Source: Staphylococcus sp. (lineage in GTDB: Bacteria; Bacteroidota; Bacteroidia; Bacteroidales; Muribaculaceae). From it: DNA of 64,000 bases. The notes beneath the pieces are model-generated. The model was not told where the DNA came from and did no database searches. It was given only the letters and a program-made list of their open reading frames with translations. The stretch lies in the NCBI GenBank assembly GCA_023665865.1, contig JAMPDC010000001.1:2555659-2619658 (forward strand). The letters run 5' to 3'. The position numbers were made by a program, and so were the translations under genes. Within the stretch, counting starts at the first letter, position 1, and each line of letters opens with the position of its first letter. Positions 1 through 64,000 of this stretch are shown in pieces.

Positions 1-815
1 CTGTGGAGGAGATTGTCGACGAGGTGCGTATGCTCACCGCCCGCGGAGTGAAGGAATTCAATGTCATAGCTCAGGATCTCACCAACTACGGCAAGGATCT
101 ATATGGGAAAGTTGAGATTGCCCGTCTGGTCGACGAGATCTCGCGTGTCGAAGGTGTGGAGTGGATACGTCTGCACTATGCCTATCCCAAGGATTTCCCT
201 CTTGAGTTGCTCGATGTGATGGCTGCGCGTCCGAATGTCTGCAAGTATCTCGACATAGCTCTCCAGCATGTGGCCGACAACGTGCTTGACAACATGCGCC
301 GCCACATCACCGGCGCCGAGACCCGTGAGCTGCTTGCAGAGATACGCCGCCGGGTGCCTGGCATCCATATCCGCACCACTCTCATGGTCGGTTTTCCCGG
401 CGAAGGTGAGGCTGAGTTTGAGGAGCTTCTCGATTTTGTCAAGGAGCAGCGATTTGAGCGCATGGGGGCCTTTGCCTATTGTGAGGAGGAGGATACTTTC
501 GGCGCCAAGAATTTCACTGATGATATCCCTGAGGAGGTCAAACAGTCGCGTCTCGAGCGTCTCATGGCTATTCAGGAGGAGATTTCGCTTTCGATTCAGG
601 AATCGAAGGTGGGAAAGACGCTGCGTGTCGTCATCGACCGTGAGGAACCCGAATTCTATGTGGGCCGCACCGAGTTTGATTCCCCCGAGGTGGATCCCGA
701 GGTACTTATCTCAAAAAGCATCCCGCTTCATCGCGGCGAATTCTATGATGTGAGAATCACATCCGCATTGCCGTTTGAATTGATGGCCGAGCCTGTAGAT
801 GGCTCTAAGCTTTGA
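1..815 (+). CDS. rimO: Ribosomal protein S12 methylthiotransferase RimO, C-terminal part
   Basis: Partial gene whose 5' end lies before the window. RimO is a cytoplasmic radical-SAM enzyme that adds a methylthio group to a conserved Asp of ribosomal protein S12. The visible part covers the second half of the radical-SAM core (TLMVGFPGEGEAEFEELL is typical of the MiaB/RimO family) and ends in a TRAM-like RNA-binding domain of about 65 residues (VGKTLRVVIDREEPEFYVGR). The N-terminal cluster-binding domain and the CxxxC radical-SAM motif are upstream and cannot be checked. The next gene begins 17 bp inside this one, suggesting co-transcription. MiaB is the main alternative; the acidic TRAM domain and the SPEVD segment favour RimO. 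Confidence 0.9.
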   Translation, partial: VEEIVDEVRMLTARGVKEFNVIAQDLTNYGKDLYGKVEIARLVDEISRVEGVEWIRLHYAYPKDFPLELLDVMAARPNVCKYLDIALQHVADNVLDNMRRHITGAETRELLAEIRRRVPGIHIRTTLMVGFPGEGEAEFEELLDFVKEQRFERMGAFAYCEEEDTFGAKNFTDDIPEEVKQSRLERLMAIQEEISLSIQESKVGKTLRVVIDREEPEFYVGRTEFDSPEVDPEVLISKSIPLHRGEFYDVRITSALPFELMAEPVDGSKL

Positions 816-2022
816 ACAAGAAAGAATGGAATTTGATCTTCTGACTAAGAAAGCTATCGATTATTGTCTGCGCGACAACATACCTTTTGTGGTCTATGCG
901 TTGCCGGGCGACAGCGAGTTTCGGTTTTTTGCATCACTGCCTGACACAGAGCAGTGTTCGCCGGCGTTTTCGGACGATAGTTCAGATTGTTTCTTTATAA
1001 ATTTCTTTGATAATGACGAGCCATACACTGCCGGTGTCAGATTTGAAATGACGGCGGCTGAGCTTGTCGAATCAATCGGTGCGAGTGACCGTGTGACATA
1101 CGCGAGAGCTGAGATCCAACCGCGCGTGCCTGCCACTTTGCGTGTCAGCTATACTGATGCTTTTTCCAGCATTATCCCGCGTCTGAAGGCCGATGGGGGT
1201 AAGGTAGTGCTCTCACGTCACCGCAGCATCCTTACATTCAAATTTCCGACGGAGATAGCTCAGGAATATTTCTCGATGACCGACAAGACCTTCCGCTATC
1301 TCTGTTTCACCCCGGAGACCGGTATCTGGCTCGGCTCCACGCCTGAACTTTTGCTCGAAAGTGATGGTAGTCGCCGGCAGATCCGTACGATGGCGCTTGC
1401 CGGTACGCGTCCGGCCGATGATATGGAGCCTTGGGACGACAAGAATATCCGTGAACATCTCTTTGTCACCGATTTTATCGTGGAAACTCTCCGTTCCGAA
1501 GGGCTGGAAGTGGCAAGTGGACAGACGGAGGAGTTGCGATTTCTCAATATAAAGCATCTCTGTACTCCTATTGCAGCCCGCGGAGTCCGTTATGTGCGCC
1601 GGCTGCTGGCGGAACTTAGCCCGACGCCGGCTGTGGCAGGCTATCCGCGTGAACAGGCTCTCGATGAGATAAATCTCCATGAGACTCACCGCCGCTTCTG
1701 CTATGGAGGTTATGTTGGGGTGCGTATTGACGGGGATTATCATGCATACGTCAATCTCCGCTGCTGTTTCATGGCCCCTGCCATCTACCGGGAGGAACTT
1801 TTCGGCTGGTTGTGCAATCTCTATGTCGGTGGAGGCATAGTCGCCGGCTCAGTGGAGAAGTCCGAATGGGCTGAAACCGAAGCTAAGTCCAGCTCTTTGG
1901 CCAATATACTGCTTTCCGGTCATCCGGCCGGCATAGAGGGGCCTGAGTTGAAACCTGACAATGTGGAGTTGCTGGACTTCGCACCATTTGACTTCGCAGC
2001 CCAACCGGCTGAAGAAGCATGA
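799..2022 (+). CDS. menF: Isochorismate synthase (chorismate-binding enzyme), menaquinone pathway
   Basis: 407-residue chorismate-utilising enzyme that should convert chorismate to isochorismate, the committed step to menaquinone. The C-terminal half has family landmarks: LAGTRP near residue 200, NIREHLFVTDFI, and the terminal GGGIVAGSVEKSEWAETEAKSS block that holds the Mg-binding Glu and substrate contacts. It overlaps the end of rimO by 17 bp; a start 29 bases downstream (ATGGAATTTGATC) is possible. menD, which normally follows in Bacteroidales, does not follow here. menB, menC and menE lie 56 kb away on the other strand. Salicylate- or anthranilate-type relatives are less likely because no partner gene is present. 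Confidence 0.85.
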   Translation: MALSFEQERMEFDLLTKKAIDYCLRDNIPFVVYALPGDSEFRFFASLPDTEQCSPAFSDDSSDCFFINFFDNDEPYTAGVRFEMTAAELVESIGASDRVTYARAEIQPRVPATLRVSYTDAFSSIIPRLKADGGKVVLSRHRSILTFKFPTEIAQEYFSMTDKTFRYLCFTPETGIWLGSTPELLLESDGSRRQIRTMALAGTRPADDMEPWDDKNIREHLFVTDFIVETLRSEGLEVASGQTEELRFLNIKHLCTPIAARGVRYVRRLLAELSPTPAVAGYPREQALDEINLHETHRRFCYGGYVGVRIDGDYHAYVNLRCCFMAPAIYREELFGWLCNLYVGGGIVAGSVEKSEWAETEAKSSSLANILLSGHPAGIEGPELKPDNVELLDFAPFDFAAQPAEEA

Positions 2023-2061
2023 AAACAAATCAATCTACAAGTCAACACAGTCAACACAGAA

Positions 2062-3438
2062 ATGAAAAAAGGTTCGCCGTTTATCATCATATTCATTGCC
2101 ATAGCTATTGTGGCAGTCGTGTCGCTCCTTCCCTTGTCGAAATGGAGTGGGGGGCGCATCAAGGATTTCAGTCTTGTCAGCGACATCCTCAAGGAAGTCG
2201 GGATTATGGAGGGTGCCCCTTCCTATGCTTCGGAAGAGGTCATAGATCCGGAGTTGCTTAAAGCTCAGGAAGAAAGCGAGGCCGGAGTCGTGAGTGAGCC
2301 TGCACCGGGTGAGCCGATCGACACCATAATCTCGCCCGTCAAGCCGTCGCGTGTCGGTGATGATGTCCGTATCGAGGACTACACAACGCTCGGCGTCGCT
2401 TTTGCTAATCTCAAGGATGCCATCGCTTCCGGTCGTCTGGCCCGCATTGCGGTCGTCGGCGACAGTTATATCGAAGGCGATATCTTCACGCAGGATCTGC
2501 GTGAGCTTTTCCAGAGCCAATATGGTGGCGAAGGTGTCGGATATGTCAACATGCATTCGGATTTTCCCGGATTCCGCCGCTCGGTGAAGCAGAGCGGGTC
2601 AGGCTGGAAGACCTATACCGCCAATAAGAAAGCAAACAGGGAATATCTTGACATAGCCGAGCAATACTCAATCCCGTCGGGGACTGCCACCTCTATATAT
2701 AAGGGCAGCACGACGTTTGAACACACTGCGTCATGGTCACGCTCGCGCTTTCTGTTCATTTCGCCTGAGGATGTCACAATCAGTGTTAAAACCGATGATT
2801 CAGAGTGGGAGGAGCGCAATATTGCAGGTTCGCCTTCCGTTCAATGTGTGGAGATTGCCCGTACTGTCTCCGAATTTGGCGTGAAAGCTACCTCGCCGTC
2901 GCTCGTCGGACTCGGTGTTTGGCTCGACGGAACGTCGGGCGTCAGCGTCGACTGTATGTCATCGAGAGGTTTCTCCGGTATCACTCTGACCAAAGTCAAC
3001 CCTGAGCTGTCGCATCAGTTGGCTGAGTATATCAATTACGACTTGATAATACTCGAGTTCGGTATCAATGCCATGAGCGCGCAGCAGAAAGACTATAGTG
3101 TCTACTGTTCACGAATGGTTGACGTCATCAACCATGTGAGACTTTGCTATCCGAAGGCTGACATCCTGCTCATGGGTGTCGGAGACCGGGGTGAGAAGCG
3201 AGGCTCCCAGGTGCGTTCGATGGCTACAGCCAAGGCGATGATAGACGCCCAGCGTGATGCTGCCCGCCGCTCACATTGTCTCTTCTGGGATACCCGTGAG
3301 GCTATGGGTGGTGAGGATGCAGTGGTCGAGTGGAGTTCCGCCGGATTGATCAACAAGGACTATATCCATCTTACACACAAAGGTGGTGCACGTCTGGCAC
3401 GGGAACTGTTTAACGCTATTCAAATGGACTTGCAATGA
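2062..3438 (+). CDS. Membrane-anchored SGNH/GDSL hydrolase-like protein
   Basis: 458 residues. An N-terminal hydrophobic segment (residues about 7-26, FIIIFIAIAIVAVVSL) should anchor it with the rest in the periplasm. SGNH landmarks are present: GDSY with Ser135, a block-III-like GIN (EFGINAM), and DYIH near the C-terminus giving Asp433 and His436, so the catalytic triad looks intact. It overlaps the next SGNH gene by 4 bp and is followed by an MBOAT acyltransferase, an arrangement like PatA/PatB or AlgI/AlgJ/AlgX in which the MBOAT moves acetyl groups across the membrane and SGNH proteins transfer or remove them. The substrate (peptidoglycan or another glycan) is not shown by the sequence. 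Confidence 0.75.
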   Translation: MKKGSPFIIIFIAIAIVAVVSLLPLSKWSGGRIKDFSLVSDILKEVGIMEGAPSYASEEVIDPELLKAQEESEAGVVSEPAPGEPIDTIISPVKPSRVGDDVRIEDYTTLGVAFANLKDAIASGRLARIAVVGDSYIEGDIFTQDLRELFQSQYGGEGVGYVNMHSDFPGFRRSVKQSGSGWKTYTANKKANREYLDIAEQYSIPSGTATSIYKGSTTFEHTASWSRSRFLFISPEDVTISVKTDDSEWEERNIAGSPSVQCVEIARTVSEFGVKATSPSLVGLGVWLDGTSGVSVDCMSSRGFSGITLTKVNPELSHQLAEYINYDLIILEFGINAMSAQQKDYSVYCSRMVDVINHVRLCYPKADILLMGVGDRGEKRGSQVRSMATAKAMIDAQRDAARRSHCLFWDTREAMGGEDAVVEWSSAGLINKDYIHLTHKGGARLARELFNAIQMDLQ

Positions 3439-4814
3439 AGCTATATTCAAAACTGATCATATCACTCGCCATCACTCTTGCCGCTCCTCTCATCCTCACA
3501 GCCCAGACTCCTGTCTCGGAGCCTGAGGCAGAGGAAACTACCGTGAGCGACGAGGAGGATGACGCCGACCGTGAGGCGCGCGAGAATTTTGTCATCATTC
3601 CCGACGAGGCCGATGATATCGACATCCCTATTCCTGCTTTTATAAAGCGTAACGCAAACCACATAATCATGAACGGTGCTGACTGGAGCAAGCTCCGTCG
3701 TGCATTTGAACTCAGCAAGGAGTCGCCTGTCTCTGTGGTGCACATCGGCGACAGCCATGTGCAGGCCGACATCAATACCGCCACAGTCCGCGAGCTTTTG
3801 CAATATGACTTCGGCAACGCCGGCCGTGGCCTGATAGCTCCGTTGCAGATATGTGGCACGAATCAACCGCGTGACTATATATTCCAGAGCCGTAATTCAT
3901 GGAATGCCGTCAAGCTAATGAACAAGTCGTGGATACAGACGGTCGGCTTCACGGGCACTTCAATCCGTCCGGCAAGTGCATCGAGCGAGATTACTCTCGG
4001 TACCGCTGAAACCGATGACTACAATCCATTCTCTTCTGCAACTATCTTCCACAACGGAAAACTGACGATCAAGGAGGTTGTGGACGGTGACGGAAACAAA
4101 TTGAATTTCCGCGCTATCCCGTCGCGCGACTATACTCAGATCGTATTCTCGTCGTTGGCTACCAAGATCAATGTATCGTTTGCCTCGGCCGGTGATCTCA
4201 CCATCTATGGCGCCTCGCTTTCCGGTGACCGTCCGGGAGTCTTCTACCATGCTATCGGCAACAATGGGGCGACCTATGATTCATATAACCGCATCGGTTC
4301 TGTCGGTATAGGTATAAACCCATTGCAGCCTGATCTTGTTATAGTGTCGTTGGGAACAAACGAGGCGTTTGGCAAACTCGACACTTCGAGGTTGAAAAGT
4401 GCTGTCCACAGGCTTGTCAGCAACATACGGTCATCAAATCCTGATGCCCTTATCCTCCTCACGACTCCGATGGAGTGTCATAAGAGTGTCACCACCACTC
4501 GGAAGACCCGTGTGAAAAACAGGGCTCGAAAAGGTCGGAAGGCTACTTACCGTACTGTCACCAAGTCAACGAAGTCTTATGCAGTCAACCGCAATATCGC
4601 GCCAATCCGGCAGGTGATTCTTGACTATGGGCGCCAGAATGGAATCGCAGTCTATGATTGGTATGAGGTAGCCGGAGGCAACGGGGCAAGTTCATCATGG
4701 ATCAGCTCAAACCTCTTTGCGAAAGACCGCGTCCACCACACTCACAAGGGCTACAATCTACAGGGGCGTCTGCTCTACGATGCTCTCCTCGATGCCCTTA
4801 GAAGCCAGAACTGA
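3435..4814 (+). CDS. Periplasmic SGNH/GDSL hydrolase-like protein
   Basis: 459 residues with a signal peptide (MKLYSKLIISLAITLAAPL, then LTAQ). An acidic low-complexity linker follows (residues about 28-65, EPEAEETTVSDEEDDADRE). The SGNH core contains GDSH (Ser107), a clear block III GTNE (SLGTNEAF) and DRVHHTH giving Asp431 and His434. It starts within the last codons of the preceding SGNH gene (ATGA-type overlap), so the two are translationally coupled. The two proteins differ enough to be functional partners rather than a recent duplicate. Likely role: transfer or hydrolysis of an acyl group on a cell-envelope glycan together with the MBOAT protein downstream (inference from context). Confidence 0.75.
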   Translation: MKLYSKLIISLAITLAAPLILTAQTPVSEPEAEETTVSDEEDDADREARENFVIIPDEADDIDIPIPAFIKRNANHIIMNGADWSKLRRAFELSKESPVSVVHIGDSHVQADINTATVRELLQYDFGNAGRGLIAPLQICGTNQPRDYIFQSRNSWNAVKLMNKSWIQTVGFTGTSIRPASASSEITLGTAETDDYNPFSSATIFHNGKLTIKEVVDGDGNKLNFRAIPSRDYTQIVFSSLATKINVSFASAGDLTIYGASLSGDRPGVFYHAIGNNGATYDSYNRIGSVGIGINPLQPDLVIVSLGTNEAFGKLDTSRLKSAVHRLVSNIRSSNPDALILLTTPMECHKSVTTTRKTRVKNRARKGRKATYRTVTKSTKSYAVNRNIAPIRQVILDYGRQNGIAVYDWYEVAGGNGASSSWISSNLFAKDRVHHTHKGYNLQGRLLYDALLDALRSQN

Positions 4815-4882
4815 ACCGGGCCAACAACTCGGATTGAACCTCTTCTTAACACAATATTGTCGTCTATCATCACGATCTGAAA

Positions 4883-6481
4883 TTGGAAACCATCGCTGCT
4901 TTCTTCAACGACCTCTTCTCACGGCTCGGCACACTGCTTCAGGATATGAATATTGATCTTGAGCGTCTTGCTGATGTGTTGAGCTATAATCCTGCGGAGC
5001 CTCTTCTCTTCAACACCGGACTGTTCATGATGCTGTTTGTGGTATTCATGTTCCTGTTCTGGCTTGTGAAGGGTGTGAGAGTTCTGAAGATGACGCTTGT
5101 GATCCTGTTTTCGCTCTATTTCTATTACAAATCATCGGGGCTGTGCTGTCTGATACTCCTCGGAGTCTGTATCAGTGACTATGTGCTCGGATTGTTGATG
5201 GAGTTTGCCGACGGTAAGCATCAGCAGAGAGTGAAACAGCTAATAGTTTTTGTCAATGTCGCTGTCAACGTCGGGATGCTCGCCTACTTCAAGTATTTCA
5301 ATCTCATACTTGACACACTCTCGCGTTTTGTCTCACTTGAGGGAAGTTTTGAGTCGTTGATTCTTCCGGCCGGCATATCGTTTTTCACTTTCCGTTCAAT
5401 CAGCTATATTGTTGACCTTTACCGCGGCCAGCTCAAGGCATGTACCAATCTATTTGATTATATTTTCTATCTCACGTTCTTCCCGCCGTTGCTTGCCGGG
5501 CCGGTGGTCAGGGCAAAGGATATGCTTCCGCAGATCAAGGCCAATCCAGTCGTCACCCGTGAGATGACGTCGGAAGGAGTCTATCTCATCATCATAGGTC
5601 TGATTAAGAAAGTTGTCATAGCCGATTTCATCAGCGGAAACTTTGTCGACCGTGTGTTTGACAATCCCGCTCTCTACAGCGGATTTGAGAATCTGATGGC
5701 TACTTTCGGGTTCACTATTCAGTTATATTGCGATTTCTCCGGCTACAGCGACATGGCTATCGGTATCGCCCTCCTGCTCGGCTATAGATTCATGGAGAAT
5801 TTCAACGCGCCCTTCAAGGCTCAGAATCCGACAGAGTTCTGGCACCGTTGGCATATATCGCTTTCGACATGGCTGCGTGACTATGTCTACATTCCGCTCG
5901 GTGGCAACCGTTGCTCGCGTCCGAGAATGTATTTCAACCAGTTTGCCACTATGGTCATCGGAGGTCTCTGGCACGGTGCTTCATGGATGTATGTGATCTG
6001 GGGAGCGATACATGGAGGCATGCTTGTGGTTCACAAGATGATCCGGCGTACATTCCCGCTCCAGATCTCAGAGCAAGTGGTGACGGAGACCGGCGAGATG
6101 GTCGTGGTCAGTGCCCGAGGCGGGTCATCTCCGTGGATCAAGGGGTTCAACATGGTTTTGACCTTCGTGCTTGTTGCCGTTACATTCATGTTTTTCCGCG
6201 CCCCGTCGATGGAGGATGTAGGGATGATGTGGCACCAGATATTGTTTGACTTCCACCTGTCGGTTGCTCCGCAGTTTGTCGAAGGTTACCTGAACATAGT
6301 CCTTCTGATGGTTGCCGGCTATGTGATACATGTCTCTCCGTCGCGTCTGACCTCACGTCCGCGTGTCCTTTTTGACAATGCTCCTGTGTGGGTCCAGTCA
6401 GTAGTGTTTGCGCTTGTCATCATCCTTGTCATCCAAGTACGTCAGAGTGACATCGTGCCGTTCATCTATCTGCAATACTGA
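4883..6481 (+). CDS. MBOAT-family O-acyltransferase
   Basis: Polytopic inner-membrane protein of up to 532 residues, of the AlgI/PatA/DltB superfamily. It should pass an acyl group from a cytoplasmic donor to a periplasmic acceptor. Diagnostic segments are FWHRWHISLSTWLRDYVYIPLGG (His321, His324) and GLWHGASWMYVIWG, whose His364 is the family's invariant catalytic His. Many hydrophobic helices surround them. The longest reading starts with TTG at 4883. An in-frame ATG at 4946 also lies before the first membrane helix and is a reasonable alternative. It is third in the operon after two SGNH proteins. Acceptor unknown. Confidence 0.85.
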   Translation: METIAAFFNDLFSRLGTLLQDMNIDLERLADVLSYNPAEPLLFNTGLFMMLFVVFMFLFWLVKGVRVLKMTLVILFSLYFYYKSSGLCCLILLGVCISDYVLGLLMEFADGKHQQRVKQLIVFVNVAVNVGMLAYFKYFNLILDTLSRFVSLEGSFESLILPAGISFFTFRSISYIVDLYRGQLKACTNLFDYIFYLTFFPPLLAGPVVRAKDMLPQIKANPVVTREMTSEGVYLIIIGLIKKVVIADFISGNFVDRVFDNPALYSGFENLMATFGFTIQLYCDFSGYSDMAIGIALLLGYRFMENFNAPFKAQNPTEFWHRWHISLSTWLRDYVYIPLGGNRCSRPRMYFNQFATMVIGGLWHGASWMYVIWGAIHGGMLVVHKMIRRTFPLQISEQVVTETGEMVVVSARGGSSPWIKGFNMVLTFVLVAVTFMFFRAPSMEDVGMMWHQILFDFHLSVAPQFVEGYLNIVLLMVAGYVIHVSPSRLTSRPRVLFDNAPVWVQSVVFALVIILVIQVRQSDIVPFIYLQY

Positions 6482-6487
6482 TCGCAT

Positions 6488-6510
6488 CGAAGTTTTCTTC
6501 GGGTATTTTT
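6488..6510 (+). terminator. Possible weak Rho-independent terminator after the MBOAT gene
   Basis: A 5-bp stem CGAAG/CTTCG with a TTTT loop is followed by GGTATTTTT just after the stop codon. The stem is short, so efficiency is doubtful. Confidence 0.4.
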
Positions 6511-6556
6511 GGTTAAATTTCACAAACCTGGGTGAGATATTTTTAAAAAAAATAGT

Positions 6557-6564
6557 TAACTTTG
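6557..6564 (+). promoter_or_regulatory. Bacteroidetes -7 box (TAACTTTG) for the DUF4301 gene
   Basis: TAACTTTG matches the TAnnTTTG consensus and lies 38 bp before the ATG. No TTTG box is found 19-21 bp upstream, so only the -7 element is supported. Confidence 0.5.
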
Positions 6565-6602
6565 GGTTGTGATAATACTAACAATATAACAATATAGTAA
6601 TT

Positions 6603-8126
6603 ATGCTTAGACCCGAAGACCTTGAACTCCTGAAAAACAAGGGAATAAGTGAAGTAGAAGTTGAATCACAGCTTCAGCGCTTCGTGACCGGATTCCCCTA
6701 TCTCCGTATTAGTGATGCAGCGCGTGTCGGCGCCGGCATATTCCGTCTTGATGACGAGGAAATAGCCGCCGCTCTCGAGCGTTGGAAAGAATATCTACAG
6801 CATGGTGGTGAGGTGTGCAAATTCGTGCCCGCCTCAGGAGCTGCCTCGCGCATGTTTAAGGCGCTTTTTGAATATGTCGACGGTGGAACAGACGAACTCA
6901 AGGAGGGCTCGCCGGTCGCCAAGCTTATCAACGATATAGACAAACTTCCCTTCCTCCCGGAGTTGCGTGAGACTGTCGGCCATCTATATGGTAAGTCGCT
7001 CGACGAACTTCTTGCCGAGGGACGCAACCGCGACATCATAGCCGCTATCGTCAATCCGGAAGGCATGAACTATGGCGGTCTCCCCAAAGGCTTGCTTAAA
7101 TTCCACACGTATCCCGAAGGTTCCCGCACACCGATCGAAGAACATCTCATGGAGGGTGCACAGACTGCCGCCAACTCAAAGGGTATCGTAAATCTTCATT
7201 TCACAGTCTCGGCCAACCACCGCAAGCTGTTTGAAGAGAAACTTTCAGAGGTGATTCCTGAGACAGAGAAGCGCACCGGCGTGAAATTTAATGTCAGCAT
7301 GAGTGAGCAGAAGCCTTCGACCGATACTATCGCTGTCAATCCTGACAACACTCCATTTATGGAAGACGGTCACCTACTGTTCCGTCCCGGAGGCCATGGC
7401 GCGCTCATCCAGAACCTCAACGATATGGAGTCGGCAGTTGTATTTATCAAGAATATCGACAACGTAGTTCCTGACTCGAAGCGCGGTGACACTATCCGTT
7501 TCAAAGAAGTGCTCGGCGGCTTGCTGCTTCAGGTCCATGACCAGATTGAAGAAGACCTTCTCGCAATCGACGAGAAAATCTATACAGCCGACGATATCAA
7601 GCGTATGCTTGACTATCTCAATAATGTCCTCAATGTCCGCGACGCTAAACTTGAGAACATGGCCGACGATGAGGTTGTCGAATACATCCGTCAGAAGCTC
7701 AACCGTCCCCTCCGCGTCTGCGGAATGGTCCGCAACGAGGGCGAACCCGGTGGTGGCCCGTTCATCGCCTATAACCCCGACGGTTCTACCTCACCTCAGA
7801 TCCTTGAGAGCAATCAGGTTGACCCGGCCAATGCCGAATATATGAAGATGATGGCTTCGGCCACACACTTCAATCCGGTTGACCTCGTCTGCTACATCAA
7901 GGATATCCATGGACATAAGTTCGATCTTCCCTCTTATGTCGATCCGGCTACCGGTTTCATCTCATCGAAGTCAAGCCACGGTAAGGAACTTCGCGCGATG
8001 GAGCTCCCAGGCCTTTGGAATGGAGCTATGAGCGACTGGAATACCGTATTTGTTGAGGTCCCCATCTCGACATTCAATCCTGTCAAGACCGTCAACGACC
8101 TGCTCCGCCCCGCACATCAGCAGTGA
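6603..8126 (+). CDS. DUF4301 family protein
   Basis: 507 residues, soluble, without signal peptide. The sequence matches what I know as the DUF4301 family, common and well conserved in Bacteroidetes (VCKFVPASGAASRMFKALFE near residue 80; RVCGMVRNEGEPGGGPF near residue 375). The family has no established biochemical function. The glycine-rich GEPGGGPF and SGAASR segments could bind a phosphate-bearing ligand, but that is a guess. It has its own -7 box upstream and a strong terminator downstream, so it is probably monocistronic. Confidence 0.75.
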   Translation: MLRPEDLELLKNKGISEVEVESQLQRFVTGFPYLRISDAARVGAGIFRLDDEEIAAALERWKEYLQHGGEVCKFVPASGAASRMFKALFEYVDGGTDELKEGSPVAKLINDIDKLPFLPELRETVGHLYGKSLDELLAEGRNRDIIAAIVNPEGMNYGGLPKGLLKFHTYPEGSRTPIEEHLMEGAQTAANSKGIVNLHFTVSANHRKLFEEKLSEVIPETEKRTGVKFNVSMSEQKPSTDTIAVNPDNTPFMEDGHLLFRPGGHGALIQNLNDMESAVVFIKNIDNVVPDSKRGDTIRFKEVLGGLLLQVHDQIEEDLLAIDEKIYTADDIKRMLDYLNNVLNVRDAKLENMADDEVVEYIRQKLNRPLRVCGMVRNEGEPGGGPFIAYNPDGSTSPQILESNQVDPANAEYMKMMASATHFNPVDLVCYIKDIHGHKFDLPSYVDPATGFISSKSSHGKELRAMELPGLWNGAMSDWNTVFVEVPISTFNPVKTVNDLLRPAHQQ

Positions 8127-8193
8127 TGCGCAGGTTGTGGAAGTGGATGGACATGACATGCACTTCTGACAGCACTCAACGATAGAAAAGACT

Positions 8194-8245
8194 GTATCTG
8201 TCGCCTTGATTGCCACAAAAAGCATAGGCGGCAGATACTTTTTTT
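8194..8245 (+). terminator. Rho-independent terminator of the DUF4301 gene
   Basis: A 13-bp stem (GTATCTGTCGCCT with AGGCGGCAGATAC, one G-U pair) is followed directly by seven T. Confidence 0.85.
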
Positions 8246-8307
8246 CACTTCCCGATTCATCGTTTCTCTCTTTTGAGTGTTATTATTAGTAAATAATATT
8301 TAAAATC

Positions 8308-9384
8308 ATGAGCAAAAGAGATGATATAAAAAAAATCTGGACGGAATGTTTCGATGACTCGCGTGAATATGTCGAGATGTATTTCGACCAGGTCTATAGG
8401 GATGATGAGGCGATGTTGCTTACAGACCAGACCGGTGCACCTGTGAGTAGTCTGATGCTTCAACGCTACCGGATGACTTTTCATGGAGAGGAACCGACGG
8501 TAAGCTATATTGCCGGAGCTGCCACCAAACGCTCGAAGCGCGGTATGGGCTACATGTCTCGCCTCATGCAGATGGCTCTTGAGGAGTCGGCTGAGCGAGG
8601 CGACATGATGTGTACGCTGATTCCGGCCGATGAAGCTCTTTTCTTCTTCTACCGTCGCTACGGATTCTCGACAGTGTTCTATACGAAAGAGCAGCGTTTC
8701 ACCGCTTTCCACTCTTTCCCGGTAAAGGGGGAGTATCATTGTGCAGACAATGTGATGAGTGATGAGACTTGGTGTGCGTTCAATGCCTTCCAGCATCGCC
8801 GCCGCTGCTACGTCACTCACTCACAGCGCGACTTTTTCAATATCCTGTCGGATTTGAAGACGGACGGCGGCAGTTTTGTAGTCATGGCCCGCGATGATGA
8901 GGACAAGGGGAGTGAGATTGTCTCGATGGCGTGGGGTGTCAAATGCGACGATATCCTGCTCGTGACCGATGTAATGGGTATAGACAGCGATGCGCGCTAT
9001 GCCGCGCTACGGCAACTGCGCGGTATCTACAGCGACATGCCGGTATTGCTCTACGGTCATCCGGATGATTCGATGGGTGGACGCCTGATGCCTCGCGGCA
9101 TGGGACGTCTGGTAAATGTCGAGAAGGCTCTCTCCATCATTGCCAAGGCATATCCCGACTTCAAGTGCCGCATTCGTGTGACCGATAAGCTGCTCCCCGC
9201 ACGCAACTCCCACATATATATCATCGATGCAGGTTCCTGTCTGGTCAACGACGGATATCGGGGAGAGCTTGATTTTGATGTCACAGTAGATGTGCTTGCA
9301 GATATAATCTTCAGTTCAGATCCGATAGGGTCGATAATCCGTTTCCCGACTGTCAGGCCGATGATCAGCCTGATGCTCGATTGA
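8308..9384 (+). CDS. GNAT N-acetyltransferase, Eis-like
   Basis: 358 residues. The N-terminal GNAT fold shows the acetyl-CoA loop region [21 protein letters not shown] (residues about 72-92) and the FYRRYGF motif seen in Eis-type proteins. The length and the C-terminal beta-rich part fit the Eis layout of two GNAT-like units plus an SCP2-like domain. Family members acetylate amines, but the substrate here is unknown. It is 22 bp upstream of engB on the same strand and so probably co-transcribed with it. No promoter was recognised. Confidence 0.7.
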
Positions 9385-9406
9385 AAAAATTCTTATTAAA
9401 CATATT

Positions 9407-10012
9407 ATGATTGTCAATTCAGCACGTTTCGTCATTTCAAATTCCACGGTGGGAAAGTGTCCGAAGGATTCCCGCCATGAGTATGCTTTCATCGGACGCA
9501 GTAATGTCGGAAAATCGTCGCTCATTAATATGCTGACCGGTCGCAAAAATCTTGCAAAAACATCCTCGACGCCGGGCAAAACCATGCTTATCAACCATTT
9601 TCTCGTCAATGAAGAGTGGTATATCGTCGACTTGCCGGGCTATGGCTTTGCGAGCCGAGGCAAGGAGCAGCGCGAGCAGCTTGAGAAAATGATCAAGGGC
9701 TATATCCTCAAGCGCGAGGAGATGACAAATCTATTTGTTCTCATCGACTCCCGTCATAAACCGATGAAGATCGACCTTGATTTCTTCAACTGGCTCGGGG
9801 AGAACGGCGTGCCGTTTGCGATAGTCTTCACCAAACTTGACAAGCTTGGAAATCAGGCCGGCAAGCGCAACGTTGAGGAATATTGCAAGATACTGCTTGA
9901 GACCTGGGAAGAGTTGCCGCCTATTTTCCTCACGTCGAGCGAGACTTGCCGCGGACGTGACGAGCTTCTCGACTATATAGAGCAGCTCAATAAGCTCCCG
10001 ATGCAAGAATAG
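9407..10012 (+). CDS. engB: Ribosome biogenesis GTPase EngB/YsxC
   Basis: 201-residue TRAFAC-class GTPase that assists assembly of the large ribosomal subunit. All G motifs are visible: GRSNVGKSS (G1), the G2 threonine region around SSTPGKT, DLPGYGF (G3), TKLDKLG (G4) and TSSE (G5). Length is normal for the family. It follows the Eis-like gene closely and may share its transcript. Confidence 0.95.
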
Positions 10013-10085
10013 CCGTATTCCTACCGAACACTTCACCTCAATAATCTGTTACATTTTTATAAAAACCCAAAGAATAATTCAGATT

Positions 10086-10241
10086 ATGGAAAAGACTAAC
10101 AAAAAAGAGAAAGAGGTAAAATCCTCACAGAAATATCCAGGTGTAAGTGTTAACATCGCCGATGACAACAAGGTCAATCCTGAGATGGTAAAGAATGATG
10201 TGAAGGAACTCAACAATAATCCGCGCAACAACGACCTCTGA
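10086..10241 (+). CDS. Small hydrophilic protein, 51 residues
   Basis: ATG at 10086 and TGA at 10239-10241 give a 51-residue protein beginning MEKTNKKEKEVKSSQKYPG and ending NNPRNNDL. It is highly charged and Asn/Lys-rich, with no signal peptide or membrane segment. It lies 73 bp after engB and is followed at once by a strong terminator, which supports a real transcription unit ending here. I do not recognise the family. Composition and terminator placement argue for a real gene; an RNA with a chance ORF is the alternative. Confidence 0.6.
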   Translation: MEKTNKKEKEVKSSQKYPGVSVNIADDNKVNPEMVKNDVKELNNNPRNNDL

Positions 10242-10273
10242 TTTTTAATATACAGAGGGAAAAAGATTCAGAG

Positions 10274-10318
10274 CTGCGGAATTGACAGCCGGTTATGCCG
10301 AGTCGGTCAGTTCCGCAG
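10274..10318 (+). terminator. Rho-independent terminator after the 51-residue ORF
   Basis: A 13-bp stem (CTGCGGAATTGAC with GTCAGTTCCGCAG, one wobble pair) is followed by TTTCTATTTG. Confidence 0.75.
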
Positions 10319-10382
10319 TTTCTATTTGTATAATCACAGGTTTTTTAACTTCAATAGTGGCATGATTTTGGAATAAAATTCT

Positions 10383-10390
10383 TAACTTTG
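10383..10390 (+). promoter_or_regulatory. -7 box (TAACTTTG) upstream of the CHU_C protein gene
   Basis: Exact TAnnTTTG match 53 bp before the ATG at 10443. No TTTG at the right distance upstream. Confidence 0.5.
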
Positions 10391-10442
10391 TAAGTTAAGA
10401 GGCCGTTTAAATGCGGCCTTTCCGAAACACCCTCTAAGATTC

Positions 10443-11759
10443 ATGAAAAGAACCTCAGCGATAATCATCCTTATGGCAGCGTGTGGCATAATGACGCCAC
10501 TATCCGCTGCGGCGCTCACATGGAACGGCGCCGACAGGAGTGTCATCAACGTCACTCCAGCTTCATCGACAGGACTTGACCAGATCTGTGTCGTATATAC
10601 GACACAGGGCTTGAGTGTCGGTGTCGCTGCATCGTCGCCGGCCGATGTGAAATGGTCGCGTTTCTCTAATCTCGGGGGCGGATATGCAGAGGAACTGACC
10701 GATGTCACATATTCCTCGGGCATGTCGGTGCTCAATCATGTCGAAGGCGATATGGGCTACATCGTCGAGACCGGCGGACGGCAGTATTGTTTCTGGGTGG
10801 TCGACTACAGTAAGCATCCGCTCACTCTCAACTCTGTGGCAGAGTCGGATGAGAAAGACTGCTCGTTTACGATGCTTGATGTCGACGGCAGCGGTGATGA
10901 GATAGTTTACTATACCGTCAACGGACGTCGCATGACCCTTGACCGTGAGATAAAGGTTGCCTACAGGACGCTTACGGCCGATGCGGAAAACTTCCAGTAT
11001 GTGGAGACAGCGGCCGAACAGAGTTTCAGTCATCTGTCACATCCCCTGCGTGTGGCTGCTCCCCTATGTCAGACTGAATTTGTCGTCACCGGCGACAGAT
11101 TTCTCAAAGCGTGGGGCGAGACTGTTGAAGCGGAGTCGCCGATGATCCAGCCTTACTCCGTACAGGCTATGACAAGAGTCGAGCAGACCATCCGCGATGC
11201 TGACAATGAGGTCAGCGGTGGCGGCGGTGGCGGTGATCTGGGTGGATCGGCTCCATGTGAGATTAAATTTGAGGCTGTGGTGACCGATGGCGCACTTTTC
11301 AAGGAGTGGCAACTGTCGAGTTATCCGGAATTTGACGATTTCAGTCTCCGTATGCAGGAATTGTCGTTCACCCATACTTTTACTGAAGAGGGGAACACCT
11401 ACATCCGCTTTGTCTGCGCCAATGATGACGGCGCGTGCGAGTATTACAGCGATGTCTACACTGTCTCCATCGGCGCTTCATCGTTGAGATGTCCCAACGC
11501 TTTCTCGCCCGGCAACAACGATGGTGTCAACGATGAGTGGAAGGTGAGCTATGCGAGCATAGTGAGCTTCGAGTGTCATATTTTTGACCGCTATGGCCGC
11601 AAGATCATCTCTCTCAGCGATCCGTCGCAAGGCTGGGATGGGAAATTTAAAGGGAAGCTCGTGCCGACAGGTGTCTACTATTACGTCATCAAGGCCCGCG
11701 GCGCGGATGGGAAAGACTATGATCTCTCCGGGGATATAAATATCCTCAACTATAAATGA
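10443..11759 (+). CDS. Secreted protein with gliding-motility-type (CHU_C) C-terminal domain
   Basis: 438 residues: signal peptide (MKRTSAIIILMAACGIMTPLSAAA), a beta-rich body, a glycine tract (SGGGGGGDLGG, residues about 258-268), and a C-terminal domain of about 85 residues with the usual signatures CPNAFSPGNNDGVNDEW, FDRYGRK, GWDGKFKGK and VPTGVYYYVIKA. That domain is the type B (CHU_C) sorting domain associated with type IX secretion in Bacteroidetes. I infer export to the cell surface, but no T9SS machinery gene is in this window. The function of the body is unknown. Confidence 0.8.
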   Translation: MKRTSAIIILMAACGIMTPLSAAALTWNGADRSVINVTPASSTGLDQICVVYTTQGLSVGVAASSPADVKWSRFSNLGGGYAEELTDVTYSSGMSVLNHVEGDMGYIVETGGRQYCFWVVDYSKHPLTLNSVAESDEKDCSFTMLDVDGSGDEIVYYTVNGRRMTLDREIKVAYRTLTADAENFQYVETAAEQSFSHLSHPLRVAAPLCQTEFVVTGDRFLKAWGETVEAESPMIQPYSVQAMTRVEQTIRDADNEVSGGGGGGDLGGSAPCEIKFEAVVTDGALFKEWQLSSYPEFDDFSLRMQELSFTHTFTEEGNTYIRFVCANDDGACEYYSDVYTVSIGASSLRCPNAFSPGNNDGVNDEWKVSYASIVSFECHIFDRYGRKIISLSDPSQGWDGKFKGKLVPTGVYYYVIKARGADGKDYDLSGDINILNYK

Positions 11760-11822
11760 CGGCATGTCTGACTATATATATATATCAAACCTAATCCATA
11801 AACGTTTACAATCTCAACTGAA

Positions 11823-12803
11823 ATGAAAAATTATTCCAAATATATTCTCGGATCAGTCGGAGCGTTGGCTCTGTTTGCATTTTTTGTACCAGCTGAAGAG
11901 GTTTCGGCCCATTCTGGAAGCAAATCGGATGAGACAATGGTCTGTTCGGTGGTTGTCAACCCTGAAATTCCGACGTCGATTAACTTTGCCGGGCAGAAGA
12001 TTGATCTCGACAAGACAGACCGTTGGGAGCGTCTCGACCGTGAACTCACGGCCATGGCTTATACACATGGCAATACTCTGCTCGCCATCAAGCGTGCCAA
12101 CCGCTATTTCCCTGTCCTGGCCCCGATATTGAAGAAAAACGGGGTGCCCGACGATATGATCTATCTCGCGGTTATAGAAAGTACGCTCAATCCGCGTGCC
12201 CTCTCTGGGGCCAAGGCAGGTGGCCTCTGGCAGTTCATGCCTTCGACGGCAAAGGAATATGGCCTTGAGGTCAACGATTCTGTCGACGAACGCTATGATC
12301 CAGTAAAGGCTACTGAAGCAGCTTGCCGATATCTCAAGAATGCCTACGCAAAGTATGGTAATTGGGAGTCGGTGGCAGCGAGCTACAACGGGGGCATGGC
12401 CCGGATTTCCAACGAACTTGCCTCTCAGCAGGTGGATACTGCCTACGACCTATATCTTGCTGATGAAACAATGAGATACATGTTCAGACTGCTGGCGATG
12501 AAGCTGCTGATGGAAAATCCGCGTGAATATGGCTTCATCCTTTCGCCGGATCAGCTTTACCAACCTATGGCCTACAGGACGGTTGAGGTCAACACTCCTG
12601 TCGACGACTGGGCGGCCTGGGCGAAGGCTCAGGGCATTGACTACATGACTCTCCGCGAACACAACCCCTGGATACGGGCCAAGGCTCTTCCCAACAAAAC
12701 GGGTAAGACATATAAAGTAAATATCCCGACCGAAGAATCAATGTCGCGGTCGAAACAGAAAAAATCGGTCTACAACCCTGCATGGGTGACAGACGTGAAG
12801 TAA
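11823..12803 (+). CDS. Lytic transglycosylase (SLT domain)
   Basis: 326 residues with an N-terminal signal segment (YILGSVGALALFAFFVPA). The SLT domain holds the catalytic Glu119 in AVIES followed by GAKAGGLWQFMPSTAKEYG and later SYNGGMARI, all typical of MltD-like lytic transglycosylases that cleave peptidoglycan to 1,6-anhydroMurNAc ends. No clear LysM repeats are seen in the C-terminus, which is short and ends Lys-rich. The stop is 3 bp before the uvrA start, so the two genes are probably co-transcribed. Confidence 0.9.
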   Translation: MKNYSKYILGSVGALALFAFFVPAEEVSAHSGSKSDETMVCSVVVNPEIPTSINFAGQKIDLDKTDRWERLDRELTAMAYTHGNTLLAIKRANRYFPVLAPILKKNGVPDDMIYLAVIESTLNPRALSGAKAGGLWQFMPSTAKEYGLEVNDSVDERYDPVKATEAACRYLKNAYAKYGNWESVAASYNGGMARISNELASQQVDTAYDLYLADETMRYMFRLLAMKLLMENPREYGFILSPDQLYQPMAYRTVEVNTPVDDWAAWAKAQGIDYMTLREHNPWIRAKALPNKTGKTYKVNIPTEESMSRSKQKKSVYNPAWVTDVK

Positions 12804-12806
12804 AAA

Positions 12807-15695
12807 ATGACGACTGAAAAGAACAAACAGCAACTTAATCCGGCCATCGTCTCAGGCCCAGGCTCAAAAGGCATGCTTTCTGTTCAGGGAGCGCGTGTCC
12901 ACAACCTTAAAAATATAGATGTGGACATCCCCCACAACACACTTACCGTAATCACCGGGCTCAGTGGCAGCGGCAAGTCTTCGCTGGCTTTCGACACAAT
13001 CTTTGCCGAAGGTCAGCGACGCTACATAGAAACGTTTTCGGCCTACGCACGCAATATGCTCGGAAATCTGGAGCGCCCGGACGTAGACAACATCACCGGC
13101 CTGAGCCCTGTGATAGCCATCGAGCAGAAGACCATCAACAAGAATCCGCGAAGCACCATCGGGACGACCACTGAGGTCTATGATTTCCTGCGTCTTCTCT
13201 ATGCGCGAGCCGGTACGGCAGTCAGCTATATAACCGGCGAGCCGATGGTCAAATATACCCGCGAACAGATTGTCAATCTTATTCTTGAGAAATTTGACGG
13301 CCACAAGGTCTATATCCTCGCGCCTCTTGTCAAGAACCGCAAGGGACACTACAAGGAACTGTTTGAACAGCTCCGTAAGAAGGGCTTCCTGACTGTACGT
13401 GTCGACGGAGAACTACGCGATCTGACGCTCAACATGATGGTTGACCGCTACAGGAATCATGATATTGAGCTTGTGATCGACCGTCTGAAAGTTTATGCCA
13501 AAGATATGAGTCGCCTTGACTCGACTGTCCAGGATGCTTTGCGTCAGGGCGACAAGCAGGTGATGGTCTATGATGTGGACGACGATAAGGTCAGCTATTT
13601 TTCACAGACGCTAATGGATGCGGCCAATGGTATATCGTACCGTGAGCCGGCCCCACATAATTTTTCTTTCAATTCACCGCTCGGCGCCTGTCCCCACTGC
13701 AAGGGATTGGGATATGTCAATATCGTTGACCGGGAGAAAATCATCCCCAATCCCTCACAGTCAATCCACGAGGGTGCGATCCTGCCGCTTGGAAAGTATC
13801 GCAATGCCATGGTGTTCTGGCAGATAGATGCGATTTGTAAAAAGTATGGCTGCACGATAAAGACTCCTGTCAGCAAATTGCCGGAGGAGGCCATGAACGA
13901 GATACTCAACGGTACCTCGGAGCGTCTTGCCATCGAGAATGAAACGATGGCGACCTACAACTATTTTCAGACCTATGACGGACTGGTGAAATATATCGAG
14001 ATGCAGCAGAGTGACGAGTCGTCGGCCGCAGCCAAGAAATGGAGTGAGGGCTTTTTCTCCCGCGGAGTCTGTCCGGTCTGCAACGGAGACCGTCTGAACC
14101 GTGAGGCGCTACATTTCTTTGTCGATGGTAAGAATATAGCCGAGCTTGCCCGCATGGATATTTCAGATCTCTATGAGTGGTCACAGGGACTTGAAGATCG
14201 GCTTTCACCGACTCAGTCGGTCATCGCCCACGAAATCATGAAGGAAATCAGGAGCCGCCTGCGCTTTCTGATCGATGTCGGACTTGACTATCTTCAGCTT
14301 AACCGTGCATCCGCCACTCTGTCGGGTGGTGAAAGCCAGCGTATCCGTCTGGCCACACAACTCGGCAGCCAGTTGGTCAATGTGCTTTATATTCTCGATG
14401 AGCCCTCTATCGGATTGCACCAGCGGGACAACCGCCGGCTCATTGACTCACTCAAACGTCTGCGCGATGCTTCAAACTCGATCCTTGTTGTCGAACACGA
14501 CAAGGACATAATGCTTGAAGCCGACCATGTGGTAGATATCGGTCCGAAGGCCGGGCGCAAGGGCGGGGAGGTAGTGTTCAGCGGCACACCGGCAGAAATG
14601 CTTGAGACCGACACTTTGACAGCGCGCTATCTCAACGGGAGCGAGATGATACCCTGGAAAAAGACTCCGCGCAAAGGGAGCGGAAAGAAGCTCGTGCTCC
14701 GCGGTGCGAAGGGGAATAATCTTAAGGATGTCACCCTTACGTTGCCGCTTGGTAAACTTGTCTGTGTCTCCGGAGTGTCGGGGAGCGGAAAGTCGTCGAT
14801 CGTCAACGCCACATTGCAGCCTATACTCAGTCAGAAATTCTATAGATCCCACACGGCTCCGTTGCCCTACGAGAAGATCGAGGGTATCGAGAATATAGAT
14901 AAGGTTGTGACTGTTGACCAATCTCCGTTAGGAAAGTCACCACGCTCGAATCCGGCTACATACACGGGAGTGTTCACAGCCATCCGTGATCTCTATTCAT
15001 CTCTGTCGGAAGCAAAGATCAGGGGCTATCGTCCGGGACGTTTCTCCTTCAATGTCGCAGGAGGCCGCTGCGAGACCTGCATGGGCAATGGCTACAAGAC
15101 TATAGAGATGAATTTTCTCCCGGACGTGTTGGTGCCTTGTGAGACCTGCGGCGGTAAGCGATACAACCGTGAGACTCTGGAGGTGAGATTTAAAGGAAAG
15201 TCGATCGCCGACGTTCTTGACATGACCATCAATCAGGCTGTGGAATTTTTCTCCGGCATACCTTCGATCATCAACAAGATAAAGGTGCTTCAGGATATAG
15301 GCCTTGGCTACATCAAACTCGGTCAGCCATCGTCGACGCTGTCAGGTGGCGAGAATCAGCGTGTGAAGCTTGCAACCGAGCTGTCGCGCCGTGACACCGG
15401 CAACACGCTTTTCATTCTCGACGAACCGACAACGGGATTGCATTTCGATGATATCAGAGTGTTGCTCAATGTGCTCAACCGTCTTGTCGACAAGGGTAAC
15501 ACTGTCCTTGTCATCGAACACAATATTGAGGTGATAAGTGCAGCCGACTACATAATCGATATGGGGCCGGGCGGTGGCAAGAACGGCGGTCATATAATAG
15601 CGACAGGTACTCCTCAGCAGATAGCGAAGACAGACTCGCCTACCGCTCCTTTCATCCGTGAGACAATCGAAGCCCAGGCTTCGGTAGCAGGATGA
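12807..15695 (+). CDS. uvrA: Excinuclease ABC subunit A
   Basis: 962 residues, normal for UvrA. This is the damage-recognition ATPase of nucleotide excision repair, acting with UvrB on DNA. Two ABC modules are visible: Walker [10 protein letters not shown] near residue 53 and GVSGSGKSS near residue 655, signatures LSGGESQR and LSGGENQR, and Walker B segments [11 protein letters not shown] and [11 protein letters not shown]. Zinc-binding cysteines occur as CPHCKG/CPVCNG in the first half and [16 protein letters not shown] in the second. A bidirectional terminator follows. Confidence 0.97.
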
Positions 15696-15716
15696 GGTAG
15701 CAGGAACGATATGTAT

Positions 15717-15771
15717 AAAAAACGACCGATGCTCTCTCAGTTTCATGCTGAAATCGCATCGGTCGTTTTTT
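15717..15771 (+). terminator. Bidirectional terminator between uvrA and the convergent LTxxQ-like gene
   Basis: A perfect 16-bp inverted repeat (A6 + CGACCGATGC with GCATCGGTCG + T6) ends in T-tracts on both strands, serving both convergent genes. Confidence 0.9.
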
Positions 15772-15815
15772 ATATTGGCAAGTGCTTCAACCTTAAATCA
15801 TGATGTCTACCGGAA

Positions 15816-16433
15816 TTATCTTTGTGCGTGATAAGGGAACACTTTGATGAGGCCATTGTCAATGTAGAATGATCCATCATCGTTGACAGCGGCACTGTTC
15901 TGCTGATTCTGTCCTTTGGCGCATTGGCGGTTCTTGTTACAATTCTCGCGGTTCTTATTGCCGCGTATTGCCTGATCCTTACCGCCTTTTTTGTTGCCAT
16001 GAGCTTTGGCTGCGTGACCGTGGTGAGGCTTCTGTCTTGCGCCACGTTCGAGATAACTGTTTTCGAGGAATTGGACATACTGCTCAGGAGTAAGGATTGA
16101 TTTCACCTGGGCGAGATAATCCTTGCGTGCCTGCTGCTTCTGCTGGGCTTTCTGCTGTTTCTGAGCTTGTCTTTCATCTTTGGATGACTGCTGTTTGCAC
16201 TGTTTTCCTTTAACATTAGGGCAGTTGAGAGCCTTGAGCTGTGACTGCTGCTGCTCGGTCAGGTTAAGCCCGGCGAATGGATTGTTGCATTTCGACTCTT
16301 TAGGCGCACAGCTTTTCTGGCTGCATGTGGTATTGGGGTTGGTGCAGTTTTGCGGAGACTGGGACTGAGCCGAAGCTGAGACCCCGGTCATGGCTGCGAG
16401 AAAAACTGCGATACTTAAAAATGTCTTTTTCAT
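15816..16433 (-). CDS. Periplasmic Gln/Lys-rich protein with LTxxQ-like motifs
   Basis: 205 residues with a clear signal peptide (MKKTFLSIAVFLAAMTGVSASAQ). Two LTxxQ-like motifs (LNLTEQQQSQLKAL near 55 and SILTPEQYVQFLEN near 113) recall the Spy/CpxP family of periplasmic chaperone-like proteins. Several cysteines (residues about 30-50 and 74-83) and a Gln/Lys low-complexity stretch lie between them. The C-terminal third is His/Lys/Asn-rich (KPHHGHAAKAHGNKKGGK) and might bind metal. Family assignment is tentative. It stands alone, convergent with uvrA. Confidence 0.65.
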   Translation of the reverse strand: MKKTFLSIAVFLAAMTGVSASAQSQSPQNCTNPNTTCSQKSCAPKESKCNNPFAGLNLTEQQQSQLKALNCPNVKGKQCKQQSSKDERQAQKQQKAQQKQQARKDYLAQVKSILTPEQYVQFLENSYLERGARQKPHHGHAAKAHGNKKGGKDQAIRGNKNRENCNKNRQCAKGQNQQNSAAVNDDGSFYIDNGLIKVFPYHAQR

Positions 16434-16789
16434 AATCTGTGTGTGTTATATTGAGGAGTTTATAATTTCGGATATGGACACATCTTTTCGGCCTGTGTTC
16501 ATGAATAAGACAATTAAAAAGAGAGTTGGTTTAAAAGTCGGTCAATGGATTTAACATACTTTGTACCAATGGTTAAAAGATTTCAGTCTATTGTAAAAAT
16601 CCTTGGCAGAAGGTGTTTTTGTCGCCTAAAGACGGGAGATTGACGTCTTAGTGTTGAATTATATCGGGAAAATGATTAAATTTGCATGTTAAATGCGATT
16701 CTAACGGCTGTATCAGCTCTTTGGACTCTCACAATAAAGTATATAAAACAGCAATTTGCGATAAAACCAACAACCATACCCGATAACTC
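16434..16789. other. Intergenic region between divergent genes
   Basis: AT-rich, with no ORF I can support. It contains the promoter at 16653-16684 and a small hairpin-forming TAAAGACG...CGTCTTA at about 16627-16650. No promoter for the minus-strand gene was recognised. Confidence 0.6.
16653..16684 (+). promoter_or_regulatory. Promoter for the thioredoxin-fold lipoprotein gene
   Basis: GTTG at 16653-16656, 20 bp, then TAAATTTG at 16677-16684: a near-exact Bacteroidetes promoter. It predicts a leader of about 100 nt. Confidence 0.65.
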
Positions 16790-17881
16790 ATGAATAAATC
16801 AGGCAAATTCATAGCCTTTTCGCTTTTGGCGATGCTTGCGTCTTGCTCAGGTGGAAACAAGTGGCATCTCGACGGTAAGATAACCGGTCTCAATGAAGAT
16901 GATATAGTGGTCATTGAAGGAAATAACCAAGGATATTGGTATCCTATGGATACAATTAAGGTTTCATCCAACGGTTCGTATTCATACAGCCATGAGGCTC
17001 AGGGTTATCCCGACATTTACCGTCTGAGAGTAGGCGAGAAGTCGGTATATTTTCCTATCGACAGCATAGAGTCTGTGTCGCTTTCGGCAGAGGCTCCGGC
17101 GATTGACGCAAACTATACTCTCAGCGGTACTCCGCAAGCTCTCAATCTGGCTCGTGTCGACAGCATGCTCATGGCGACGGCGGCCCGCGGAGGTGTCGGA
17201 GCTGTAGCTACAGATCCCGATCTTAAACGTGCGCTCGGAGAAATCATCATAGCCGACCCGGCCGGTATCGTGCCTTATTATATCATCAACAAGAGTGTCG
17301 GGGGAAAGCCTCTGTTCAATCCTGCGGTCAAATCCGACCTCCGTATCATTGGTGCTGTGGCTAATGCTTTCAATGAACGCCGTCCGTCGGATCCGCGCAC
17401 AAGCTATCTGCGTCAGCTCTTCATCAGCAACCGTCCGCGTCAGGCATCTGAAGGCAACTATACTGTGGCCAATGAGGTCCGTGCCTTTGACATCAATCTT
17501 TTTGACAACACAGGCAAGCAGCACTCGCTCCTCGATCTGACTTCTAAGGGCAAGGTTGTACTCCTCAATTTCACAGCCTATACCGCAGCCGATTCGCCCG
17601 CCTTCAATGTGCTGCTTAATAAAATCTATGAGAAGTATCATGCGCAGGGGCTGGAGATCTATCAGGTAGCTTTTGACGCTGATGAGTATGCGTGGAAGCA
17701 GACAGCCAAGAATCTGCCTTGGATCACCGTGCTCAACGGCCCTGCTGACGGCGACAAGGCTCTCAGAGACTATAATGTCGGAGCTCTCCCCGCCATATTT
17801 ATCTTTGACCGTAATGGAGACATCGTTGAGAGAGTGACTGATCTCGAGACTCTTGACGCTGCTGTCGCAAAACGTCTTTGA
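16790..17881 (+). CDS. Lipoprotein with DUF4369-like and redox-inactive thioredoxin-like domains
   Basis: 363 residues. The lipoprotein signal ends in the lipobox LASC (Cys19, MLASCSGGN). Residues about 24-110 look like the DUF4369 domain often found before TlpA-type thioredoxins. Residues about 230-360 have the TlpA/AhpC fold (GKVVLLNFTAYTAADSPAF, then VGALPAIFIFDRNGDIV with the cis-Pro region). The position of the redox CxxC holds TAAD, so it cannot act as a disulfide oxidoreductase. It probably binds or scaffolds something in the envelope. It has its own promoter; tamB follows 44 bp later. Confidence 0.75.
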   Translation: MNKSGKFIAFSLLAMLASCSGGNKWHLDGKITGLNEDDIVVIEGNNQGYWYPMDTIKVSSNGSYSYSHEAQGYPDIYRLRVGEKSVYFPIDSIESVSLSAEAPAIDANYTLSGTPQALNLARVDSMLMATAARGGVGAVATDPDLKRALGEIIIADPAGIVPYYIINKSVGGKPLFNPAVKSDLRIIGAVANAFNERRPSDPRTSYLRQLFISNRPRQASEGNYTVANEVRAFDINLFDNTGKQHSLLDLTSKGKVVLLNFTAYTAADSPAFNVLLNKIYEKYHAQGLEIYQVAFDADEYAWKQTAKNLPWITVLNGPADGDKALRDYNVGALPAIFIFDRNGDIVERVTDLETLDAAVAKRL

Positions 17882-17925
17882 ATATATAAGTAATCACGGC
17901 AATAGCCTGACTTACAGCGACTGAG

Positions 17926-20900
17926 TTGAAAACCCTTTATAGGATTCTGCGTTTCACTCTTGTGATTGTGATAGTGCTGCCGCTGGCGGTGCCATTATTG
18001 CTGTATGTCTTGCTATCGTTGCCGGGAGTACAACAGGAAATAGCCGGGCGTGCCGAGCGTGAGCTCTCGGCATTGCTCGGCACTTCTGTAGAAATAGGTG
18101 AGGTGAGTGTCGCACCGTTTAACCGTGTGGTGCTTAACGATGTCGTCGTGAAAGATATGTCCGGGACCAAAGCTCTCACAGTCGGGCATCTCGGTGCAGG
18201 CATCAGCATCGGTGAAAGTCTATGGAAGCACCACCCAGTCATTTCCTATGTGGAGATTATTGATTTAGATTTGAGACTCTACAAGGATAGTGCGGGTGCC
18301 CAGCTGAATATCCAACCTATCATTGACCGGTTTAAATCGGAAGAGAAGAAGGAGCCTGCAGCCTTTGATCTGGCTGTGAATCTTTTGGTCATACGGCGCA
18401 GCGATTTGCGGTATGATGTCAGAAATGTTGTCCCGCGTGATTCAGGAATGTTTGATCCGAATCATATCCATGTGACGGATCTCCGTGCCGATATTTGTGC
18501 TCCCAGGATTTCTGACAAGGGATTTGAGGTCGAGATAAAGCGAATGGGTGCCAACGAGCAGAGCGGCTTGCTTCTCAGAGAGTTCACATCGTCGGTCGTC
18601 ATTGGCTCCAAAACGATGACGGTCAATAACTTCCTCGTGGAGCTTGACAATTCGCGTCTCGCGCTCAACGACATGACCTTCACTTCGCCGCTCTCGGAAG
18701 ATTTTAATGTTTCCGGGATTCTCAAGTCGTCGGTAGAGACATTGCCTGACTCCTATCTGCTGCTGTCGGACCTGAGTCCTTTTGTCAAAGAGCTTGGCGA
18801 TATCAACGAGCGTCTTGACATAGATTTTGAGTTCGGAGGTAGCCCTGACAGCATCGTCGTCAGCCGCGTGGATCTGGAATTTCCCGAGCGTGACGCCCGC
18901 ATCAGCACTCATGGCTTCATCGGTAACCTTACGCGTGGACGCGATTCGGTTTCGGTGGACCTTCGGCGCTTGAATGTAGTTGCCAATGTGGATCATGCTC
19001 TCGGTTTCATGGCCTCGCCGTCGAGCATGCTCCATTCCCAATATGAAAAACTATTGCCGCTTGCTGCGCTTGGAGATATTGATCTGCTCGGAGACCTGAC
19101 GTTTACACCGGTCAGTCTTGACTTCAATGGATCGCTCAACACAGCCTGTGGAAATCTTGACATAGATGGCGGTTTCTTTAAAGCCGGCAGCTATGCTCCC
19201 ATGAGGGTTGACGGCAGGGTGTCGTCGGTGGCATTTGATCCTTCGCATCTCTTGCCACAGCTCGCTGCATTGACTGAAATCTCATTTGACTCCGAGGCCA
19301 ATCTCGTAATCGTCCCCGGAGGGGGAATAAACGGCAATGCCACGCTGTCGTTACCCAAAATAGACTGGAACGGCTATTCGTTCACAGATATCTCTGCTAA
19401 GGCGGATTTTGCCGGCAACCGGGTGGATGCCGAACTCAATTCGTCGTCGCCGTTGCTTGATTTCAGTATCACCGGTGGCGGTGACTTGAGAGGAGAGGCG
19501 GCAGTGAGTGAATTTTTTGCCGACGTCCGTCATGTATCATTCTCGCCGTTTGTCAAATCAGGCCGTTTCCAGAATTATGCGCTTGCCTGCGGTATTGACG
19601 CATCGGTCAAAGGGCGCAATCCGGACGATCTGGTGGGTTGGTTAAAGATTGTCGACATCAATCTGAGCAGCGCCGACGATAAGACTCTTGATATTCCCTA
19701 TATAGAGCTGGAGGCGGCAGGGACAGATTCTGCGCGGTTGATAAGTCTGCGTAGTCCGCAGGCCGATGCCGATCTAACCGGCCGATTCAAGGTCAAGAAG
19801 ATTGCGGATGAGGTCAAGAATATCCTTGCGACAGTATATCCGACTCTCATACCGGTAACAGATAGCACCGAAACAGGAGATATTGACTGCCGTCTGACGA
19901 TGACTGTAAAAGAGGATACAACTCTTTCCCGCTTTTTCAAACTGCCGGTCGATGTCATCTATCCGGCTACACTCAACTCGTATGTAAAGGGTGGGGCAGA
20001 GCCTGTCATGGGACTTGATTTTGACATTCCATATCTTAAAAATAAGGATAAACTGATTGAAGGAAGCCGCCTGTCGGTACTCGTCGACGGTGCGCTCAAT
20101 CGTTCGGAGTTTACAGCCAATACGGCTTTCCCGACTAAGGACGGCCTATTGAATCTTAAGATAAATTCAGCCGGAAGTAATGACTCTATAGATACCTATA
20201 TATCGTGGACAGTTGACAGGCAGGCGGAATTCAAGGGCAATTTTGATTTCACTACATTGTTCTCGCGTATTCCTGACACCAATGAGTTGCTGACGGAGAT
20301 TGCGATCAAGCCATCGCAGATGGTTTTCAACGATTCGGCATGGACAGTCAATCCGGGTGCGGTCCACATAGCTCCAGGACGAATAGTGGTCGACAATATC
20401 AACGGTGGACGACGCGGGCAGTCACTGAGCATCAATGGTGTCGCTTCGGCCGATTCGGTAGATCACATTGTCCTTAAGCTCAACAATATTGACCTCGACT
20501 ATATCTTCGATTCGCTCCAGTTGAGCGACGCGGTGCAGTTTGGAGGCCGTGCTACAGGTGATTTCTATGCGATGCGGGTTCTGTCGCCTGAGCCGATACT
20601 CTATACTCCGCGTCTGCAAGTGGAGGGACTGAAATACAATAACTGCGTCATGGGTGACGGTGATATACGTTCATCGTGGGACAACGCTACGAAGAGTGTG
20701 AAGATCAATGCCGTGATCAACCAGATCAACGACAGGCAATCGCTTATCGACGGCTATATCAAACCTATGACGGAGGAACTTGACTTCAAGTTTGTGGCCC
20801 GTAGTGCACCCGTTGGTTTCATGGCGCCGTTTATGGCCGCTTTCACCTCGCGGATTGGTGGTGAGGTGTCGGGTAACGCGCATCTCTATGGCACATTCAA

Positions 20901-22539
20901 GGATATTGACATGTCCGGCGACATCTATGTCAAGAATCTGTCGATGAAACTTGATTTTACCAATGTGACCTACACGACAACGGATAGCGTGCATATCAGG
21001 CCCGGACGCATACAGTTTGACAACGTCCGGCTGAAAGACCGCGACGGGAAGAGCGCGCTCCTGAGCGGGTATGTGACCCACAATTATTTCCATGATCCGT
21101 CGTTCCGTTTCGATATCAGGGAGGCGAGGGATTTTTTGGTCTACGATGTCAATGAGCAGCAGACGGAGGATCCGTGGTATGGGCGCATCTATGGCAATGG
21201 TTCAGCTTCGGTTATCGGTGTGCCGGGCAAGGTCGATATCAACGTCAATATGGCTACAGCGCCGAAGTCGACGTTTACCTTTGTGCTCAGTGATGCAGAG
21301 CAGGCTCTCGACTACACCTTCATTACCCTCCGGGACCGTGACAAAGCCAAGAAAGATTCAATCGCTGCGCTCGATCCGACGCCGCTCATAGTCCGTCAGC
21401 TCAAGGAGAGGATCAAGAAGGAAGAGGCCGGTGCGCCGTCGATTTATGCCATGAGCTTCGAGGTCGACATTAACCCGACGGCAACAATCAATCTTATCAT
21501 GGATCCTGTCGGTGGTGACAAAATCACCGCGCATGGCAGTGGCCATCTGCGAATGAACTATTCGTCGGATGGCGACCTGCGCATGTATGGCGACTATACT
21601 ATCAACAGGGGTTCTTATAATTTCACTCTACAGGATATTATTATCAAGGATTTCTCAATCCGCGATGGCAGCCGTATCTCATTCCTCGGAGATCCTTATG
21701 CCGCGCAACTTGACATTGTGGCTTCATATACTGTCAATGCCAATCTGAGTGACCTTGACGAGTCGTTTCTTGAAGACCGTGAGCTCAACCGCACTAATGT
21801 GCCGGTCGATGCACTAATGATTGTTAAGGGCGATATCCGCCAGCCGGAGATCAGTTTTGACCTTGATTTCCCGACCTTGACACGCGATATCTACCGCAAG
21901 GTGCGCTCTATTGTCTCTACTGAGGATATGATGAACCGTCAGATCATCTATCTGCTCGCTCTAAACAAATTCTATACCCCCGACTATATGACCGCCACCC
22001 ACGGTAATGAGCTTGTATCGGTCGTATCGTCGACTCTGTCGTCACGTCTAAGTTCGATGCTCGGACAGCTCAGTGATAACTGGAGCATTGCTCCTGCAAT
22101 CCGAAGTGACCGTCACGATTTCTCGGATGTCGAGGTCGATCTTGCCTTGTCGAGCCATCTGCTCAACAATCGACTCCTCTTCAATGGTAATTTGGGCTAC
22201 CGCGATAAATCGCTCAACAACAATAGCTTTATCGGTGATTTTGATATCCGTTATCTGCTCAACCGTTCCGGTTCTATCCAGCTCAAGGCCTATAACCGGT
22301 ATAATGATCAGAACTATTATCTGAAGAGTGCCTTGACTACTCAGGGCGTAGGTATTGTGTTCAAGCGGGACTTCGACAATCTCTTCTCCTTCCTCCGGCC
22401 GAAACGCAAAGCTAAGACAGAGGAGGATAAAGATAGGCAGGCCGCTAATGATTCCACTGCAGTGGAGACTGACTCGCTGAAAAATGAACGCCGTCGCATC
22501 TCGGCCGACAGTATCTTCGATACGAAGGCCGCTGAATAA
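17926..22539 (+). CDS. tamB: TamB-like translocation/assembly module protein
   Basis: 1537 residues, of the AsmA/TamB superfamily. An N-terminal membrane anchor (residues about 7-32, RFTLVIVIVLPLAVPLLLYV) is followed by a very long repetitive beta-structure and a C-terminal DUF490/TamB domain (residues about 1200-1490). TamB proteins span the periplasm and are linked to outer-membrane protein insertion and phospholipid transport. The start is TTG at 17926: no ATG precedes the anchor helix, so TTG is needed to keep the family-typical N-terminus. The C-terminus is highly charged (RPKRKAKTEEDKDRQ). No TamA homologue is adjacent. Confidence 0.85.
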   Translation: MKTLYRILRFTLVIVIVLPLAVPLLLYVLLSLPGVQQEIAGRAERELSALLGTSVEIGEVSVAPFNRVVLNDVVVKDMSGTKALTVGHLGAGISIGESLWKHHPVISYVEIIDLDLRLYKDSAGAQLNIQPIIDRFKSEEKKEPAAFDLAVNLLVIRRSDLRYDVRNVVPRDSGMFDPNHIHVTDLRADICAPRISDKGFEVEIKRMGANEQSGLLLREFTSSVVIGSKTMTVNNFLVELDNSRLALNDMTFTSPLSEDFNVSGILKSSVETLPDSYLLLSDLSPFVKELGDINERLDIDFEFGGSPDSIVVSRVDLEFPERDARISTHGFIGNLTRGRDSVSVDLRRLNVVANVDHALGFMASPSSMLHSQYEKLLPLAALGDIDLLGDLTFTPVSLDFNGSLNTACGNLDIDGGFFKAGSYAPMRVDGRVSSVAFDPSHLLPQLAALTEISFDSEANLVIVPGGGINGNATLSLPKIDWNGYSFTDISAKADFAGNRVDAELNSSSPLLDFSITGGGDLRGEAAVSEFFADVRHVSFSPFVKSGRFQNYALACGIDASVKGRNPDDLVGWLKIVDINLSSADDKTLDIPYIELEAAGTDSARLISLRSPQADADLTGRFKVKKIADEVKNILATVYPTLIPVTDSTETGDIDCRLTMTVKEDTTLSRFFKLPVDVIYPATLNSYVKGGAEPVMGLDFDIPYLKNKDKLIEGSRLSVLVDGALNRSEFTANTAFPTKDGLLNLKINSAGSNDSIDTYISWTVDRQAEFKGNFDFTTLFSRIPDTNELLTEIAIKPSQMVFNDSAWTVNPGAVHIAPGRIVVDNINGGRRGQSLSINGVASADSVDHIVLKLNNIDLDYIFDSLQLSDAVQFGGRATGDFYAMRVLSPEPILYTPRLQVEGLKYNNCVMGDGDIRSSWDNATKSVKINAVINQINDRQSLIDGYIKPMTEELDFKFVARSAPVGFMAPFMAAFTSRIGGEVSGNAHLYGTFKDIDMSGDIYVKNLSMKLDFTNVTYTTTDSVHIRPGRIQFDNVRLKDRDGKSALLSGYVTHNYFHDPSFRFDIREARDFLVYDVNEQQTEDPWYGRIYGNGSASVIGVPGKVDINVNMATAPKSTFTFVLSDAEQALDYTFITLRDRDKAKKDSIAALDPTPLIVRQLKERIKKEEAGAPSIYAMSFEVDINPTATINLIMDPVGGDKITAHGSGHLRMNYSSDGDLRMYGDYTINRGSYNFTLQDIIIKDFSIRDGSRISFLGDPYAAQLDIVASYTVNANLSDLDESFLEDRELNRTNVPVDALMIVKGDIRQPEISFDLDFPTLTRDIYRKVRSIVSTEDMMNRQIIYLLALNKFYTPDYMTATHGNELVSVVSSTLSSRLSSMLGQLSDNWSIAPAIRSDRHDFSDVEVDLALSSHLLNNRLLFNGNLGYRDKSLNNNSFIGDFDIRYLLNRSGSIQLKAYNRYNDQNYYLKSALTTQGVGIVFKRDFDNLFSFLRPKRKAKTEEDKDRQAANDSTAVETDSLKNERRRISADSIFDTKAAE

Positions 22540-22588
22540 GGCAAGTTAAAGATTATCAATCAACCAATCATATTTCTACTCTAACGTT

Positions 22589-25500
22589 ATGAGAAAAAGT
22601 TTTGTATCATTGGCTCTCCTGGCCGCCTCAGCCATCGGAGCCGGCGCAGCTCCCCTATGGTTGCGCAACGTGGCTATTTCTCCCGACGGTCAGACAATCG
22701 CCTTTACCTACAAGGGGAACATTTTCACTGTTCCCGCCAAGGGTGGCGATGCCCGTCAGCTGACATCGGGAAGCAGCTACAACACTACTCCGGTATGGAG
22801 CCCCGACGGATCTAAAATCGCATTCAGCAGCGATCGTGAGGGCTCGATGGACGTGTATGTCATCAATAGCCGCGGAGGTGTGCCCAAGCGCCTCACCACC
22901 CGGACCGGTGCTGAAACTCCGTTGACGTTTAAAGACGACAACCATGTGCTGTTTACCACCACCACACTCCCTTCGCCCACCGCAGCCCAGGCCGGTTTCA
23001 CCCAGCAGGTCTATAGTGTGGATCTCGAAGGCCACCGTCCGGAGATGTTCATCTCTCTTACGATGCCCGCTATCAGCATCAATAAGGATGGACGTCTGTT
23101 ATACCACGACAAGAAAGGCGTGGAGAATATCTGGCGTAAGCATGAACGTTCGTCAGGCACATCTGATATCTGGATTCTTGACAACGGTAAGCACACCAAA
23201 CTCACAGACTTCAACGGTCATGACCTAAATCCGGTATGGGCTCCTGACGGTTCGTTCTATTTCATCAGCGAGGAGGATGGCACGCTCAATGTCTACAAGC
23301 GTTCAGTGGACGGCAAGCAGAAAAAGCAGCTGACATCGTTCACCACACATCCTGTCCGCTCGCTTTCAGCCTCAAACAACGGCACTCTTGCTTTCAGCTG
23401 GGATGGTGAGATCTATACGATGAATGAAAATGGCACACCGCAGAAAGTAAATGTGGAAATCATCACCGACGAATATGCTTCGCCGACCGAAAAGTCGCTG
23501 CGCACCCAGGGAGCAACCACTATCGCTGTATCGCCTGACGGAGATCTTGTAGCATTTGTGCTCCGTGGTGATGTGTATGTGACATCAACTGAATACAATA
23601 CCACCCGTCGCATTACCGACACTCCTGCTCAGGAACGTTCGGTCGACTTCGCACCCGACGGACGCAGTCTCGTCTATGACAGCGACCGTGACGGCATCTG
23701 GCAGCTTTTCACTGCTGAGATCAAAGATCCGTCAGAGAAATCATTGCTTTATGCGACTGAAATCGTGGAGAAACCTCTCTATAAGAGTGATAAGCCGGCT
23801 TTCTTCCCCGACTATAGCCCCGACGGAAAGAAGGTGGCTTTCCTTGAAGACCGCACCACTCTCCGTGTGCTTGATCTCAAGACCAAGAAGGTAACGACAG
23901 CTCTTGATGGCAAGTACAACTACAGTTATCAGGATGGCGATATCGGTTTCGAATGGGGACCCGACAGCAACTGGCTGCTCATCGACTATATCGGTGTCGG
24001 AGGCTGGAACAACACTGACATCGCTCTTGTCAAGGCTGACGGCAGTGAAGTCATCGATCTCACCGAGAGCGGTTACAGCGATGGAAATCCGCAGTGGGTG
24101 CTCGACGGCAAAGCTGTGGCATATACTACCGGCAAGTATGGTTACAAGAGCCAGGGTAGCTGGGGTAATGAGAACGACGTGATGCTCATGTTCCTCGACG
24201 GCGAGGCATACGACCGCTTCAATATGACTGAGGAGGAGGCCAAGCTTGCAGAGAAAGCCAAGAAGGATAAGGAGGATGCCGACAAGAAGAAAGATGACAA
24301 AAAGGCAGACAAGAAAGGCAAAAAAGACAAGAAAGATAAGAAAGATGGTAAGTCAGATGTAAAGAAGGAGGATGTGAAGCCTCTCACTTTTGACTTTGAG
24401 AACCGTCGTCACCGTCTTGAACGTCTGACAACAGCTTCATCTAAACTCGGTGCATACTATGTGTCGCCGAAAGCCGACAAGCTCTACTATGTCGCATCCA
24501 GTCCTGACGGCCGTTCGCTCTACGAACGTGATCTTAAAGAAGGGAGCACCACTGTGCTTGCCAAGGGTCTCTCGGCCTGGGGCATGGTTCCCGATAAGGA
24601 TGGCAAGAATGTCTTCGTGATGGGCCCGATGGGTATCCAGAAGGTAAATCTGTCGAATGGTAAGAGCACTCGTGTGAACTTCGAGGCTGAATATACCCGT
24701 CGTCCCGCCGATGAACGCAACTATATCTACGAGCACATGTGGCGTCAGGTACTTGATAAGTTCTATGATGCCAATATCCATGGTGTCGATTGGGCCAAGT
24801 ATCGTGAGGAGTATGCCAAGTTCCTTCCCTATATCAATAATAATTATGACTTCTCGATCCTCATGAGCGAGATCCTGGGTGAACTCAATGCCTCCCACAC
24901 CGGTAGTGGTTACCGTGCCGGCGGTCCTCGCCTATCGACAATGAATCTCGGTGCATTCTTTGATGAAACATACGACGGCGACGGTTTGAAGATTGCCGAA
25001 GTAATCAAGCGTGGTCCTCTCTCACCCAAGAATGTCGGTATTGAGGCCGGCGACATCATCCTCGCTATCAATGACTCGACAATTCTTGCCGGTCAGGACT
25101 ACTTCCCCTTGCTCGAGGGCAAGAAGCAAGTGCGACTTGATGTAAAGAAGAAAAACGGAGAGAAGAAGAGTGTGATCGTCAAGCCTGTCGGCAGTGGCAC
25201 AATCAACAATCTCCTCTATGACCGTTGGGTTGAACGAAACGAGCATATCGTCGACAGTGTGTCGGGTGGCCGTATCGCTTATGTGCATGTACGTGGCATG
25301 GATGGCCCGAGCTACAATGAGGTTTATGACCGTCTGCTCGGTAAATACCGTAACTGTGATGCTGTTGTTGTCGATACCCGTCACAATGGTGGCGGTTGGC
25401 TCCACAACGATATCGCTATCCTCCTCAGCGGTAAGGAATATGTGCGTTTCACACCGAGAGGTCAGTACATAGGTTCCGATCCCTTCTCACAGTGGAATAA

Positions 25501-25828
25501 ACCTTCGGCCATGCTTGTCGACGAAAGCAACTACAGCGACGCCCAGGGTACTCCATATGTCTATCAGACTCTGAAGATCGGCGACATCGTCGGTGCCCCC
25601 ATCCCCGGCACTATGACTGCCGTCTGGTGGGAGACTCAGATAGATCCCTCACTCTACTTCGGTATTCCTCAGGTGACCTCTATCGGTCAGAATGGCGAGG
25701 TGCTCGAAAACCGTCAGCTCAATCCTGATGTGCTTATCTATAATACTCCTGAGCATGTGCTTCAGGGTATTGATGACCAACTTATCGGTGCTACCAAGCA
25801 TCTTATGAAGAAGACCGAAAAGAAATAA
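22589..25828 (+). CDS. Tricorn-like S41 family peptidase
   Basis: 1079 residues with a signal peptide (MRKSFVSLALLAASAIGAGAA). The N-terminal half is a WD40/TolB-like beta-propeller (repeated SPDG motifs: ISPDGQTIAF, WSPDGSKIAF, FAPDGRSLVY, YSPDGKKVAF). A Lys/Asp-rich insert lies at residues about 553-600. Then come a PDZ domain (about 795-875, GDIILAINDSTI) and a C-terminal S41 serine protease core (VVVDTRHNGGGWLHNDI; the ESNYSDAQG segment probably carries the nucleophile Ser). This is the Tricorn protease architecture; the signal peptide places it in the periplasm, where it should degrade peptides or small proteins. Followed by a strong terminator. Confidence 0.9.
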   Translation: MRKSFVSLALLAASAIGAGAAPLWLRNVAISPDGQTIAFTYKGNIFTVPAKGGDARQLTSGSSYNTTPVWSPDGSKIAFSSDREGSMDVYVINSRGGVPKRLTTRTGAETPLTFKDDNHVLFTTTTLPSPTAAQAGFTQQVYSVDLEGHRPEMFISLTMPAISINKDGRLLYHDKKGVENIWRKHERSSGTSDIWILDNGKHTKLTDFNGHDLNPVWAPDGSFYFISEEDGTLNVYKRSVDGKQKKQLTSFTTHPVRSLSASNNGTLAFSWDGEIYTMNENGTPQKVNVEIITDEYASPTEKSLRTQGATTIAVSPDGDLVAFVLRGDVYVTSTEYNTTRRITDTPAQERSVDFAPDGRSLVYDSDRDGIWQLFTAEIKDPSEKSLLYATEIVEKPLYKSDKPAFFPDYSPDGKKVAFLEDRTTLRVLDLKTKKVTTALDGKYNYSYQDGDIGFEWGPDSNWLLIDYIGVGGWNNTDIALVKADGSEVIDLTESGYSDGNPQWVLDGKAVAYTTGKYGYKSQGSWGNENDVMLMFLDGEAYDRFNMTEEEAKLAEKAKKDKEDADKKKDDKKADKKGKKDKKDKKDGKSDVKKEDVKPLTFDFENRRHRLERLTTASSKLGAYYVSPKADKLYYVASSPDGRSLYERDLKEGSTTVLAKGLSAWGMVPDKDGKNVFVMGPMGIQKVNLSNGKSTRVNFEAEYTRRPADERNYIYEHMWRQVLDKFYDANIHGVDWAKYREEYAKFLPYINNNYDFSILMSEILGELNASHTGSGYRAGGPRLSTMNLGAFFDETYDGDGLKIAEVIKRGPLSPKNVGIEAGDIILAINDSTILAGQDYFPLLEGKKQVRLDVKKKNGEKKSVIVKPVGSGTINNLLYDRWVERNEHIVDSVSGGRIAYVHVRGMDGPSYNEVYDRLLGKYRNCDAVVVDTRHNGGGWLHNDIAILLSGKEYVRFTPRGQYIGSDPFSQWNKPSAMLVDESNYSDAQGTPYVYQTLKIGDIVGAPIPGTMTAVWWETQIDPSLYFGIPQVTSIGQNGEVLENRQLNPDVLIYNTPEHVLQGIDDQLIGATKHLMKKTEKK

Positions 25829-25848
25829 TCGAACACCAACTCTCTTAC

Positions 25849-25906
25849 AAAAAAACATCTGCAAACAGCAGCATCAAATAAGGTTGCCGTTTGCAGATGT
25901 TTTTTT
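25849..25906 (+). terminator. Terminator of the Tricorn-like gene
   Basis: A perfect 18-bp inverted repeat (A7 + CATCTGCAAAC with GTTTGCAGATG + T7) ends in T-tracts on both strands. Confidence 0.9.
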
Positions 25907-25956
25907 ACCATCAAAGTCAGCTGTGCTCCCTATTATGTCAAAAAAATGAGCGGATA

Positions 25957-25988
25957 TTTGGAAAATCGGATGAAACTTTTTAACTTTG
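25957..25988 (+). promoter_or_regulatory. Consensus promoter of tRNA-Gln(UUG)
   Basis: TTTG at 25957-25960, exactly 20 bp, TAACTTTG at 25981-25988. Start predicted near 25995. Confidence 0.85.
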
Positions 25989-26032
25989 CATCGCTTTAGA
26001 GAGGCCGTAGGGCCATCTTTGGGCAATAGGAT

Positions 26033-26103
26033 TGTCTTATGGTGTAATGGTAGCACTGCAGTTTTTGGTTCTGCCTGTCTTGGTTCGAATCCAGGTAAGA
26101 CAA
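26033..26103 (+). tRNA. tRNA-Gln (anticodon UUG)
   Basis: 71 nt without encoded CCA. Acceptor strands TGTCTTA (26033-26039) and TAAGACA (26096-26102) pair perfectly, with discriminator A. The D arm (GTGTAATGGTAGCAC), an anticodon loop TTTTGGT giving UUG, and the T loop GGTTCGAATCC are all present. It points into the CRISPR-Cas locus. Confidence 0.95.
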
Positions 26104-26108
26104 CATAA

Positions 26109-26155
26109 AATCAAGGAGTTAATCTTCACAAAGATTGATTCCTTGATTCTTTTTT
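26109..26155. terminator. Bidirectional terminator after tRNA-Gln(UUG)
   Basis: AATCAAGGA (26109-26117) pairs with TCCTTGATT (26140-26148), with inner pairing AATCTT/AAGATT. A T-run follows on the plus strand (26150-26155) and TTTTATG on the minus strand, so it could also end the minus-strand RNA encoded to its right. Confidence 0.8.
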
Positions 26156-26159
26156 AGAT

Positions 26160-26406
26160 AAATCGATATAGCCGGTTGCCTACAAACGACTTTTGGCATG
26201 TAAAAGCGCAGGAGCATCTCCTTGCGTCCGCCGTCCTAATTATTGGTGCCACCAGTCTCGTGATGGCTCCGCTTCATACGGTTGGATAGCCGGTGTTAAT
26301 GTTCCCACTTCGGGTTGACACAACTTCCCGCTGTATTTATCAGCCTTCGGAGATCTCCATTACCCGCGAGGTCTATCGCCTAATATTCATCCCGGCAAGT
26401 TGTGCT
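26160..26406 (-). ncRNA. Candidate structured noncoding RNA, family not identified
   Basis: About 250 nt with no good ORF, GC-richer than its flanks and dense in potential helices. Read on the minus strand: CACAACTT pairs with AAGTTGTG some 80 nt later; GGAGATCTCC is self-complementary; CCCGAAGTGGG is a small hairpin; GGAGCCATCA pairs with TGGTGGCACC (one mismatch, loop CGAGAC); and CGCAAGGAG pairs with CTCCTGCG. A TATCTTTG box precedes it and the bidirectional terminator follows. This looks like a stable RNA such as 6S RNA or a Bacteroidales-specific RNA, but I cannot name the family. It is not tmRNA, RNase P RNA or SRP RNA by their conserved cores. Confidence 0.5.
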
Positions 26407-26412
26407 TCACTG

Positions 26413-26420
26413 CAAAGATA
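26413..26420 (-). promoter_or_regulatory. -7 box (TATCTTTG) of the candidate minus-strand RNA
   Basis: Exact TAnnTTTG on the minus strand, between the candidate RNA and the degenerate end of the CRISPR array. No TTTG box at the expected distance upstream. Confidence 0.45.
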
Positions 26421-26433
26421 TGAATTTTTTTGT

Positions 26434-26481
26434 AATTCCTATAGTAGAATTTTTTAGTATCGTTGTAATATCGTTCACAAC
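26434..26481 (+). repeat. Degenerate terminal CRISPR repeat
   Basis: The 3' 20 bases (GTTGTAATATCGTTCACAAC) match the repeat with one change. The 5' half is barely recognisable. Its internal box reads TATCGTTG instead of TATCTTTG. It marks the cas-distal, probably oldest end of the array. Confidence 0.85.
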
Positions 26482-27100
26482 TCTGCCTCCTGCATCACAG
26501 CAGCGAGATTGTTGTGAATTGCTTTCATTTTTTGTATCTTTGTAATATCGTTCACAACCAGGAGCCTATCGGGCGATGCGGAAAACTAGTTGTGAATTGC
26601 TTTCATTTTTTGTATCTTTGTAATATCGTTCACAACGCGTCGCCTCGAAGCGGATCCGATCGCCTGTTGTGAATTGCTTTCATTTTTTGTATCTTTGTAA
26701 TATCGTTCACAACAAAGAAGCGGTATAAACTTTACCGGTGTCAGTTGTGAATTGCTTTCATTTTTTGTATCTTTGTAATATCGTTCACAACCATAAAAAG
26801 CGTGAACGTCCAAGCGAACAGTTGTGAATTGCTTTCATTTTTTGTATCTTTGTAATATCGTTCACAACTTTTATCGTTACACAGTAATTTTTCATAAGTT
26901 GTGAATTGCTTTCATTTTTTGTATCTTTGTAATATCGTTCACAACAGTTCACGCAGATAGTCACGGCGCGTCAAGTTGTGAATTGCTTTCATTTTTTGTA
27001 TCTTTGTAATATCGTTCACAACTTTCAACTTTTTTATTAATCATCATATATAGTTGTGAATTGCTTTCATTTTTTGTATCTTTGTAATATCGTTCACAAC
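26434..27100 (+). CRISPR. Type II-C CRISPR array: eight perfect 48-bp repeats, one degenerate repeat, eight spacers
   Basis: Perfect repeats start at 26511, 26589, 26666, 26744, 26821, 26898, 26975 and 27053, each 48 bp, beginning GTTGTGAATTGCTTTC and ending ATATCGTTCACAAC. Spacers are 29 or 30 bp (26482-26510, 26559-26588, 26637-26665, 26714-26743, 26792-26820, 26869-26897, 26946-26974, 27023-27052), all different. The strand is set by the tracrRNA: its anti-repeat pairs with the 5' end of the plus-strand repeat, so crRNAs are read on the plus strand, opposite to the cas genes. Each repeat contains a promoter-like sequence. The repeat length and 5' start match those known for Bacteroidetes type II-C systems. 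Confidence 0.97.
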
Positions 27101-27149
27101 CCGATATGTATAATGGTATTAGTATCAGATATATATGAGCGATAGAGCA

Positions 27150-27185
27150 AATAAAAAATCCGGGCTCTTGTCTGGATTTTTTATT
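27150..27185. terminator. Bidirectional terminator between the CRISPR array and cas2
   Basis: AATAAAAAATCC (27150-27161) pairs perfectly with GGATTTTTTATT (27174-27185) around a 12-nt loop. The T-rich arm follows on either strand, so it can end both crRNA transcription and the cas transcript. Confidence 0.8.
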
Positions 27186-27229
27186 GTTACTCATGAATGT
27201 TTTGCGATCCTATGTCCTTGGGGCGGGTC

Positions 27230-27577
27230 TTAAAACAATTCGAGTTGGTGCACTCCAATAGGTAAGGTTGTGGCTGAGGCTTGATAGAATAGTTCCATCG
27301 AAGCAAATTGCTTGTCCGTGATGCAGAGGATTCCGACTTTACCCTCCGGTGGAAGCAGATTGTGGACTCTCCGGATATGTACATCCGCGCTCTCTTTGCT
27401 AGGACAGTGACGGATATAGATTGAGAATTGAAACATGGTGAAACCGTCAGTGAGTATGCGTTTACGGAAGGTTGCCGCATTCTTGCGCTGACGTTTGGTC
27501 TCTGTCGGCAGATCGAAGAATACCATTATCCACATGACCCGATATTGGCTGAAACGTGATGATGAACCGTCCATCAT
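27230..27577 (-). CDS. cas2: CRISPR-associated endoribonuclease Cas2
   Basis: 115 residues, part of the Cas1-Cas2 spacer-integration complex. The N-terminal RVMWIMVFFDLPTETKRQRK carries the conserved Asp of the Cas2 ferredoxin-like fold (FFDLPT), as in Bacteroidetes type II-C Cas2 proteins. The start lies 1 nt after the cas1 stop (TGAcATG), so translation is coupled. It is last in the cas9-cas1-cas2 operon; the array begins 130 bp downstream. Confidence 0.93.
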   Translation of the reverse strand: MMDGSSSRFSQYRVMWIMVFFDLPTETKRQRKNAATFRKRILTDGFTMFQFSIYIRHCPSKESADVHIRRVHNLLPPEGKVGILCITDKQFASMELFYQASATTLPIGVHQLELF

Positions 27578-27578
27578 G

Positions 27579-28496
27579 TCAATAAGAAATGACAGGATAA
27601 GAAAGACGTCGGCGTTTTCCCTCGAAGCATGCCTGAAGCGATGATGCTGTCCCGGCTATTGCGTTGATCATCGGGCGGACTTTCCCCTCGATGACGGTGT
27701 CGGTTAACGGGAGCGAGAGAAGCTGCCGTTTGATGGTTTTATCGTTGAGTCTCAAATCGGCCGGGTTGTCACTGTCCCTTACGATGTTTACCACAAGCTC
27801 ATCGACGTATGGACGATATGGTTCCATGATGTCGTCGGCAAGACAATATGCATTGTAACGGTTGCAGTGATGCAGCCCGAGTGTAGGCAGGAGTCCGGCT
27901 GCAACGAGCGCACGGGCTGTGAGAGCTCTGACAATGGCATAGCCATAGTTGAGCAGATGGTTGGGCGATTCTCCGTCAGGCCGGCGAAGGAAGCCGGGGA
28001 TTTCCGGAAAGAGATTACGCCAATAGTAGATTGCAGCGCGAGCCTCGAGATTATCGGGATCACCGCTGCGGACAGTCTTGGCCCATACTTCCATATTTCC
28101 GGTCTCGACTTTGCGCAGACGTCGGAGAGCAGCCGCCTGATTCGTGATTTTAGCTTGCACGGTCTGTTGCCAAAGCTGTTTTTTGAGAGGGAGTGAGGCG
28201 GCTATCTGGCGGGTGAAGCGTTCCGTTTGCAGCGTGTTTCCATCGAGTGGGAGATGGAGTCCGACCGGTAGATGGTTGGAGCCGCAAGTGATGACAGCGA
28301 CATTGTTGGCCATTAGCGCTTCGAGGAGTAGGGTGGTGATGGTGATTCGACTATTGTCTAAAACTACCACGCCGGTATCCTCGATTGGTATAGTCACAGG
28401 GGGTGTTTCAGATTCATCAGGACGACGCATGCAGATTTGCGAATACGCAAGCGAAAGATGTGCCGGAGAGGAAAAGGAGAGAACGGATTTTATCAT
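27579..28496 (-). CDS. cas1: CRISPR-associated integrase Cas1 (type II)
   Basis: 305 residues from the ATG at 28496. A longer in-frame start at 28538 is less likely, because family members begin at the equivalent of MIKSVLSFSSPAHLSLAYSQ. Conserved features: an N-terminal beta domain ending in VVLDNSRITIT; the active-site Glu in ARAAIYYWRNLFPE; the His in LGLHHCNRYNAY; and the acidic LADDIMEPYRPYVDELV. It integrates new spacers with Cas2. It sits between cas9 and cas2 with 76 bp to cas9. No csn2 or cas4 is present, which defines subtype II-C. Confidence 0.95.
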   Translation of the reverse strand: MIKSVLSFSSPAHLSLAYSQICMRRPDESETPPVTIPIEDTGVVVLDNSRITITTLLLEALMANNVAVITCGSNHLPVGLHLPLDGNTLQTERFTRQIAASLPLKKQLWQQTVQAKITNQAAALRRLRKVETGNMEVWAKTVRSGDPDNLEARAAIYYWRNLFPEIPGFLRRPDGESPNHLLNYGYAIVRALTARALVAAGLLPTLGLHHCNRYNAYCLADDIMEPYRPYVDELVVNIVRDSDNPADLRLNDKTIKRQLLSLPLTDTVIEGKVRPMINAIAGTASSLQACFEGKRRRLSYPVISY

Positions 28497-28572
28497 CTTG
28501 AGGAGAGGAATTAGTCGGAGGGTGGCATGACTTGACACAGCACCCTCCGAGGATAAATGAATTGAAGAGTTA

Positions 28573-31500
28573 TTAATATTCTCCGACTTGGACTATGCGC
28601 CCCGTGGAGTCAATGCGCACTTTGACGGCTTCTTTCATGAGATCAATAGACTGTATTCGTTTCCATGTGACATCACGCAATTCTTTTGGTTCATCTACAG
28701 TAGTCTCAAGATGATGACGGAAGACATAATTTTTAGTTGCGAGTTTCTGTACACGGAAAAGGTTGGGGCTGATAAGAGTATAGTTCGCCGGATCGAGGAG
28801 GTCGATTTCATTCGGGTCAAAGGTCTTGACAGGAATTCCATCGGCTGAAGTCTCATAGCGCGGGAAGACGAGATATTCATTTCGTTTGAGAGTCATGAAG
28901 AACTTCCAACCTTTCTCGCTGCCATAATTACGGTCTATAATCGGCAGTCCGCTAATGGCGCGTGCGGTTGCCTCAAAATATGATATGATAGTTTCCTCCA
29001 TTTTCCCTTGCGTATTCAGGAAGAGAGCGACATGATGGTTTCCGGAAGTCTGCACATAGTCTGTCGGAACCGGATTGCCTTCAGAATCTGTGATGGGATT
29101 TCCGAAATGGTCATGGGCCGAACGTAGAGCGACAACATTCAGTGGTCCGCGAATAGCCACACGTTTTATCGTGATACCTTTCTCCTCGTTGAGATAGATG
29201 GGGTTGGCGTCAAGGTTTGAGAAAGCGTCCTTGGCATTTCCTTCAAATTCAGCAAGTCGCGCTTCGAGAATACGCTGGATACCTTTATCTATAACCTTAT
29301 CTATTTTAAGGGATGGAGATATAGGTGTCCGAGAAGTATAGACCGGTTCCTTATCGACGAGTTTGACTTTTTCAGGGACTTTGGAGAGTTGTATGGGGTC
29401 GAGATAGATGGGATTTTTCGCAAGAGAATTTTTGCCGGTAAAAGCTTTCTTGGGATTGCCGTCAAACTCATCGAGACGACGCTTGAGAGCTTCGCGGACA
29501 GATTTGGACGCAACTCGGGCTATCGTAGCGGCATCCATCTTGCCGTCGATCTTTACTTCGGATGTGACGTAGCGTAGGGAGCGACCGTAGATAGTGTCGT
29601 TATGTAACTGTACACGAGGAGCGAGACATCTGGTCGTTTTCGTGCCTTCGGCGCAACGGGTGCGGTTACGGCTCGTGGTGACAACTGTGTTTTTGGCCTT
29701 GGTTGAGATAAGTATCCCTTCAAGACATTTCTTGGCTTCGGCACGGAACTGTCCGTACGGCATAGGAGGAATGAACCGGAGGTTTCCGTTGGCATCGCGC
29801 GCAAGGTATTTCTTTTCTATACCATAAATCGCACCGTTGCGGTCGCTGCGTGCGGCGAGATTGTTGAGATATTGTATATAGGCCGGGCGTGTGAAGACGA
29901 TGGTGAGTGCATCCATGGCGTGGTGACGGTTATCGTTGCGCTTGGACCAGCCTTCGATTGTGCCGATGACTTTGCCGTCGCGTGTAGTGCGTGACGATGT
30001 CATCCCCGCGCGGTTATATTTATCCCAGTTGAGTTCTTTCATTATGTCAACGAGCCCCCAGTCTTCGCGGAGACGGGCTGTGACGGCTCCATTTGTCGTA
30101 GTGACGCGGTCGGTCACCTGACTGAGAATCTCTGTAGCTTTCCTGGCTATATATTGAGTATTTGTGAGGTCACGGTTGAGGAAGTCGGTCGGGATATCTT
30201 CGCGTCGGCAGAGCAGATTGCGTGCTTTTGCCTTTGAAATCTTGCCGGTCTTGAGGAGATCGTTGACACGGGCGGTATATTGAGCGACTCCATTGGCGCC
30301 ATCTGTTTCCTCGACGTAGTCAATCGCCGTCTTATTGCCCTTGGCAAGGTTGGCCTCGCGTGTTTCGAGAGTCTTGTTGGAATAAGAGTCGTCGAAGAGG
30401 GTGGCTTGCGGAATGATATGCTCGATATTGAAGTCGTTTGAAAAGAGACGTTCTTTTTTAACGAATGTGGAGGAGTAGAGCGTCTTGTAACCATTGCTCG
30501 CCAGTTCCTCATAAAGACGGTATCTGACGATGTCAGTTTGGCTTGGTTTTGAGATGAAGAATGGCGCACCTGCAAGGATATCGGTGATGCGCTTATTGTC
30601 TTTGGTGCGCGTTGCGATATGTTCTGACATTTTCTGGCGCTCTTTGGATGACTTTTTAAGCTCGCGCGCCATTTCAATACGTATCTCGTCAGGTCGGCCG
30701 AAGCGTTGGATGAGGGTGTTGACCACGTTGATGATTTGGTTGAGAATCTTTTCGACAACCGGATTGCGCAGAGAGTTTTTTTCAAGTTGGTCGAGATGGT
30801 CAGTGGAGATTCCGGCGTTATACGCAGAGTGGTTGTAACCGGCGGCAGCTGCAGCATCGCTATACTGCATACCATCGCGCATGTGTGGGAGGAGACGGCG
30901 CATCGCTTTTGCGCTGAGATCAGCATAGTCTGAGTCAAAGACAATAGAGATGAATGGGCGGACAGTCATCTCGTCGAACCCGAAGATCCGGCAGAGGGAT
31001 TTTTCAAGTTTATATGTACCCGTGCGCGAGTCATCGTCCTCCGCTGAATAGAGAAGGTGCCAGAGATGGTAGGCGGGTTGCATTTCGAACTCGTTGCCTT
31101 TGAGATCGGCGTCAAAGAAAAGAATATCAGGATTAATACCCGACATCTTGAGCACTTCACTGACAGCTTTTGCACGTTGCAGACCGTTCAGACCTTTAAG
31201 GACGTCAAGCGAATGACCTGACATTTCAAAGATCTTTTCAGCAGCTTCCAGAAACAGACTCATGGTGTGGTTGCCATTGATTTCCTTGAAGTTCAGACTG
31301 TGACCTTTGCTCTTCGGATAGAGCATGGAGAGGATTTCCTTGTCGGTCATTTTCTCGGAATACTCGAGGTTCTCTGCAAGGAGGAGCTTCTGTTCTTGAG
31401 TAAGCGGAGTGCCATCGATACGCATGTCATTGAGCCGTTGCCACATGCGGAACTGCTGGAAGACCGGCGAGGAGAGAGGCGCGACCTTGGAGCCAACCAA

Positions 31501-32688
31501 ACGGCGTGAGGTGTGGCCGTTGATAGTGACATCAACCATTTTTGATGCCAGTTGGCAGACTGACACTTTGGATTTCTGAGATTTGAGCGGACGCTGATAG
31601 AAAATCGTATGTTCCTTGATCTCTTTTTTGAGCTCAGGAGTCAGTTCTGGATGAAATTTGGACTGGGTTTCCCAGATTGTCTCGAATTCATCCTCATAAT
31701 CCTTGCGGAAGAAGGCCTGATTTCGGAACGAATGGTGAGGATTGTCAGAAAGAATACGCCATTTGTATTGCCCGATGGTCTCGCCTGACATAACAAGCTC
31801 TTTGCTTCGTTCGCTCATATCGCTGAGCAATCCACTCGACGATGAGATGGCACCATTGAGCTTGGACAGGACAACTCCAAGTTGCTCGCCGTCGAGCTGC
31901 GAATCAAGGCCTTTGACACGCCATTGACATTCTTCTATCTTTTTTGCATTGTCGCGGGCAGAAGCGCGTTTGAGCCCTTGTAAGTTCAAGTGTGAAGCCA
32001 GAATAGCCCAAGTCTTGCTTTCATTTTTCCCTGCGAGCTGCGCCTGTATATCGGCAGGGAGTGAGGGATGGAATTTCATCTGAGTGGCAAGAATCTTGTC
32101 GAACTCTTCCTGAAGGTCAGACTTGTAATACTGCGGCATTTTCTTCTGCCCGCTCTCATAAAGTTCCAGGCTATATTGTCCCGGAGTGAGTCCACGGGAC
32201 TTTAGTGTTTTGGCGAGATCGATTGCATCAAAACTTTGACCTTCCTCCGGATTTGAGATTTTGCGGCTGCTTCTGTAGCCACGCTTTTTATTCAGCATGA
32301 GCAGGACGAGAGCGAGCTCTTTAAGGCTGATTTCCTCAGATGCAGCTTTGGCTCGAAGAGCATAGGAGGTATGGGTGCAGCGCGATCCTGCTTCAATCAA
32401 TGAGGAATTGCTGTCTAACCAACCTGCGTTTTTGAAAATCTGAATAAGATTCTTCCTGCGTAGGATGAAGCGTTGGAGTCTTCGGCGCATTCCTCGGTTT
32501 ATGCGCCTGCCAGTATTGACCGAACAACTTTTCCCAAGAGAAAAATCGTTGATTATGGAGGTGGATATATTATAGGTACGCGCGCCTGCGCCAAGAATTT
32601 TTGCCGGTTCAGTAAAGTCAACTGATTCAAGGATTGCAGCCCAACCGGTGCTGGCAACACCTGCATCAAGGCCAAAAACGAGTCTCAT
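28573..32688 (-). CDS. cas9: CRISPR-associated endonuclease Cas9, type II-C, large form
   Basis: 1371 residues, within the large Bacteroidetes II-C class (about 1350-1450) rather than the 1000-1100 of Neisseria-type II-C. Nuclease residues are intact: RuvC-I GLDAGVASTGWA with Asp8; an arginine-rich bridge helix (RRINRGMRRRLQRFILRRKN, residues about 61-80); RuvC-II IRIEMARE with Glu672; HNH NIEHIIPQ with His757 followed by N and K of the HNH fold; RuvC-III NRHHAMDA with His922, His923 and Asp926. The C-terminal wedge/PAM-interacting part carries two related segments starting at Arg1071 and Arg1144. It cleaves crRNA-matched DNA with the tracrRNA encoded just upstream, and has its own consensus promoter. 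Confidence 0.97.
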   Translation of the reverse strand: MRLVFGLDAGVASTGWAAILESVDFTEPAKILGAGARTYNISTSIINDFSLGKSCSVNTGRRINRGMRRRLQRFILRRKNLIQIFKNAGWLDSNSSLIEAGSRCTHTSYALRAKAASEEISLKELALVLLMLNKKRGYRSSRKISNPEEGQSFDAIDLAKTLKSRGLTPGQYSLELYESGQKKMPQYYKSDLQEEFDKILATQMKFHPSLPADIQAQLAGKNESKTWAILASHLNLQGLKRASARDNAKKIEECQWRVKGLDSQLDGEQLGVVLSKLNGAISSSSGLLSDMSERSKELVMSGETIGQYKWRILSDNPHHSFRNQAFFRKDYEDEFETIWETQSKFHPELTPELKKEIKEHTIFYQRPLKSQKSKVSVCQLASKMVDVTINGHTSRRLVGSKVAPLSSPVFQQFRMWQRLNDMRIDGTPLTQEQKLLLAENLEYSEKMTDKEILSMLYPKSKGHSLNFKEINGNHTMSLFLEAAEKIFEMSGHSLDVLKGLNGLQRAKAVSEVLKMSGINPDILFFDADLKGNEFEMQPAYHLWHLLYSAEDDDSRTGTYKLEKSLCRIFGFDEMTVRPFISIVFDSDYADLSAKAMRRLLPHMRDGMQYSDAAAAAGYNHSAYNAGISTDHLDQLEKNSLRNPVVEKILNQIINVVNTLIQRFGRPDEIRIEMARELKKSSKERQKMSEHIATRTKDNKRITDILAGAPFFISKPSQTDIVRYRLYEELASNGYKTLYSSTFVKKERLFSNDFNIEHIIPQATLFDDSYSNKTLETREANLAKGNKTAIDYVEETDGANGVAQYTARVNDLLKTGKISKAKARNLLCRREDIPTDFLNRDLTNTQYIARKATEILSQVTDRVTTTNGAVTARLREDWGLVDIMKELNWDKYNRAGMTSSRTTRDGKVIGTIEGWSKRNDNRHHAMDALTIVFTRPAYIQYLNNLAARSDRNGAIYGIEKKYLARDANGNLRFIPPMPYGQFRAEAKKCLEGILISTKAKNTVVTTSRNRTRCAEGTKTTRCLAPRVQLHNDTIYGRSLRYVTSEVKIDGKMDAATIARVASKSVREALKRRLDEFDGNPKKAFTGKNSLAKNPIYLDPIQLSKVPEKVKLVDKEPVYTSRTPISPSLKIDKVIDKGIQRILEARLAEFEGNAKDAFSNLDANPIYLNEEKGITIKRVAIRGPLNVVALRSAHDHFGNPITDSEGNPVPTDYVQTSGNHHVALFLNTQGKMEETIISYFEATARAISGLPIIDRNYGSEKGWKFFMTLKRNEYLVFPRYETSADGIPVKTFDPNEIDLLDPANYTLISPNLFRVQKLATKNYVFRHHLETTVDEPKELRDVTWKRIQSIDLMKEAVKVRIDSTGRIVQVGEY

Positions 32689-32739
32689 GTTGGGTAAATA
32701 AGGTGATGTAGGGGTGAGGGTCAGTTATATTTTTATTCA

Positions 32740-32771
32740 CAAATATAGCTTAAATATTTGGAAATCACAAA
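32740..32771 (-). promoter_or_regulatory. Consensus promoter of cas9
   Basis: On the minus strand: TTTG (complement of 32768-32771), exactly 20 bp, TATATTTG (complement of 32740-32747). Predicts a leader of about 45 nt. It overlaps the tracrRNA promoter by 15 bp. Confidence 0.8.
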
Positions 32772-32788
32772 ATAATTATATAACTTCG
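32757..32788 (+). promoter_or_regulatory. Promoter of the tracrRNA
   Basis: TTTG at 32757-32760, exactly 20 bp, TAACTTCG at 32781-32788 (one mismatch to TAnnTTTG). The predicted start, about 32794, falls immediately before the anti-repeat. Confidence 0.75.
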
Positions 32789-32794
32789 CTGCTA

Positions 32795-32870
32795 CAAAAA
32801 ATGAAGCAATTCACAATAAGGATTATTCCGTTGTGAAAACATCTATGGCGGCGAAAGTCGCCATTTTTTT
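32795..32870 (+). ncRNA. tracrRNA of the type II-C system
   Basis: Bases 32796-32816 (AAAAAATGAAGCAATTCACAA) are complementary to the first part of the CRISPR repeat with one single-base gap, forming the anti-repeat. A short nexus-like element follows (GGATTATTCC, 32820-32829), then GTTGTGAAAAC. The RNA ends in a terminator hairpin at 32845-32864, ATGGCGGC/GTCGCCAT with a GAAA tetraloop, and seven T. Size about 76 nt. It is transcribed away from cas9. Confidence 0.88.
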
Positions 32871-32900
32871 GTCTGTACCTCAACTTTGACAAAAAATAAA

Positions 32901-32926
32901 GAGCTAAATCATCAATGATTTAGCTC
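32901..32926 (-). terminator. Terminator of tRNA-Gln(CUG)
   Basis: A perfect 12-bp inverted repeat (GAGCTAAATCAT with ATGATTTAGCTC) is followed on the minus strand by TTTATTTTTTG. It also carries T-rich sequence on the plus strand and may back up the tracrRNA terminator. Confidence 0.8.
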
Positions 32927-32936
32927 TTTATTTGTG

Positions 32937-33007
32937 TTGCCTTGGAAGGATTCGAACCCTCACAGGCGGAACCAGAATCCGACGTGCTACCATTACACCA
33001 CAAGGCA
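32937..33007 (-). tRNA. tRNA-Gln (anticodon CUG)
   Basis: 71 nt without CCA on the minus strand. The 7-bp acceptor (TGCCTTG/CAAGGCA), D arm (GTGTAATGGTAGCAC, identical to the other tRNA-Gln), anticodon loop TTCTGGT giving CUG, and T loop GGTTCGAATCC are present. It points toward the CRISPR-Cas locus, opposite to the tRNA-Gln at the other end. Confidence 0.95.
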
Positions 33008-33057
33008 ATTTTTATGTCTTTGTCAGAAGGTCTATGGGTTATTTCCTTTTGACGGTG

Positions 33058-33089
33058 CAAAGGTAGGGGTAATTTTTGAACCCTGCAAA
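33058..33089 (-). promoter_or_regulatory. Consensus promoter of tRNA-Gln(CUG)
   Basis: On the minus strand: TTTG (complement of 33086-33089), exactly 20 bp, TACCTTTG (complement of 33058-33065). Confidence 0.85.
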
Positions 33090-33390
33090 TTTTTTGACAA
33101 CTTTTTTTGATAAAAATAGCTATTAATTTTTAATTTGTTGATATGCGGTGGTTTATGCGAAGGCTCAAAATGAGCGGTTTTTTAAGACAAATCATTGTAT
33201 GATGTAAGTGAGGGTGAAATCTTATTTACGTTCAATATTGCTATGCTGTTTTCAAAGTGTCGAAATTTGTGCAGTCGTGAATGGGTTTGACATAGGTGAT
33301 GATTATGCAAATTAATATGTGTAAATATAGGTAATAGAGATGTATGTTAAAATAGAGGAATGATTTGATTGTAATTTAAAATAAAAAACC
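33090..33390. other. AT-rich intergenic stretch before hisG
   Basis: No ORF I can support. The only structure seen is a short hairpin GCTCA/TGAGC with a T-run at about 33164-33182. Confidence 0.5.
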
Positions 33391-33398
33391 TAACTTTG
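33391..33398 (+). promoter_or_regulatory. -7 box (TAACTTTG) of the his operon
   Basis: Exact TAnnTTTG, 30 bp before the hisG ATG. The nearest TTTG (33364-33367) is 23 bp upstream, slightly further than usual. Confidence 0.6.
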
Positions 33399-33428
33399 CG
33401 CACGAAATTCTAAGGAAAAAGATTGATT

Positions 33429-34280
33429 ATGTTACGAATTGCAATACAAGCTAAAGGCCGTCTCAATGAGAAGACCATGGCTCTGCTTTCTGATGCCGGC
33501 ATCACGGCATCGGTTGGAAGCCGGTCATTAATCGCTCATGCGAAGGGGTTTCCGGTTGATTTACTGTTGCTGCGTGATGATGATATTCCGCAGGCAGTGG
33601 CGATGGGTACGGCTGATTTGGGAATTGTCGGTTATAATGAGGTTGCTGAAAAAGGTGTCAATGTCGATAAGATTCTCGATCTTGGATTCGGCGGTTGCCG
33701 TCTAAGCCTCGCAGTACCCCGTGAATCGGACTATAAGGACTTGGGTTGGTTCAATGGCAAGCGCATTGCTACTTCATACCCTCGGATCCTCTCTTCGTTT
33801 CTTGACGATAATGGAATCAAGGCTGAAATCCACACTATCACCGGATCGGTTGAGATTGCTCCGGCGGTTGGTATGGCTGATTCGATATTTGATATTGTGT
33901 CATCGGGTGGCACACTGATTCAGAATGGCCTTGTCGAAGTGAAGACAGTGTTGAATTCGCAGGCCGTATTGATTGCCAGTCCATCGCTCTCTGAAGAGAA
34001 ACGCATCGAGCTTGATAAGTTATGTTTTCGCTTTCGCTCCATCATCGAGAGCCGTGGCATGAAATATGTGCTCATGAATCTGCCAAAAGCATCGCTTGAT
34101 GCCGCATTGGAAATCCTGCCGGGCATGAAGAGTCCTACTGTGCTTCATCTTGCCGATCCTGAGTGGCTCTCGATTCATGCAGTCATTCCGGAGTCACAGT
34201 TGTGGGAACGCATTGAGCGGCTCAAAGAGATCGGTGCGGAGGATATTCTTGTGCTCATGCTTGAAAATATTGTGAAGTAG
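33429..34280 (+). CDS. hisG: ATP phosphoribosyltransferase, long form
   Basis: 283 residues from the ATG at 33429; a TTG two codons upstream is in frame but unlikely. It catalyses the first step of histidine synthesis, from ATP and PRPP. The start MLRIAIQAKGRLNEKTM and the segment DSIFDIVSSGGTLIQNGL are typical. The length shows the long, HisZ-independent form with a C-terminal ACT-like regulatory domain (residues about 210-283) for feedback by histidine. First gene of the operon; hisD starts 2 bp after its stop. Confidence 0.95.
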   Translation: MLRIAIQAKGRLNEKTMALLSDAGITASVGSRSLIAHAKGFPVDLLLLRDDDIPQAVAMGTADLGIVGYNEVAEKGVNVDKILDLGFGGCRLSLAVPRESDYKDLGWFNGKRIATSYPRILSSFLDDNGIKAEIHTITGSVEIAPAVGMADSIFDIVSSGGTLIQNGLVEVKTVLNSQAVLIASPSLSEEKRIELDKLCFRFRSIIESRGMKYVLMNLPKASLDAALEILPGMKSPTVLHLADPEWLSIHAVIPESQLWERIERLKEIGAEDILVLMLENIVK

Positions 34281-34282
34281 AG

Positions 34283-35557
34283 ATGAAAATATTTGTCAAT
34301 CCATCACGTCAGACATGGGATAAGCTGACAGTCCGTAACATACCGGATGATCCTGCTGTCAGCGACGCTGTCGCGTCGATTATATCTCAGGTTCGAGAGC
34401 ATGGAGACGCAGCGCTGCGTGAGATGGCTCTGAAATTTGACGGTGCGGAACTGGAGTCGCTTGAAGTTTCAGCGGCAGAGATTGCCGAAGCGTGTGCGAA
34501 AGTCAGTGAAGAGGTCAAGGCTGCCATAATGGTCGCTAAGGAAAACATCACTAAGTTTCATGAGTCGCAGCGCCCGGCTGAGGTTGACATCGAGACTCTT
34601 CCAGGTGTAAGATGTGTTCAGAGGCCGGTTGCTATCGAGAGGGTCGGTCTATACATACCAGGAGGACAGGCCCCGTTGTTCTCGACAGTGTTGATGCTTG
34701 CATGTCCCGCCAAGATTGCCGGTTGCAAGGAGGTCATTCTGTGCACACCGCAGAGTGGGCGTCATCCTATTGCACCGGAGATTCTTTATACGGCAGCAAT
34801 ATGCGGCATAGACAAGATCTATCGTGTCGGAGGTGCTCAAGCCATCGCGGCCATGGCTCTCGGTACGGAGACAATCAGTCGTGTAGACAAGATTTTTGGT
34901 CCGGGTAACCGCTTTGTGACAAAAGCCAAGCAGCAACTCTCCTCAGTAGTGGCTATTGATATGCCTGCCGGTCCGAGCGAGGTACTTGTGATGGCCGACA
35001 GCAGCGCAAATCCGTGTTTTATCGCCGCAGACCTTCTCTCGCAGGCCGAGCACGGTCGTGACAGTCAGGCTATACTCGTCTGTGATTCAGAAAGCCTGGC
35101 CACAAGGGTCGACGCTGAAGTAAATTGCTTGAGCGGTCAACTGAAGCGCGTGGAATCAGTCGAAGGGTCATTGTCCCACAGCCGCATAATTGTCCTGACG
35201 GATAGAAATGAAATGTTGGACTTTGTCAATAGCTATGCACCTGAACACCTGATAATCTCCATGCGTGATGCCTGGGGTGTGGCCGACGGAGTCAGAGCCG
35301 CGGGCAGTGTATTCATCGGCAACTATTCTCCTGAAAGTGCCGGGGACTATGCTTCCGGAACCAACCACACGCTTCCAACAAGCGCATGGGCCCGATCATA
35401 CAGTGGTGTGAACCTCGACAGTTTCCTCCGTAAAATTACTTATCAGGAACTTTCGCGCGAGGGCCTCGCATTGCTTGCCCCCACTATTGTCACGATGGCC
35501 GATGCAGAGGGGCTCGATGCTCATGCACTTGCTGTGAAAATAAGAATCTCAGAGTGA
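34283..35557 (+). CDS. hisD: Histidinol dehydrogenase
   Basis: 424 residues. A zinc enzyme catalysing the last two oxidations from histidinol to histidine with NAD. Family segments: VGLYIPGGQAPLFSTVLMLA, VGGAQAIAAMALGT, IFGPGNRFVTKAK, MPAGPSEVLVMAD, DLLSQAEHGRDSQAIL with catalytic and zinc residues, and the C-terminal SGTNHTLPT. Length is normal. It nearly abuts hisG. Confidence 0.97.
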   Translation: MKIFVNPSRQTWDKLTVRNIPDDPAVSDAVASIISQVREHGDAALREMALKFDGAELESLEVSAAEIAEACAKVSEEVKAAIMVAKENITKFHESQRPAEVDIETLPGVRCVQRPVAIERVGLYIPGGQAPLFSTVLMLACPAKIAGCKEVILCTPQSGRHPIAPEILYTAAICGIDKIYRVGGAQAIAAMALGTETISRVDKIFGPGNRFVTKAKQQLSSVVAIDMPAGPSEVLVMADSSANPCFIAADLLSQAEHGRDSQAILVCDSESLATRVDAEVNCLSGQLKRVESVEGSLSHSRIIVLTDRNEMLDFVNSYAPEHLIISMRDAWGVADGVRAAGSVFIGNYSPESAGDYASGTNHTLPTSAWARSYSGVNLDSFLRKITYQELSREGLALLAPTIVTMADAEGLDAHALAVKIRISE

Positions 35558-35658
35558 GAAGACCGAAACGGTCAACATTGATGAAGATATATAATTAGTA
35601 CGATCCCGGTTGTCTTAATAAGATTCACGCAATTTTTTTGATACACATACATAATATA

Positions 35659-36699
35659 ATGAAGAATATGAATCCTCTTGAATTGGTGCGTCCCAACATC
35701 CTTGCCCTTGAACCATATTCGACGGCTCGTGATGAGTTTAAAGGTGGAGATATATCCGTGTGGCTTGATGCTAACGAGAGCCCTTATGACTCAGGGCTCA
35801 ACCGTTATCCCGATCCGCATCAGAAGCAGCTTAAAGAGGCCATCTCCCGTCTGAAAGGGATCGATGGGAGGCTGATCTTCATCGGAGGAGCGGGTAGTGA
35901 CGAGGCTATTGATTTGGTATATAGGATATTTTGTCGACCGGGTATCGACAATGTCATATCAATTTCACCAACCTATGGAGTCTATGAAGTCAGTGCCGAC
36001 ATCAATGATGTTGAAGTGCGCAAGGTCGAGCTGGGGGAGGACTATTCCCTGCCTGTCGATGCTTTGCTCGCCGCTGCCGACGAGAATAGTAAAGTTATGT
36101 GGATCTGTTCTCCCAACAATCCGACCGGCAATGCCTTCCCTCCTGCTGAGATACTCAGGTTAGTGAATGAATTCCGAGGCATGGTGGTTGTCGATGAAGC
36201 TTACATCGATTTCTCACCTTATCCATCGCTGCTTAATGTACTTAACGAGAACCCTAATCTAATTGTCATGCAAACTTTCTCGAAGGCATGGGGCATGGCC
36301 TCGCTCCGCATGGGCATGGCCTTTGCCTCGCCCGAGATCGCAGATTTGTTTGCGAGAGTCAAATATCCTTACAATGTCAACGGGCCTACTCAATTGGAGT
36401 TGTTCCGGCGAATTACGGAGACCGATATCTCTGATAATGTCACTGAAATCAAAGCCGGGCGCAAATTTCTGATGGAGAATCTCCCGCTTTTGTCAGTGGT
36501 GAAGAGGGTATATCATTCCGATGCCAATTTTCTTCTTGTCAAGGTCGAGGATCCTGACGGGCTTTACGACTATCTCGTCGGCCACGGCGTTATAGTCCGC
36601 AATCGCAACAAAGTGAAAGGTTGTGCCGGATGTCTGCGCATAACTGTTGGTACGCCCGGGGAAAATGAGCGTGTTTTGGAATTAATTAATAAATTTTGA
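35659..36699 (+). CDS. hisC: Histidinol-phosphate aminotransferase
   Basis: 346 residues from the ATG at 35659 ([14 protein letters not shown]). An upstream ATA start at 35638 is not credible. A PLP fold type I enzyme: [24 protein letters not shown] and [14 protein letters not shown], whose Lys forms the Schiff base. It transfers an amino group to imidazole acetol phosphate. There is a 101-bp gap after hisD, with no promoter recognised in it. Its stop lies 3 bp before the hisB ATG. Confidence 0.95.
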
Positions 36700-36701
36700 C
36701 G

Positions 36702-37802
36702 ATGAAAAAGAAAGCGATATTTATTGACCGCGACGGTACTGTCATAAAGGAACCGGCCGACGAGCAGATCGACTCCCTTGAGAAGCTTGAGTTCGTCCCG
36801 GGGGCCATTTCAGGTCTACGTTCGCTCATGAACCGTGGCTATGATCTGGTGATGGTTTCAAATCAGGATGGCCTCGGTACTGATTCTTTCCCGGAAGAAA
36901 CATTCTGGCCTGCCCACAACCGCATGCTCTCGACGCTTGATGGAGAAGGAGTCAGATTTGATAATATTTTGATCGACCGTTCTTTTCCCGAAGACAATGC
37001 TCCGACACGCAAACCACGCACCGGTATGTTGACGGACTATATGGACGGCAGCTATGATCTGGGGGCAAGTTTTGTGATCGGCGACAGGCTTACAGATGTC
37101 GAACTCGCCCGAAATCTCGGTGCGCGCGGCATCCTCATAGCCTCTCAGTCCGACAGTTCACCTGACGGTTGCGAACTTGTCACTGACAACTGGGAAGAGA
37201 TCTCACGTCATATACTTTCGTCAGACAGATGTGTGACGGTCGAGCGTAATACGTCGGAGACTCAGATCTCGCTCACTCTTGATCTTGACGGACATGGCGG
37301 TTCAGCTATCGACAGCGGCCTGAAATTTTTTGACCACATGCTATGGCAGATTCCTCATCATGCCGGAGTCTCTCTCAATCTCGTCTGTCACGGAGATCTT
37401 TGTGTTGACGAACATCATAGCATGGAGGACATAGCTATCGCTCTCGGAGAGGCCGTCAATAGAGCTCTCGGATCGAAGCGTGGCATTGACCGCTACGGTT
37501 TCGTGCTGCCGATGGATGAATGTCAGGCCATGGTGCTGATAGATTTCGGTGGCCGTGCCGATTTCGTGTGGGACGTCGAGTTTACACGGGAATATATTGG
37601 CGATACACCTACTGAAATGTACCGTCACTTTTTCAAATCGCTCTGTGTGGCCATGAAATGCAATCTCCATATCTCAGCCCGAGGCGAAAACAATCATCAT
37701 TTAATCGAGGGAGTGTTCAAGGCATTTGCACGCGCGTTGCGTATGGCCATCAGACGCGACGTGTTCAGCTATTCGCTCCCGTCAAGCAAAGGTCTTCTAT
37801 GA
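36702..37802 (+). CDS. hisB: Bifunctional histidinol-phosphatase / imidazoleglycerol-phosphate dehydratase
   Basis: 366 residues from the ATG at 36702; an in-frame TTG at 36696 overlapping hisC is less likely. The N-terminal HAD phosphatase (residues about 1-165) shows FIDRDGTVI and VSNQDGLGT. The C-terminal IGPD domain (about 175-366) shows [32 protein letters not shown] and the mirrored metal-binding [15 protein letters not shown]. The fusion is the enterobacterial/Bacteroidetes form and supplies two pathway steps. It overlaps hisH by 4 bp. Confidence 0.95.
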
Positions 37803-38386
37803 TAGCTATAATTGATTATGATATGGGCAATCTGCGCTCGGTCGAAAATGCGCTTGATCGTCTCGGCGCGGAATGGATGGTGACGGCCGACCCGGCGGAG
37901 ATACGCAAGGCTGCTAAAGTTCTTCTCCCTGGTGTCGGTAACGATGCCGAAGCGATGGTCCGTCTGCGTGAACGCGGGCTCTGTGAAGTCATCCGTGATC
38001 TCCGTCGGCCTGTCTTGGGGATCTGTGTAGGCATGCAGGTGATGTGTCGTCACTCTGAAGAGGGCGATGTCGATTGCCTTGGCATTTTTGATGCAAAAGT
38101 ACGGCGTTTTCCTGACGAGGAGGGGTTGAAAGTGCCCCATGTGGGTTGGAACCGGATCAATAACCTCGATTCAAAACTCCTAAAGGGAATTGAGCGTGGA
38201 GCATACGTCTATTACGTCCATTCATACTATGCACCACTCTGTACGGACACTATCGCAACTACGCGCTATGGGTCGACGATGTTTAGTGCTGCTCTGAAAT
38301 ATGAAAATTTCTATGGCACCCAGTTTCATCCGGAGAAGAGCGGTGATGTCGGGGAGCAGATAATCAGAAATTTTTTGAATTTGTAG
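37799..38386 (+). CDS. hisH: Imidazole glycerol phosphate synthase, glutamine amidotransferase subunit
   Basis: 195 residues from the ATG at 37799, which overlaps the hisB stop (ATGA). A much longer upstream reading lies inside hisB and is rejected. Class I glutaminase: nucleophile Cys in GICVGMQVM, and the catalytic His/Glu in [11 protein letters not shown]. It feeds ammonia to HisF, which is not in the window. Confidence 0.95.
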
Positions 38387-38400
38387 TAATTAATCAACTC

Positions 38401-39123
38401 ATGATAGAAGTAATCCCAGCTATTGACCTGATTGACGGAAAATGTGTCCGTCTGAGCCAAGGAGACTATTCCCGTTGTACGGACTACAGCGCTTCGCCTG
38501 TCGACATGGCCAAAATGTTTCTGGACAATGGGCTCACACGTCTTCACCTCGTCGATCTTGACGGAGCCAAGGCCAGTGCTCCGCGCAATCTACACACTCT
38601 CGAACAGATAGCCCGTCTTAATGGAGTCGGGATAGAGTGGGGAGGAGGCATCAAGACAGAGCAGGCTCTGAAAGATGTCTTCAATGCCGGTGGTACTTAT
38701 GCGATCATTGGTAGTGTGGCTTCGCGTCAGCCGGATCTGCTGACGCAGTGGCTTGATTCGTTCGGTGGTGAGTGTCTGATTCTGGGCGCGGATGTGCGCG
38801 ATGGGAAAGTGGCCGTGAGCGGTTGGCTTGAAGAAACAGCTGACACCATTGATGATCTCATCCGCCTTTTCCAACCCCACGGATTGACTCAGGCTATCTG
38901 CACGGATATCTCCAAAGACGGGATGCTTGAGGGGCCGTCGTTTGATATGTACACTCGTCTCGACCGTGAGTTTCCGGAAGTGATATTTACCGTCTCAGGT
39001 GGTATCAGCTCAATAGATGATATTGTGCGTCTCGATAATCTTGGCCTTAAGAGAGTGATTACCGGCAAGGCTATTTACGAAAACCGGATTTCTCTGCGTG
39101 AACTCAGGCAGTTTGTCGGATGA
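38401..39123 (+). CDS. hisA: Phosphoribosylformimino-5-aminoimidazole carboxamide ribotide isomerase
   Basis: 240-residue TIM barrel. The first strand IPAIDLIDGKCVRLSQGDY carries the catalytic Asp of HisA (HisF would differ here). Phosphate-binding segments are GGGIKT and VSGGISS, and the second catalytic Asp lies in CTDISKDGML. This is the last gene of the his cluster: the strand changes after it, and hisF and hisIE do not follow. Confidence 0.95.
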   Translation: MIEVIPAIDLIDGKCVRLSQGDYSRCTDYSASPVDMAKMFLDNGLTRLHLVDLDGAKASAPRNLHTLEQIARLNGVGIEWGGGIKTEQALKDVFNAGGTYAIIGSVASRQPDLLTQWLDSFGGECLILGADVRDGKVAVSGWLEETADTIDDLIRLFQPHGLTQAICTDISKDGMLEGPSFDMYTRLDREFPEVIFTVSGGISSIDDIVRLDNLGLKRVITGKAIYENRISLRELRQFVG

Positions 39124-39128
39124 AAAAA

Positions 39129-39167
39129 ACACTCCGGACTATCTTCCAAGAAGATGATCCGGAGTGT
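39129..39167. terminator. Terminator hairpin between hisA and the GLPGLI operon
   Basis: ACACTCCGGA (39129-39138) pairs with TCCGGAGTGT (39158-39167), with inner ATCTTC/GAAGAT. A T-run follows on the minus strand, so it best serves the minus-strand GLPGLI operon and may also block hisA read-through. Confidence 0.8.
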
Positions 39168-39202
39168 CAACATTGATACACCAATAATATCAAGGAGTTG
39201 TT

Positions 39203-40063
39203 CTATTTCTTGTTTTTGTCATAGTCACACTCGATGGCCCAGCGTGAGGTATATTTCGGGCCCTCCAGATGTTGAGCATTTGTGATTTGGATCGTATTCC
39301 CATATTTAGCCTGAAGCATCTGCATCTTGTTGTTTTCATAATGTTCATCCTCGGCCAAGGCTTTCAAGCGAGAGGTCGAATCGTAGTCAGCCGGACTATA
39401 GATTGGCTTCATGATTTTATCGCTTTTTTCAAGTCCGGTCGCTTCGAAGGAGAAACCACCATTGGCTTCAGCCCGCAATATAAGTCCGGGGAGACCGTGG
39501 AGCTTCCAGGGGCCGAAAGGCAGGGATAATTCCGGTGAGAACCATGCTTTCCATTGGCGACCGTGATAGTCACTTTGAGCCATCACACATTCATAGCCGA
39601 GGATGGTGGCGGTGGAATCGCCGACGATTTCCCAGGTTTGTTCAGAGATTGGTTCGGAGTAGGTCATCAGTTCATCTGCAAACTCGTCGTAGACTTCCAC
39701 TGTCTGCTTTGGCAGATCGGTGAAAATATAGGTATATGCAATCTTCTCCGGGGCATTTCCTTTGGATTTGTCAACTGTTATTCCACTCCCGGTTATGGTT
39801 ACCCATGCTGCCATCTGGATGTCCTTAAGCTTTTTCTTACCTTCAGGAGTTGAGGTCAGGGAATCGCAATATTCGCTCATCTCGTTGAAATATTTGCTCT
39901 TCTGTTGATTGCACAGTAGCGTCATGGTCTGATTCTTTCCCTTCACAGAGTCATGCTGTGTGGGGTAGTGGTAACTGTAGCTGACTCTGATGTCCGCTTT
40001 TTCCTGTGCGATGGCTGCGACAGCCATAAGACACATGATTAGTATTACTGAGGCTCGGTTCAT
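39203..40063 (-). CDS. GLPGLI family protein (paralogue 6, operon-distal)
   Basis: 286 residues with a signal peptide (MNRASVILIMCLMAVAAIAQ). The family motif GLPGLI is at residues 190-195, preceded by GPWKLH and, about 30 residues earlier, by ILGYECVMAQSDYHGRQWKAWFSPELSLP, the best-conserved block of these paralogues. GLPGLI (TIGR01200) proteins are secreted or periplasmic Bacteroidetes proteins of unknown function. The C-terminus (ECDYDKNKK) departs from the FLETDYHE ending of its neighbours. Last gene of the operon, before the terminator. Confidence 0.85.
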   Translation of the reverse strand: MNRASVILIMCLMAVAAIAQEKADIRVSYSYHYPTQHDSVKGKNQTMTLLCNQQKSKYFNEMSEYCDSLTSTPEGKKKLKDIQMAAWVTITGSGITVDKSKGNAPEKIAYTYIFTDLPKQTVEVYDEFADELMTYSEPISEQTWEIVGDSTATILGYECVMAQSDYHGRQWKAWFSPELSLPFGPWKLHGLPGLILRAEANGGFSFEATGLEKSDKIMKPIYSPADYDSTSRLKALAEDEHYENNKMQMLQAKYGNTIQITNAQHLEGPKYTSRWAIECDYDKNKK

Positions 40064-40084
40064 TTTATAGGTTTATTAATAAAT

Positions 40085-40897
40085 TTATTTATAATCTGTT
40101 TCAAGGAAATCAAGGTCTGTCTTGAGTTCAAGAGATTTGAGTTGCGAGGGGTAGAGATTTTTGGCAGAGGTCTGCGCTGTGATGATCGCACCCATATTTT
40201 CGGCGAAGAAGCGCTTGTGTTTAAGCAATTCTTTCCTCTCGAGTTTCTCATATAGTTCCTCTTCGTAGACGGGCGGCACTTCTTCATTTCCGGTCTCAAG
40301 GCCTGTGGCTGAAAAGCTATATTGCCCTGTGCTCTCTGAGGCTTCCATTATCAATCCGGGTAAGCCCTCCAGTTTCCAGGGGCCGTCATTGACGGGGATT
40401 TCCGGTGTGAACCAGACGGTCCATTGCCGTCCGTGGTAATCAGCAGTTGCCATTACACACTCATAGTCGAGTATGTTTTTGGTTGAATCTGTGATGACCC
40501 ATTCGATTTGAGAGAGAGGCTCCTCGTAGTAAAATCTCTCGGAGGCAATCGTGTCGTAGCGTTTGAGACTATTGTTTTTCCGGTCCTTATAGACATACAT
40601 CTTCTCCCAGCGGGTAGGTATTTTACCAATATCATCTGATGTAAAGGACTTTGGCTTGCTTGCAAGGTACTCGGCACGACCTTCAGGAGTGGAATTGAGA
40701 GAGTCGATCCAATTAGTCATGGGATTGTAGAATTTAGAGCAGTCCTTGTCGGCGATCAATATCATCGGACGGTCCACTTCATAGCCTCTGACCGTGAAAT
40801 AATGGTAAGCATAGGAGACTTTGATGATTGTTTTCTCCTGAGCGAATATAGCAATCGTCAGAAGGCAGGCAGTTAGGGTTGTTATTATTCTGTTCAT
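40085..40897 (-). CDS. GLPGLI family protein (paralogue 5)
   Basis: 270 residues with a signal peptide (MNRIITTLTACLLTIAIFAQ). GLPGLI motif at residues 178-183; conserved ILDYECVMATADYHGRQWTVWFTPEIPV block before it; C-terminus DFLETDYK. It follows the beta-barrel gene after a 125-bp gap and precedes paralogue 6 by 21 bp. The mature N-terminus (TIIKVSYAYHY) is shared with paralogue 6 (DIRVSYSYHY) and suggests the same beta-strand opening in all copies. Function unknown. Confidence 0.85.
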   Translation of the reverse strand: MNRIITTLTACLLTIAIFAQEKTIIKVSYAYHYFTVRGYEVDRPMILIADKDCSKFYNPMTNWIDSLNSTPEGRAEYLASKPKSFTSDDIGKIPTRWEKMYVYKDRKNNSLKRYDTIASERFYYEEPLSQIEWVITDSTKNILDYECVMATADYHGRQWTVWFTPEIPVNDGPWKLEGLPGLIMEASESTGQYSFSATGLETGNEEVPPVYEEELYEKLERKELLKHKRFFAENMGAIITAQTSAKNLYPSQLKSLELKTDLDFLETDYK

Positions 40898-41022
40898 ACT
40901 CTATATTTCATTTAGGCATTTGACGGTTAAAACAATCACTATGCCAGTTGATGACATTGTTGTGTGCATGAAATCGCTCTCGTTATAATCATGCCATCCT
41001 ATGCGAATGGTATGACGGTCGG

Positions 41023-43611
41023 TCATTTGCGGAGGGAGATGGTGACCAACAGTTCGCGTCCGCGGAGCCAGCGTTGCGACTCGAAGGAGTAGAGGTCGCT
41101 GTAGGTGGTGTAGTTATACATGCGTTGGTTGAATATGTTGTTGAGGCTACCGGAAAGCTCCAGACGTTTGCTGAGCTTGTAGACCAGTTTGGTGTCGAGG
41201 AGAAACATGTTTTTATATGTTCCCGCTGTCAGTTCGTTGCGGTAATGTTCCCCCATGATTCGCCACTCCCACTTTTTATGAGGTATGAAGTTGAGGAGCA
41301 GGGAGTTTTCCATGCTGCTAAGCCAGGAGTTCTTGTTGCCGTTCATTTTCAGACGGTTATTGCCGAAACTGAAGCCATAGTCAAAGCTCAACCAGCGGAT
41401 GGGAGCACCGTTGAGTTTGACTCCGACACCCCACGAAGTGGTGACGGAGTTGACCGCCTTATTCTCTGACAGGAGGTGGGATCCGTTGCGGCTGAACGAT
41501 CCGTTGATGTTGGCACTGCCGCGAATGAAGTCGAGTGTCTTGCCGAGATTTCCGCTTGTGATGAACATCTTTCTGTCACTCTTGGCTGTAGAGTAGGAAT
41601 AGACTATGTAGTCGCCATAGAGCTGCTGACTCATGGTGTAAGGTAGGTGAGACCATGATTGCATGATTGACGCATTGGCAAAAACTCCGCGGCGAGTATG
41701 CTTATAGGAAAATGAGGCCGACAGACTTTGGCTTGTGGAGGTGTAGAAATCATCCACTCCCTGACGAAACGAACGGTAGTTTGTCATGATATAGCCCGGC
41801 TGGATCATGTTGAGATTCATCGGCGCGCGTCCTGTACGACCACGTAGATTGAGTGAGATACGGTTGTTGGGTTTCCAGTTCATGCTCAACGACGGGGAGA
41901 AGTAGACCTCAGAGCGGTTGGCAAGTTCCTTGTCAAAAGTGTAGTGTGCGAAACTCAGGGGTGTGCTGAGGGTGAAATTGACACGTTTGAACCAATATTC
42001 GAATTTCGGCGTGGCGTAGACAGTGAAATAGTTAGTGTTGATTGTATTTTCAAAATCATCGAAGGGAAGTGTGGCTATGTCGCCTGTCCACGACAGATCG
42101 GTATTCATCGAGCGTAGATAGCCTTTGATCCCGCCTTCGAGACTGACGGTCACGCCGTTGAGCGAGAAGGCATAGGCTGCGCTCTCGTGAGTGTAGAAGG
42201 CGTGGTCGCCTACATGTTGCCGCAGTTTGTTGGCATCCATCGACACATTGAGAGTCTGTGGTAGCGATTCCCATTCGTTTGAACTCTGGAAGGTCACAAG
42301 ATGCTTGCCTTTGAATCTTTTTATCATCTTGAACTTGTTGGCGACATAATAGTCAGGCAGGGATGCAGATTGGTCGTTTGGCAATGAACCGGTAACACCG
42401 AGGCTCACGTCGTCCCAGTCGATATTGGTTTGGAGAGTGTTGTTGATAAAGGTGGTTTTTCGGTTGACTTCATAGATGAACTTACCCGACAATGAGTGGG
42501 CGCGGTCGCGGCCATCGCGGTTCTCGGTGATGACACGGTCGCCGCCTTCCAGAAAATAGGTGGTGATATTGGCGGCCTGCGATGTCACCCGGTTGAACGA
42601 ATAGTCGATCTGTGCCTTGAACTCCCCGTTCTTCAGTTTCCACAAACTGTTTGTTGTCACAAGAGCTGAGCGGTTAAACAGCGTACGTTTCGAACTCAGC
42701 GACGGTACGCCGGGAAGCGACAGACTGATGTAACGGCTGAGACCTGTCTCGCGGCGTGACGCAAAGAAGTCGGTGAGGAGGTTGCCGAGATTCTGACCGG
42801 TGTTGTTGCCTTTGAAAGTGGTGATATTCTGAAACCCGGGCATAACGGCCATTGCAAACAGTTCTCCGTTCCACAAAGCACCTTCAGGCTGCCATGAATA
42901 GCCTCCGCCTGCTTCACCGTGGAATGACCATGTGGCTTTGGCCTTGTTTTTGAGCTTGAGATTGATGGCTGCCTTGTCGGAGAAACTGATGCCTGAGAGC
43001 ACTTGCATTGGCTGATGGTTTTCCATCACCTCTACCGCGCCTACATCCTCATGGTTGATACCGTTGGTAGCTATGCCATATCTGCCTCCGAGCAGATCTG
43101 AGCCTTCTATATAGAACTTGTTGATATCCTCGCCCTGATATTTGATCTGGCCGGTTTGAGACACATCTATTCCGGGCATGCGTTTTAGCACGTCGCCTAT
43201 GCTGCGGTCTTGGGCTTGGGCAAAACTGCCGACGTGATAGCTGATAGTGTCGCCTTGTTCACGGATGCGGTCTGCCTTGACTGCGACCTCTTTCAAAACT
43301 GTTGTGGCAGGCTCCATAACTATCGTCACAGGAAGCTTCACACTGTCGAGTTTGACAGTGTGTTTGGCATAACTCATCATCGAGACGTTGAGTGTGTAGC
43401 CTTTGATTTCAGGCGACGTGATTGAAAACTTACCGTTGATATCTGCCGTAGCATATTTCTTTATCTTGCCCTCGGCATTGCGCAGGATGATTGATGCACC
43501 TGTCAGTGGTTCGTTTGTGCCTTGTTCGACCACGGTTCCCGAAACATTGATCTGCGCCATGCTGCCAAGCGCGGTCAACAGAAATGTGAATATGATAAGG
43601 ATACGGTTCAT
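41023..43611 (-). CDS. Outer-membrane beta-barrel protein with carboxypeptidase-regulatory-like and plug domains
   Basis: 862 residues. Signal peptide (MNRILIIFTFLLTALGSMAQ); a CarboxypepD_reg-like domain (about 20-105, INVSGTVVEQGTNEPLTGASI); a TonB-receptor-type plug (about 110-215, GDVLKRMPGIDVSQTGQIKYQG and FYIEGSDLLGGRYG); then a long beta-barrel ending in aromatic-rich strands (RWLRGRELLVTISLRK). This is the architecture of small TonB-dependent or TonB-receptor-like proteins of Bacteroidetes, and no SusD-like lipoprotein accompanies it. Instead it is embedded among six GLPGLI genes, so those may be its periplasmic or surface partners (inference). Confidence 0.85.
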   Translation of the reverse strand: MNRILIIFTFLLTALGSMAQINVSGTVVEQGTNEPLTGASIILRNAEGKIKKYATADINGKFSITSPEIKGYTLNVSMMSYAKHTVKLDSVKLPVTIVMEPATTVLKEVAVKADRIREQGDTISYHVGSFAQAQDRSIGDVLKRMPGIDVSQTGQIKYQGEDINKFYIEGSDLLGGRYGIATNGINHEDVGAVEVMENHQPMQVLSGISFSDKAAINLKLKNKAKATWSFHGEAGGGYSWQPEGALWNGELFAMAVMPGFQNITTFKGNNTGQNLGNLLTDFFASRRETGLSRYISLSLPGVPSLSSKRTLFNRSALVTTNSLWKLKNGEFKAQIDYSFNRVTSQAANITTYFLEGGDRVITENRDGRDRAHSLSGKFIYEVNRKTTFINNTLQTNIDWDDVSLGVTGSLPNDQSASLPDYYVANKFKMIKRFKGKHLVTFQSSNEWESLPQTLNVSMDANKLRQHVGDHAFYTHESAAYAFSLNGVTVSLEGGIKGYLRSMNTDLSWTGDIATLPFDDFENTINTNYFTVYATPKFEYWFKRVNFTLSTPLSFAHYTFDKELANRSEVYFSPSLSMNWKPNNRISLNLRGRTGRAPMNLNMIQPGYIMTNYRSFRQGVDDFYTSTSQSLSASFSYKHTRRGVFANASIMQSWSHLPYTMSQQLYGDYIVYSYSTAKSDRKMFITSGNLGKTLDFIRGSANINGSFSRNGSHLLSENKAVNSVTTSWGVGVKLNGAPIRWLSFDYGFSFGNNRLKMNGNKNSWLSSMENSLLLNFIPHKKWEWRIMGEHYRNELTAGTYKNMFLLDTKLVYKLSKRLELSGSLNNIFNQRMYNYTTYSDLYSFESQRWLRGRELLVTISLRK

Positions 43612-43651
43612 AAGTCGTGGATATAGTCAGTTTATATACTCAGTCGTAGTT

Positions 43652-44509
43652 TCATTCGTGATAGTCTGTTTCCAAATAGTCGTCGGTGCCCTTATAGTCA
43701 GCGTTGACGCTTACTTTGCCATTGGTCATCGCATTGATCATGGCCGAACGGTTACGGCGGCTGTAGTCTTTCATCTTCAGATATGACTTTCTTTTCGTCT
43801 TGAATATCTTATCAGTGTCGATCAGCACTGGCTTGAAAGGCTCATTGCATTGCTGGAGGCCTGTGATGACAAATCCATAATCTCCGTCCTCAGTGTCGGC
43901 TTTCATGATCAGACCCGGCAGACCGCAGAGTTGCCACGGGCCGTCACGTAGGGGGACATCTGTGGCAAACCATGCCTTCCATTTGCGTCCGTGATAACCG
44001 GCAGTGGCGAGGTTACACTCATAGCCGAGGATTGTCGTGGTTGAATCTCCTATCTCCCATTGCAGATCGTTCATGTCGACCTCATATTGATACTTATCGC
44101 CGCCGCTGCTATCCCATACGGTGATAGTGTTGCCATGGAAATCCTTTTGGTTTTTATATCTGCTCTCGGCCATAAGTCCTTGTTTGCGCATGATATCAAA
44201 GGCGTTGCCTGCTCCGGTTTTCATTGATTCTTCAAACGCGGCCGTAAAAGCCTTATCGCGGACAGCTTTGCCGTTGGGATCATTATCAAGAGAATCGACA
44301 AAGAAAGTCTGCGGATCATAGAAATATGAAGCTCCCTCGCCGATCTGAAGGATATACTTATGTTCTGACATGAACTCCTGGCTCCTGTCGTTGTTATGGC
44401 TACGCGTCCATGCGGTGTATTGGGCCTTAAAAGTGGCCATCGGCCTCTCATCTGCATATATTCCGGATATGGCCAGCAATACTATTGATATGCAAATCAG
44501 TCGTTTCAT
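43652..44509 (-). CDS. GLPGLI family protein (paralogue 4)
   Basis: 285 residues, signal peptide (MKRLICISIVLLAISGIYA). GLPGLI at residues 196-201, preceded by ILGYECNLATAGYHGRKWKAWFATDVPL, and a C-terminus ending YLETDYHE. The start codon lies 3 bp after the tail of a deleted paralogue. It is 40 bp upstream of the beta-barrel gene. Divergence within the central region (DNDPNGKAVRDK, KTGAGNAFDIM) suggests separate specificity from the other copies, which is inference. Confidence 0.85.
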   Translation of the reverse strand: MKRLICISIVLLAISGIYADERPMATFKAQYTAWTRSHNNDRSQEFMSEHKYILQIGEGASYFYDPQTFFVDSLDNDPNGKAVRDKAFTAAFEESMKTGAGNAFDIMRKQGLMAESRYKNQKDFHGNTITVWDSSGGDKYQYEVDMNDLQWEIGDSTTTILGYECNLATAGYHGRKWKAWFATDVPLRDGPWQLCGLPGLIMKADTEDGDYGFVITGLQQCNEPFKPVLIDTDKIFKTKRKSYLKMKDYSRRNRSAMINAMTNGKVSVNADYKGTDDYLETDYHE

Positions 44510-44512
44510 TAC

Positions 44513-44601
44513 TTATTCGTGGTAATCGGTTTCAAGAAAATCTATTTTGGCTTCCTCTACAGTCCTGAGAATGTGATTAATATGATAAGGATGCGGTTCA
44601 T
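44513..44601 (-). pseudogene. Deletion scar of a GLPGLI-operon gene
   Basis: Read on the minus strand, a start ATG at 44601 overlaps the stop of the upstream gene (ATGA) and opens MNRILIILITFSGL before a stop. Two bases out of frame, the last 16 codons of a GLPGLI gene follow (VEEAKIDFLETDYHE, stop at 44513). The tail is nearly identical at DNA level to the end of the paralogue stopping at 45448. The head resembles the start of the beta-barrel gene. The middle of a gene has been deleted, leaving 89 bp. Confidence 0.8.
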
Positions 44602-45443
44602 AGGTCGTGTGGGTAGTCGGTTTCTTCTCTGTCGTAGTTTACTATGCGTTTTTGGTTTGTCGGTGCGGGTCCGAAACCGTGGGCCGCACGTATTTTGGCT
44701 CCGGAATCGGAGTTTTTGTAGCGCCACCAGTTGTTGAAAAATTTATCATGCGTCACTTTGTTGACACCACTATTGTCATCGTATGCCATATATCCAACCC
44801 GGGCCGTAGGATTTTGTATGATACCTGTCGGGGTGAATGAATAGTCGCGGTTCGCGTCATAAGCCTCAAGAATCACGCCCGGTAGACCGCACAGTTTCCA
44901 CGGGCCGTCCTGAATCGGGATTTCAGGTGTGAACCATGCCGTCCAACGACGTCCTCGGTAGTTGGTGACTGCCTCAACACATTCATAGCCTAAGATAGTC
45001 CTCGTGCTGTCGCCGATTTCCCACTGCGGTTTTTCCCAGTCCTCTTCGTAACGCCAGTTTTCCATATCAAAATAGCTTGTCTCTGTCACTTTTCCCTCCG
45101 GATAGTTTTTGTAGATATAGTCCCAGTAATACCCTCCGAGGATTTCACTACTTTGAGGGTCTTTCTCAAATCGTATGCGGTCCATTTCAAAGAACATAGC
45201 CGGATCAACGGTCATGAGAGAGTCACGCCACAGACGTTGGGTGCCGCAGAATAGAGATTTGTTCTTTCCAATGCGGAGCATCGCAGGGTCTTTCCGCTTG
45301 CGGATATCGCGTTTTGTTGTATCGGTTACAATATGGCGCATATAATGCACTTCGAGGATTGTCGGTTCGCCATCCTTGATATAGTCCTCTGCGAAGCAGC
45401 TTGCGCTCCAGAGCAGACACAATGCGTATATCAGTCGTTTCAT
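44598..45443 (-). CDS. GLPGLI family protein (paralogue 3, GLPGVI variant)
   Basis: 281 residues from the ATG at 45443 (MKRLIYALCLLWSASCFA signal peptide). A longer in-frame start at 45470 overlaps the previous gene and is rejected. The motif reads GLPGVI at residues 186-191, preceded by ILGYECVEAVTNYRGRRWTAWFTPEIPI. The C-terminus is REETDYPHDL. The most divergent of the six in its C-terminal third. Its stop overlaps the start of the deleted gene by ATGA. Confidence 0.85.
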   Translation of the reverse strand: MKRLIYALCLLWSASCFAEDYIKDGEPTILEVHYMRHIVTDTTKRDIRKRKDPAMLRIGKNKSLFCGTQRLWRDSLMTVDPAMFFEMDRIRFEKDPQSSEILGGYYWDYIYKNYPEGKVTETSYFDMENWRYEEDWEKPQWEIGDSTRTILGYECVEAVTNYRGRRWTAWFTPEIPIQDGPWKLCGLPGVILEAYDANRDYSFTPTGIIQNPTARVGYMAYDDNSGVNKVTHDKFFNNWWRYKNSDSGAKIRAAHGFGPAPTNQKRIVNYDREETDYPHDL

Positions 45444-45447
45444 AATC

Positions 45448-46308
45448 TTATTCGTGGTAATCGGTTTCAAGAAAATCTATTTTGGCTTCCTCTTCAGTCT
45501 TGATATGGTCTGTCCCGAAAGCAAAGCCGGTGGTAGCCGCGTCTATTGCGCGGCCATGGTTACTGTAGTTATACTGCTGCCGGAGCATGTTGATTCTTGT
45601 CATCTTGTCGTATTGCCGGAAAGGGTAGACCGGTACCATCTCCTTATCTGAGGCCTCCAGTCCATTGGCGATAAAGCTGTGTTGACCTGTCGATTCCGTA
45701 GCTTCGAGAATAAGCCCCGGGAGTCCAGACAGTTTCCACGGGCCATCCTGCAAGGGGATGTCGGGTGTGAACCAAGCCGTCCAGTGGCGTCCATGGTAAT
45801 CTGTCGTAGCCATGACACATTCATAGCCGAGGATGGTCTTTGTTGAGTCGCTTATCTGCCATTGGATTTCTCCAAGTGGCTCGGTGTATGTCCCGAATTC
45901 AAGTGAACCGCTTCTGTCATAGACCTCCATTTTATTCTCCGGTTTGGAGCTGAAAACGTAGAGGAAGGTATGATACACCACTGCATCCATCGCTCCCATG
46001 TCCTTTGACGCGGTATATTTGTCAATCGCAGCACTCAACATCTGAGAGCTTAGCGCTCTCCCCTGAGGCGTGGACTGGAGTGAGTCTTTAAATTCGGTAT
46101 GGGCATTGTAGAATTTCGATTGCTGCTTGTTTGCCAACAGGACAAAGGGTATCTCTTTCTTCACTATCCCGTCTGACCCGCGTACGAATGTCTCATGATA
46201 GGTGTAGCCTACCTTTATCTCTGCAAGCGGATAGTCTTTCTTCTTCGCCGATAGGGTAAATGTGGCTGAAAGGGCTAAGAGTAATACTAATATTGATTGA
46301 GGTTTCAT
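45448..46308 (-). CDS. GLPGLI family protein (paralogue 2)
   Basis: 286 residues from the ATG at 46308 (MKPQSILVLLLALSATFTLSA signal peptide). The 13 codons upstream in frame overlap the previous gene and lack signal-peptide character. GLPGLI at residues 195-200, with ILGYECVMATTDYHGRHWTAWFTPDIPL before it. Ends IDFLETDYHE. Only 4 bp separate its stop from the next ATG. The 3' 38 bp recur almost identically in the deletion scar at 44521-44558. Confidence 0.87.
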   Translation of the reverse strand: MKPQSILVLLLALSATFTLSAKKKDYPLAEIKVGYTYHETFVRGSDGIVKKEIPFVLLANKQQSKFYNAHTEFKDSLQSTPQGRALSSQMLSAAIDKYTASKDMGAMDAVVYHTFLYVFSSKPENKMEVYDRSGSLEFGTYTEPLGEIQWQISDSTKTILGYECVMATTDYHGRHWTAWFTPDIPLQDGPWKLSGLPGLILEATESTGQHSFIANGLEASDKEMVPVYPFRQYDKMTRINMLRQQYNYSNHGRAIDAATTGFAFGTDHIKTEEEAKIDFLETDYHE

Positions 46309-46312
46309 GATC

Positions 46313-47191
46313 TTATTCGTGATAGTCGGTTTCAAGAAAATCAACATGGAGGTCGGGAGCGGAAGTTGAATCGGCGGTTTTTAGCTCAATCTTTTCGCCG
46401 CTCGGTGTGTTGCTGAGAAAAGTTTGTATCATCGTATCTCCGTTTGTGAGATAGCTTCGAGTGGCGCGCAGCATATCTCTACGGTTCATCTGATCATATT
46501 TTTTCGGACTATAGATAGGGGCTATCTCTTGATTGCTCGCTTCGATTCCTATGACGGCAAACCGATGTTGCCCTGTGCTTTCGTCTGCTTCGAGTATCAA
46601 TCCCGGTAGTCCGTACAATTTCCATGGGCCATCCCGAAGCGGTATATCGGGAGTAAACCACACTGTCCAGTGACGTCCATGGTAATCAGTCTCGGCCATT
46701 ACACACTCATATCCGAGGATGGTTTTGGTTGAATCGCCAATTTCCCATTTCATTTCGGCGAGAGGTTCAGAATAGTAGCCCCTTTCCAGCATACCTGCAC
46801 TGTCATATACCGTGACAATAGAGTCTCCGGTAGACTTAAAGACATACATGTAGCCATTCATTGTCGGGATCGAACTGCTGTCTTTGGTCTCGAGCGCTTT
46901 CTTGACTCCCTCGTCCATCAACCGGTTGAAAACAGCTTTTCCACTCGGGGTGGATTCAAGCGAATCAATGTACTCTGAACGGGGACTGAAGAACTTTGAA
47001 TACCCACTGTTGGCAAGTAGCACCATCGGGTATTCGGTCTCATAGGCTTTCGCGTCGGTCTTCAGGTGGAGATGGGGGTAAAAATACGTGACTTTTATCT
47101 CGGCGCGGGGATTTGGAGCCTTTTTCTTTGCCGACATGCTCAGGGCTGCAAAGGCTATCAGAAAGGTCGTGAGGAGGATGAGACGTTTCAT
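46313..47191 (-). CDS. GLPGLI family protein (paralogue 1, promoter-proximal)
   Basis: 292 residues from the ATG at 47191 (MKRLILLTTFLIAFAALSMSA signal peptide). The upstream in-frame start at 47293 would include the promoter and is rejected. GLPGLI at residues 194-199, preceded by ILGYECVMAETDYHGRHWTVWFTPDIPL. Ends VDFLETDYHE, as in paralogues 2 and 4. First gene of the operon, with a consensus promoter about 70 bp upstream. It is closest to paralogue 2 (shared SAKKK mature N-terminus and YSPKKYDQMNR/YPFRQYDKMTR region). Confidence 0.87.
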   Translation of the reverse strand: MKRLILLTTFLIAFAALSMSAKKKAPNPRAEIKVTYFYPHLHLKTDAKAYETEYPMVLLANSGYSKFFSPRSEYIDSLESTPSGKAVFNRLMDEGVKKALETKDSSSIPTMNGYMYVFKSTGDSIVTVYDSAGMLERGYYSEPLAEMKWEIGDSTKTILGYECVMAETDYHGRHWTVWFTPDIPLRDGPWKLYGLPGLILEADESTGQHRFAVIGIEASNQEIAPIYSPKKYDQMNRRDMLRATRSYLTNGDTMIQTFLSNTPSGEKIELKTADSTSAPDLHVDFLETDYHE

Positions 47192-47262
47192 ATTGTGAAA
47201 ATGTGACGGGTTATTAAACGTGATAAAATTGGAATCCATTGACGGAAGAGAGTTTTCAGTCG

Positions 47263-47294
47263 CAAAGCTAATGAAATAGTTTTTAACCTGCAAA
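47263..47294 (-). promoter_or_regulatory. Consensus promoter of the GLPGLI operon
   Basis: On the minus strand: TTTG (complement of 47291-47294), exactly 20 bp, TAGCTTTG (complement of 47263-47270). The predicted leader is about 65 nt. No second consensus promoter was found inside the cluster. Confidence 0.8.
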
Positions 47295-47395
47295 TTATTT
47301 AATTATATTTTTCGTCTAAATACGAAATATCTTGTCCGAGGCTGCCTGTGAGGCCATATATGAGCTGTGGTCAGTCTTAAAAATCGAGGCCTCAA

Positions 47396-47427
47396 TTTGG
47401 ATAATAGCACCAAGGATGTTAACTTTG
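47396..47427 (+). promoter_or_regulatory. Consensus promoter of udk
   Basis: TTTG at 47396-47399, exactly 20 bp, TAACTTTG at 47420-47427. Divergent from the GLPGLI promoter. Confidence 0.85.
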
Positions 47428-47458
47428 CAATAAAAATCACCCCCATATAAACACAAGC

Positions 47459-48082
47459 ATGTTAATCATTGGAATAGCCGGCGGCACAGGCTCAGGTAAA
47501 ACCACCGTCGTTAATAAGATTATCAACAGTCTTCCTCCCGGAGAGGTGGCAGTTCTTCCGCAGGATTCATATTACAAGGATTCAAGCCATGTACCGGTCG
47601 AGGAGCGTAGCAAGATCAACTTTGACGAGCCTGCTGCGATCGAATGGACTCTGCTTGTCGATCATCTCCGTCAGCTGAAGGAGGGAAAGACTATCGAGAT
47701 GCCGACCTATTCCTATCTGACATGCACACGTCAGGAAGAGACGGTGACGGTGGCTCCGCGTGAGGTGGTGATTGTCGAGGGAATCCTTGTGTTGACCGAC
47801 CCTATCCTCCGCGAGATGATGGACGTGAAAGTGTTTGTCGATGCCGATGCCGACGAGCGTCTCATCCGTGTCATAGCCAGAGACTGTGTGGAGCGTGGCC
47901 GCACGCCGATGATGGTGCTCAACCGCTATCAGGAGGTGCTCAAACCTATGCATGAGATGTATATCGAGCCATCCAAACGTTGCGCTGACCTCATCGTCCC
48001 ACAGGGTGGTAGCAATGTCGTCGCCATCCAGTTGCTGACAGACTATATCGAATCTCGTCTCAGACGGCCCAACAATCTCTAA
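47459..48082 (+). CDS. udk: Uridine kinase
   Basis: 207 residues. Phosphorylates uridine and cytidine to UMP and CMP for pyrimidine salvage. The P-loop [12 protein letters not shown] (residues 5-16) and the uridine-binding segments [29 protein letters not shown] and [10 protein letters not shown] are typical. Length is normal. First gene of a unit with lptB 11 bp downstream. Confidence 0.95.
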
Positions 48083-48093
48083 TTGCATGCTCC

Positions 48094-48903
48094 ATGGATG
48101 AAACCCAGTCGTCACCACGACGTGACTATCCGGTCGGGACACCTGAAAAAATGGTGCTCCGTACCGACAATCTTGTAAAGAAATATGGCAAGCGCACGGT
48201 GGCCAACCATGTGTCGATCAATGTGACCCAGGGTGAGATCGTCGGTCTCCTTGGGCCTAACGGTGCCGGAAAGACCACGACTTTCTACATGACCGTGGGC
48301 CTTATCACCCCCAACGAGGGACAGATCTTCCTCAATGATCTGAACATAACGAAATATCCTGTCTACAAGCGTGCGCAGAATGGCATCGGCTATCTTGCTC
48401 AGGAGCCGAGTGTGTTCCGCAAACTTTCGGTTGAAAACAACATCAAGGCTGTCTTGCAGATGACCAACACTTCCGCGGAGTATCAGCGCGACAAACTTGA
48501 GAGCCTCATTGCTGAATTCAGTCTCGAGAAGGTGCGCCACAATCTCGGCGACCAGCTCTCGGGTGGTGAACGGCGCCGCACGGAGATTGCCCGCTGTCTG
48601 GCCATCGACCCGAAGTTCATCATGCTCGACGAGCCCTTTGCCGGTGTCGACCCCATCGCTGTGGAGGATATCCAGTCGGTGGTCTACCATCTCAAGGAGA
48701 AGAATATAGGCATCCTCATCACCGACCACAACGCTCAGGAGACCCTGCGCATCACCGACCGTGCATATCTGCTCTTCGAAGGTAAGATCCTCTTCCAGGG
48801 AACATCCGAGGAGCTTGCCGAAAATCCAACTGTGAGAGAGAAATACCTCGGCCGCGACTTCATGTTCTACCGCAAGAAGTTTGACTATCCCGAGGGGAAA
48901 TGA
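48094..48903 (+). CDS. lptB: Lipopolysaccharide export ABC transporter ATPase LptB
   Basis: 269 residues. ATPase that powers extraction of LPS from the inner membrane with LptFG. Walker [11 protein letters not shown]-loop [10 protein letters not shown], signature LSGGERRR, Walker [14 protein letters not shown] and H-loop [10 protein letters not shown] all fit LptB. An extension of about 20 residues precedes the usual start ([20 protein letters not shown]); the Met at residue 20 is a possible alternative start. lptF/lptG are not in the window. Confidence 0.93.
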
Positions 48904-48988
48904 TCCGGTCTTAGCTGGCCGGCAGCGCCTTTATGCAATTCTAACCGGAGTATTTTAAACCATACCGCAGCTGATTGCACAGATTAAT

Positions 48989-49019
48989 TTTGTGCCCTCG
49001 CGCCGTTTTTGTAAATTTG
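48989..49019 (+). promoter_or_regulatory. Promoter of the LysE-family gene
   Basis: TTTG at 48989-48992, 19 bp, TAAATTTG at 49012-49019. Its predicted start, near 49026, favours the ATG at 49047 over the longer reading from 48975. Confidence 0.75.
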
Positions 49020-49046
49020 CAGATTGTGATACACCTGCCCGTCATA

Positions 49047-49667
49047 ATGTTTCGGGGATTGCTGATCGGCATCCTTGTGTCGGCTCCGATGGGGCCGATA
49101 GGGATGTTGTGTATCCAGCGCACACTCAACCGCGGACGCTGGCCGGCTTTCTTCACCGGTGTAGGTGCCGGGCTGAGCGATCTTGTCTACTGTCTGCTGA
49201 CAGGGCTCGGCCTCTCGTTTGTCACCGACTTCATACAGTCAAACCAGAGTGTGCTCCAGGTGATCGGTTCCGTGGTGTTGATGGTCTATGCCGCCTATCT
49301 CTTCATCTCCAACCCGTCGAGAGCCTTGCAGCCTGCTGTGATGCAGCCGAGCAGCTATTGGAAAGATTTCGGCACCGGCTTCCTCTTCACCTTCTCCAAT
49401 CCGCTCATCCTCTTCTTCATCATCGGACTCTTCGCCCGTTTCAGTTTCCTGGCTCCGGAATTCAAGGACTATCACTACGTAGCCGGCTATATCTCCATTT
49501 TTCTCGGCGCCGTATTGTGGTGGTTTGGAGTGACATATTTCGTCAACAAGGTGCGCCGCCACTTCAACATCCGCTCCATGTGGCTTCTCAACCGTATCCT
49601 CGCCGGTGTCATCCTCATCATGGGCTCCATTGGTTTCATCACCGGAGTCAAAGACTTGTTTTTCTAA
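49047..49667 (+). CDS. LysE/RhtB family transporter
   Basis: 206 residues from the ATG at 49047, chosen because the promoter lies inside the longer ORF. About six hydrophobic helices. The N-terminal APMGPIGMLCIQRTLNRGRW is the LysE-family signature. These are amino-acid or small-metabolite exporters of the inner membrane; the substrate cannot be read from the sequence. The downstream CBM9-like gene follows after 22 bp. Confidence 0.85.
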   Translation: MFRGLLIGILVSAPMGPIGMLCIQRTLNRGRWPAFFTGVGAGLSDLVYCLLTGLGLSFVTDFIQSNQSVLQVIGSVVLMVYAAYLFISNPSRALQPAVMQPSSYWKDFGTGFLFTFSNPLILFFIIGLFARFSFLAPEFKDYHYVAGYISIFLGAVLWWFGVTYFVNKVRRHFNIRSMWLLNRILAGVILIMGSIGFITGVKDLFF

Positions 49668-49689
49668 CCATCACACCTAAATATATTAT

Positions 49690-50340
49690 ATGGATATGAC
49701 TCTCCACATCCCCTATGTCGACGACCTTGACTATCTCAACACGGATGCCATCTTCAACCGTCTGGAATCGGCCGGTGAGCGCCACAACATCGGGCAGCTC
49801 AACTGGAAGGACGACTATCCATATCACCCGCTGACGACCTTTACCATCGCTCATTCGGCAAAGTTCATCTATGTCAACTTCTTTGTCCGCTGCAACTATC
49901 TGCGTGCGGTCAACTATGAAAACAACTCGCCCGTCCACGAAGACTCCTGTGTCATGTTCTATGTCGGTCGCCCTGACTCCGGAGAGTATCTTGCATTGGA
50001 GTTCAACTGCATCGGCACCATCAAGGCTGAGCGGTGTGGCGGCAATACGGGTGTGACCCCGCTTTCCGACAGTGAGATAGGGCAGATCAGTGTGCTGCCT
50101 TCCTGCGGACGCCGTCCTTTCCGCGAGATCGAGGGCCTTTTCACCTGGGATCTGCTCGTGGCCATCCCGCTCGGACTGCTCGGTGTGGAGTTCACCGGGA
50201 AGCCGCTCGGACTCACGGGCAATTTCTTCAAGTGTGCGTCGGGCACGTCTCAGCCCCACTTTCTTAGCTGGGCGCCCGTAGAGTCGGCCAAGCCCGATTT
50301 CCGTCGTCCGGAGTCGTTCGGCAGCATAGTGCTCGACTGA
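49690..50340 (+). CDS. Carbohydrate-binding family 9-like protein
   Basis: 216 residues, no signal peptide. Beta-rich, with the CBM9-like features seen in a conserved Bacteroidetes family (DEDSCVMFYV-like HEDSCVMFYV, YLALEFNCIGTIKA, FTWDLLVAIPLGLLG, GNFFKCASGTSQPHFLSWAPV). Ligand and role are unknown; without a signal peptide it should be cytoplasmic unless exported another way. It probably shares a transcript with the LysE-family gene. Confidence 0.75.
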   Translation: MDMTLHIPYVDDLDYLNTDAIFNRLESAGERHNIGQLNWKDDYPYHPLTTFTIAHSAKFIYVNFFVRCNYLRAVNYENNSPVHEDSCVMFYVGRPDSGEYLALEFNCIGTIKAERCGGNTGVTPLSDSEIGQISVLPSCGRRPFREIEGLFTWDLLVAIPLGLLGVEFTGKPLGLTGNFFKCASGTSQPHFLSWAPVESAKPDFRRPESFGSIVLD

Positions 50341-50467
50341 CGCCGTCTCTTTCCGGCATTTTGATAGTTTTCGGCTGCTTTTCGGATGAAAAGTGTGCCA
50401 TTTTGTGCGTGTATATGTGTGTTTGCTGTAAAAATGTAAGTATTTTGAGTGAAAATGTAGCAAAAAT

Positions 50468-50498
50468 TTTGTAAATTCAACAAAAGAGTATAACTTTG
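50468..50498 (+). promoter_or_regulatory. Promoter of gdhA
   Basis: TTTG at 50468-50471, 19 bp, TAACTTTG at 50491-50498. Leader about 85 nt. Confidence 0.8.
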
Positions 50499-50591
50499 TA
50501 GCGAAAGTTTAAGATTTACTTTCAAAATGTAGTTTAGTAATGCAATTTTCTTAAACGCAGAAAAAAATAACATTTCCAATTTCTCTAAGGT

Positions 50592-51929
50592 ATGAAAGCA
50601 GTAGAAGTTATTGACGATCTGAAGCGTCGTTTCCCCAATGAACCTGAATACATTCAGGCAGTGGATGAAGTAGTGTCATCAATCGAGGATGTCTACAATG
50701 AGAATCCTGAGTTTGAGCGCTACAACCTCATTGAGCGTCTCTGTATTCCCGACAGAATCTTTGCGTTCAGAGTGTCGTGGGTCGACGATAAGGGGAAGGT
50801 CCACAACAATATGGGCTACCGTGTGCAGCACAACAATGCCATCGGCCCGTATAAAGGCGGCATCCGTTTCCACTCGTCGGTCAATCTCTCGATCCTCAAG
50901 TTCCTTGCTTTTGAGCAGACTTTCAAAAACTCCCTGACAACCCTCGCCATGGGTGGTGCCAAAGGTGGCAGCGACTTCTCGCCCCGCGGCAAGAGCGATA
51001 TGGAAGTGATGCGTTTCTGCCAGGCTTTCATCCAGGAGCTCTGGCGTCAGATCGGACCGGATACCGACGTGCCCGCAGGCGATATCGGTGTCGGTGGTCG
51101 TGAGGTCGGCTACATGTTCGGTGAATATAAGAAGATGGCCCGTGAGTTCACTGGCACTTTCACCGGCAAGGGCTTCGAGTTTGGCGGTTCGCTCATCCGC
51201 CCCGAGGCTACCGGCTACGGCAACGTCTATTTCCTTCTCGAGATGCTCAAGACACGCGGTCTCGACATCGCAGGCAAGCGTGTGGCCATCTCCGGTTCGG
51301 GCAATGTGGCTACCTACACAGCCGAGAAGCTTCTTGAGCTCGGCGCGAAGGTCGTCTCCATGAGCGACAGCGACGGTTCTATCTACATCCCCGACGGCAT
51401 GAGCCGCGAGCAGCTTGACTACATCTTCAAGCTCAAGAACATCTACCGTGGCCGTATCCGTGAGTTTGCCGAGGAATATGAATGTCAGTATTTCGAGGGA
51501 GAGCGTCCCTGGCAGCGCGTCGCATGCGACATCGCCATGCCTTCCGCTACCCAGAATGAGATTGACGGCGACGATGCCCGCGCTCTCATCGCCAACGGCT
51601 GTATCGCAGTCAGCGAGGGTGCCAACATGCCCTCTACTCCCGATGCTATCCGCGAGTTCCAGAAAGCGAAGATCCTCTATGCTCCGGGCAAGGCTGCCAA
51701 TGCCGGCGGTGTCTCTGTCTCCGGACTTGAGATGGCACAGAACTCACAGAAGCTTTCGTGGAGCGCTGAGGAAGTCGACAGAAAGCTCAAGGAAATCATG
51801 GCTGAAATACATAAGCAATGTGTGAAATATGGCACTGAGTCAGATGGATATATCAACTACGTCCGTGGTGCCAATGTCGCAGGGTTCATGAAGGTTGCCC
51901 GTGCGATGATGGCCCAGGGTATTCTCTGA
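50592..51929 (+). CDS. gdhA: Glutamate dehydrogenase, NADP-type hexameric
   Basis: 445 residues, the length of hexameric bacterial GDH. Converts 2-oxoglutarate and ammonia to glutamate. Substrate-binding segments YKGGIRFH, LAMGGAKGGSDF and the catalytic-Asp region VPAGDIGVGGREVGYM are present, with the nucleotide-binding fold at VAISGSGNVATYTAEKL. NADP preference is inferred from family resemblance, not read directly. Own promoter; a strong hairpin lies about 130 bp downstream. Confidence 0.95.
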   Translation: MKAVEVIDDLKRRFPNEPEYIQAVDEVVSSIEDVYNENPEFERYNLIERLCIPDRIFAFRVSWVDDKGKVHNNMGYRVQHNNAIGPYKGGIRFHSSVNLSILKFLAFEQTFKNSLTTLAMGGAKGGSDFSPRGKSDMEVMRFCQAFIQELWRQIGPDTDVPAGDIGVGGREVGYMFGEYKKMAREFTGTFTGKGFEFGGSLIRPEATGYGNVYFLLEMLKTRGLDIAGKRVAISGSGNVATYTAEKLLELGAKVVSMSDSDGSIYIPDGMSREQLDYIFKLKNIYRGRIREFAEEYECQYFEGERPWQRVACDIAMPSATQNEIDGDDARALIANGCIAVSEGANMPSTPDAIREFQKAKILYAPGKAANAGGVSVSGLEMAQNSQKLSWSAEEVDRKLKEIMAEIHKQCVKYGTESDGYINYVRGANVAGFMKVARAMMAQGIL

Positions 51930-52176
51930 TGTCATGGATTTGTAATCGCACACACTTGACAAATATCCTCTCCATCAATAAGAATTAAGTAATAAGAACA
52001 GAGAATAATTCTTTTAATATAGATTTAATTTAAGTATAACGATTGATTAAACGACAGGGTCCCTGCCGGCGAGATGCCAGGCGGGGATCCACTTTTTTTG
52101 CGCCGGGGCGGTCGTGGGAATGTCGGGAGGTGAGAGACGTGACACCTCCGGTACCATCGGTTTCACCCGCTATGCT
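51930..52176. other. Noncoding stretch after gdhA
   Basis: AT-rich to 52050, then GC-rich from the terminator hairpin onward. Contains one GGTACC (52150-52155). No credible gene. Confidence 0.5.
52057..52099 (+). terminator. Hairpin with T-run downstream of gdhA
   Basis: GGGTCCCTGCC pairs with GGCGGGGATCC (all positions, including two wobbles), followed by ACTTTTTTTG. Confidence 0.75.
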
Positions 52177-52229
52177 TGGTACCGCGGTACCATTGACCGT
52201 GGCGTGGTACTGTGGTACCGCTGGAACCG
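52177..52229 (+). repeat. Left arm of a 53-bp inverted repeat rich in GGTACC
   Basis: Begins with the 16-bp perfect palindrome TGGTACCGCGGTACCA and ends GGTACCGCTGGAACCG. It is the reverse complement of 52541-52593 with a single mismatch. Holds three GGTACC sites. Confidence 0.9.
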
Positions 52230-52540
52230 TCGTGGTTTTCTATCCGCGTCCGAAGCATCGTGTGTCTGTGTAGTATGAGTCTGTGATCGGCTGACTCATT
52301 CCCTTATCTGCATATATATATTATATTATTATATACATATATATTATATATATAGTGAATATATATACATACAGAGAGAATAATAATATATAATATAAAT
52401 AATAATATATATAATAGTCATAGTGATGACAAGTGGCGGAGGGACAATAGTTGCTCCCTTGCTGACACTGCTGACTGCTGCCGTAGTCATGGCTGACTGA
52501 CTGCTGTTGCCGGGGATGTTTGGGGGCAGGATGGTCACTG
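52230..52540. other. 311-bp centre of the inverted repeat, with an AT microsatellite
   Basis: Bases about 52310-52420 are almost pure A/T (TATATATTATAT-type runs). The flanks are mixed sequence. The ORFs that cross it translate to low-complexity YYIYYYLYY and are not genes. No transposase, tRNA or known RNA is seen. Confidence 0.6.
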
Positions 52541-52593
52541 CGGTTCCAGCGGTACCACAGTACCACGCCACGGTGAATGGTACCGCGGTACCA
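52541..52593 (-). repeat. Right arm of the 53-bp inverted repeat
   Basis: Matches 52177-52229 in reverse complement, 52 of 53 bases. Three GGTACC sites. A fourth follows at 52625-52630 in a CGATGGTACC context that mirrors GGTACCATCGG left of the other arm (52150-52160). Confidence 0.9.
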
Positions 52594-52661
52594 TAAGTAC
52601 CACAGAGTACCCGTCTGCGCCGATGGTACCGCAGGTACTCTGCCGTCGTGGGGTGGAGTGT

Positions 52662-54056
52662 CTACACGGGCTGGACGTAGATCTGTGCGTTTTCATATCT
52701 CGTGACTCTCACCCGGGAGCCTGCATGGATGAATCCCATGATTGCTACGGCGTCGAGCACCTCGCCGTTGATCTCCACCTTGCCTGCGGGACGCATGTCG
52801 GTGACTGCCGAGCCTTCGAGCCCGACATAGTTGACCGGCGACATGTCGACTCCGATATATCCGTCCTTCACCTGCTGGGTCAGGAGCAACTCGGTGTGGC
52901 GGCGCACCCATTTGGGGCCGTAGGAGGAGGTCAGATACCATACGGCCACGACTGCGAGGGCTATTCCTGCGAGGAAGATGACCATTGAGCTCCAGACGGC
53001 GTCGGCATTAAGGTGGGAGAGGGAGAAGGTGTAGTGTTCGATGAGGCCGAGGATCACAGCGGCGCAGACACACGAGATGCCCGCTATGCCTGTCAGTCCG
53101 AAGCCGGGGACCACGAAGACTTCGAGCACTATCAGCATCACGCCGAGCACGAAGAGGAGGATGATCCATGAGCTGGCGATGCCGGTGATGTAGAGCGGCA
53201 GGAAGTAGAGGACGGCGGCTATGATGGCGGCTGCCGAGGGGAAGCCTACGCCCGGAGTGTGGAGCTCCATGTAGATGCCTCCGACTATTATCATGATGAG
53301 TATCGCCTGGACTGCGGGATTGGTGAAGAAGCCGATGAGGTGGTCGAGCCAGTCGGGCTGGTATTCCGTCAACGTGTAGTTGCCTTGGCTGATGCCGAGC
53401 CCGGAGAGCACATCCTCGGTCGACTCTGCCTTGCCGTCGGCATAGCCCCATCTGAGGGCCTCGTCGGTGGTGAATGTCAGCACACGGGTGGAGTCGATGA
53501 GCCCGGGGACGGCTACGCGGGTGTCGACCATCGCTTCGGCTATGAGAGGGTCGCGGCGCCAGCGCCCGGTGCTGTCTGCGGCGAGATATTTGCCGTGGTG
53601 TTCGGCTGTCGCACGCATCATGGCCCGCATGTAGGACTGATATTTGTCGGGCATGGCGGCTCCGTCGGCTCCGTTGACCACCGTGACCGCGCCCATTGAT
53701 GCACCCTGACGCATGTAGACGGAGTCGCAGGCGAGAGCTATGAGTGCGCCTGCCGATGCAGCGTTGTTGTCGACGAAAGCCACCACGTCGCCCGGATAGT
53801 TGAGGATGGCGGTGCGGATGGAGTCGGCGTGGACGACAGAGCCTCCGTAGGTGTTGAGATGGACGAGGAGCAGGTCGGCGTTTCTCCGCTTTGCCTCGTC
53901 GAGAGCCTGACGGGTGTAGCGCCAGGTGCTTGACCCGATTTCATCGTCGAGCCTTAGCATGTAGACATTCCTGGTGTCGGCCGCCGATGCAGAGAGTGAG
54001 GGGCCGATGGCAGATAGAAGCAGAAGGATGAATGATAGAAGAGGGTTGGTTGTCAT
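52662..54056 (-). CDS. NfeD-type membrane serine protease (ClpP-like + NfeD)
   Basis: 464 residues from the ATG at 54056 (MTTNPLLSFILLLLSAIGPSLSASAA signal peptide). An upstream in-frame start at 54095 lies in the GGTACC repeat and is rejected. N-terminal ClpP/SppA-like protease: NNAASAGALIAL carries the nucleophile Ser, and the catalytic Lys is probably in the DKYQSYMRAMM region. Four or five membrane helices follow (about 245-395), then the soluble NfeD beta-barrel (about 400-464, GLEGSAVTDMRPAGKVEING). Family members act in membrane quality control, often with stomatin-like proteins; none is adjacent. Confidence 0.9.
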   Translation of the reverse strand: MTTNPLLSFILLLLSAIGPSLSASAADTRNVYMLRLDDEIGSSTWRYTRQALDEAKRRNADLLLVHLNTYGGSVVHADSIRTAILNYPGDVVAFVDNNAASAGALIALACDSVYMRQGASMGAVTVVNGADGAAMPDKYQSYMRAMMRATAEHHGKYLAADSTGRWRRDPLIAEAMVDTRVAVPGLIDSTRVLTFTTDEALRWGYADGKAESTEDVLSGLGISQGNYTLTEYQPDWLDHLIGFFTNPAVQAILIMIIVGGIYMELHTPGVGFPSAAAIIAAVLYFLPLYITGIASSWIILLFVLGVMLIVLEVFVVPGFGLTGIAGISCVCAAVILGLIEHYTFSLSHLNADAVWSSMVIFLAGIALAVVAVWYLTSSYGPKWVRRHTELLLTQQVKDGYIGVDMSPVNYVGLEGSAVTDMRPAGKVEINGEVLDAVAIMGFIHAGSRVRVTRYENAQIYVQPV

Positions 54057-54087
54057 ACGGTGGAGGATTATGAGTGGAGGATGGGTT

Positions 54088-54121
54088 GGTACCATGTCAT
54101 GGCGTCGGTACTGATGGTACC
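54088..54121. repeat. Further GGTACC repeat unit between nfeD-like and flippase-like genes
   Basis: Two GGTACC sites (54088-54093, 54116-54121) with GGTACT between and after them (GATGGTACCGTGGTACTG). Same vocabulary as the inverted repeat 1.5 kb away. Confidence 0.7.
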
Positions 54122-54146
54122 GTGGTACTGTTTATTGAGTCGGGGG

Positions 54147-55241
54147 TCATTTGTCTTGCTGCTGAGGGGCCGCTTCGTCCTGCCGCTTGCGCTTGATGCC
54201 GTCCTGGATCCAGCCGGGCATGATGCAGGCTCCGACGAGGAGATAGATATAGTAGCTTATGATGCGCCAGAAGAGTGCGATGACGAGGGCCATGCCGGTG
54301 CTGTGGATGAGGTCGCCGTAGTAGGTCGTGAAAAGCCACTCGCTGATGCCTGCGCTGCCGGGAGTGGGACTGACCATGAGGCAGACCCAGACGATGAACT
54401 GACGGGCGAAGACCACGAGCTGGTTGGCCATCGGCGCGAAGCCGAGGAAGAGGGCGTTGACGACGAGATAGCGTGACGACCACGACAGGGCTGTCCCTCC
54501 GAATGTCTCAAACCACCATCTGATGGGACGTTTGCGCAGGTCTTTGCCGGTTGTCTCCATGTTCTGACCGAGCGTGTCGACCGCCGGTGCCCATTTTTTG
54601 AGCAGCCGGAAGTGGAAGAGCCAGTTGAGGAAGCGGTGGATGGCGTGGGGGCGGACTATGATGCCCATGAAGAGGATGGTGGTCCACGCGAAAATCACTG
54701 CGTAGACGCACCAGAAGACGGTCTGCAGACCTACGGTGAATCCTCCGTGGCCGAAGTCGAAGAGATTGTCGTAGGGGACGATCAGCATGATGATGGGGAG
54801 GGAGATGACGAAAAACAGTTCGTCGAGAAAGAGAGTGGTCATCATCAGCGTGGTGGCGCGGCCGAGTTCGATCCCCTCGCGGTTGAGATAGATCATTCCG
54901 AAGGCACTCCCGCCTACAGCCGAGGGGGTGACGCAGGAGGTGAACTCGCAGAGCATGTCGACCTTCCACGCTTTTATCCATGAGAGCTGGCGGTCGGTCA
55001 GTGTCCTGAACCGCCATGTCAGTCCGAAGTCACGCCCGATCATGAAGAGCCAGGCGAGAGCTATGCAGCCGATGACGCGGGCGTCGAAGTGGATGGAAGC
55101 CCAGACGGCAGGGTTGAACTCCCGTTTGAACAGCCAGATGACCACACCGAGGCCGATGGCGATCGGGATGAAGATTTTCCATGCAAGGTTGAGGGCCTGG
55201 CGGCGTGCCGAGGGTGGTGTCTTAGTGTTTTGAATACTCAT
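54147..55241 (-). CDS. Flippase-like membrane protein (LPG synthase TM region / UPF0104)
   Basis: 364 residues with about eight hydrophobic helices. SPTPGSAGISEWLF near residue 310 and SCVTPSAVGGSAFG near residue 112 are the signatures of the lysylphosphatidylglycerol-synthase transmembrane (YbhN/AglD) family. Members are proposed lipid or lipid-linked sugar translocases, often beside glycosyltransferases. Here the start overlaps the end of a family 4 glycosyltransferase by 20 bp, which supports a shared role in envelope glycoconjugate or glycolipid production. Substrate unknown. Confidence 0.8.
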   Translation of the reverse strand: MSIQNTKTPPSARRQALNLAWKIFIPIAIGLGVVIWLFKREFNPAVWASIHFDARVIGCIALAWLFMIGRDFGLTWRFRTLTDRQLSWIKAWKVDMLCEFTSCVTPSAVGGSAFGMIYLNREGIELGRATTLMMTTLFLDELFFVISLPIIMLIVPYDNLFDFGHGGFTVGLQTVFWCVYAVIFAWTTILFMGIIVRPHAIHRFLNWLFHFRLLKKWAPAVDTLGQNMETTGKDLRKRPIRWWFETFGGTALSWSSRYLVVNALFLGFAPMANQLVVFARQFIVWVCLMVSPTPGSAGISEWLFTTYYGDLIHSTGMALVIALFWRIISYYIYLLVGACIMPGWIQDGIKRKRQDEAAPQQQDK

Positions 55242-56406
55242 GGCGCGCTATGATTTCGTCGTAACGTGTGATAACTTCATCCATGACATCATGCCATGGA
55301 CGTGCGAGGGTTTGCCGTGCTCCTGCTCCGACGTTGGCAAGGAGTGCCGGACTCTCGGAGATGTGTCTGATGGCCGTGGCGTAGGCTTCGGATGTGCGTT
55401 GGGTAAGGAAGCCGTTTTTGCCGTCGCGGACGAGCTCGGCTGCGGTCGACCCCTCGAGGAGAATGGCCGGGGTCTGCATGGCGGCAGCTTCGCGGACAAC
55501 GAGGGGAGCGTTGTCGTAGAACGAGGGGAAGAGGAAGAGGTCGGAGCCGGCATAGAACTGCCGCAGGCGCTCGCGGTCTTTGATGACTCCGTGGAAGGTG
55601 ACCCGGTCTTCAAGTCCGAGCCTGCCGACAAGGGCTTTCATGTCGTCGACGGCATAGCCGGTGCCGATGAAGTTCATGTGAAATCTCATGTCGGTGAGCA
55701 GCGGGAGGGAGCGGACGATGATCTCGATGCCTTTTTCCAGGATGTGTTGCCCGACGAAGAGCAGGCCGGTCTCACCGTCGGCGAGTCCGATGGCCGTGCG
55801 GGATTGAAGCCTGAAGGTGGCTATGTCGTCGATGCCGTCGCAGAAGTCATTTCCGTTGTCGACCACCACAACCTTGCCTTGATAGCCATATTCACGCAGA
55901 GTCTCCTCGACGGCAGCCTGAGGGATCCACACTTCGGTGGCGGAGTTGTAGAACTCGAGCAGGCGCTTCATCTGGTAGTTCACCATCGGTTTAGGCAGGG
56001 AGCGCTCGAGATCTGTGCGGTATTTTGAGTGGAAGGTGGCCACTAAAGGTATGTCCTGCTTGCGGGCGGCATAGGCGGCGAGACGTCCCGACGAGAAGGG
56101 GCAGTGGGCGTGGACGATGCGGAAGGGGGTGTTGCGCATGCGTCGCCATATCCAGGGGTCGAAGCGTGGGTAGCCGTAGCGGTAGGGGTGGCGGTTGTAG
56201 ATAGGGAGGGAGAAGTAGCGGTAGAGTTTCAGACCGTCGATTCCGGTGAAGCGTGGTGCCCAGGGGGTGACTACACAGACGTCGCGCCCGGCTGACGTAA
56301 GCCACTTGCAGTAGTTCTCAACGGTGAGTGTCACGCCGTCGAGAACCGGCGGGAAACTGTCGTTGAAAAGGCCGTAGTATATCTTACTGTCAGAAGTCTG
56401 TCTCAT
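55222..56406 (-). CDS. Glycosyltransferase family 4
   Basis: 394 residues, GT-B fold. The acceptor-side N-terminus NDSFPPVLDGVTLTVENY and HAHCPFSSGRLA, and the nucleotide-sugar binding C-terminus LFVGQHILEKGIEII, FPSFYDNAPLVVREAAAMQTPAI (with the E-x7-E type pattern), resemble GT4 mannosyl- or glucosyltransferases acting on lipid acceptors. It is followed by the overlapping flippase-like gene. A -7 box lies 43 bp upstream. The sugar and acceptor are not determined. Confidence 0.85.
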   Translation of the reverse strand: MRQTSDSKIYYGLFNDSFPPVLDGVTLTVENYCKWLTSAGRDVCVVTPWAPRFTGIDGLKLYRYFSLPIYNRHPYRYGYPRFDPWIWRRMRNTPFRIVHAHCPFSSGRLAAYAARKQDIPLVATFHSKYRTDLERSLPKPMVNYQMKRLLEFYNSATEVWIPQAAVEETLREYGYQGKVVVVDNGNDFCDGIDDIATFRLQSRTAIGLADGETGLLFVGQHILEKGIEIIVRSLPLLTDMRFHMNFIGTGYAVDDMKALVGRLGLEDRVTFHGVIKDRERLRQFYAGSDLFLFPSFYDNAPLVVREAAAMQTPAILLEGSTAAELVRDGKNGFLTQRTSEAYATAIRHISESPALLANVGAGARQTLARPWHDVMDEVITRYDEIIARHEYSKH

Positions 56407-56448
56407 AAAATAGCTGCTTGACGTGGAGGAAACTTTTGCGTTTCGCTA

Positions 56449-56456
56449 CAAATATA
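56449..56456 (-). promoter_or_regulatory. -7 box (TATATTTG) of the glycosyltransferase-flippase unit
   Basis: Exact TAnnTTTG on the minus strand, 43 bp before the GT4 start. No TTTG at the expected upstream position. Confidence 0.45.
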
Positions 56457-56484
56457 ACACATAAAGGGGTATTTCATGTTGAAA

Positions 56485-57447
56485 TCACCCCAAAATTTTT
56501 CGCCTGATGATCTTTTGCGAGGATGTCAGCTCTATTCTGTCGACGGTGACGATGGCCTTGGGAGCTTTTTCGTGTCCGGTCAGTTCGCGTATGCTGTCAA
56601 GCAGGTTGGTGGGGAGAACGGAGGCGTCGGTGACGAGGACTGCCTCCTCGCCCCAGCGGGTGGAGGGTCGGGAGGTGACGTAGAAGAGTGAGCCCGGTGG
56701 CATCAGCGGGGCTATCCGCTCCTCGATCTGCTCGGGTGAGATTTTCAGACCACCGGAATTGATGACGTTGTCATATCGGCCTGTCCATCTGAAATGGCTG
56801 TCGTCCGCGAGGGCTGCGAGGTCGTTGGTGACGAGCCGTCGGAAGGAGAGGGTGGTGCTGTTGATGATCAGGCACCCTCTTTCGTCAAGGTCAAACGTGA
56901 TGCCGGGGAGTGCGGAGAATGTCGGGTCGCCAAGTTTGCGCAGGGCGACGTGGCTACAGGTTTCCGTCATGCCGTAGGTGGCGTAGGCCGTGAGACCGGA
57001 GGCTGTGATGAGGCTTTCGCTTTCGGGTGAAAGGGGAGCGCCTCCTACAATTATGGCATCTATCATCCCGGCCTTTCCGCTTTCGAGTAGCCCGTCGACC
57101 TGCGAGGGGACTACCGGCAGGAGCGAGATGCGGCCCGAGGGGTGCCACGTATGGAGGGGATGGTTGCCGGGCGGTTCGACTGTCAGTGAGCAGCCGGCTT
57201 CGAGTGCCCGGACTATCTGCATCTTTCCGGCGATATATGACGGGGAGAGTGGGAGATAGAGGTGAGAGTCGGCGGTGAGGTTGAAGAAGCTGATGGTCGC
57301 CCGTGCGGAGGCGCGCATGTCGCTCTTCAGCAGCCGTATTTCCTTTGGCGTGCCGGTGGAGCCTGACGTGTAGGCTATGATGTGGTCATCTGAGTTCTCC
57401 CATTGCCTGATGAACTCTTCGGCGTCGCGTGTCAGTCGCAGTTCCAT
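56485..57447 (-). CDS. menE: o-Succinylbenzoate-CoA ligase, short form
   Basis: 320 residues, shorter than the 450-490 of classical MenE but in keeping with the compact Bacteroidetes form. It lacks most of the N-terminal subdomain. AMP-binding P-loop YTSGSTGTPKE at residues 26-36, YGMTETCSHVALR (A5-type motif), WTGRYDNVINSGGLKISPEQIE (A7/A8) and the C-terminal Lys motif SSQKIIRRKI are present, so it should be active in activating OSB with CoA and ATP. It overlaps menC by 16 bp. Confidence 0.9.
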   Translation of the reverse strand: MELRLTRDAEEFIRQWENSDDHIIAYTSGSTGTPKEIRLLKSDMRASARATISFFNLTADSHLYLPLSPSYIAGKMQIVRALEAGCSLTVEPPGNHPLHTWHPSGRISLLPVVPSQVDGLLESGKAGMIDAIIVGGAPLSPESESLITASGLTAYATYGMTETCSHVALRKLGDPTFSALPGITFDLDERGCLIINSTTLSFRRLVTNDLAALADDSHFRWTGRYDNVINSGGLKISPEQIEERIAPLMPPGSLFYVTSRPSTRWGEEAVLVTDASVLPTNLLDSIRELTGHEKAPKAIVTVDRIELTSSQKIIRRKILG

Positions 57448-58484
57448 TTAAGCTGAGGTATTTCCCATTTCATCTGGGGTGAGTATGAGAGGTTTTCGCC
57501 GGATAGACGAAGCGGCGAGGCGATATTGTTGTTGTAGAGCTGTCCTGTGCCGAGGCCTTGAGGCATGGTCGGGTGCAGCGTGGCGAGCCATTGGGCTATG
57601 GCGTTCAGACCGATGTTTGATTCGAGCGCCGAGGTAGCCCACCAGCCGCAATCAATATCTCGGGCAAGCGCGATCCACTCCTCGGAACTTTCTATGCCTC
57701 CGGTCAGCGTCGGTTTGAGGACAATGTAAGCCGGACGTATCTCCTCGAGCATCTGCCGCTTGACTTCGGTGGTGTTGAGGCCTATAAGTTCTTCATCGAG
57801 GGCAATCGGGATTGGCGACATCCGGCATATCTCTGCCATATCCTTCCATTGTCCGGCACGGATCGGCTGCTCGATGGAGTGGATGTTGAAACAAGAGAGC
57901 CTTTCAAGCCGCTGCAATGCTTCACCGGGCGGAAATGCACCGTTTGCGTCCAACCTCAGTTGGATATCGGGGGCGTGACTGCGCAGGAAGGAGAGCAGAC
58001 TCAGCTCTTCTTCGAAATCTATACCTCCGATCTTGACCTTGACGCATGAGAATCCGGCTTCGAGTTTGGAGGCTATGCGGTCGCGCATCTGTTTGCGGTC
58101 GCCCATCCATACGAGACCGTTGATGGTCAGCGCACTCTCTCCTTCGGTCCAGGGGGAGTCGAAGATGATCCGCCGGCCACCGTTGCGGAGGTCGCGGACG
58201 GCTGTCTCCACGGCAAACCGTATCGACGGATAGTCTCTGAGCAGTCCGGGTGAGGCTGCATAGCTATCTATGTTGCGGCACACTTCATTGAGTTTGTCCT
58301 CATAGTCCGGACAGTCGTCATAGCTGAGTCCGCGGAATAGCCCGGCTTCCCCGAGGCCGAATGTCTCTTCCGACCCGGGGTTGCAAAGCTTGATATAGTA
58401 TGTGTCCTTCTCTCTCATCCGCTCGCGCGATGTGATGGCGAGAAAGCGGAAATCGAGACGGTATTTGCACCAGCTTGCTTTCAA
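57432..58484 (-). CDS. menC: o-Succinylbenzoate synthase
   Basis: 350 residues, enolase superfamily (muconate-lactonizing subgroup). The KxK motif with the catalytic Lys lies in CVKVKIGG. Metal ligands are in RLDANGAF, the SIEQPI segment and IALDEELIG, and the second catalytic Lys in YIVLKPTLTGG. It dehydrates SHCHC to o-succinylbenzoate. It lies 20 bp after menB and overlaps menE, in one operon. Confidence 0.92.
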   Translation of the reverse strand: MKASWCKYRLDFRFLAITSRERMREKDTYYIKLCNPGSEETFGLGEAGLFRGLSYDDCPDYEDKLNEVCRNIDSYAASPGLLRDYPSIRFAVETAVRDLRNGGRRIIFDSPWTEGESALTINGLVWMGDRKQMRDRIASKLEAGFSCVKVKIGGIDFEEELSLLSFLRSHAPDIQLRLDANGAFPPGEALQRLERLSCFNIHSIEQPIRAGQWKDMAEICRMSPIPIALDEELIGLNTTEVKRQMLEEIRPAYIVLKPTLTGGIESSEEWIALARDIDCGWWATSALESNIGLNAIAQWLATLHPTMPQGLGTGQLYNNNIASPLRLSGENLSYSPQMKWEIPQLKWNCD

Positions 58485-58504
58485 TGTCGCGTCTGTTTGG
58501 ATAA

Positions 58505-59326
58505 TTAGCCCGGGAATTTGGGGAATTGTTCAAAATCGGGGTCGCGCTTCTCAAGGAAAGCATTTTTGCCTTCCTGCGCCTCAGCCATGAGATAGTACAT
58601 GAGGGTGGCGTCGCCCGCAAATTCCATCAGTCCGCGTTGTCCGTCGAGCTCAGCGTTGAGTGCCCGCTTGATCATACGGATAGCCATCGGTGAACGCTTG
58701 AGGATGGTCTCGCACCACTCGACGGTCTCGTCTTCGAGGCGGTCAAAGGGGACAACCTTGTTGATCATGCCCATCTTCTCGGCTTCCTCGGCAGTGTATT
58801 GGCGGCAGAGGAACCAGATCTCACGCGCTTTCTTCTGTCCGACACAGCGGGCGAGGTAGCTTGAACCGAAACCGGCGTCGAAACTTCCTACCTTGGGCCC
58901 GGTCTGCCCGAATCGGGCGTTTTCAGATGCGATGCTGAGGTCGCAGACTACGTTGAGCACATTGCCGCCTCCGATAGAGTAGCCGTTGACCATGGCAATC
59001 ACAGGCTTGGGGATGGAACGGATGGCTTTGTGCAGGTCAAGGACGTTGAGACGGGGCACACCCTGGTCGTCGATATATCCGCCGATACCTTTGACATTCT
59101 GATCGCCACCTGAGCAGAAGGCTTTGTCGCCGGCTCCAGTAAGGATGATGACACCAATGTCGGAGGCATCGCGGCAGTAGGCCATCGCATCGAGCATCTC
59201 TTTGTTGGTCTGCGGACGGAAGGCGTTGTAGACGCGCGGACGGTTGATAGTGATTTTAGCTATGCGGTCATATTGCTCAAAAAGTATATCCTCATACTTC
59301 TTTATGGATTTCCATTCTCGTTTCAT
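58505..59326 (-). CDS. menB: 1,4-Dihydroxy-2-naphthoyl-CoA synthase
   Basis: 273 residues, crotonase fold. Closes the naphthoquinone ring from OSB-CoA. Landmarks: [47 protein letters not shown] (oxyanion hole) and [21 protein letters not shown]; the Asp in SFDAG is typical of MenB. First gene of the menBCE operon; divergent from serB with a 117-bp shared promoter region. Confidence 0.95.
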
Positions 59327-59358
59327 TTCGCTCTGTGTTATATGTGAATTTATACCTG

Positions 59359-59366
59359 CAAAAGTA
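59359..59366 (-). promoter_or_regulatory. -7 box (TACTTTTG) of the menBCE operon
   Basis: TAnnTTTG on the minus strand, 33 bp before the menB start. No matching TTTG box upstream. Confidence 0.45.
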
Positions 59367-59388
59367 CATAAAAATCACGTTTTTTATA

Positions 59389-59396
59389 TAATTTTG
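59389..59396 (+). promoter_or_regulatory. -7 box (TAATTTTG) of serB
   Basis: TAnnTTTG on the plus strand, 47 bp before the serB start. No matching TTTG box upstream. Confidence 0.45.
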
Positions 59397-59443
59397 TAGA
59401 CACAAATGCTTACGTATGGTATTTCTCTAAACACGTTTTTATT

Positions 59444-60673
59444 ATGGATAAGAAACAACTCGAACTGATACTTATTAATATTTCCGGTCAGGATCATCCC
59501 GGCGTAACTTCCGCTCTTTCAGAGATTCTTGCAAGATATGACGCCGGTATCCTTGATATCGGTCAGGCTGATATCCATCACACACTGTCGCTCGGCATAC
59601 TGATACGTACCGATTCGTCGGTTTCCGGAAATATAATGAAAGAGTTGCTTTTCAAGGCCACTGAGTTGAACGTGACTATACGCTTCTCGCCTGTCAGCAT
59701 AGAGGAGTATGAGAATTGGGTCGGAAAGCAGGGTAAAGACCGCTGGATCATCACTATATTGGGACGACGCTTGACGGCAAGGCAGATTGCCAACGTCACT
59801 GCTGAGATCTCAGGGCAGGGACTTAACATTGATTCGATCCAACGTCTGACCGGTCGAATGCCGCTCGGCGAGGAGGAGCAGCCGCTGTCGAAATCGTGTG
59901 TGGAGTTTTCAGTGCGAGGTGTGCCCCGTGATGTCTCCGCTATGCAGGAACGCTTCATGCAGCTTTCGCAAGAGGAGGATTTTGACATCTCGGTTCAGGA
60001 AGACACCCTGTTCCGCAGATGCCGGCGTCTGATCTGCTTCGATATGGATTCGACTCTTATAGAGACTGAGGTCATTGACGAGCTTGCGATGCGTGCAGGT
60101 GTCGGCGATCAGGTCAAGGCTATTACCGAACGTGCGATGAGAGGTGAGATTGATTTCTGTGAGAGCTTCAGAGAACGGGTAGCGCTCCTCAAGGGGCTTG
60201 ACGAGAGTGTGATGAAGGAGATTGCAGAGAACTTGCCCATCACTGAGGGTCTCGACCGAATGATGCAGGTGTTGAAGCGCGTAGGCTACAAAACTGCCAT
60301 TCTTTCGGGAGGGTTCACCTATTTCGGCAACTATTTGAAACAGAAATATGGTTTTGACTATGTTTACGCTAATGAACTTGAGATAGCCGATGGCAAGCTC
60401 ACCGGACGCTATGTCGGAGATATCGTTGACGGTCGCCGTAAAGCGGAGCTGCTGCGTCTGATCGCTCAGGTTGAGAATGTGAATATAGCCCAGACGATCG
60501 CAGTGGGCGACGGTGCCAATGATCTTCCGATGTTGTCGACTGCCGGACTCGGGATCGCTTTCCATGCCAAGCCGAAGGTCAAGGCTAATGCCGAGCAGTC
60601 AATATCGACCATCGGGCTTGACGGTGTGCTATATTTCCTCGGTTTTAAAGACTCTTTTATCTCAGATAAATAG
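59444..60673 (+). CDS. serB: Phosphoserine phosphatase with N-terminal ACT domains
   Basis: 409 residues. Two ACT-like domains fill residues about 5-175 (LINISGQDHPGVTSALSEIL, then ITILGRRLTARQIANVTAEI). The HAD phosphatase follows, with DMDST nucleophile motif (Asp200, Asp202), the SGGFTYFG motif II and VGDGANDLPML motif IV. It catalyses the last step of serine synthesis; the ACT domains suggest control by an amino acid, probably serine. Confidence 0.95.
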   Translation: MDKKQLELILINISGQDHPGVTSALSEILARYDAGILDIGQADIHHTLSLGILIRTDSSVSGNIMKELLFKATELNVTIRFSPVSIEEYENWVGKQGKDRWIITILGRRLTARQIANVTAEISGQGLNIDSIQRLTGRMPLGEEEQPLSKSCVEFSVRGVPRDVSAMQERFMQLSQEEDFDISVQEDTLFRRCRRLICFDMDSTLIETEVIDELAMRAGVGDQVKAITERAMRGEIDFCESFRERVALLKGLDESVMKEIAENLPITEGLDRMMQVLKRVGYKTAILSGGFTYFGNYLKQKYGFDYVYANELEIADGKLTGRYVGDIVDGRRKAELLRLIAQVENVNIAQTIAVGDGANDLPMLSTAGLGIAFHAKPKVKANAEQSISTIGLDGVLYFLGFKDSFISDK

Positions 60674-60685
60674 CAAATAAAGGTT

Positions 60686-61237
60686 TTAGCGCAGATTTTC
60701 GAGCCACTCATGACGGGTGATGAGGCTTACGTGTTCGATACGTTCGTCGCCGGTGAGCTGGCAATAGGCAGGACCGGAAGTGTGATGATGCTTGAAGCCT
60801 GCTTTTTCCTGTGCGCGTTTTGACTTTTGGTTTCCGTCGAAATATCCGCACCATATTTTTGTCAGTCCCATCTCTTCGAACCCATAGCGTATCACAGTGT
60901 GCATTGCCTCCGGGATCAATCCTTGCCCCCAGAAGGGGGCACCGATCCAGTAGCTGATCTCACCTTCGTCGTCCGGGATGTCGAAATTGCTCTCTTTGCC
61001 GCAGACGATGCCGATGCACCCGATAGCCCGGTCATCACCTCGGAGCGTCACGGCAAAAACACCGGGACGTGAGAAAATATTCTTGATGATCTCCGTGCTT
61101 TCATCAACACTGCGGTGTGGAGGCCAGCCTGCCGGAGGTCCGACCCGTTCATCACTGGCATAAAGATATAGATCTTCTGCGTCTGACATGCGCCAGGGCC
61201 GTAAAATAGTGCGTTCAGTTTCTAAAATAGTGTGCAT
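60686..61237 (-). CDS. GNAT N-acetyltransferase, RimJ/RimL type
   Basis: 183 residues: N-terminal TERTILRPWRMSDAEDLY, central GEISYWIGAPFWGQGLIPEAM acetyl-CoA-binding region, and NQKSKRAQEKAGFKHHH, all as in the ribosomal-protein-alanine acetyltransferase-like family. Substrate unknown. Convergent with serB; its 3' end is 12 bp from the serB stop. Confidence 0.85.
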   Translation of the reverse strand: MHTILETERTILRPWRMSDAEDLYLYASDERVGPPAGWPPHRSVDESTEIIKNIFSRPGVFAVTLRGDDRAIGCIGIVCGKESNFDIPDDEGEISYWIGAPFWGQGLIPEAMHTVIRYGFEEMGLTKIWCGYFDGNQKSKRAQEKAGFKHHHTSGPAYCQLTGDERIEHVSLITRHEWLENLR

Positions 61238-61312
61238 ATATGGGACGGTATTATTGAGTTATAAGAAATTAAACTTACGGATCTATGCGATCCGCTGGAG
61301 AGGTTTGGTGGG

Positions 61313-61320
61313 CAAAGATA
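61313..61320 (-). promoter_or_regulatory. -7 box (TATCTTTG) of the GNAT gene
   Basis: Exact TAnnTTTG on the minus strand, 76 bp upstream of the start. No TTTG box at 19-21 bp. Confidence 0.4.
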
Positions 61321-61385
61321 TGATTTTTTCATGAAAATATTTGGCCTGATTTGTATAATCGCACTTTCGCGTTGGAAATATGTCG

Positions 61386-61393
61386 TAAATTTG
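61386..61393 (+). promoter_or_regulatory. -7 box (TAAATTTG) of the acetyltransferase gene at 61445
   Basis: Exact TAnnTTTG, 51 bp before the ATG; upstream box poorly matched. Confidence 0.45.
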
Positions 61394-61444
61394 TCGTCGG
61401 ATGAGGTGATAAAACTTTAATATGAACTAAACATTGGATTAATC

Positions 61445-62047
61445 ATGAAAGAAATACTGAGATTGCTGAATGAGAGAGAGTGGATTTATGCCGGAGCAAA
61501 GGATGTACCCGAAGTATCGGGGTTGCTGGATAAGTGTGCAGACCTATGTTATGAAATCAACATGACACGTCCGTCGGAGAAAGAACGTAGGCGTGAACTC
61601 TTCGTGCGGTTGCTCGGGTCGGTAGGGGAGAGGTTTGTCATTCACAGCCCTTTTCGCTGTGACTTTGGATTTAATATTCATGTCGGGGAAAATTTCATCG
61701 GCAATTTCAACCTTTCGATACTCGACGAGGCAGAGGTAAGGATCGGGGACAATGTGATGATTGGTCCAAACTGTTCGTTGATAACCATCACACACGCTCT
61801 TTATGCCAATCAGCGTAACGATGGTATAATGGCTGGAGCACCAATCAAAATCTGCGACAATGTGTGGATTGCCGCCAATGTCGTAGTGCTGCCCGGAGTC
61901 ACAATAGGGGAGGGGGCTATCATCGGGGCCGGAAGCGTGGTCACGCGTTCGATACCTCCACGGATGGTGGCTGTAGGCAATCCATGTCGTCCGTTACGCC
62001 AGGTTTCTGCCGCCGATCGTGTAGATCCTATCAAAGTCGCAGATTGA
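61445..62047 (+). CDS. Sugar O-acetyltransferase, maltose-acetyltransferase type
   Basis: 200 residues, left-handed beta-helix (hexapeptide) acyltransferase. The N-terminal helical domain is followed by FRCDFGFNIHVGENFIGNFN, the catalytic His in TITHALY, and hexapeptide turns VWIAANVVVLPGVTIGEGAIIGAGSVVTRSI with the closing VGNPCRPLR. Members acetylate sugars with acetyl-CoA; the physiological acceptor is usually unclear. Stands alone before the tRNA-Lys. Confidence 0.9.
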   Translation: MKEILRLLNEREWIYAGAKDVPEVSGLLDKCADLCYEINMTRPSEKERRRELFVRLLGSVGERFVIHSPFRCDFGFNIHVGENFIGNFNLSILDEAEVRIGDNVMIGPNCSLITITHALYANQRNDGIMAGAPIKICDNVWIAANVVVLPGVTIGEGAIIGAGSVVTRSIPPRMVAVGNPCRPLRQVSAADRVDPIKVAD

Positions 62048-62183
62048 ATGATTTTATAAGATTGACAGAAGCACGATGTGGAAACTTTAGATGTCAGAAT
62101 ACCATCAATGCGGTTTAAAAGTTGGTAAAACTACCATGAATTAACAAAAAATGTAGCTTTTACGACAAAAAAACGTCAAAAAA

Positions 62184-62215
62184 TTTGCACGAATCAAAAA
62201 AAACATCTACCTTTG
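62184..62215 (+). promoter_or_regulatory. Consensus promoter of tRNA-Lys
   Basis: TTTG at 62184-62187, exactly 20 bp, TACCTTTG at 62208-62215. Confidence 0.85.
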
Positions 62216-62269
62216 CATCGCTTTTGAGAGGAAAGCCTAATAATAAAGCTAACCTCCACCAATAAGCAC

Positions 62270-62342
62270 GATTCGCTAGCTCAGCTGGTAGAGCACAACA
62301 CTTTTAATGTTGGGGTCCTGGGTTCGAGCCCCAGGCGGATCA
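62270..62342 (+). tRNA. tRNA-Lys (anticodon UUU)
   Basis: 73 nt without CCA. Acceptor GATTCGC/GCGGATC (one wobble), D arm TAGCTCAGCTGGTAGAGCA, anticodon loop CTTTTAA giving UUU, T arm with GGTTCGAGCC. Its 3' part is the probable attachment site of the integrase next door. Confidence 0.96.
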
Positions 62343-62362
62343 CTGATAAAACCCTGAAAATC

Positions 62363-62396
62363 AAGCAGTTATCAAATAAAGATGACTGCTTTTTTC
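62363..62396 (+). terminator. Terminator after tRNA-Lys
   Basis: AAGCAGT pairs with ACTGCTT, with inner ATC/GAT, followed by a T-rich run TTTTTTCTTTT. Confidence 0.7.
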
Positions 62397-62464
62397 TTTT
62401 TGTTCACGCTGAATACGGCACGGTTGCACGCCCACTGTAAACCAAGATGTAAACCGTAAACCAA

Positions 62465-63667
62465 ATGAGCGGAACAATTAAAGTGCTGTGTTACAAGTCA
62501 AAGACACTCAGCAATGGTGAACATCCTCTGATGTTATGCGTCTGTAAAGACAATAAACGCAAATATCAAAGCCTTGGAATCTCTATAAAAGCGGAGCAAT
62601 GGGATTTCAAAAACAATCTTCCTAACGATAAATGTCCCAATCGTGAGAGAATAATCATTCTCATAAACGATAGAATAAGCGAGATTCAGAAGATAGCGTT
62701 AGATAAGAGAATCGCAGGGAGAGATTTCACGGCCTCTACCCTGATTGAATCTTCCAAGCCCTCTAACAACACAAAAAAGACCGTTGGAGAATACTATCTT
62801 GCCTATATAGAGAACTTGAAACACGAAAAACGTATCAGGTATGCAGGAATGTATGAAATCTCCTATAACTCGTTTATCAAGTTCAACAAGCATCTTGACA
62901 TTCCGTTTTCAGATATTGATGTTGCTTGGCTCAAAAGGTATGAAGCATGGGGCAAAGAGCAAAATCTATCAATAAGCACGATAAGCACTCGACTACGACA
63001 CCTAAGAGCCGTTTTTAACCTTGCAATGTTAGAACAAGCGATTAAAAGAGAGTGCTATCCTTTTCATGCCTATAAGGTATCTAAACTCAGTAAAAAGACT
63101 GCTAAACGAGCGTTGACTAAAGATGATATTCGCAAAGTAATGGAATATCAAGGCAATAGTCCTATGGAGTGTCTTGCCATTGATATTTTTACATTTTCGT
63201 ATCTATGTGCTGGTATCAACTTTATAGATATGGCTAAACTCAAACATTCTAATATTCAGGAAAATCAGCTTATCTATAACAGAGAAAAGACAAAAAAGCT
63301 CATAATTGTGCCATTGCAGAACGAAGCTCAACAACTCATTGAGAAGTACCGCAACGGTAAATCACCGTTTATCTTCCCAATTCTATCTACATTTCATAAG
63401 ACAGAAGTTCAGGTAGCTAATAGACTGCACAAGGTATTGGCTAAAATAAACAATCATCTGAAAGAAATTGGGAACAATCTCAATCTTCCATTGCCACTTA
63501 CAACCTATGTGGCACGACACTCTTTCGCTACCGTCCTGAAAAGAGCGGGTGTTTCAACATCTATAATCAGTGAATCGTTGGGGCATAGCTCTGAACGAGT
63601 AACACAAATTTATCTTGACAGCTTCGATAATGAGCAGATAGATAATGCTATGAAAAACTTGCTATAA
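62465..63667 (+). CDS. Tyrosine-type site-specific integrase
   Basis: 400 residues. An N-terminal Arm-type DNA-binding domain (about 1-100, IKVLCYKSKTLSNGEHPLML), a SAM-like core-binding domain (about 105-200), and a catalytic domain with TYVARHSFATVLKRAGVS (HxxR), the GHSSERVTQIYLDS segment with the nucleophile Tyr. The region where the first catalytic Arg is expected reads YLCAGINFIDMAKL and shows no Arg. Found in Bacteroidetes integrative elements and prophages. It probably integrates the element into the adjacent tRNA-Lys. Confidence 0.92.
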   Translation: MSGTIKVLCYKSKTLSNGEHPLMLCVCKDNKRKYQSLGISIKAEQWDFKNNLPNDKCPNRERIIILINDRISEIQKIALDKRIAGRDFTASTLIESSKPSNNTKKTVGEYYLAYIENLKHEKRIRYAGMYEISYNSFIKFNKHLDIPFSDIDVAWLKRYEAWGKEQNLSISTISTRLRHLRAVFNLAMLEQAIKRECYPFHAYKVSKLSKKTAKRALTKDDIRKVMEYQGNSPMECLAIDIFTFSYLCAGINFIDMAKLKHSNIQENQLIYNREKTKKLIIVPLQNEAQQLIEKYRNGKSPFIFPILSTFHKTEVQVANRLHKVLAKINNHLKEIGNNLNLPLPLTTYVARHSFATVLKRAGVSTSIISESLGHSSERVTQIYLDSFDNEQIDNAMKNLL

Positions 63668-63690
63668 TTGCAGAATCCTCACATTAACAG

Positions 63691-63723
63691 AATCCGTTTA
63701 TCCACAGATAGGCGGATTTTTAG
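63691..63723 (+). terminator. Terminator after the integrase
   Basis: AATCCG pairs with CGGATT, with an inner ATC/GAT pairing, followed by TTTAG. Confidence 0.6.
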
Positions 63724-63752
63724 TAACTTTACGCTATCAAAATTATAATGGC

Positions 63753-64000
63753 ATGGAAACTCCTATAAATGCTAACAATGAATCGCAGTTCCAATATATC
63801 TATAATATAGTAAGAGGACAAGGTGAACCCTATTATATGCCTGACGGTTCTCCTATCTATAACAGCATAATCTATCTGACTATGCCGTTTGAAGCGATGG
63901 ATATTTTTGAAGAAAGGTATAATTCAGGGAAGATACCATGCCACTATAAATACGAAGACTATATAACGGATAAAGACCTGCAAGCGACTATAAACGGATT
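63753..64000 (+). CDS. Hypothetical protein of the integrated element, N-terminal part
   Basis: An open frame from the ATG at 63753 (METPINANNESQFQYIYNIV) runs off the window end with at least 82 codons. Rich in Tyr, Ile and Asn, with no signal peptide; MPDGSPIYNSIIYLTMPFEAM is the most distinctive part. I do not recognise it. An upstream TAACTTTA at 63724-63731 resembles a -7 box with one mismatch. Composition matches the AT-rich integrase gene, so it is probably element cargo. Confidence 0.6.
   Translation, partial: METPINANNESQFQYIYNIVRGQGEPYYMPDGSPIYNSIIYLTMPFEAMDIFEERYNSGKIPCHYKYEDYITDKDLQATING

Follow-up and report, generated by a model that had tools for sequence, protein, structure and literature searches.

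GLPGLI proteins recurrently encoded beside a TonB-dependent-transporter-like barrel suggest a peptide-handling system in Bacteroidia

The recurring pairing of GLPGLI genes with one family of outer-membrane barrel genes, together with adjacent genes for small exported peptides, suggests an undescribed peptide-handling system. Our main reading, to which we give a probability of about 0.4, is TonB-dependent handling of small exported peptides, in which GLPGLI proteins would act as periplasmic, ligand-specific half-barrel partners, with transport either inward or outward. The evidence comes from an operon in the window (the whole 64-kb stretch of DNA that was analyzed) and from related loci across the class.

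Results

Operon layout and encoded proteins. Seven intact minus-strand genes at 39203-47191 encode six GLPGLI proteins and one barrel (Table 1), with four GLPGLI genes before and two after the 862-aa barrel gene, as a preliminary description of this DNA had stated. The promoter and strong terminator claimed there were also recovered, the former as an exact match 5' of the first gene to TTTG-N20-TAGCTTTG, a pattern that occurs eight times in the 64-kb window versus 0.59 expected and that we take to be the Bacteroides promoter consensus, and the latter as a stem at ~39128-39168 followed by a T run; this stem is missing from the output of a simple terminator scan. Intergenic gaps are 4, 4, 88, 40, 125, and 21 bp in operon order, and a single transcript carrying all seven genes is plausible from the sequence. 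No SusD-family match was found among the seven genes in Pfam or NCBIfam, in line with the reported absence of SusD. Elsewhere in the window lies a Cas9-like gene (28573-32688; RuvC_III and HNH_4 domains), beside a Cas1 gene (27579-28538) and a CRISPR-like repeat array (26449-27100).

Table 1. Features of the GLPGLI-barrel operon in the window
Feature	Position	Strand	Support
Promoter-like element TTTG-N20-TAGCTTTG	47263..47294	-	Exact pattern match
GLPGLI gene 1, type a, 292 aa, signal peptide by eye	46313..47191	-	TIGR01200, 150.2 bits
GLPGLI gene 2, type a, 286 aa, modeled protein	45448..46308	-	TIGR01200, 154.8 bits; pLDDT 93.9
GLPGLI gene 3, type b, 281 aa	44598..45443	-	TIGR01200, 169.7 bits
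88-bp gap with recombination scar	44510..44597	-	Relics of barrel start and type-a GLPGLI end
GLPGLI gene 4, type d, 285 aa	43652..44509	-	TIGR01200, 145 bits
TonB-dependent-transporter-like barrel, 862 aa, carboxypeptidase-regulatory-like N-terminal domain	41023..43611	-	Pfam; model pLDDT 87.9
GLPGLI gene 5, labeled c, 270 aa	40085..40897	-	TIGR01200, 166.1 bits
GLPGLI gene 6, type e, 286 aa	39203..40063	-	TIGR01200, 141.6 bits
Intrinsic terminator region	39120..39180	-	-26.7 kcal/mol, z -5.7, then U run

All six small proteins far exceed the curated TIGR01200 cutoff (50 bits), and five of them also pass PF09697 (Porph_ging). Their tabulated lengths assume an ATG start near the signal peptide, the open reading frame (ORF) list having longer starts for three. 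By eye, no lipobox was seen in the operon signal peptides, and those of GLPGLI genes 5 and 6 and of the barrel end in A|Q. In Bacteroidetes, glutamine characteristically follows the signal-peptidase-I site (PMC5837995, accessible part).

Of the two domains previously attributed to the barrel, the carboxypeptidase-regulatory-like one was found (CarbopepD_reg_2, 48.8 bits; cutoff, 32.2), but the plug falls below the Pfam threshold by sequence (PF07715, 16.8 bits; gathering score, 23.9). A barrel-family member at 2354275 of the same genome does pass PF07715 (24.6 bits). The structural model of the window protein is a large barrel with a plug fold, its best PDB fold matches are TonB-dependent transporters, and the protein is thus, by its predicted structure, of the TonB-dependent-transporter fold. 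Ahead of the plug, the family conserves an LKEV.VK segment, which presumably resembles a TonB box. At two loci (L001, 4234-8122; L026, 50-3092), GLPGLI genes adjoin another outer-membrane-like protein of ~710 to 730 aa without the regulatory-like domain, and other barrels may therefore also have GLPGLI partners.

Linkage of barrel and GLPGLI genes. The preliminary description had made co-occurrence of the two families one test of a joint system, and the barrel family does nearly always adjoin GLPGLI genes. The genome carrying the window has 17 GLPGLI genes and five full-length barrel-family members; each of the five barrels has a GLPGLI gene at most 300 bp away, versus none of 27 other TonB-transporter-like places within 5 kb (Fisher, 5e-6). 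These comparison places were drawn from plug and regulatory-like Pfam models, which overlook some barrels, for instance the 732-aa protein next to the GLPGLI pair of L001. Among 15 relatives plus this genome, 21 of 25 barrel places (E 1e-40), the genome's own five included, have GLPGLI within 3 kb; of the remaining four, two are partial matches and two match longer proteins at 140 bits. Four of nine same-genus genomes have no GLPGLI gene, and the same four have no full-length barrel match, while another (G009) has one GLPGLI gene and no listed barrel, its fetched stretch (L097) likewise containing none.

In a sample of 60 genomes of class Bacteroidia (own genome excluded), GLPGLI exceeded the cutoff in 21, and 15 of 16 listed barrel places lay within 3 kb of GLPGLI, barrel counts here being lower bounds (15 candidates scored per genome). 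The converse association is weaker, with a listed barrel near 19 of 29 GLPGLI clusters in the relatives and 15 of 35 in the class sample. The barrel adjoins GLPGLI in stretches from six more class genomes (L090, L091, L092, L094, L095, and L096); no family barrel was found beside GLPGLI in the fetched class stretches L089 and L093, nor directly beside any of eight GLPGLI genes in seven stretches of genome G035. Among 77 fetched loci, a nonrandom set selected for resemblance to the window proteins, GLPGLI hits occur in 76 and a barrel in 49, which in 47 cases is directly adjacent on the same strand; GLPGLI copies per barrel locus range from one to six.

Mere neighborhood without joint function would accommodate the many GLPGLI clusters that have no listed barrel; the linkage nonetheless holds between families of a class despite varying gene order and copy number, and we regard simple hitchhiking as highly improbable. 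In our judgement, GLPGLI proteins and the barrel very probably work together.

Predicted fold and conserved segment of GLPGLI proteins. The protein of gene 2 was predicted with high confidence (Table 1) as a half-barrel, equivalent in the model to the bowl domain of PNGase F-II and more weakly to LolA and RseB. The model qualifies as a LolA-type half-barrel fold, VioE and ependymin-related folds score on a par with LolA against it, and the LolA family is absent from the Pfam and NCBIfam matches of the operon proteins. A GLPGLI profile run against PDB sequences retrieved three bowl-domain chains plus two weak, unrelated chains.

The paralogues do diverge, as had been described, but the divergence is not confined to the middle: the constant segment spans residues 151-200 (mean entropy, 1.31 bits), and the other regions are variable (2.63 to 3.02 bits in six regions; 90 proteins). 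In the same 90 proteins, W150, C164, G173-R174, G189-P190-W191, GLPG, and E281 are conserved in 97 to 100%, and a C-terminal E-x-D-Y motif is conserved outside the constant segment (E, 97%; D, 77%; Y, 90%). Cys164 itself is 99% conserved and is the sole cysteine in two of the six window proteins. Across four position types (36 proteins), 63% of the positions in loop 182-200 (GPWK..GLPGLI) are universal, and type-specific positions are densest in strands 63-67 (40%), 116-144 (34%), and 201-219 (37%).

Position-specific types and operon history. A tree of 95 GLPGLI proteins taken from barrel loci placed genes 1 and 2 (type a) in a starred clade of 12, of which 11 are upstream and 1 downstream of a barrel. 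Starred clades also hold gene 3 (type b; all eight members upstream of barrels), gene 4 (type d; six members, each the nearest upstream GLPGLI gene to its barrel), and gene 6 (type e; 9 of 10 downstream); the tree does not assign gene 5 to a clade, c being a working label. Judged from this tree, at least five of the six window paralogues are old, position-specific types common to several species. Compared with nine other loci, GLPGLI orthologues are 48 to 72% and barrels 67 to 81% identical, and paralogues within the operon share 31 to 51%.

The gap between genes 3 and 4 retains two relics: nucleotides 44579-44609, overlapping the end of gene 3, match a barrel gene start (31 nt, 93.5%), and 44512-44564 match a type-a GLPGLI gene end (53 nt, 98% to the end of gene 2). 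Since relatives have the orders a-b-barrel (L005 and L013) and a-d-barrel (L016 and L024), this suggests, as the simplest history, that two GLPGLI-barrel operons may have fused with the loss of one barrel. L024, a Muribaculaceae-type GLPGLI operon, is in a record titled Lachnospiraceae, perhaps a mislabeled or mixed metagenome bin. The co-occurrence, the fusion scar, and the constant/variable split give partial support to the earlier proposal that several GLPGLI proteins partner one barrel. Its simple form fits less well, since no fewer than five of the six paralogues are of old types and not members of a freely diversifying array.

Two-cysteine peptides upstream of GLPGLI genes. Loci of an exporter type carry double-glycine, two-cysteine peptides directly before GLPGLI genes; L052 has peptide and GLPGLI genes as two tandem, near-identical pairs, and L053 and L076, in which neither a C39 nor a VKOR protein was found, also have similar double-glycine peptides ahead of GLPGLI. 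Small-ORF clustering revealed a second, Sec-type family with a signal peptide followed by the consensus CG....TVD...F..E.EAE.FY.EL...LC, which has a member in the window's own genome at another GLPGLI cluster (L003, 8195-8410). By an explicit rule, a peptide lies 5' of 12 of 182 GLPGLI genes versus 6 of 765 other genes, the P value of 1e-5 being descriptive only because the rule was written after examples had been seen.

Profile searches provided independent tests of this upstream rule. In 61 genomes, a four-member Sec-type profile retrieved, besides its own-genome seed, seven places in five genomes (E ≤ 1.1e-5), all just upstream of GLPGLI, and two weak places, neither of them so located. A nine-member profile (A9), several seeds of which came from that search, gave 26 places in 198 genomes of the family: the 15 confident ones (E ≤ 1.3e-4; 4 seeds and 11 new, several of the latter close to seeds) all lie shortly upstream of a GLPGLI gene and on its strand, L123 being counted by match position, and none of the 11 weak ones (E 0.002 to 0.01) is near GLPGLI in the returned stretches. 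Any match occurs in 24 of the 198 genomes and a confident match in 15. Over 198 genomes of the class, A9 found three matches, namely two seeds and a weak one away from GLPGLI. A six-member double-glycine profile (A6) had only two matches in 198 genomes of the order, one (L102) shortly upstream of a GLPGLI gene and preceded by a 429-aa ORF, judged by eye to be a barrel fragment, and one (L103) unrelated. The peptides matched no curated family over the cutoff in Pfam (seven Sec-type and seven double-glycine peptides) or NCBIfam (six and ten, respectively).

The window operon itself contains no precursor peptide gene, the small ORFs within 900 bp being three unconvincing ones, and a peptide role for this operon is thus something that we infer. 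An exported-looking protein of 123 to 137 aa and a protein of ~240 to 310 aa recur 5' of the two-cysteine peptide (L105, L107, L109, L114, L115, L118, and L121); two of the small proteins and one of the large were scanned, and none matched a Pfam or NCBIfam family over the cutoff.

These distributions bear on another possibility, that GLPGLI carries a hydrophobic or iron-containing ligand, such as a nutrient, lipid, or heme, for the transporter and that the peptides were added later. Folds of the LolA type hold acyl chains, and the GLPGLI fold matches such folds. In Porphyromonas gingivalis, two GLPGLI genes are influenced by PG0720 (HaeR), a regulator of hemin acquisition (PMC8757827 and PMC3764172, accessible parts). 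The operon, however, encodes no inner-membrane importer or enzyme recognized by Pfam or NCBIfam, and the confident Sec-type matches in family genomes occur only beside GLPGLI; we consider such uptake improbable.

Other neighbors of GLPGLI loci. Neighbors were surveyed in the 77 fetched loci, four own-genome loci, and the window. Of the surveyed loci, 11 contain a histidine kinase cluster (divergent and immediately upstream in 9) and 9 contain a response-regulator cluster (divergent and in second position in 7); kinase-regulator pairs also flank GLPGLI in L093, L095, and L101 (by eye, the L095 kinase also by Pfam). A sensor part shared with the L004 kinase is seen in only five loci, and so the kinases beside GLPGLI are not one family. 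Four adjacent response regulators were compared with RprY and rejected (154.8 to 231.2 bits; cutoff, 370). BlaI/M56 pairs flank five surveyed loci, and no TonB domain was found by Pfam in five M56 neighbors.

C39 peptide exporters were found in five loci and radical SAM proteins in two. C39/VKOR-type proteins lie near GLPGLI in L043, L047, L048, L052, and L056, a VKOR domain being present in two of the three such proteins scanned; disulfide formation, the two-cysteine peptides, and the near-invariant cysteine of GLPGLI may be connected. Proteins of 56 to 67 aa, by eye mostly membrane anchor, follow C39 exporters in L051 (9500), L067 (9455), and L072 (9618) and, on visual comparison, look like the beginning of longer adaptor-like proteins of L047 and L071. 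A lipoprotein-like protein of ~150 aa lies near GLPGLI in L004, L006, L007, L014, L024, and L099, several of these GLPGLI genes being of the type-a clade of the window, and the protein of L099 has a subthreshold Lipocalin_4 match.

Discussion

In our main reading, the operon would combine a TonB-dependent outer-membrane transporter with several periplasmic partners dedicated to it. Every GLPGLI protein would be exported through its signal peptide and adopt a half-barrel resembling LolA/RseB and the bowl domain of PNGase F-II, with segment 151-200 (GYEC..A, GR.W, and GPWK..GLPGLI) as a common working face and the remainder conferring ligand specificity. The ligands would most likely be small exported peptides, for example the two-cysteine mini-proteins encoded directly before GLPGLI genes in numerous relatives and at one other locus of this genome, and the window operon may handle ligands of the same kind. 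The barrel would pass the peptide across the outer membrane and GLPGLI, which may contact the barrel, would bind and hold it in the periplasm, perhaps signaling in some loci to the adjoining two-component system; the paralogues would be different specificities collected on one barrel. As to direction, capture and sensing are slightly preferred, because the barrel is importer-like, the operon has no inner-membrane importer, RseB-like proteins act as sensors, and genes of two-component systems are repeatedly found next to some clusters.

The opposite direction would make the barrel a TonB-dependent exporter, for which Oar of Myxococcus is a precedent, and GLPGLI a LolA-like chaperone passing peptides to it. 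The Sec-type signals and double-glycine leaders of the peptides are compatible with export, LolA and LolB, which the fold recalls, are hand-over proteins, and the anchor-like proteins after the C39 exporters of L051, L067, and L072 imply that a peptide may stay in the periplasm. We nevertheless find export unlikely: the nearest solved barrels are importers, longer adaptor-like proteins are seen by eye in L047 (230 aa) and L071 (162 aa), and the window operon has no cargo gene.

Peptide handling might instead be defensive, the peptides being bacteriocin-like, the barrel their entry receptor, and each GLPGLI protein neutralizing one peptide in the periplasm, so that the window array would consist of orphan immunity genes. 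The succession of peptide gene and GLPGLI gene, including the tandem pairs of L052, resembles such an arrangement; some leaders have subthreshold matches to bacteriocin or RiPP models, GLPGLI arrays without a peptide exist, and the operon fusion seems to have kept both GLPGLI sets. Yet a barrel with a single GLPGLI gene occurs in widely separated families with no convincing peptide in the stretches examined, which looks like housekeeping transport. The peptides also look acidic by eye, to our knowledge they have no known killing activity, and we hold an immunity role to be doubtful.

Extending the preferred reading of peptide handling, we tentatively raise the possibility that GLPGLI proteins, barrels, and two-cysteine mini-proteins form an as yet undescribed system of Bacteroidia for peptide communication or antagonism. 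A disulfide mini-protein would be exported and would cross by the dedicated TonB-dependent barrel, half-barrel GLPGLI proteins would form a receptor repertoire for self and foreign versions, and operons would grow by fusion of receptor sets onto one barrel.

Several known systems share parts of this arrangement. The bowl-like N-terminal domain of PNGase F-II (PF22252; 4r4z and 7zgn) is fused to a glycanase, whereas GLPGLI stands alone; the accessible part of PMC9522356 describes the role of that domain as unknown, its removal as leaving activity unchanged, and its structure as unique. LolA, LolB, and RseB-MucB gave no sequence match in Pfam, NCBIfam, or the profile search of PDB sequences, and here six copies in a single operon are linked to a TonB-type barrel. 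In contrast to SusCD, BtuB-BtuG, and XusA-XusB of Bacteroides, the GLPGLI partners are not surface lipoproteins, judging from the lack of a lipobox by eye and the half-barrel fold. Some GLPGLI loci resemble the double-glycine bacteriocin/RiPP loci of Bacteroidota in having such peptides, C39 exporters, and VKOR-type proteins, all of which the window operon lacks. YfiM-Griddle lipocone loci likewise encode a LolA-like protein beside an outer-membrane barrel but, unlike the window operon, have lipid-acting enzymes (PMC12419801, accessible part).

In regulatory studies, GLPGLI genes make up 5 of 50 direct targets in the PhoP regulon of Riemerella anatipestifer, according to the accessible part of the source. 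We found no description of the fold, partner, function, barrel link, or peptides of GLPGLI proteins in the literature covered, which takes in a minority of subscription journals. What appears to be new is a predicted fold akin to the PNGase F-II bowl and distantly to a periplasmic stress sensor and lipoprotein carriers, a barrel that recurs as partner in several families of the class, and a very small exported peptide associated with some members of the GLPGLI family. GLPGLI proteins are common in Bacteroidia, and their fold, partner, and peptide are each directly testable.
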